From IMG/VR virus record IMGVR_UViG_3300045009_000419, positions 1 through 20,228 of that record: a stretch of DNA of 20,228 nt; one strand, given 5' to 3'. Every line of letters begins with the position of its first letter. Position 1 is the stretch's first letter. The position numbers and the translations under genes were made by a program. This DNA is from a virus. Shown here piece after piece: positions 1 through 20,228 of this stretch. The notes under the pieces were generated by a model that saw only the letters and a list, made by a program, of their open reading frames with translations, did not search any database and was not told where the DNA came from.

Positions 1-199
1 CGGTAACTACAACCATTTCTCCAATTTGTGGGACGGGCCAAACGCCATTAACTTTCTTCCTACCAATCATAGAAATATTAACAACAGTTTCAGGCCCAAA
101 CTTAGCGGGGATTCTAACCCTTATTTCGCCTGTTTCAGCGCTTGAAAACGACACAATAGCGCGATGAATCCCTGCAACTTGACTTTTGTTAGTAAACAT
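1..199 (-). CDS. Baseplate spike / OB-fold protein, N-terminal part (runs off the left edge)
   Basis: Only the first 66 codons are in the window; the rest lies beyond position 1. The ATG at 199 overlaps the last 11 bases of the hub gene in another frame. The visible part starts MFTNKSQVAGIHRAIVSF, then has alternating beta-strand stretches (GEIRVRIP, VNISMIG) and ends VPQIGEMVVV. This resembles the N-terminal OB-fold of gp5/gpV/VgrG-type spike proteins, where a 'P-x-x-G-x-x-V-x-V' strand is common. In such phages the spike gene directly follows the gp27/gpD hub gene, as here. The role is therefore inferred from fold and position: a needle at the baseplate centre that pierces the cell envelope. 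It could also be another OB-fold baseplate component. No signal peptide or membrane segment is seen. Confidence 0.6.
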   Translation of the reverse strand, partial: MFTNKSQVAGIHRAIVSFSSAETGEIRVRIPAKFGPETVVNISMIGRKKVNGVWPVPQIGEMVVVT

Positions 200-1358
200 A
201 AGAAAACTCTCGTGAACGTTGCCACAGGTTACCAACCAGCCTTGGCGCAGGCGGTTCTCGATACGTTGCGCCAATGATCCCCTGAGGGGGTTTTTCATTG
301 GTTGAATCGGTTTTTAATTTTAAATTTGTAATGTAATGGGAATTGTTTACAATGTGTGTTGCTTCCGCAATGAGCCACAGACCATCAAATTTTGAATTGT
401 AGTTTGAAACTTGTGCAAGTCGCCCCGGCACCGCTCCTGATGTTCCCATAACCACAGCATCGGCGTTTACTGGGAACTCTTGTTTAATGTATTTTTCAGC
501 AAACTGCCGAAGTGTTTCTGAAGAGGTGGCGTTAAAAGTCACTTCATTTGTAAAACGCCTTTCAACAGGGGAACCAAGGCCACTGTTGCGAGAAGCAGGT
601 AATGAATATTGAATTTCTTTTCCTGTTACATCCAACGATTTAAGAATCCATTGCGAAGTACTTCCATCAGGAGTAACGTCCCCAAATGTTCCACGAAATT
701 CATAAATGTTTCCGGGCCGTCGTTCCTTACCCACATTCACATTTTCTGCTTGGTTTGAAAGTTCTGTTGGGGGAAGGGATCGAAAATAAGAAGAGAACGG
801 ATCATATACGTGAATATGCGTTCCACGCACCTGTACGTAATAGCCGACAGTGTTTGCTAACTCAACAAGAAGTTCCCAATCGCTTTTTTCACTTTGCTCA
901 ACTAGGGAAAACACATACTGATTGTTGGGGACGGAATAACTAAAGTTGTATTTGTTAGCAAGCAACTTAACAATGTCAAGAATAGTTTTGCGTTGGTACG
1001 ATGTGCTACGCACCGCTTTCATGTCATAACTGCTTCCAAAGCACACAACACGAGCCGCTTGGATATTAGAATTATTAACTTTTCCCATTCGCGTAAGGGC
1101 CTCAAACTCAACGTAACCCACATAACCAACAAAATTAATCATGTTGGCTTCGTTGTTTCCCAGATTGATCGTTACCGGAAGTCCTCGAAATGCTGTTACT
1201 GCTTCACCGGGAAATCCAGAAAAAGTAATGACTGCCATATCGTGTTTGTTCTCTGCCAACATCAGTTCAACAATGGCAATTTGAGTGTCAGGAATAGAAC
1301 TTCCTTGAATATTTACTGAAAGAAGCGGCGCATCCTCAAAAGCATTACGAAAAATCAT
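189..1358 (-). CDS. Baseplate hub protein, gpD/gp27-like
   Basis: A 389-aa protein. The layout fits the late-control gpD / T4 gp27 / VgrG-hub family: an N-terminal beta domain (about 1-110), a middle segment with 'TSYQRKTILDIVKLLANKYNF' character, then 'SDWELLVELANTVGYYVQVRG'. That pattern of a short helix, a W-E-x-L-x-x-L-A helix and a beta strand is typical of these hubs (about residues 120-185). The C-terminal half is beta-rich and ends in a flexible Pro/Arg tail. Hubs of this kind form a trimeric ring joining the tail tube to the spike. The start at 1358 forms an ATGA overlap with the LysM gene upstream, which supports it and implies translational coupling. The following gene starts inside its 3' end and looks like the spike. 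The assignment rests on pattern and order, not on an alignment. Confidence 0.7.
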   Translation of the reverse strand: MIFRNAFEDAPLLSVNIQGSSIPDTQIAIVELMLAENKHDMAVITFSGFPGEAVTAFRGLPVTINLGNNEANMINFVGYVGYVEFEALTRMGKVNNSNIQAARVVCFGSSYDMKAVRSTSYQRKTILDIVKLLANKYNFSYSVPNNQYVFSLVEQSEKSDWELLVELANTVGYYVQVRGTHIHVYDPFSSYFRSLPPTELSNQAENVNVGKERRPGNIYEFRGTFGDVTPDGSTSQWILKSLDVTGKEIQYSLPASRNSGLGSPVERRFTNEVTFNATSSETLRQFAEKYIKQEFPVNADAVVMGTSGAVPGRLAQVSNYNSKFDGLWLIAEATHIVNNSHYITNLKLKTDSTNEKPPQGIIGATYREPPAPRLVGNLWQRSREFSYVY

Positions 1359-1606
1359 TGCGGCACACGAATGACATCCCCCGGAGCAAGGTCAAGAGGA
1401 AATTTAATTTGTGGATTAAGATCAGCAATTCTCCAGTATTGTCCCGCATCACCATAAATGCTTGCAGCAATTGACTCAAACGTGTCGCCGGGAACAACGT
1501 GGTACTTGTAAACAGCGACGTTGTAAGACTCTTTTCTCTCTGCTGTAACAATCCCGTCGTCCGCAACAACAGAGTTATAAGTGTAGCGAGAAAGTGTATA
1601 AATCAT
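1355..1606 (-). CDS. LysM-domain baseplate/tail protein
   Basis: An 83-aa protein. Residues 33-82 form one LysM domain: YKYHVVPGDTFESIAASIYG, then a W-x-x-I-A-x-L-N helix, then L-x-P-G-D-V-I-R-V-P at the end. In phages and contractile injection systems, a small LysM protein encoded between the tape measure/CIS-tube protein and the hub is a baseplate part (T4 gp53-like or Afp7-like). It is thought to help fasten the hub to the inner baseplate rather than bind cell wall. The first 30 residues are a short beta-rich lead of unknown role. The ATG at 1606 overlaps the stop of the upstream gene (ATGA), and its own stop overlaps the next start (ATGA), so the three genes are coupled. The LysM call is strong; the structural role is inferred from position. 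Confidence 0.85.
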   Translation of the reverse strand: MIYTLSRYTYNSVVADDGIVTAERKESYNVAVYKYHVVPGDTFESIAASIYGDAGQYWRIADLNPQIKFPLDLAPGDVIRVPQ

Positions 1607-3360
1607 GGCCGAAGTGCTGGTGGGGCAGGAGCGCTTGGTGGAGTAAATTTAATAGTAATGCTCTTAAACAGATCGACATAATTGGCTGCGATTTTGTCGA
1701 AAGAAACATGAAAACTTTGTGGAGAAGTATAAGATGCACCAAACCTTGTTGCATTAATTTTAATTTCCATTTCAAAGTTAAATTTGTCCTGTTCAAAAGG
1801 AACAAGAGCCTTGGGTAGGTCTCTGCTCCAATTATTTATGTACCCGTTCGACCCATCATCAATAACCCACTTGTCGCCATTAAAACGTATTGGACCATTG
1901 GAAGTCATCACATAAGGTTTTTCTTTTGTACCCCATTCGGGAATGGGAATTGAATTAACGTTTTCTTTTGTGAAGTAATTAATTTCCTTTAGAGTCCCTC
2001 CAGACGCACTAATCCGACCCTGAATGCCTCGACTATTGCTTGCCCCATCTATGTAAGAATGCCAGTAGATTTTTACTTTTGCATCGTAAGTAAAGGAAAT
2101 ATCCCTATCAGCGTTTCCGCTTGGGCGCCAATTTTTTGCCGCATCACTTTCCTTCAAATCAAATTTTACCTTCGGCTCTCCAGCAAATGCAAAACCAAGT
2201 AGACTGGCTGAGACATAGTCCCTCGTTGCTGACACCTTGTCAAAAAAGTTAGAAAGACCTTCAATCGTTGCCTTTCTAATTGTCACGTCCTCCTCTTGAT
2301 TTGTTGTTGCATCTGGCGAAGCATCGGAGCCGGTAGGAATGGGAGTATCTATTGTAAAAAGGGTTTTTTCTTTTACAAACCCCATGTAGATCGCCTGCAC
2401 GGTTAGAAATACTTTTGCTTGCGTTGGCACGTAATTACTATTAAATTTGTGAATATTTACTTCGCTGCTGAGCACAAAACCTTCAACCATCATCCATGGG
2501 GCTAGTTGAACGCGCACAGGAACTGGAGTAAGAAATGCGGTGTTGCCCAGATTTGGATTTTCAGAGTCTGTGGTAAATTGAAAGGCGACAACGGGAGTCC
2601 CAGCCTCGTTTGACTTATCCGTATCGTCAGTGTTTTCAGTTTTTGCGGGTTCAGAATCCATTTTTGAAGCAATGTTTTGTACAATCATAGACATTTCTTG
2701 GTTAAACCCTTGACCAATTACAGCGTCAAGAACCATTAGATCGGCAAGAATACCAATGCCACAAACCCAACTTGGGTTATATTCTCCGGTAATAAAGTCC
2801 TCAGGTCTGGTTTGCAGCGACCTTCGGGCAACCTCAAGATTTGCGGTTGCAATTTTATTTCCAATTTTGTATTTTCCAGACCGCAATTCAGCCTCGCGGT
2901 TAAAAAGCAATTCAAGTGTGTACGTTGATTCACCGTATTTAGGAACAGCCAACTGAGCCGGATCTTGATTAAAGAAAAAGTGTGTGCTCATGTTGGCAGT
3001 TACATTTCGCACAACCTGCTCTGGCTGAAATTGAAATTTAACTTTGCGGCCATTAAGTTGAGGAGCGTTTGGCATGCGTGCAAAAAATTCATTTAAACGA
3101 CGAATATACCCTCGTTGAATTTGAACAAGGTTTCCAGCGTTATCACGTACTGTTCCACCGGGATAAAGAAAATCAGGATTATCCCAGTACTTACTTGGTT
3201 TTTCCAAAGAACTGGGAGTCAGCGATCCCTGCACCTCTTGGATGCGTTCCGAGGTGTCGGGCGGCCGCAGTGCGGTGGCGCTGGTAGAACGTTGCTGATT
3301 GTTCTGTTGGTTTTTTGCCGCGCTTACAGTCGCTTTATCTCCTCCGTTAAGATTGGGCAT
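1603..3360 (-). CDS. CIS-tube-like baseplate protein (hub adaptor), with long C-terminal extension
   Basis: A 585-aa protein. The first 90 residues are polar and Gln/Ser/Thr-rich. From about residue 105 there is 'KVKFQFQPEQVVRNVTANM' followed by 'YTLELLFNRE'. Near 295-335 there is 'WMMVEGFVLSSEVNI' followed by 'VPTQAKVFLTVQAIYMGF'. Together these match the pattern of the contractile-injection-system tube protein N-terminal domain (Afp7/Pvc7 family): F-x-F-x-P-E, L-x-L-x-F-x, and a later G-x-V-x-S-x-x-x-x-x-x-F strand pair. An acidic, disordered insert (about 235-255, rich in D/E/T/K) interrupts it. Residues about 400-585 form an extra beta-rich region with a Pro/Ala-rich tail that I cannot assign. 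The start overlaps the tape-measure stop (TAATG), with GAGG 8 bases upstream. Position before LysM and hub fits an adaptor between tube and baseplate. Confidence 0.6.
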   Translation of the reverse strand: MPNLNGGDKATVSAAKNQQNNQQRSTSATALRPPDTSERIQEVQGSLTPSSLEKPSKYWDNPDFLYPGGTVRDNAGNLVQIQRGYIRRLNEFFARMPNAPQLNGRKVKFQFQPEQVVRNVTANMSTHFFFNQDPAQLAVPKYGESTYTLELLFNREAELRSGKYKIGNKIATANLEVARRSLQTRPEDFITGEYNPSWVCGIGILADLMVLDAVIGQGFNQEMSMIVQNIASKMDSEPAKTENTDDTDKSNEAGTPVVAFQFTTDSENPNLGNTAFLTPVPVRVQLAPWMMVEGFVLSSEVNIHKFNSNYVPTQAKVFLTVQAIYMGFVKEKTLFTIDTPIPTGSDASPDATTNQEEDVTIRKATIEGLSNFFDKVSATRDYVSASLLGFAFAGEPKVKFDLKESDAAKNWRPSGNADRDISFTYDAKVKIYWHSYIDGASNSRGIQGRISASGGTLKEINYFTKENVNSIPIPEWGTKEKPYVMTSNGPIRFNGDKWVIDDGSNGYINNWSRDLPKALVPFEQDKFNFEMEIKINATRFGASYTSPQSFHVSFDKIAANYVDLFKSITIKFTPPSAPAPPALRP

Positions 3361-6104
3361 TACGTTGTCCTCAACACTTCCCGTTTAAGATTTTGCTCAA
3401 GAATACGGGCAATCTCATTTGCCATGCGTCGTGCATCGTCTGGTGTACTACCGCTAGAGGTAACGTAAATATTAGGAGAAATAGTAACATTTGTTCCACC
3501 ACTTACTTTAACGTTGGTGCTTCCGCGAGTGGGGGCACCAGACATTGGGTCACCACTCATGTAGCCCAACTCTTTGGTAATTGCCATGGCTTTGGGCAAA
3601 ACATCAGCGGTCTTGGCCATAGGGTTTCCGTCAATTGCCCAAGGGCTGTAGTTGCCGCCACCAAACAAAATTCTGGCTGCTTTAACGTTATTTTTTGGGT
3701 CATACAAGTCTTCGTTTTTTGACAATTTATATTGCTTAAGACGTGAGGGCCCAAGGTCTCCTTTCATGTTAATTTGGAACAAGCCGTATGACAAATCATC
3801 GTCATCGTCGGCAAGCACTCCGGGAACCCATCGAGATTCTCGGTAAGAAATAGCCAGCATGTTGGCTACGTCCTGTCCACGAAACCCTCTGGCGTACAAC
3901 ATACGTGCAAGTTCATACGGATCAATTGCGCCCTGTCCCGGAGTTACTCCTTTGGGCATGCCCGTTCCCGGCTTCGTACCACTAGCAGCGGCTGCGGTTG
4001 CCTCACTGTTTCCGGAGCCATCCATTCCGCTGTAGTTGCTGGACGCAGTTGAAGACACAATGTTAGAGATGCTAAATTGATTAAACGTTTCGTAGCCAGA
4101 CATTCCGCCGCCGCCCCCGCTTGGGACTACGCGATCACCCACCACATATCCACTTGTGGGCTTTCCAGTATTTGGATCAACAGTCGTTGCTCCTGTCATA
4201 GTACCCGCAGGTTGGCCCCACGGAGAACCTTGCTTTTCGTACTCATAACGCGAATCAGGAAGTTCCAAAGGTTGAACGTGCCATGGCTCGTTAAGGTTTT
4301 TAGCAAACGTTTTAAGCCCAAACTTTTCAGCGTTCTTAACAACCCAATCAAGGTCACCGACAAGGTCTGCGGCCAAACCAATTTCGTGCATAGAACGACC
4401 CGGGGGCGCCGCCGGAGCGCCACTAGTGTGCTTCCACCCCTGTCCATCCCATTCAAGGTCAGGTTTTTCGCCATCCCGTACTGGACGGTACCGCGTCATA
4501 AACATCGTACGTTGATCGGTTTCTGAACGGTGACCTACACCAAGACCAACGTTGGGGTTTTCAGCAAACATGCGTAACAACCGGTCACGAAACTTAGAAT
4601 TAAGTTTTGAAAACGAGGGAGTGTTAGCCATTTCCCCAAGCGTTACACGCTTGGCCGGACTACTATAACCAAGAGGAACTTTGGTCATGTTGGGAGAGCC
4701 TGTTTTTCCTTCAGGTATTGGGTCACCTGCCACCATCGACGCGCCAAGCGTTGCCATTCCAAATCCTACGGGCGTCGCCAAGCCGAACGACATCCCGCTA
4801 ACTGCGAGACCGCCAAGCATCAATGCGCCACCCGCCACTTTGCGGGCGAGGCCGCCCTTGGTGCTTACACCCACACCAACAATTCCAGAAAGTTTGTCCT
4901 CAAACTGACCAAGTTTTTCAATAACGCCTTGCATACCCTTTTCCATTTGCGCGTAGTTATCTGCTTGTCGTTTATAAAATTGCTCATCGCGCGCTTCTTT
5001 TGTTCGCGCAGTTTCTTCTGCTTGCGTAGCAAAGTTATCCTCAATACCCATGATTCGTCGTTGTTTTGCAGACGTTGGGTCATACATGTCTTTACTACCA
5101 GTTTTTTTCTGATAAGACTGGTTGGCTTCGGCATAATCAAGAACTAGGTCAATCATGTCTGGCGGCACACCGGCGGATTCAAGCATTGCTCTGGTATTTG
5201 ACCCTTGTTGGCGGGCCCCAGCCAACCGATCAGCATTTGTAAGACCGGTTCTCTGAACAATTTGTTTAATAACATCGTTCATTGAGTTTTGCTGACCACC
5301 AAAGCCGTACAAACCCGTGCCAAGCATCATGGTCATTCGGTTGTTAACAGCAGCACTTCCCAATGTTCCAGCCATCTGAGCCATTTGCTCGGTGCTGTAT
5401 GAGTACCCAGACACAGCACGAAGACCAGCAATACCAGCAGCGTTTTTCTGCGCGCTTATACCCGTCGATGCCTGCAGTGAAAGGAGGGTATTAATACCTC
5501 CGTAACCTAAACGAGCACCGCGCATTGGGTCGCGCATTTGCTCGATATACTGCATGTTTGAGATGCCCTTGTTTTGCTGGTAATACACAGCAAGTTTGTC
5601 AACAGACAGCGAACGAAGATAGTTGTTGTCAATACGGGAATCAAGCGCTTGAATTCCTAAACTAAGGGCTTGAAACCCCGCCCTCACCGCACCGGCTCCT
5701 TTTGCGTCCTTAACGCCAGCGCTATCACCGCCAGCGCCAGCGCCACCGGGATTAATTATGTTGACAATTTGGCTGTTACTTACCGGAGACTTTGATTGGT
5801 CAGCCGACGGACCACCGCCCGCTGGGCCCAGTGGAAGGGGTACACCGGCGCCTGTGGGATTTTGTCCACCACTTCCACCCCCCAAACCACCAGTTTTTTG
5901 AATTCCTTGCATTGTGCGCAAGGTTTTGTTTAGTTGATCATTAATTTTTGGCAATGACTTATTAAGATACTCAAAGTCCTTGCGAATTTGTGTGATTCCC
6001 GCAACAAGTTTGTCCAGCGATTGAACATCAACTCTAAAACGCGAACGCAGATCACCCATGGCCTTGCCACGCCCTGCGTTTCCTGCAAGTGACTGTTCTG
6101 CCAT
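3360..6104 (-). CDS. Tape measure protein with M15 peptidase and lysozyme-like transglycosylase domains
   Basis: A 914-aa protein in the tape-measure slot, after the tube and chaperone. Residues 1-70 are helical; 70-140 are Gly/Pro-rich; about 140-410 are mostly helical. A Gly/Ala-rich hydrophobic segment at about 418-461 could insert in a membrane. An M15 (VanY-like) D-Ala carboxypeptidase domain follows at about 505-620, with SMHEIGLAAD at 571-580 (H573 and D580 as zinc ligands) and EPWH at 606-609 (E606, H609). Residues about 735-835 are a lysozyme/SLT-like domain, with catalytic Glu756 in SYRESR, SYGLFQIN near 772-779 and a conserved-type NNVKAA segment. The C-terminus is a short beta and helix tail. 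Tape measures set tail length and are ejected into the cell, so these domains would open the wall during infection. AGGAG lies 6 bases before the ATG. The two domains are clear; the tape-measure role is inferred from place and length. Confidence 0.85.
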   Translation of the reverse strand: MAEQSLAGNAGRGKAMGDLRSRFRVDVQSLDKLVAGITQIRKDFEYLNKSLPKINDQLNKTLRTMQGIQKTGGLGGGSGGQNPTGAGVPLPLGPAGGGPSADQSKSPVSNSQIVNIINPGGAGAGGDSAGVKDAKGAGAVRAGFQALSLGIQALDSRIDNNYLRSLSVDKLAVYYQQNKGISNMQYIEQMRDPMRGARLGYGGINTLLSLQASTGISAQKNAAGIAGLRAVSGYSYSTEQMAQMAGTLGSAAVNNRMTMMLGTGLYGFGGQQNSMNDVIKQIVQRTGLTNADRLAGARQQGSNTRAMLESAGVPPDMIDLVLDYAEANQSYQKKTGSKDMYDPTSAKQRRIMGIEDNFATQAEETARTKEARDEQFYKRQADNYAQMEKGMQGVIEKLGQFEDKLSGIVGVGVSTKGGLARKVAGGALMLGGLAVSGMSFGLATPVGFGMATLGASMVAGDPIPEGKTGSPNMTKVPLGYSSPAKRVTLGEMANTPSFSKLNSKFRDRLLRMFAENPNVGLGVGHRSETDQRTMFMTRYRPVRDGEKPDLEWDGQGWKHTSGAPAAPPGRSMHEIGLAADLVGDLDWVVKNAEKFGLKTFAKNLNEPWHVQPLELPDSRYEYEKQGSPWGQPAGTMTGATTVDPNTGKPTSGYVVGDRVVPSGGGGGMSGYETFNQFSISNIVSSTASSNYSGMDGSGNSEATAAAASGTKPGTGMPKGVTPGQGAIDPYELARMLYARGFRGQDVANMLAISYRESRWVPGVLADDDDDLSYGLFQINMKGDLGPSRLKQYKLSKNEDLYDPKNNVKAARILFGGGNYSPWAIDGNPMAKTADVLPKAMAITKELGYMSGDPMSGAPTRGSTNVKVSGGTNVTISPNIYVTSSGSTPDDARRMANEIARILEQNLKREVLRTT

Positions 6105-6107
6105 TGA

Positions 6108-6254
6108 TTACTCCTGTTTACGCCAACGGCTCATCGCCGCCCAGTAGGTGCGCTGGCGCACCGTCATCGTTTTAATATCTTGGAGCGAGAAGCCCTTGTA
6201 AACAGAAGCAATCGAATCGTAGTCCCAATATGTCCCTACTAGATTAGCCGAATA
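6108..6254 (-). CDS. Frameshifted C-terminal extension of the tail-assembly chaperone
   Basis: A 48-codon open frame just after the zinc-ribbon chaperone, in its +1 frame, encoding NLVGTYWDYDSIASVYKG and, near its end, TVRQRTYWAAMSRWRKQE. It has no ATG, GTG or TTG start before an internal ATG only 19 codons from the end. The frame is open back to a TAG at 6350-6348, so it overlaps the 3' end of the chaperone. In many phages the gene between tube and tape measure makes a short product and, by programmed frameshift, a longer fusion (lambda G/GT type). The Y-W and R-W-R-K composition resembles the 'T' part of such proteins. With a slip at the CUU-U site the fusion would be about 309 aa. The stop at 6110-6108 sits just before the tape-measure ribosome site. 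A separate gene with an odd start is the alternative. Confidence 0.6.
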   Translation of the reverse strand, partial: YSANLVGTYWDYDSIASVYKGFSLQDIKTMTVRQRTYWAAMSRWRKQE

Positions 6255-7038
6255 AAAGGGAGGCCCAATTAAGCATGATGGGGAACGGCTTTTTGCAATG
6301 GGCGCAGTGGGCTTCCACCTCCCGAATCTCTGGCCCGGGTTGTGCTTCTAGCAGTTTAGAAATAATCTTTGCGCGATCTTTCATCCCAAGACCCCTTGCC
6401 CACTTCTCCAGATTTGCGGGCTTTTGACCTTCTTCCCACTCCGCACAACGGGAAATAAGGATTGTGTTCTGCTCAGGAATGCTAGTAGCCTTTTTACTGA
6501 CCATTTGACTATCACCGCCAGTCACCAAACGAAACTTTTGTTTGGTGCCATTGCGAAGTTCTACAACGATAGATGCTTGCGGATCAGTCTTTGGTTTCTT
6601 AACAGGAAATTCATTCATCTCAATAAGAACATCGTTGGACTTCTTGCAATGCGGGCAATCCATTTGATATTCCCGAGTCTCTCCATAAGTAGCCCGAACT
6701 GTGGCGAGAAAGAGGGTGTCACGATCACCAATGATTAGCGTGTCAATAACTTCAGGCTTTTCAGTAATTTTGACATTTCCAATAGAGACAACACTGCGCT
6801 TAAGAAGAGTTGCCATGTACTGAGCGTACAGAAGGTCACCATCTGAGTCCATGGCCGCAAGGGCTTCTTCGTCCTCGCCTGTTAATTCTCGAACAACAGC
6901 GGTGGTTTCCCATTCGCCAGTTTTTGCGTCCTTAACGCCCCGAAACAACTCAACAGTTGTGTCGGGGGTTGGTGCAATTTTTGGAACCGGATCGGCTATA
7001 GCCGCCTGAATAGTGGCAGCATCAGATTGTGTACCCAT
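6244..7038 (-). CDS. Zinc-ribbon tail assembly chaperone / T4 gp26-like baseplate-family protein (short form)
   Basis: A 264-aa protein. It carries two CxxC pairs, CPHC at 128-131 and CAHC at 245-248, which should form one zinc site. The N-terminal 60 residues are Ala/Pro/acidic-rich. Residues about 50-120 are helical, with E-L-T-G-E-D-E-x-A-L as in phage tail chaperone and T4-base-plate (gp26-like) families. Genes of this type between tube and tape measure usually bind the tape measure during tail assembly. The last codons read NWASLLFG then TAA. The +1 frame continues for 48 codons past the slip region (see the extension entry), which supports the chaperone reading. AGGAG lies 5 bases upstream of the ATG, after an AT-rich spacer. 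Function is inferred from family pattern and place. Confidence 0.7.
   Translation of the reverse strand: MGTQSDAATIQAAIADPVPKIAPTPDTTVELFRGVKDAKTGEWETTAVVRELTGEDEEALAAMDSDGDLLYAQYMATLLKRSVVSIGNVKITEKPEVIDTLIIGDRDTLFLATVRATYGETREYQMDCPHCKKSNDVLIEMNEFPVKKPKTDPQASIVVELRNGTKQKFRLVTGGDSQMVSKKATSIPEQNTILISRCAEWEEGQKPANLEKWARGLGMKDRAKIISKLLEAQPGPEIREVEAHCAHCKKPFPIMLNWASLLFG
6253..6282 (-). promoter_or_regulatory. Candidate +1 ribosomal frameshift region
   Basis: This lies in the overlap of the chaperone frame with the open +1 frame. Two plausible slip points are visible. One is CCC followed by A at 6282-6279 (proline codon, known to allow +1 slips as CCC-N). The other is CTT followed by T at 6258-6255, the same P-site CUU-U slip used by the release factor 2 gene. 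The stop codon in the 0 frame is at 6246-6244. I cannot tell which site is used, and a -2 slip (as reported for phage Mu) would reach the same frame. Confidence 0.4.
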
Positions 7039-7063
7039 TTGTACTCCTTAAATTTTTAATTAA

Positions 7064-7684
7064 TTAGTTAGCAGCATCAATATTAGCAACGTCCCCTTCG
7101 GTCCAAGCAACCGAAAAACCCTCGTGATGAACGTTTAGTTGCTGAATCATAATGCCATTGTCACCCGCGTTCAGGTCGCTAAGGCCGTAAGCACCGGGCC
7201 AACAGTTAAACAATTTGAATGCCAGTTTTACGTTACCCGGCTTTAGACTAGTTGACGGGTCACTGCTATCGTATGCGTACACCGCGTCGCCAGCCGTGTA
7301 GGGGTGGTCAAAAACTCTAACCACAATGTTGCAGCGGTAATTAGTGGCATCACCCGACGCACCACCGGGAAATCCATTAATGCCGCCGTTAACCCACGAG
7401 TGCATAAACTTTTGCCACTTCCACAGTTGATCTTGCGTAGCAAAAGCGCCTCGCGCAAAAGAAATGGCGGGGAAGTCAGATTGCCCAATCATCTTGTGCG
7501 GGTGCGTGTTCATACCACCCTCGCGGTAGGCGATCAGTTCATTCTGGACCGAAAGCCCGCCCATTTGGGCAAATCCAAGATCGCCAATGCCCGTAAGTAG
7601 CGCGCTGAGTTCGTTGTCAAGCGGAGAAAAGCGAACCGTAAATTTAAAGTTACGGAGGGGATCGGTACGTTGTGTTTTAGGCAT
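7064..7684 (-). CDS. Tail tube protein
   Basis: A 206-aa protein, taking the ATG at 7684, which has AGGAG 6 bases upstream. An in-frame ATG at 7729 would overlap the sheath gene and lacks such a site. It begins MPKTQRTDPLRNFKFTVRF, the typical 'D-P-x-x-x-F-x-F-x-V' opening of T4 gp19-like tube proteins. It continues with 'GGLSVQNELIAYREGG', 'WKWQKFMHSWVNGG' and a C-terminal beta strand with 'LNVHHEGFSVAW', all common in this family (PF06841-type). Stacked hexamers of this protein form the inner tube through which DNA passes. It directly follows the sheath gene with an 8-base gap, the standard order in contractile-tail phages. Length is normal for the family. Confidence 0.9.
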   Translation of the reverse strand: MPKTQRTDPLRNFKFTVRFSPLDNELSALLTGIGDLGFAQMGGLSVQNELIAYREGGMNTHPHKMIGQSDFPAISFARGAFATQDQLWKWQKFMHSWVNGGINGFPGGASGDATNYRCNIVVRVFDHPYTAGDAVYAYDSSDPSTSLKPGNVKLAFKLFNCWPGAYGLSDLNAGDNGIMIQQLNVHHEGFSVAWTEGDVANIDAAN

Positions 7685-7692
7685 GATATCTC

Positions 7693-9240
7693 CTAGATAT
7701 TGGTAGTGGCCGTTGATCCACCAGTCCATTGACTGATAGTGATGATAATGAATTCTGCGGGCGATTGCAGGGCAACACCCACCTCAATATTAACCTTCCC
7801 ATCTTCAACCGTGGTGGGAGTGTTGTTAGCCGAACTGCAAACAACGTAAAACGCTTCAGATGCTGTGCGACCTTTGAGGCCACCAGTGCCCCAGAAGGTA
7901 GTGAGCAGTGCCGAAACTTTAACAGTCAAGTCGGACCACAAACGCTCATCATTAGGCTCAAACAGCGCAAACGCCGTCGACTCCTTGAGAGTTTGCTTAA
8001 GGAAGTTCAACGAACGGCGAACCGTAATGAACTTCTCAGAGGTGTTGCGGGCTTGGGTACGGGCACCGTTAATGATGACACCAACTCCCGGAACTGTCGT
8101 AAAGATGTTCATTTGTTGATTCTTGTACAGAAGCCCCTGCTCCGCCTCAGTCAAGTTGGCAACAAGGCCGTAGACGTTTCGAACGTCCAGACTGTAACCA
8201 GCCGGAGCCTTTGAAACACCGCGAGCAATTTCTGAACGAATGTATGCCCCAGCAACCGCGCCGCCAGCAAAGGTAGTGCGGATAGCAGAAGCGCCGGTCT
8301 TGGTCGGGTCAAACATCTTAAGAGCAGGGCCATACACCGCGGCGAATCCAGACTGGGAGTAACCCGAAACAGCGGCTTCAAGTGTAGCCTTTGTAGTTGC
8401 CGTCTTGGGCGTGTCCACAATAAGGAACGAATTGCCTCGCGCCGCCATTTTGGCAATGGCGTTATTGACAATTGTAGAGTTTGTCTGACCAACAAGGTTA
8501 AACAGAAGAACCTGCGCCAACGTGTCATGGTTGTTGAGTGCAGTAGTCCAGTCAGCGGCGTCAATTGCACCAACACCATCATTACCACCGCTAAACGTTC
8601 CCGTAGTAACGTAGTCGTCCACGCCAACTCCAGAAATTGTCAACTGTGCGCTGCCGCTTACAGTCGCAACGTTGGCCGTTGTGATGTATGCAGAGTACAG
8701 ATCAAGAACCGTGCCAATGTAACGGTTTTCAGCAGGGTCAATTGACAACCCGGCCCAACTCTCCACCTCAGTGCCGTCCAACTTAACCGTAATGGTAAAA
8801 AGCGTGTCAACAGTAAACTTTGGAGCAGATTCCACCGTAGCAAGTGTTGTTGGATCAAACAAGTAGTCAACAGTCATGCCGTTGCCCCACGCACCGGCAG
8901 ACTTGGCCTCAAGCGTCCACAGATTGGCAGCCGCTCCCGCACCGGGAGTTCCCTGAAGCGTGCTGCTTGCTTTTGCCGCCGTGTCATCAATCACGCGAGT
9001 AACATACGCGGTTTGTCCACCGTTAGCAAAGTAGTGGTAGACAGCAAACCCAAGATCGTATGCGTTGTTAAGATCACCAAAAAGACTGCGATACTGAGTC
9101 CACGAAGTAATGGCAACGGGCGAAGTAGGCCCGCGCTCAGCCGCTCCCAAAAACGCAGCGGCGGTCACACCTTGCGTAGTGCTAATGTTCGTTGAGAATG
9201 CCGTCTCGTTGACGTACACTCCCGGACGCTCGTAAGCCAT
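7693..9240 (-). CDS. Tail sheath protein
   Basis: A 515-aa protein. It opens MAYERPGVYVNETAFS, the hallmark N-terminus of phage sheath proteins (P-G-V-Y-x-x-E). Then come 'AAAFLGAAERGPTSPVAI', 'FGDLNNAYDLGFAVYHYFANGG' and 'AYVTRV', again typical. The C-terminal third has 'GVIINGARTQ', 'FITVRRSLNFLKQTLKES' and 'PAEFIIITISQW', matching the conserved C-terminal sheath domain. The middle (about 100-270) is a beta-rich insert that differs widely among sheaths and probably faces outward. The protein forms the contractile outer layer that drives the tube through the envelope, so the virus is a myovirus by form. AGGAG lies 6 bases before the ATG. No internal defects are seen. Confidence 0.96.
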   Translation of the reverse strand: MAYERPGVYVNETAFSTNISTTQGVTAAAFLGAAERGPTSPVAITSWTQYRSLFGDLNNAYDLGFAVYHYFANGGQTAYVTRVIDDTAAKASSTLQGTPGAGAAANLWTLEAKSAGAWGNGMTVDYLFDPTTLATVESAPKFTVDTLFTITVKLDGTEVESWAGLSIDPAENRYIGTVLDLYSAYITTANVATVSGSAQLTISGVGVDDYVTTGTFSGGNDGVGAIDAADWTTALNNHDTLAQVLLFNLVGQTNSTIVNNAIAKMAARGNSFLIVDTPKTATTKATLEAAVSGYSQSGFAAVYGPALKMFDPTKTGASAIRTTFAGGAVAGAYIRSEIARGVSKAPAGYSLDVRNVYGLVANLTEAEQGLLYKNQQMNIFTTVPGVGVIINGARTQARNTSEKFITVRRSLNFLKQTLKESTAFALFEPNDERLWSDLTVKVSALLTTFWGTGGLKGRTASEAFYVVCSSANNTPTTVEDGKVNIEVGVALQSPAEFIIITISQWTGGSTATTNI

Positions 9241-9273
9241 GATTGCTCCTATGTGTAGTTGAAGTGAAAGGGG

Positions 9274-9942
9274 TTACGGGTTAAAAACCGATGTTTGGTG
9301 ACTAATTGTACTATTAATCGTGGACACGGGCTTGCCCGTAACAATAGCGCTGTAATCATCAGTTGAGATTTCAGCCGACATCCTAACGGTCAATACTTTA
9401 CGGAAAATGCGTTTCCGGAAGCCAGCCTCCATGTCTAGGAGGTCGGCGTTTGTCCAGTCCAGCATGTCCATCCTCCGCGTAGTGCCATCGGCAGCAATGC
9501 GGATGGAGTTAAAGCGGAACGGGATTACTCGACTTAGTAGCCGTGAGGTAAGTTGCCTATCGTGAAGAGCACTTCGGCAATAAGTAGAGATTTGGTAAAT
9601 AAGGTCAATAGGGATAAACTCAATAGTCTTTTTAAAAAATGTCGTGGAAGAGCCGGACACGCTGGCACTTACGCTGGGCCAATAATCAAATTGTGCAGGA
9701 TTATTTTCCCAAGCACCAGCCCCGCCTGAATAGATATATAAATCAGAATGTTGGCGATCAGTTGCGTGAAGAATATCAATTAACTCAATAGTAATAAAAG
9801 GGTATTCTCGTTCTGTTTCCCCCTCGGGATATCGAAAGAATACTTTTACAGGGCGTTGATCATTACGGTCATCCTCAACGAAGCAATTAGAAAAGCGCAA
9901 CTTAATTGCCTCATCTTCCGCCAGTATGAGCCCAGTTTTCAT
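9274..9942 (-). CDS. Probable tail terminator / neck protein
   Basis: A 222-aa protein just upstream of the sheath gene. It has 'YPFITIELIDIL', a long beta-rich middle, 'IEFIPIDLIYQISTYCRSAL' and 'LTSRLLSRVIPFRF'. This layout (a P-x-x-x-I-E-L strand, an I-D-L-x-Y-Q-I strand, then a helix with R-x-L-L-x-R-V) is like tail-terminator proteins such as T4 gp15-like and neck-type-1 Tc proteins. These cap the tail and join it to the head. Its ATG overlaps the stop of the upstream gene (ATGA), so translation is probably coupled to the HK97-gp10-like gene. Position between neck genes and sheath supports this. I cannot exclude another connector role. Confidence 0.55.
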   Translation of the reverse strand: MKTGLILAEDEAIKLRFSNCFVEDDRNDQRPVKVFFRYPEGETEREYPFITIELIDILHATDRQHSDLYIYSGGAGAWENNPAQFDYWPSVSASVSGSSTTFFKKTIEFIPIDLIYQISTYCRSALHDRQLTSRLLSRVIPFRFNSIRIAADGTTRRMDMLDWTNADLLDMEAGFRKRIFRKVLTVRMSAEISTDDYSAIVTGKPVSTINSTISHQTSVFNP

Positions 9943-10346
9943 AGCGAGGTTTTCCCAAAGCCTAGCAACTGGTTAAGGTTGTTGTTGATTGCTTTTCCTA
10001 GCGTTTTATTAGATTCAATAACCTCATGCCGCAGCAGTGACTTAGCAGGAGGGCCGTATTCAAGTTCTTGGGCCTTTTGAGCCGAGGGCCCTTTAATGCG
10101 ATACTTAAACTCTCGTTCTTTGCCATCCCACAGAATAGTTACGTCTTCAACAATTTCTGCGTATTGAGGTTCTTTGTCAACAAGAGCGGTACGAATACGG
10201 TCAATTTCTGCAATGACGGCTGGGACAACAGCCTCCGCCAAGATGTCTTCAAACCCTAGAAAGGCTTCGCTAAGGTATTGAATCTGCGCTGGAAAACCTT
10301 CAACAATAGTTTTAGAACCCGTAAGTGCAGGCGTAGTTTTAGCCAT
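9939..10346 (-). CDS. HK97 gp10-like neck / tail completion protein
   Basis: A 135-aa protein. I take the ATG at 10346, with GAGGAG 7 bases upstream. A TTG one codon earlier is possible but closer to that site. The C-terminal half holds 'AQELEYGPPAKSLLRHEV', the 'L-E-Y/F-G-x-x-x-x-P-x-x-x-L-R' signature of the HK97 gp10 family of head-tail joining proteins. The N-terminal half is a long helix (about 25-55, EAFLGFEDILAEAVVPAVI region), also usual. These proteins sit at the neck and help tail completion. The stop overlaps the next ATG (ATGA). The upstream 60-base gap contains a hairpin (10378-10397). Confidence 0.6.
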   Translation of the reverse strand: MAKTTPALTGSKTIVEGFPAQIQYLSEAFLGFEDILAEAVVPAVIAEIDRIRTALVDKEPQYAEIVEDVTILWDGKEREFKYRIKGPSAQKAQELEYGPPAKSLLRHEVIESNKTLGKAINNNLNQLLGFGKTSL

Positions 10347-10377
10347 CAAGGCACTCCTCAGATTCTAGGCGTTGTAT

Positions 10378-10397
10378 TGCGTGGCGCGCACCACGCA
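10378..10397 (-). other. Short GC-rich hairpin between connector genes
   Basis: A perfect inverted repeat with 7-bp arms, TGCGTGG (10378-10384) and CCACGCA (10391-10397), and a 6-base loop. It lies in the 63-base gap after the 176-aa connector gene, about 32 bases before the next start. No T tract follows on either strand, so it is not a classical terminator. It may be an RNA stem that affects stability or start access. Confidence 0.4.
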
Positions 10398-10409
10398 GTG
10401 GCTAGTTTA

Positions 10410-10940
10410 TCAGGAAGAAGTGGGTAGTGATGCGGGCCACGGATAATCAGTAATTGCCATGGCTTGCGGCCCCGGATCATTGACCATTTCTTGATCAATA
10501 TAGACCTCAAGTCCTTCAATTACGACCAACACGTCATCTCTGGCCCTACCACGAACACGGTACATACTGACAGCAAAGTAGCGGGCATCATACAAAAACA
10601 TGTCATTTAGGTGCCGCTGATACTCATACGGTTCAGCAACACCGGCATCGCGCATGTCTTGAATTGACGCAACAGCGTTGACAACTTGAACAGGTTGACG
10701 ACCTTCAGGAATTGCTCGTTTTGTATCTTCAGTTTCAGTCACCATCAATACAGGAATAACAATTCCAGATTTATATTTTTTCCCGCCACCCCCAACAGAA
10801 CCTTCGTCGTACACGTCGTCTAGTGAACTTCCACCGACCTTAACCGGGATAAATTCAAACCACGTAATGGTTTCGCCAACCGTTTGGTGATACTGCCTAT
10901 AGTTCTTGCGGATTAGGGCAAGTTCTCTCCGAGGGTCCAC
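10410..10940 (-). CDS. Putative head-tail connector / stopper protein
   Basis: A 176-aa protein read from a GTG at 10940, three bases after the stop of the upstream gene. It starts DPRRELALIRKNYRQYHQT and has beta-rich stretches (ETITWFEFIPV, KSGIVIPVLMVTETE), a Gly-rich loop near residue 55 (SVGGGGKK) and 'RYFAVSMYRVRGRARDDVLVVIEG'. The C-terminus is 'DYPWPASLP'. I do not recognise a specific family. Its size, beta content and place between the capsid genes and the gp10-like/terminator genes fit a head-closure (stopper) protein. The GTG start is supported by gap length rather than by a strong ribosome site. Called as a connector from context only. Confidence 0.5.
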   Translation of the reverse strand: MDPRRELALIRKNYRQYHQTVGETITWFEFIPVKVGGSSLDDVYDEGSVGGGGKKYKSGIVIPVLMVTETEDTKRAIPEGRQPVQVVNAVASIQDMRDAGVAEPYEYQRHLNDMFLYDARYFAVSMYRVRGRARDDVLVVIEGLEVYIDQEMVNDPGPQAMAITDYPWPASLPTSS

Positions 10941-10943
10941 AAA

Positions 10944-11780
10944 CTAAATCCCGTAAATTGCAGCACTATTAGTTCCCACACCCGGAGGAACGTCTACATA
11001 AACGTCCTCTAACAGATCGTCTTCCGGCTCTTCAATGCCAATAATTCCATCGCTAACCTCTGGGAAAATACGTTCAATTGGCCCATATTCCCCAAGTTCG
11101 CGTGCTTTGTACAGCGGCACAAGCCTATTAGTGGTTCGAGAAACGCGACGAAGATTCATAATCTCAATGCGATCAAGACCAATGTTAAGAGCCTTTGCTT
11201 GCTTCTCATACGCCTTTGACCAGTAATCCAGAAGGCTTTGAACCATTCGGAATCGCTGACTTGCTGGAATGTGAATGGATTCAGAAGTCATCACATCAAT
11301 GTCTCGACTGTATTCCGTCAACAAACCCCAAAGTGATTCAACAACCGTTCCCATACCAATAGTGTCAATGACAATATTTGACATGTTTTCAAGGGCAATA
11401 GGAAGGTTGTAAATGTGTCGCTCAATTGAGTGCGTTGCATAAAACTCAAGATCGGCGGGCAAAATCCATTCGTAGTACTGGCCCTCAATTAGAATTTGCG
11501 TGTTTGCGGAAAATGATTCATTAAACCGCAAAATCCCGTTTCGGTCATCTAGTGAGTAATAGGTGCTGGCACTTGTGTTTGTAGTGATTTGGGTGGGATT
11601 GCCGACGGTGTAAGTGGCTACCCACAACTTATCCTTATCAATGTTGGGGTGGCCCAATTCGTAGGTACGACCAACCGCATTAAAAGAAACTTGAAAGAAT
11701 TTAGGAAAATCACGAAGAAAGGTACGCGCAATTGCAGTTACCTTGTCGACTGTAATTAAATCAAATACAGAGTGTCCCAT
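10944..11780 (-). CDS. Putative head-tail adaptor / neck protein
   Basis: A 278-aa protein starting MGHSVFDLITVDKVTAIARTFL. The first 120 residues mix helix and beta, with 'DDRNGILRFNESF' and 'QILIEGQYYEWIL' as in beta-barrel-type neck proteins. Residues about 120-230 are helical, including 'HIPASQRFRMVQSLLDYWSK'. The last 45 residues are acidic and Pro/Gly-rich. It lies after the capsid block and before the smaller connector genes, the normal place for an adaptor that binds the portal. No named family is recognised. The ATG at 11780 has no clear Shine-Dalgarno sequence; a palindrome (11784-11797) lies directly before it. Confidence 0.5.
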   Translation of the reverse strand: MGHSVFDLITVDKVTAIARTFLRDFPKFFQVSFNAVGRTYELGHPNIDKDKLWVATYTVGNPTQITTNTSASTYYSLDDRNGILRFNESFSANTQILIEGQYYEWILPADLEFYATHSIERHIYNLPIALENMSNIVIDTIGMGTVVESLWGLLTEYSRDIDVMTSESIHIPASQRFRMVQSLLDYWSKAYEKQAKALNIGLDRIEIMNLRRVSRTTNRLVPLYKARELGEYGPIERIFPEVSDGIIGIEEPEDDLLEDVYVDVPPGVGTNSAAIYGI

Positions 11781-11783
11781 AAC

Positions 11784-11797
11784 TACAGTTTACTGTA
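11784..11797 (-). promoter_or_regulatory. Operator-like palindrome containing the TACAGTA heptamer
   Basis: On the minus strand it reads TACAGT-AA-ACTGTA, 6-bp arms with a 2-base centre. It fills the gap between the stop of the 52-aa gene (11798) and the ATG at 11780. The same heptamer TACAGTA occurs upstream of the endolysin and near the 49-aa gene. It may be a protein-binding site, a -10-like element or a small stem over the start region. No good -35 lies 15-19 bases upstream. Confidence 0.35.
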
Positions 11798-11956
11798 TTA
11801 CGGTTGATCGCCTGAGCCCGCTCCGGGAACAGTGTCTTGTCGCTCTTGTCCAAGAGCAGGTTGCTGTTCTCGAAATCTTGCAATGGTCACTCGACGTACG
11901 CGAGTAATGTCTGCAGCAGTGCCACTCGGGGAAAGCAAGTTTGATTCGTTGGTCAC
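11798..11956 (-). CDS. Small protein of 52 aa, unknown
   Basis: A short reading frame that fills the gap between the 215-aa gene and the 278-aa gene. Its GTG at 11956 overlaps the upstream stop as GTGA, a standard coupled start in this genome. The protein starts TNESNLLSPSGTAADITRV, continues with a basic helix-like stretch (RRVTIARFREQQ) and ends in a Gly/Pro/Asp-rich tail (GAGSGDQP). A different frame across the same span is also open but reads as Cys/Trp/Arg-rich sequence unlike a real protein. There is no known family; a small virion or assembly protein is possible from its place among head genes. Confidence 0.6.
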   Translation of the reverse strand: MTNESNLLSPSGTAADITRVRRVTIARFREQQPALGQERQDTVPGAGSGDQP

Positions 11957-12600
11957 AGCCCCACCAACAGGAATGAATTAAGCGGCTCTTCAAATTCTGG
12001 CCCGGTGTACGTTGCAAGGTTTTGCCATGAGTTGCCCTGTTTGACATACAGGGATGCTTGTCCCGCCGCGGGCGTAACGCTAGTGCGGATGTACAAATCA
12101 CCATCTACTCCTAGTGCGCCGTTAGGAGTATTTGTTCCGCTACGAATTGTTGTGGAAACAAACCGACGTTTATCAACAACACTGTTGTTGTTTAAAGTTT
12201 CTCCAGATTTTCTGTAAAGAGCGTACAGAATAATTTGCGTGTTGGCCAGAGTAGGAAATACTGGGTTTGTGGCACTACTAGCACCCACCACGGTGTTAAG
12301 CACAAAAGTTCCGCCGCCCTTTTGGGCAACGATAAGATCAAATCTAGGGTCTGCGGCTGGGGCAGTAAGCGCAACAGTGGCTGCCGTAACGTAACCATAT
12401 TCGCCGTCAATAATTACTTCACCAGCGGTAACAGTAGCACTTCCGTTACCTACGTTGCTGATGGTTGCGTCAAAGCCGTTTAATACCCCATATTTGAGGT
12501 TTCCAAGAACGGAAAAGTCTAGAGAGTCCGGCTCCGCTTGATCAAGGCTTTGAATTGATGTTCCAACAGCGTTTGCGTTAGGTACAGTAAATCCAGCCAT
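11953..12600 (-). CDS. Putative virion decoration or fibre-like protein
   Basis: A 215-aa protein in the head module between the capsid gene and the connectors. The first 130 residues are beta-rich (FDATISNVGNGSATVTAGEV, then TAPAADPRFDLIVAQ), like the N-terminal parts of many phage fibre or virion surface proteins. Near 165-195 is 'GDLYIRTSV' followed by 'ASLYVKQGNSWQNL', a 'G-D-L-Y-I ... L-Y-x-K-x-x-x-x-W-x-x-L' module seen often in tail fibres and surface proteins. Its place away from the tail-fibre region suggests a head fibre or capsid decoration rather than a receptor-binding tail fibre. GAGG lies about 7 bases before the ATG. The role is inferred. Confidence 0.5.
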   Translation of the reverse strand: MAGFTVPNANAVGTSIQSLDQAEPDSLDFSVLGNLKYGVLNGFDATISNVGNGSATVTAGEVIIDGEYGYVTAATVALTAPAADPRFDLIVAQKGGGTFVLNTVVGASSATNPVFPTLANTQIILYALYRKSGETLNNNSVVDKRRFVSTTIRSGTNTPNGALGVDGDLYIRTSVTPAAGQASLYVKQGNSWQNLATYTGPEFEEPLNSFLLVGL

Positions 12601-12607
12601 TTAAACC

Positions 12608-12856
12608 TCAGAGCGTGTCGTAGATGTTTCCTGACCTCTTAAGATAGTTGAACAGTTCACGCGGAAGTTTGTAGCGTTGACCGTCAACAAAAGAGTACGA
12701 TTTGGTATCCCAAAACATTACCCAAGAGCCCTTAACTCGGGCAGAAACATTTCCGTCCTTCATCTCAGAGTCAAGAATTTCAGCCTCTGGAATATCCGTA
12801 ATGTAGAGCGCTTCGGGTTGTTCTGTAAATTCTTTAATTACTTTTTTACGTGCCAT
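12608..12856 (-). CDS. Small conserved-looking virion-region protein
   Basis: An 82-aa protein just after the major capsid gene. It begins with a basic MARKKVIKEF, then a mixed segment with 'ARVKGSWVMFWDTKSYSF' and ends DGQRYKLPRELFNYLKRSGN followed by a short tail. The C-terminal pattern, a beta hairpin followed by 'Y-K-L-P-x-x-L-x-x-Y-L-x-x-x-G', looks like a compact folded domain. No enzyme motif is present. I do not know the family. Strong AGGAG 5 bases before the ATG, and the preceding hairpin (12885-12923), suggest expression tuned separately from the capsid gene. A head-completion or accessory virion role is possible. Confidence 0.6.
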   Translation of the reverse strand: MARKKVIKEFTEQPEALYITDIPEAEILDSEMKDGNVSARVKGSWVMFWDTKSYSFVDGQRYKLPRELFNYLKRSGNIYDTL

Positions 12857-12884
12857 TTTGTCTCCTACTTATTTATAAATGATC

Positions 12885-12923
12885 TAACGAAGAGAGTGGG
12901 GGTTGTCCCCACCCTCTTCGTTA
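12885..12923 (-). terminator. Strong hairpin after the major capsid gene (terminator/attenuator candidate)
   Basis: Arms 12885-12901 and 12907-12923 pair over 17 positions around a 5-base loop. On the minus strand the one odd position is a G-U wobble, so the stem is unbroken; in plus-strand RNA it would be an A-C mismatch. It begins 10 bases after the capsid stop codon. The bases after it on the minus strand (AGATCATTTATAAATAAG) are AT-rich but not a clean T run. It may partly terminate, or protect the capsid message 3' end. Confidence 0.65.
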
Positions 12924-12932
12924 AGAACAATA

Positions 12933-14018
12933 TCAGGAATCCCCGATTGCGCCACCCTTGGTGTTGATAACGACACGAGACTCGGCGGTAATCATGCCGA
13001 AGCCCCAAATCGCGTACCAAGCCAGACCGTGCTCACGACCGAAGTCAATGACACCACCGTCACGGAGTTCGACCGGGAGGGCAATGGCATGACCGAAGGC
13101 GTTGTCACCGATCATAAGGGCGCTGTACGACGATGCGGCAGGAGCCTGCGTGCCAGCCGAGCCGCTGTCAATGTCGGCGGGACCGCCACCCTGCTTGACT
13201 TGCGTTGTCTCGATGAAAACAACGTCATACAAGCGGCCAATCTCACCAAGCATGAAGTTGCCCGGAGCAGCGTACTTGGTGACCTCAATGAACTCCGGCC
13301 AGTCACGGAGCGCACGGCTCTGCGACGGGTGAACGAAGCACACGTAAGTGTCGCCCAGACGAGGAATGTTTAGTCCAGCCAAAATCTCAACTGCATCCTT
13401 GACGGTTGCGGGCGAGAAATAGCCCGGGTTAGTAGCGTTACCAGCAGCGCTGTACTCGTACGGAGCAATTGAACCACGAGTTGCACCATTGGTCAGGCGA
13501 CCAAAAACCACCGACGGAGGAACGGCGGCGCCACCAGCAAACGGAACAGCGTTCTGATACAGCGTGTTGCGGGCTTGAATGTCCATGGATTGCGCCATGT
13601 GACGACCAAGCAGACGCGAGGCCGAGGCCATCACGTCGTCAAACGCCGCGTTGAGGAGCAACTCAGTGACCGCAATGGCCTGCCCATGCTCACCAACGGT
13701 GATCTGAATTTGCGAAGCCGAAAGAGCAACCGGCTCAAGACGAACACCTTCAGTGAGGGTCGCGCCGGTAGACTCGTTCACGCCAAGATTCGTGTAACGC
13801 ATAAAGTTGATCGTGAGACCCGGCATGACACCAAGTTCGGTCTTCTTCACTGCGAACTGCTCAAAGCGCAGAACAGGCATCGCTTGGAACAAGATCTCCT
13901 TGCTCCAAATTTGTTGAATTGCGGGAGAGAGGGTTGCGTCACTTGAGTAACCGGTCGTCGTCACTGACGTGAGTCCGGCGCCTGTAATCGCACCGCCTAC
14001 TGGGGCTGGAAGGGCCAT
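12933..14018 (-). CDS. Major capsid protein, N4 gp56-like family
   Basis: A 361-aa protein. After a Gly/Thr-rich start it has 'SPAIQQIWSKEILFQAMPVL', then 'VKKTELGVMPGLTINFMRY', 'GVNESTGATLTEGVRLEP' and 'ITVGEHGQAIAVTELLLNAA', followed by 'LLGRHMAQSMDIQARNTLY'. This series is the pattern of the N4-gp56-family HK97-fold capsid proteins (E-loop entry, 'G-x-x-x-x-V-T-x-L' strand, then the spine helix). Later 'LGDTYVCFVHPSQSRAL' and 'GRLYDVVFIET' match the P-domain and A-domain strands. The hairpin just after its stop and the strong GGAGG site 7 bases before its ATG fit high expression. It follows the scaffold gene directly. No N-terminal delta domain is obvious, which fits a separate scaffold. 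Confidence 0.88.
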   Translation of the reverse strand: MALPAPVGGAITGAGLTSVTTTGYSSDATLSPAIQQIWSKEILFQAMPVLRFEQFAVKKTELGVMPGLTINFMRYTNLGVNESTGATLTEGVRLEPVALSASQIQITVGEHGQAIAVTELLLNAAFDDVMASASRLLGRHMAQSMDIQARNTLYQNAVPFAGGAAVPPSVVFGRLTNGATRGSIAPYEYSAAGNATNPGYFSPATVKDAVEILAGLNIPRLGDTYVCFVHPSQSRALRDWPEFIEVTKYAAPGNFMLGEIGRLYDVVFIETTQVKQGGGPADIDSGSAGTQAPAASSYSALMIGDNAFGHAIALPVELRDGGVIDFGREHGLAWYAIWGFGMITAESRVVINTKGGAIGDS

Positions 14019-14050
14019 TTAGATTCCTCCGAAATGTGATGGATTTTTTT

Positions 14051-14839
14051 CTAGAACCGACCCCGTGTGGGTCGAGAGTTCAATAACCTATCCCTCATCT
14101 TAACATACTGATCCATCGACATGTTGCGAATGTCATCCGCACTCAACGTTTGGTATTCCGTTTGGGTTTCCATAGGTCCAACGGGCGGAGCAGTCACCGG
14201 AGCGCCTTTAACGACGCGCGGCTGTGTCGCCTGCTGAACACTAGAAAGTATAGCAGCGCTACGGTTCTTAAGGATTTCAATAGACGCATCAACCTCTTCA
14301 GCATTGTTTCCTGCAACCAAATCAATCAATTCAGGAATAATGCTTTCCTGCTCCTCATGCATTCGGCGCTGGCGGTATGTCTCAAGGTCGCGCAGCGCAC
14401 GCTCTTTCTCGAGAAGGGCTTGCTGGGCTTGGCGCTCCTGCTCAATTTGAGCAAAACGATTTTGCCATTCAGCATCAATGTTCTGAATTTTGACGTTAAA
14501 CTCATCTTCCTTGCGGGATAGCAGTTCCTTGGCGCTCAGTTCCTCAAACTCGCGCTTACGGCGCGCCTCTTCCTCAGCCCGAGCGGTTTCTTGAGCCTTC
14601 TTAATGGCCTCCTCACGGTCACGGGTAAGGACAGCCAACTGCTCTTCCAGCGCCTTGGTGCGCTTATCCGCTTCCTCAATGCGCCGGTAGAGTTTGTCTT
14701 TCTCCTGCTTACGAATGTTTTCCACTTCGTCTTCAGTGAAGACCCGCTGTTTCGTGCCCGTCACGTGGGCCGCTTCGTCCGTGAAGGCTTCAACTGCCTC
14801 AACAGGGACGACAATTTCTTCTGCTTCTCGCTTTGCCAT
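14051..14839 (-). CDS. Capsid scaffolding protein (coiled coil)
   Basis: A 262-aa, highly charged protein between portal and major capsid protein. Residues about 36-166 are almost all Glu, Lys, Arg, Gln and Ala in heptad-like spacing, so a long coiled coil is clear. The N-terminus is acidic, and the C-terminus is Pro/Thr-containing then basic (RDRLLNSRPTRGRF), similar to the capsid-binding ends of known scaffolds. Scaffolds guide procapsid assembly and leave or are cut before packaging. No protease motif is visible in it, so it is not a protease-scaffold fusion. AGGAG lies 5 bases upstream of the ATG, in an AT-rich 51-base gap after the portal gene. Confidence 0.8.
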   Translation of the reverse strand: MAKREAEEIVVPVEAVEAFTDEAAHVTGTKQRVFTEDEVENIRKQEKDKLYRRIEEADKRTKALEEQLAVLTRDREEAIKKAQETARAEEEARRKREFEELSAKELLSRKEDEFNVKIQNIDAEWQNRFAQIEQERQAQQALLEKERALRDLETYRQRRMHEEQESIIPELIDLVAGNNAEEVDASIEILKNRSAAILSSVQQATQPRVVKGAPVTAPPVGPMETQTEYQTLSADDIRNMSMDQYVKMRDRLLNSRPTRGRF

Positions 14840-14890
14840 AAATACTCCTATGTGTTGTTAAGCGAATAACTAACTTGATTTAAGTACTGT

Positions 14891-16582
14891 TTATTTATCT
14901 TCATCAGGAACACGACGTTGGGCGAACCTCGCGCCGTATGCCCTGCTAGTAATTTTGTTCATCAAATCCATTTCGATGGGACTAATCCCAACGCCGGGAA
15001 GGACACCCCCACCTTGGGGATTTCCCGCCGTATTAACATTAGCACCTCCAGCAGAGGTCGTTTGCATGCCAGACGCATCCGGCAATAGCCCTGTGGCAAG
15101 CATAACCGCTTGCCCAATTTGAGCGCGGACAAGGTCAAGGGCGCCTTGATCAATCGCGTCATCCATAAGTTCATCAAAGATTTCTATCATTTTCTCGTTC
15201 GGGAACTCCTCGCCCAGCGCTTTCAGCGCGCCCTTCTTTGATTCAAGGCCAAGAGCCATTTTTGACTGCACCTCATTAAGTTTGATTAGTGCGTCAACGG
15301 GAAGCGGGTCTGGCCAGTGAATTGTAGTTTTGTAAGTGTTGGGATCGTTGGGGTCCAACTGTGTAAGTTGGTCAGCCTCCGGCATGGCTGATTGCATTGG
15401 GTCATACACAAGCAACTGTGGTTCAAAAATTGCTGCCGTGCGAATAATAATTTCATTAAGTTTTTCAAGACCGTTTGTAAAATGAGTCTTTTTCATTTGA
15501 TAACGGTTCATCAACGGCTGGTATTGGATGGCAAGAGCCACACCGCTTGTATTTGATACGGGCTGGAATTGTCCTAGTGCTGTTTCTGGAACACCAGTAA
15601 TTTCATGCATTGATCGCTTAATCATTTGCACGTATTCAAGAGCACCCGACATCTCACCGCGAGACTCGAGGTTGAACACCTGTGCATCTTTGGGAAGACC
15701 TGCCCAAACTTTTTTGGGCCCACGCTCTAATTGGCTGGCTTTTGCACCCGTGATGATGGTGACGGGGGCAGCGTGGTAATTGATGATGTCAGAAATTTCT
15801 GTCATCTTTTCATTGAGTTCGCGATTTAACTGAATTATGTCCCAAATGTCAGACTGGCCCCACGGGGACGACGTAATAGTGACGTTTGGAATGTGCACAA
15901 TGGGGACCATTCCAAGAGCGTTGGGATACTCGTCAACCATCTCATCATTGATGAACTGCTGCACAGTTGCATCTGTAAGAATTTCTGTAAACGTGTATAC
16001 CTGACGAGTACCTTCCGGGGACGTGCCCCAGAAACGATACTTGAGTTTGAAACGCAACAAACGTTCGCGGTCGTGTGGGTGATATTCGGGGAAACAATGT
16101 GCTGGGTTGAGCGGCAAAATTCGAATGCGGCCCGCATGCATCATGCCTGCGGAATCCACATACGGCTCGTCGTACGCAACTTTTACAAAGCAGTCACCCG
16201 TGACGGAAGCCAACTGCCCCATTTGCCACAACAGATAATGTTTATTGTTATGGTTGTCCCAAACTTCGTGCAGCAATCGCGGAATAATTGCGCCGTTTTG
16301 TTCTGAAACTTTAAACTGCACTCCCTTACCAAAGCAAAAGTTGTTAATAAAATCCGACATCGTGCGGACATAATTCATCGTGATGTTGTTGTCGCCCATC
16401 TCACGTCGGTAAGACCAATGATGCCCGAGGTACCACGCCCAAGCGGACGAGTACCTATTTAGACGCGGACCATGAACTTCAAACTCCTCATCCGCCAATT
16501 CAACAAGTCCAAGTGGACTGATGGCAACGGTAAGGTCGCTAGAAGCCGCCCGGTATGACGGGGACCAAAAATCAATTGGCAT
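14891..16582 (-). CDS. Portal protein, SPP1 gp6-like
   Basis: A 563-aa protein. Near 68-88 is 'TMNYVRTMSDFINNFCFGKG', the wing-side helix and 'G-K-G-V' turn of SPP1 gp6-type portals. At 122-135 is 'GQLASVTGDCFVKV', a core portal strand pair. About 300-340 holds 'GALEYVQMIKRSMHEITGVP', the 'I-x-R-x-x-x-E-I-T-G-V-P-x-x-x-L-G' helix of the stem/crown region. A Gly/Asn-rich C-terminal part ends in a charged tail. The portal is the dodecameric ring for DNA entry and exit and the docking site for terminase. GAGG is 7 bases before the ATG. Size is within the usual range for this family. The terminase genes are not in the window. Confidence 0.92.
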   Translation of the reverse strand: MPIDFWSPSYRAASSDLTVAISPLGLVELADEEFEVHGPRLNRYSSAWAWYLGHHWSYRREMGDNNITMNYVRTMSDFINNFCFGKGVQFKVSEQNGAIIPRLLHEVWDNHNNKHYLLWQMGQLASVTGDCFVKVAYDEPYVDSAGMMHAGRIRILPLNPAHCFPEYHPHDRERLLRFKLKYRFWGTSPEGTRQVYTFTEILTDATVQQFINDEMVDEYPNALGMVPIVHIPNVTITSSPWGQSDIWDIIQLNRELNEKMTEISDIINYHAAPVTIITGAKASQLERGPKKVWAGLPKDAQVFNLESRGEMSGALEYVQMIKRSMHEITGVPETALGQFQPVSNTSGVALAIQYQPLMNRYQMKKTHFTNGLEKLNEIIIRTAAIFEPQLLVYDPMQSAMPEADQLTQLDPNDPNTYKTTIHWPDPLPVDALIKLNEVQSKMALGLESKKGALKALGEEFPNEKMIEIFDELMDDAIDQGALDLVRAQIGQAVMLATGLLPDASGMQTTSAGGANVNTAGNPQGGGVLPGVGISPIEMDLMNKITSRAYGARFAQRRVPDEDK

Positions 16583-16604
16583 TTACAACCTCACTAAGAA
16601 GATA

Positions 16605-16889
16605 TTACTTCTTCTTGGCGGGGGCTTTCTTTGCAACAACTTTGGAAGAGGTCTTGGGTGCATTCTTTTTCTTGGTGGCCTCAACCGCCTTGACAGCAAG
16701 ATCAACCAACAGTGCCGTGTTCTTGTCGCCAACCTTGGTTGAAACCCACGAAAGTCCAAGGGTTACAAGTGGAAGCGCAAGTGCAACAAGTTCAGAAGTT
16801 ACACCAGCCTTTGCCGCGCCGTAAGTAAGGACGCCCAAAACAGCGCCTTTAAGGGCAGCATCTTGATGAGTCTTGTTTAAATCAGCCAT
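16605..16889 (-). CDS. Small membrane protein, r1t-like holin candidate
   Basis: A 94-aa protein. Two hydrophobic stretches lie at about 13-28 (ALKGAVLGVLTYGAAKAG) and 33-52 (LVALALPLVTLGLSWVSTKV). A charged segment (VGDKNTAL) follows, then a Lys/Ala-rich tail ending KKAPAKKK. This is the build of r1t-type holins: two membrane helices, a 'K-V-G-x-x-x-T-A' segment after the second helix and a positive C-terminus. Such holins make pores that release the endolysin. It lies next to the portal and about 2.2 kb from the endolysin, so linkage is loose. Other small membrane or DNA-binding proteins with similar tails cannot be excluded. AGGAG is 6 bases upstream. Confidence 0.5.
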   Translation of the reverse strand: MADLNKTHQDAALKGAVLGVLTYGAAKAGVTSELVALALPLVTLGLSWVSTKVGDKNTALLVDLAVKAVEATKKKNAPKTSSKVVAKKAPAKKK

Positions 16890-16917
16890 AGTTTGCTCCT
16901 ATTGTTTGGTGGGTTAA

Positions 16918-17553
16918 TTATACAGGCTTAACATTTTTACGCGGAATGTCCCCTCCCTGAACATACACGTGATACGGGGCTCCGGTGTATGGGTCAAATT
17001 TAGCAGCCGCAGCAAGTGCTTTCATAACGTGTTTCCTTGCCGTTGCAAGATTTATGCGCGTCTTCATTTGAAGCACATGCAATGCTCCCATAGCATATTG
17101 TGCCCCCGTGCCAATGGCGTACATGCCAGCGGAATCGGAGTACCACGAATAATCTCCCTCAACGGTATAAATAACGTTGTTGATAGCCACAATGACCGAA
17201 GAGTCGTGCTCTGCAATGTGCTCTTTATCATCTTTGTCCGGCACTGCGTATCCCTGCAATTCAAAGCACTCACGCAATGAAGGGATAAATTTAGTTGTAA
17301 AAAAGTGATCAAGTTTCTTACCCCGAAGTGTGTGCGGTGCTGCGGGTGGGGAAAACGCGTGGTGCAAAATGTTAATAGCCCGCACGTCACCTGCTGCTCC
17401 TAACAAATACCTTCCGTTAGAGGCTATCTTTCCAGCACTCTCCCTTAAAGTTACAACTTGGGTGGCGTACCCTTCATCGGCAAAATCAGAAACTTGAGAA
17501 TCACAGCCAATGAGAGCAAAACCATCGCCTTGGATACCGACAATAGTAGTCAT
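16918..17553 (-). CDS. Proteasome/HslV-like Ntn-hydrolase (threonine protease)
   Basis: A 211-aa protein beginning MTTIVGIQGDGFALIGCDSQ, very like the start of HslV and proteasome beta subunits. If the first Met is removed, Thr2 becomes the N-terminal nucleophile, with no propeptide. Asp18 (D17 of the family count) and Lys42 (in AGKI, the K33 position after an 8-residue insert) are in place. 'LLGAAGDVRAINILHHAF' (50-67) matches the 'G-x-A-G-x-x-x-D' region. 'IGTGAQYAMGAL' (147-158) matches the G-S-G turn before the helix, and 'DPYTGAP' (187-193) matches the D-x-x-S/T-G site. Such enzymes cut peptide bonds inside oligomeric rings. It starts 2 bases after the phosphoesterase stop and precedes the holin and portal genes. 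A non-protease Ntn role is less likely. Its partner and substrate are unknown. Confidence 0.85.
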   Translation of the reverse strand: MTTIVGIQGDGFALIGCDSQVSDFADEGYATQVVTLRESAGKIASNGRYLLGAAGDVRAINILHHAFSPPAAPHTLRGKKLDHFFTTKFIPSLRECFELQGYAVPDKDDKEHIAEHDSSVIVAINNVIYTVEGDYSWYSDSAGMYAIGTGAQYAMGALHVLQMKTRINLATARKHVMKALAAAAKFDPYTGAPYHVYVQGGDIPRKNVKPV

Positions 17554-17555
17554 TG

Positions 17556-18704
17556 TTACGCCCGAAATTCAACATCTCCGTACATTGCCCAACCGTCATA
17601 GATTGACGTTACGTTGTACTGAAAACGATGTTCGCCATCAGTTTCGTAAGTAACTACAGCAAATCCTTGTTGCCAGTTCTCGTAGCGAGTGAGCGGACGA
17701 CCATCGAGGTCAACTCCGCCCTTCGTAGACGGAACCGCGCCGTCAATACGAGCAAGACAACCGGGACTAGCAGCCATAATGGTGCGAGGACCATTAAAAT
17801 CTTCACGAGTCTTAAACGCGGTTTCAATCCTGTGAATGTGTCCATAAATTACGCTCGTTTTTTCGTTGTTGAGGTATACATTAGCCGTAGAGCCGGAAGA
17901 CTTCACACGGTCACCGTGAATTACACGCAATTTTTCGTTAATCCAATAATCAGAGGCTGGATACCCGGGGCGGTATTCTACGCCGTACTCGTCCATGCGA
18001 CAAAGGTACGGCACGGTAAGCACAGGCCACGATTCGGGAGTGTTGCCTTTGCGGAGACCATACGCAGCGGCAGCGTTAGTCAACAGGTACTTTGGCATTC
18101 GCTCCTCGTGATTGCCAGCCATCCAAACGATGCGCGCATGAGGGGCGGCCTCACGAAGTTGTGCGCAGAACAACGTAGCGCGATCAATTGCTGCTTGGGT
18201 GGTTTGTTGGTACGCAGGAGTTGTCAAATACTTGCCCATCTCAGGCAAGTCAAGATTGTCGCCCACACACACAATGGCTTTTGGCTGAACGTACGTAATC
18301 GCCGCAAGAACAACGGCGATTGCCTTCTCGTCATGGGTAGGCTCTAACCGTCCGTCACGGCCACGGTAATAACCAATCTGGGCGTCAGGGACAATAAAGT
18401 CCTTAAAAAACTTAGTAGAAATCTTCTTTTGTTTTGCGGGAGTAGGCAACTTGACAGCAGGCCCCGGTTGGATAACGGGCCAATCAGGGCCCTGCTCCCA
18501 CTTTGGTGAAAACTGAATAGCGGCAAGATCGTGGACCTGCGCCTCGCCCTCGTCATCTTTGGTAAGAGACTGATAAATAGAGACTTTGCGAATGTCCCCA
18601 ATGTCTTCAAGAGCAATGTTTTTGCGCTCTAGCATGTCAACCAATTGACCAAGAAGCCTTTGTTTTTTTTGGGATTGGTTTAAGTCATCAACAATTTTAG
18701 ACAC
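17556..18704 (-). CDS. Calcineurin-like metallophosphoesterase
   Basis: A 382-aa protein, read from the GTG at 18704, which has AAGGAG 7 bases upstream; a GTG two codons earlier is too close to that site. Motifs in order (this numbering): PDAQ with D107 and Q109, GDNLD at 148-152, GNHEE at 197-201, VIHGD around 262-265 and GHIH at 288-291. These bind the two metal ions of the family. The first motif is D-x-Q rather than D-x-H, as in some MPE subfamilies. Residues 1-100 are a charged helical N-terminus without a known domain. The enzyme probably hydrolyses a phosphate ester of nucleic acid, nucleotide or protein; the substrate is not evident. It overlaps the upstream HTH-like gene by 8 bases and lies 2 bases from the Ntn-hydrolase gene, suggesting joint expression. 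Confidence 0.88.
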   Translation of the reverse strand: MSKIVDDLNQSQKKQRLLGQLVDMLERKNIALEDIGDIRKVSIYQSLTKDDEGEAQVHDLAAIQFSPKWEQGPDWPVIQPGPAVKLPTPAKQKKISTKFFKDFIVPDAQIGYYRGRDGRLEPTHDEKAIAVVLAAITYVQPKAIVCVGDNLDLPEMGKYLTTPAYQQTTQAAIDRATLFCAQLREAAPHARIVWMAGNHEERMPKYLLTNAAAAYGLRKGNTPESWPVLTVPYLCRMDEYGVEYRPGYPASDYWINEKLRVIHGDRVKSSGSTANVYLNNEKTSVIYGHIHRIETAFKTREDFNGPRTIMAASPGCLARIDGAVPSTKGGVDLDGRPLTRYENWQQGFAVVTYETDGEHRFQYNVTSIYDGWAMYGDVEFRA

Positions 18705-18966
18705 AACCACACTCCTTGTTTACATGTCGTTGGATTACTGACAGGCTGACATTAATGTTGTTTTTTCTTAGTATTTTAGAAAGCCACGTTGTCGTGTACA
18801 CCCGACCATGACCATTTCCATGATCTTCGCGAATCAACTCCACGGCCCTATTCATCGCCTCTTGTTCGTCAGGCGTCATTTGGTCAATTATCTTTTGCAA
18901 CTTGCACAAGTTCTTTTCTTGTTTAGGAAGTCCCAAGAGATCAGCAAGCAGAGAACTATCAGACAT
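18697..18966 (-). CDS. Small HTH-like protein
   Basis: An 89-aa protein, read from the ATG at 18966. A longer frame with a TTG start would overlap the previous gene deeply. It begins MSDSSLLADLLGLPKQEK, has a helical middle (KLQKIIDQMTPDEQEAMNRA) and ends with 'TTTWLSKILRKNNINVSLSV' followed by 'IQRHVNKECGCV'. The last part, helix-turn then 'V-S-x-S-V-I-Q-R-H', looks like a winged or plain HTH, with a Cys-x-Cys end. It may bind DNA, for example as a small regulator, but no named family is recognised. The start overlaps the preceding stop by 8 bases, and its own stop overlaps the phosphoesterase start by 8 bases. Confidence 0.6.
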   Translation of the reverse strand: MSDSSLLADLLGLPKQEKNLCKLQKIIDQMTPDEQEAMNRAVELIREDHGNGHGRVYTTTWLSKILRKNNINVSLSVIQRHVNKECGCV

Positions 18967-19108
18967 GTTGTTTTTGCTTCCGTTGTTTGCGCTGTTGCTT
19001 TTCGTGCTCAAGCCGATCAAGCAAGTTGACAAGAAGGTCAACCTCCCCAACGCCGGGAAAGACCTTTCGCAGGAAATAGATTACTAAATCGAGGTCGTCA
19101 CTTCTCAT
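18959..19108 (-). CDS. Small protein of 49 aa, unknown
   Basis: A short acidic-to-basic protein, read from the ATG at 19108: MRSDDLDLVIYFLRKVFPGV, then a Leu/Val-rich segment (EVDLLVNLLDRLEHEK) and a Gln/Lys/Arg tail. An upstream TTG (19180) in the same frame is open but lies inside the endolysin end; a second TTG at 19144 has GAGGGG directly against it. GAGG occurs only 2-3 bases before the ATG, too close for a good site. A promoter predicted just upstream would start transcription at about the ATG, so a leaderless message is possible. Function unknown. Confidence 0.5.
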   Translation of the reverse strand: MRSDDLDLVIYFLRKVFPGVGEVDLLVNLLDRLEHEKQQRKQRKQKQHV

Positions 19109-19115
19109 GTCCTCT

Positions 19116-19144
19116 ACTGTATCGTCTTTGAGGACGCGTGTCAA
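19116..19144 (-). promoter_or_regulatory. Candidate sigma70-type promoter
   Basis: On the minus strand there is a perfect -35 TTGACA (19144-19139), a 17-base spacer and a -10 TACAGT (19121-19116, 4 of 6 to TATAAT). The expected start site is about 19109-19108, at the ATG of the 49-aa gene. It lies right after the endolysin stop, where a new transcript could begin for the phosphoesterase, Ntn-hydrolase, holin and head genes. Confidence 0.45.
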
Positions 19145-19149
19145 CCCCT

Positions 19150-19932
19150 CTAGAGGGCCGCCCAAACCTTGTTGTTGCAAATCCCATTTTCCTGAAGACC
19201 AATGGATTTTTTAAACGCATTTACGGCTTTTTCAGTGTCATCATTGAAGTCGCCAGTAATTTGACAAATAAACCCTTTAGCCACAAGTTTATTTTGCAGA
19301 TCCTTGACTTTAGGGCCTTTATCGCCTTTCCGCAACTTGTCGTCTGCCTCCTGCCCCTCAAAAGCGGCACCGGGGTCGGGAGGCGTAATGTTGTTTTTTT
19401 GCATGTATGCAACAACAGCGGGCGGCGGATTAGAACCCTTAACATAGCGTAGATGCCACGGCTCCTCAGGAACAACTTCCCACGAAAAACCAAACGTAGC
19501 AACGTTGTTAATTAGCCATTTAAGACGCTTAGGCTCAGCAGCCGTATGCACGTCAACGGCCACACCGAGGTTATGCTGACTACTACCCGGTGCCGCAAGG
19601 GGCGCCATGCCTTTTTTTAAGAACCATTTTTTTCCATTGAACGTTCGAGTGCTTGCGCCTGCAATTGGTTCCAAAACATAGCGTTGTTTGAAGGCCGCCA
19701 ACTGCGAGTCGTATGTACGATATGTGTCCCCAGCCGATACGGGTTTGAGTTCAACGCCGTCGGCCTTGGCTTTATCAACCATTGCGCCCCATGCTGCCGC
19801 CGCAATCCAATGCAATTTCCCACCGCCGACCGCTGGACGTAGGAGGGCGTCGGGAATTTTTCCCGGCGTAACGCCTTTAAGATCATCTGGAAGTTTAACA
19901 GGAACGACATAGTCCCACTCTACCTTAGCCAT
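19150..19932 (-). CDS. Endolysin: M15 peptidase with peptidoglycan-binding domain
   Basis: A 260-aa protein. Residues about 35-165 are an M15/VanY-like D,D- or L,D-peptidase domain. It has 'SAGDTYRTYDSQLAAFKQRY' near 66-85, SQHNLGVAVDVH at 118-129 (zinc ligands H120 and D127), and EPWHLRY at 157-163 (catalytic E157 and zinc ligand H160). After a Pro-rich linker, residues about 200-260 form a PG_binding_1 domain: KGDKGPKVKDLQNKL, then 'ITGDFNDDTEKAVNAFKKS' with the usual G-x-F-x-x-x-T-x-x-A-V pattern. There is no signal peptide, so release would need a holin. It cuts stem peptides of peptidoglycan for lysis. GAGG lies about 9 bases before the ATG, after an AT-rich 55-base gap with a promoter-like element. 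Confidence 0.93.
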   Translation of the reverse strand: MAKVEWDYVVPVKLPDDLKGVTPGKIPDALLRPAVGGGKLHWIAAAAWGAMVDKAKADGVELKPVSAGDTYRTYDSQLAAFKQRYVLEPIAGASTRTFNGKKWFLKKGMAPLAAPGSSQHNLGVAVDVHTAAEPKRLKWLINNVATFGFSWEVVPEEPWHLRYVKGSNPPPAVVAYMQKNNITPPDPGAAFEGQEADDKLRKGDKGPKVKDLQNKLVAKGFICQITGDFNDDTEKAVNAFKKSIGLQENGICNNKVWAAL

Positions 19933-19979
19933 TGGTTGTTTCCTCTACTTTCTCTTCGTTGTTTTACAATTTCAATTTT

Positions 19980-20007
19980 ACTGTACTTCACCGAATAAGT
20001 ATCCCAA
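19980..20007 (-). promoter_or_regulatory. Weak promoter candidate upstream of the endolysin
   Basis: On the minus strand TTGGGA (20007-20002), a 16-base spacer and TACAGT (19985-19980) would place a start near 19972, some 40 bases before the endolysin ATG, in AT-rich DNA. The -35 has 4 of 6 consensus bases and lies in the end of the upstream gene. The -10 is the same hexamer as in the 19116-19144 element, which is the main reason to list it. Confidence 0.25.
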
Positions 20008-20228
20008 CACGCAGAGGGCGAGCCAACTCCCATAGCGGATTTTTACTAGGGTCCATATCTGGGGGTATTGCGTCCGGGATGTATTTCCACCCATCGGAGC
20101 GCAGAATTTGTTGTCCCTCCCATACCGGTATCATTTCTTCATTTCCATAAATAAAGTCAGGATTGCCCCGAAGATGCACTTCAATAAGGGTCCCGTCAAT
20201 GTATTCACAATTGACAATGGGATAACGC
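19988..20228 (-). CDS. C-terminal part of an unidentified gene, possibly ATP-grasp-like (runs off the right edge)
   Basis: The frame is open from the right edge to a TGA at 19990-19988, about 79 codons, so this is the end of a longer gene. A GTG at 20179 is internal and not needed as a start. The visible part reads RYPIVNCEYIDGTLIEVHLR, then GNPDFIYGNEEMIPVWEGQQ and ends ARPLRVGILIR. The 'E-Y-x-x-G-x-L-I-E-V-H-L-R' strand pair recalls the metal-binding end of ATP-grasp ligases, where an 'I-E-V-N-P-R' strand is usual, but the fit is loose and most of the protein is missing. It could equally be an unrelated phage protein. The next gene, the endolysin, starts 55 bases further on. Confidence 0.6.
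   Translation of the reverse strand, partial: RYPIVNCEYIDGTLIEVHLRGNPDFIYGNEEMIPVWEGQQILRSDGWKYIPDAIPPDMDPSKNPLWELARPLRVGILIR

Follow-up and report, generated by a model that had tools for sequence, protein, structure and literature searches.

A 20,228-nt fragment of an uncultured phage (IMG/VR record IMGVR_UViG_3300045009_000419, positions 1-20,228; this whole stretch is called the window below) encodes a 211-aa protein that is predicted to be a proteasome-like Ntn hydrolase with a complete set of catalytic residues. We consider it most probable, at about 0.6, that this is a phage-borne group I proteasome-like peptidase of the BPH/HslV type whose substrates in the infected cell are proteins of the host or the phage, and which has no part in capsid building. 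A BPH-like compartmental peptidase is favoured because of the catalytic residues, an acidic pore loop as in BPH and the lack of an AAA_2 unfoldase in records with the same gene order (type A, see below). Possibly, the peptidase works without a dedicated ATPase. The first-pass annotation had proposed a threonine protease that either matures the capsid by an unrelated fold or alters host protein turnover. The enzyme class was corroborated; of the two functions, altered host protein turnover is the better guess.

Gene organization of the window

The protease gene and its neighbours are listed in Table 1. In the window lineage, the protease, endolysin, holin-like and head genes form one run on the same strand. 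This arrangement points to late expression and agrees poorly with a role in early takeover. The stop codon of the phosphoesterase gene is located 2 nt ahead of the protease ATG (TAACAATG), and translational coupling between both genes is likely. RNA structure at the start codon of the protease gene does not exceed chance. The portal gene is the next large gene after the protease gene, with a single 94-aa ORF in between. As had been noted at first pass, only a scaffold gene lies between portal and capsid genes: The interval comprises one 262-aa ORF homologous to the annotated GiJojo scaffolding protein (35% identity). The position of the 117-aa ORF is filled by one family of small ORFs in type B phages as well as in the type A locus L163. 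Three features point to a probable actinobacterial host: head genes resembling those of BRock, a phosphoesterase of the actinophage type and a match to WhiB in the related record G002. Elsewhere in the window, positions 3360-6104 encode a 914-aa protein that resembles a tape-measure protein in its position and combines a VanY-like stretch with an SLT/lysozyme-like domain. This means, two cell-wall enzyme domains reside on one tail polypeptide.

Table 1. Protease gene and surrounding genes in the window.
Product	Coordinates	Strand	Features
Endolysin	19150..19932	-	VanY peptidase and peptidoglycan-binding domain; family matches
117-aa protein, no assigned function	18697..19050	-	Upstream of phosphoesterase gene
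Metallophosphoesterase, 384 aa	17556..18710	-	PHROG 20266; most constant protease-gene neighbour across phages
Proteasome/HslV-like (BPH-like) Ntn hydrolase (predicted), 211 aa	16918..17553	-	Thr2 nucleophile, Asp18, Lys42, Gly55 oxyanion hole, G148-T149-G150, D187/T190/G191; from families, model and conservation
94-aa protein, holin-like by eye	16605..16889	-	Hydrophobic segments and basic tail, no family match; putative
Portal protein, SPP1 gp6-like	14891..16582	-	53% identical to portal of Streptomyces phage BRock
Scaffolding protein, 262 aa, coiled-coil type	14051..14839	-	31-35% identity to BRock/GiJojo scaffold
Major capsid protein, N4-gp56 family	12933..14018	-	Family matches; no N-terminal prosegment relative to BRock

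Sequence evidence for a proteasome-like Ntn hydrolase

The protease ORF has an ATG start and begins with MTTIVGIQGDGF. It contains Thr2 directly after the Met, Asp18, Lys42, Gly148-Thr149-Gly150 and D187-P-Y-T190-G191, i.e. the HslV/proteasome set with MTT start, GTG turn and D-x-x-T-G site on which the initial assignment was based. The Pfam family Proteasome (PF00227) is matched with 32.4 bits (9e-8, cut-off 22.4); a six-frame search yielded 20.7 bits, which is under this cut-off. PHROG 1040 ("peptidase HslV family") matches residues 1-204 with an E-value of 6.7e-25. No homology to S78/PHROG 80 was detected in the protein, the only matches being those to Proteasome and PHROG 1040. In a single-sequence search of solved structures, two BPH proteins (5OVS and 5OVU) came first, followed by HslV. 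BPH was the best phmmer match (E 0.0027), at an identity of only about 17-20%. Matches to alphaRep proteins that topped a profile search were discarded as artefacts of one short conserved stretch.

T2, D18, K42, G55, the G-x-G at 148-150 and D187-x-x-T-G are invariant in 38/38 phage homologues. In a wider set, Thr/Ser1, Asp and Lys are kept in all 16 proteins and the oxyanion Gly in 12 of them. A Thr or Ser nucleophile is likewise retained, together with Asp and Lys, in ten more distant GenBank phages. The catalytic triad, whose loss in homologues would have spoken against the assignment, is preserved throughout these sets, with Ser as alternative nucleophile. Between the window copy and a 90%-identical copy (L004), dN amounts to 0.053 and dS to ~3.2, which is near saturation. 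Therefore, the gene is under strong purifying selection. A role in anti-phage defence was rejected, as a PADLOC search for such systems gave no match.

Predicted fold and possible mode of action

An AlphaFold model built from 35 phage homologues (pLDDT 83, pTM 0.81) was compared with the PDB. BPH ranked first (E 4.7e-11) and HslV second (8e-10), followed by 20S beta subunits and Anbu. In total, 1152 matches were found at E<=0.001, and among the 50 matches listed, all are proteasome, HslV, BPH or Anbu proteins. The likeness to HslV proposed at first pass was borne out by this comparison, but BPH is closer. The model contains helix H2 (residues 78-99), and the pore loop is acidic in 35/35 alignment rows (net charge -1 to -4). 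Among the helices, conservation is highest in H1 and H2 and lower in H3 and H4 (mean top-residue frequency 0.96, 0.86, 0.79 and 0.64 for H1 to H4). In the proteasome architecture, H1 and H2 face outward and form the side where caps dock. A conserved partner at this face is plausible, since just these helices are both best conserved and outward-facing.

Hydrolysis by proteasomes and HslV, in which the hydroxyl group of an N-terminal Thr attacks peptide bonds, is well established. By analogy, Met1 would be removed by the host methionine aminopeptidase, which would expose Thr2. The Thr2 hydroxyl would then attack peptide bonds, assisted by its own amino group, Lys42 and Asp18. The subunits may assemble into a double ring like those of BPH and HslV. 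Unfolded or small proteins might pass the acidic pore loop at residues 100-118 and enter with no dedicated ATPase supplied by the phage. Alternatively, a host AAA+ partner or chaperone docked on the very conserved H1/H2 could mediate entry. The enzyme might trim or degrade host or phage proteins during infection in the course of takeover, counter-defence or amino-acid recycling, and would not contribute to capsid building. A more far-reaching version of this proposal envisages a clade of ATP-independent mini-proteasomes specific to viruses and found essentially in environmental phages only, which bind a conserved partner at H1/H2 and degrade a defined set of host proteins; this version is rather unlikely.

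Comparison with known proteasome homologues

BPH is nearest to the window protein in both sequence and fold and shares with it the acidic pore loop. It is characterized by a long acidic pore loop, and no unfoldase is known for it (PMC8665760). Differences are the low sequence identity given above and the occurrence of BPH in bacterial genomes. BPH forms a heptameric double ring, an arrangement that the window protein may share. With HslV (ClpQ), the window protein has in common the fold, the Thr1/Asp17/Lys33 chemistry and the MTT start. In contrast to HslV, it scores far under the equivalog cut-offs and is not accompanied by a conserved HslU-like gene.

Phage-borne group I proteasome homologues designated PPH, AAH and CPH have been described without a function, and AAH was not found in Actinobacteria-specific phages (Fuchs et al., 2021; PMC8665760). 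Like the window protein, they are group I-like and encoded in Caudoviricetes genomes, and a partner ATPase was not found. However, PPH comprises about 140 aa and lacks H2, whereas the window protein has 211 aa and H2. Further phage-encoded proteasome-like proteins are g89 of Citromicrobium phage RXM, already noted as a phage 'BPH' (PMC8953757), and the HslV-annotated gene product of DSL-LC01 (OQ999401), which is 49% identical to the window protein. PHROG 1040 phage proteins agree with the window protein in the catalytic residues and in the match across residues 1-204; compared to distant members, both the S3-S4 hairpin and the acidic pore loop are longer in the window clade. Judged by its sequence, the window protein belongs to a known, widespread phage family in which the longer S3-S4 hairpin distinguishes its clade. 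Literature searches revealed no tested function for any phage member.

Distribution and gene neighbourhoods

A scan of IMG/VR with the window protein yielded 175 relatives, and with an alignment as query at least 464. In GenBank, homologues are present in actinophages (phages of Microbacterium and Arthrobacter, such as WaterT with gene 15 and Hum25 with gene 81, respectively, and DSL-LC01), some of them already labelled 'protease' or 'HslV', and furthermore in phages of Psychrobacter, Vibrio, Tenacibaculum, Moorella, Geobacillus and Tunturiibacter. The bacterial genome collection contained a single close match, L108 ('Gammaproteobacteria MAG'). By gene content, L108 is a type B phage contig, so this MAG bin contains phage sequence. 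The 299 genomes of the same phylum otherwise gave remote matches only (best 30 bits), and a cellular origin was rejected on these grounds.

Several gene orders can be distinguished. Type A, represented by the window, has the order endolysin, 117-aa ORF, metallophosphoesterase, protease, 94-aa holin-like ORF, portal, scaffold and capsid. In type B, the order is metallophosphoesterase, protease and WhiB-like regulator, and the portal gene is not nearby. Types C-E have other neighbours around the protease gene. In distant phages, it has genes for thymidylate synthase, DHFR, DNA ligase or helicase in its vicinity, or it sits within a group of small genes located upstream of the terminase gene. The phosphoesterase gene is located directly upstream of the protease gene in 57/69 distinct loci, and the portal gene directly downstream in 13/50. 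A WhiB-like regulator gene directly downstream of the protease gene was observed at L015:10646-10963 and L082:20715-20954 (type B loci, DSL-LC01); this neighbourhood suggests a takeover operon.

A tree built from 40 proteases places the window protein and its nearest type A relatives with type B, away from the other nine type A copies, and a single type A clade was rejected (AU p=0.0013). Nevertheless, the type A phages compared have capsid proteins that are 79-100% identical over the matched stretch. Thus, the protease gene moves independently of the head genes.

Alternative functions

The window protein could be an HslV-type core particle that depends on an unfoldase, either host HslU, ClpX or Mpa or a phage AAA protein. 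Its predicted fold matches HslV, a cap could dock at the highly conserved H1/H2 side, and one relative, the 169-kb record G006, encodes a 474-aa Clp-type ATPase (L117:5441-6865, AAA_2 E 6e-53). However, the HslV equivalog models are matched with only 24.1 bits (TIGR03692, cut-off 157.75) and 28.1 bits (NF003964, cut-off 137), the pore loop is BPH-like and an unfoldase gene is not conserved together with the protease gene: A search of the type A records G001-G003 for AAA_2 unfoldases was negative. This makes unfoldase dependence unlikely. A dedicated phage unfoldase was rejected as a candidate, since a true Clp-type ATPase is encoded in 1/16 records, that of G006, and the weak PF07724 matches recurring in type B are MoxR-like AAA proteins. 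The latter belong to a conserved pair of a MoxR-like AAA ATPase and a CobT/VWA-like protein encoded on the opposite strand at a distance of ~4-10 kb to the protease gene (L015:14600-16872 and type B equivalents).

A peptidase that participates in lysis or envelope processing together with the metallophosphoesterase and the endolysin is improbable, too. The frequent position of the phosphoesterase gene directly upstream, the VanY endolysin gene close by and a related phosphoesterase within the lysis region of Clavibacter phage CN1A would be in accord with such a role. However, many actinophages have the phosphoesterase without the protease, while groups C-E and distant phages have the protease without the phosphoesterase. 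Moreover, proteasome-like enzymes are cytosolic, and no export signal was seen in the window protein.

According to the first-pass annotation, the enzyme might be a prohead protease of unrelated fold, with scaffold or capsid protein in the window lineage as its substrate. The protease gene is located next to the portal gene in 13 loci of this lineage and on the same strand as the head genes, and an S78/PHROG 80 protease was not found there. In the related 73.6-kb record G001, searches with S78 and PHROG 80 revealed no head-maturation protease and a Pfam scan of 30 of its larger ORFs no protease families, in agreement with the absence of a usual prohead protease stated at first pass; the type A records that were used (73.6 and 66.6 kb) may be incomplete. 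The underlying premise that tailed phages normally have such a protease was too strong: Scaffold-dependent heads without internal protease are well known (PMC3185693), and SPP1, P22 and T7 use a separate scaffold and form their heads without one (PMC6813328).

Several observations led us to reject capsid maturation. A Peptidase_S78 head protease co-occurs in 9/18 records with the protease gene, including DSL-LC01, and close copies (about 60-73% identity) are found in phages where an S78 head protease and an unrelated portal are encoded side by side. In DSL-LC01 and Microbacterium phage WaterT, capsid maturation proteases are annotated ahead of the capsid genes. Conversely, the Streptomyces phages BRock and GiJojo share the head block of the window (portal 53%, scaffold 31-35%, capsid protein 59% identity) and lack the gene: Neither a PHROG 1040 relative (E<=1) nor a PHROG 80 protease was detected in them. 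In the protease tree, the window copy groups with S78 phages and not with all phages of the same head (AU p=0.0013). Residue 10 of the 361-aa capsid protein corresponds in the alignment to residue 4 of the 340-aa BRock protein, so an N-terminal prosegment is lacking. Finally, the protease gene lies outside the portal-capsid interval, and the vicinity to the portal gene holds for the 13 loci but does not extend to the remainder of the 50. It is very unlikely that the window enzyme matures the capsid; an additional, non-essential processing role in the window lineage is possible. Even less probable is a transpeptidase or ligase like connectase acting via the extended S3-S4 hairpin beside the active site, for although the connectase signature sits at the S3-S4 insertion site (PMC8665760) and the Asp18-Lys42 stretch is longer in the window clade than in distant phage relatives, the insert is short and poorly conserved, and connectase lacks H1/H2, the best-conserved part of the window protein.

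In both type B records checked for the position of S78 (G004 and G007), it is encoded directly after the portal gene, and for the protein of G004 a match to PHROG 80 'head maturation protease' was obtained as well. In the large records G006, G019 and G020, no S78 was found. As a separate observation, these S78 domains are parts of giant proteins: In G004, the domain comprises the N-terminal ~170 aa of a 1,225-aa ORF (L118:7412-11089), and in G007 it resides within an ORF of >3,600 aa (L119:9047-19999).

Biological implications

With at least 464 relatives on viral contigs, phage proteasome-like peptidases are common. Two natural comparisons, phages with the same head but without the gene and phages that carry the gene beside S78, largely remove the capsid hypothesis and direct attention to protein turnover in the infected cell. 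As some Microbacterium and Arthrobacter phages that encode homologues have been isolated and their laboratory hosts are named, this question is directly amenable to experiments.
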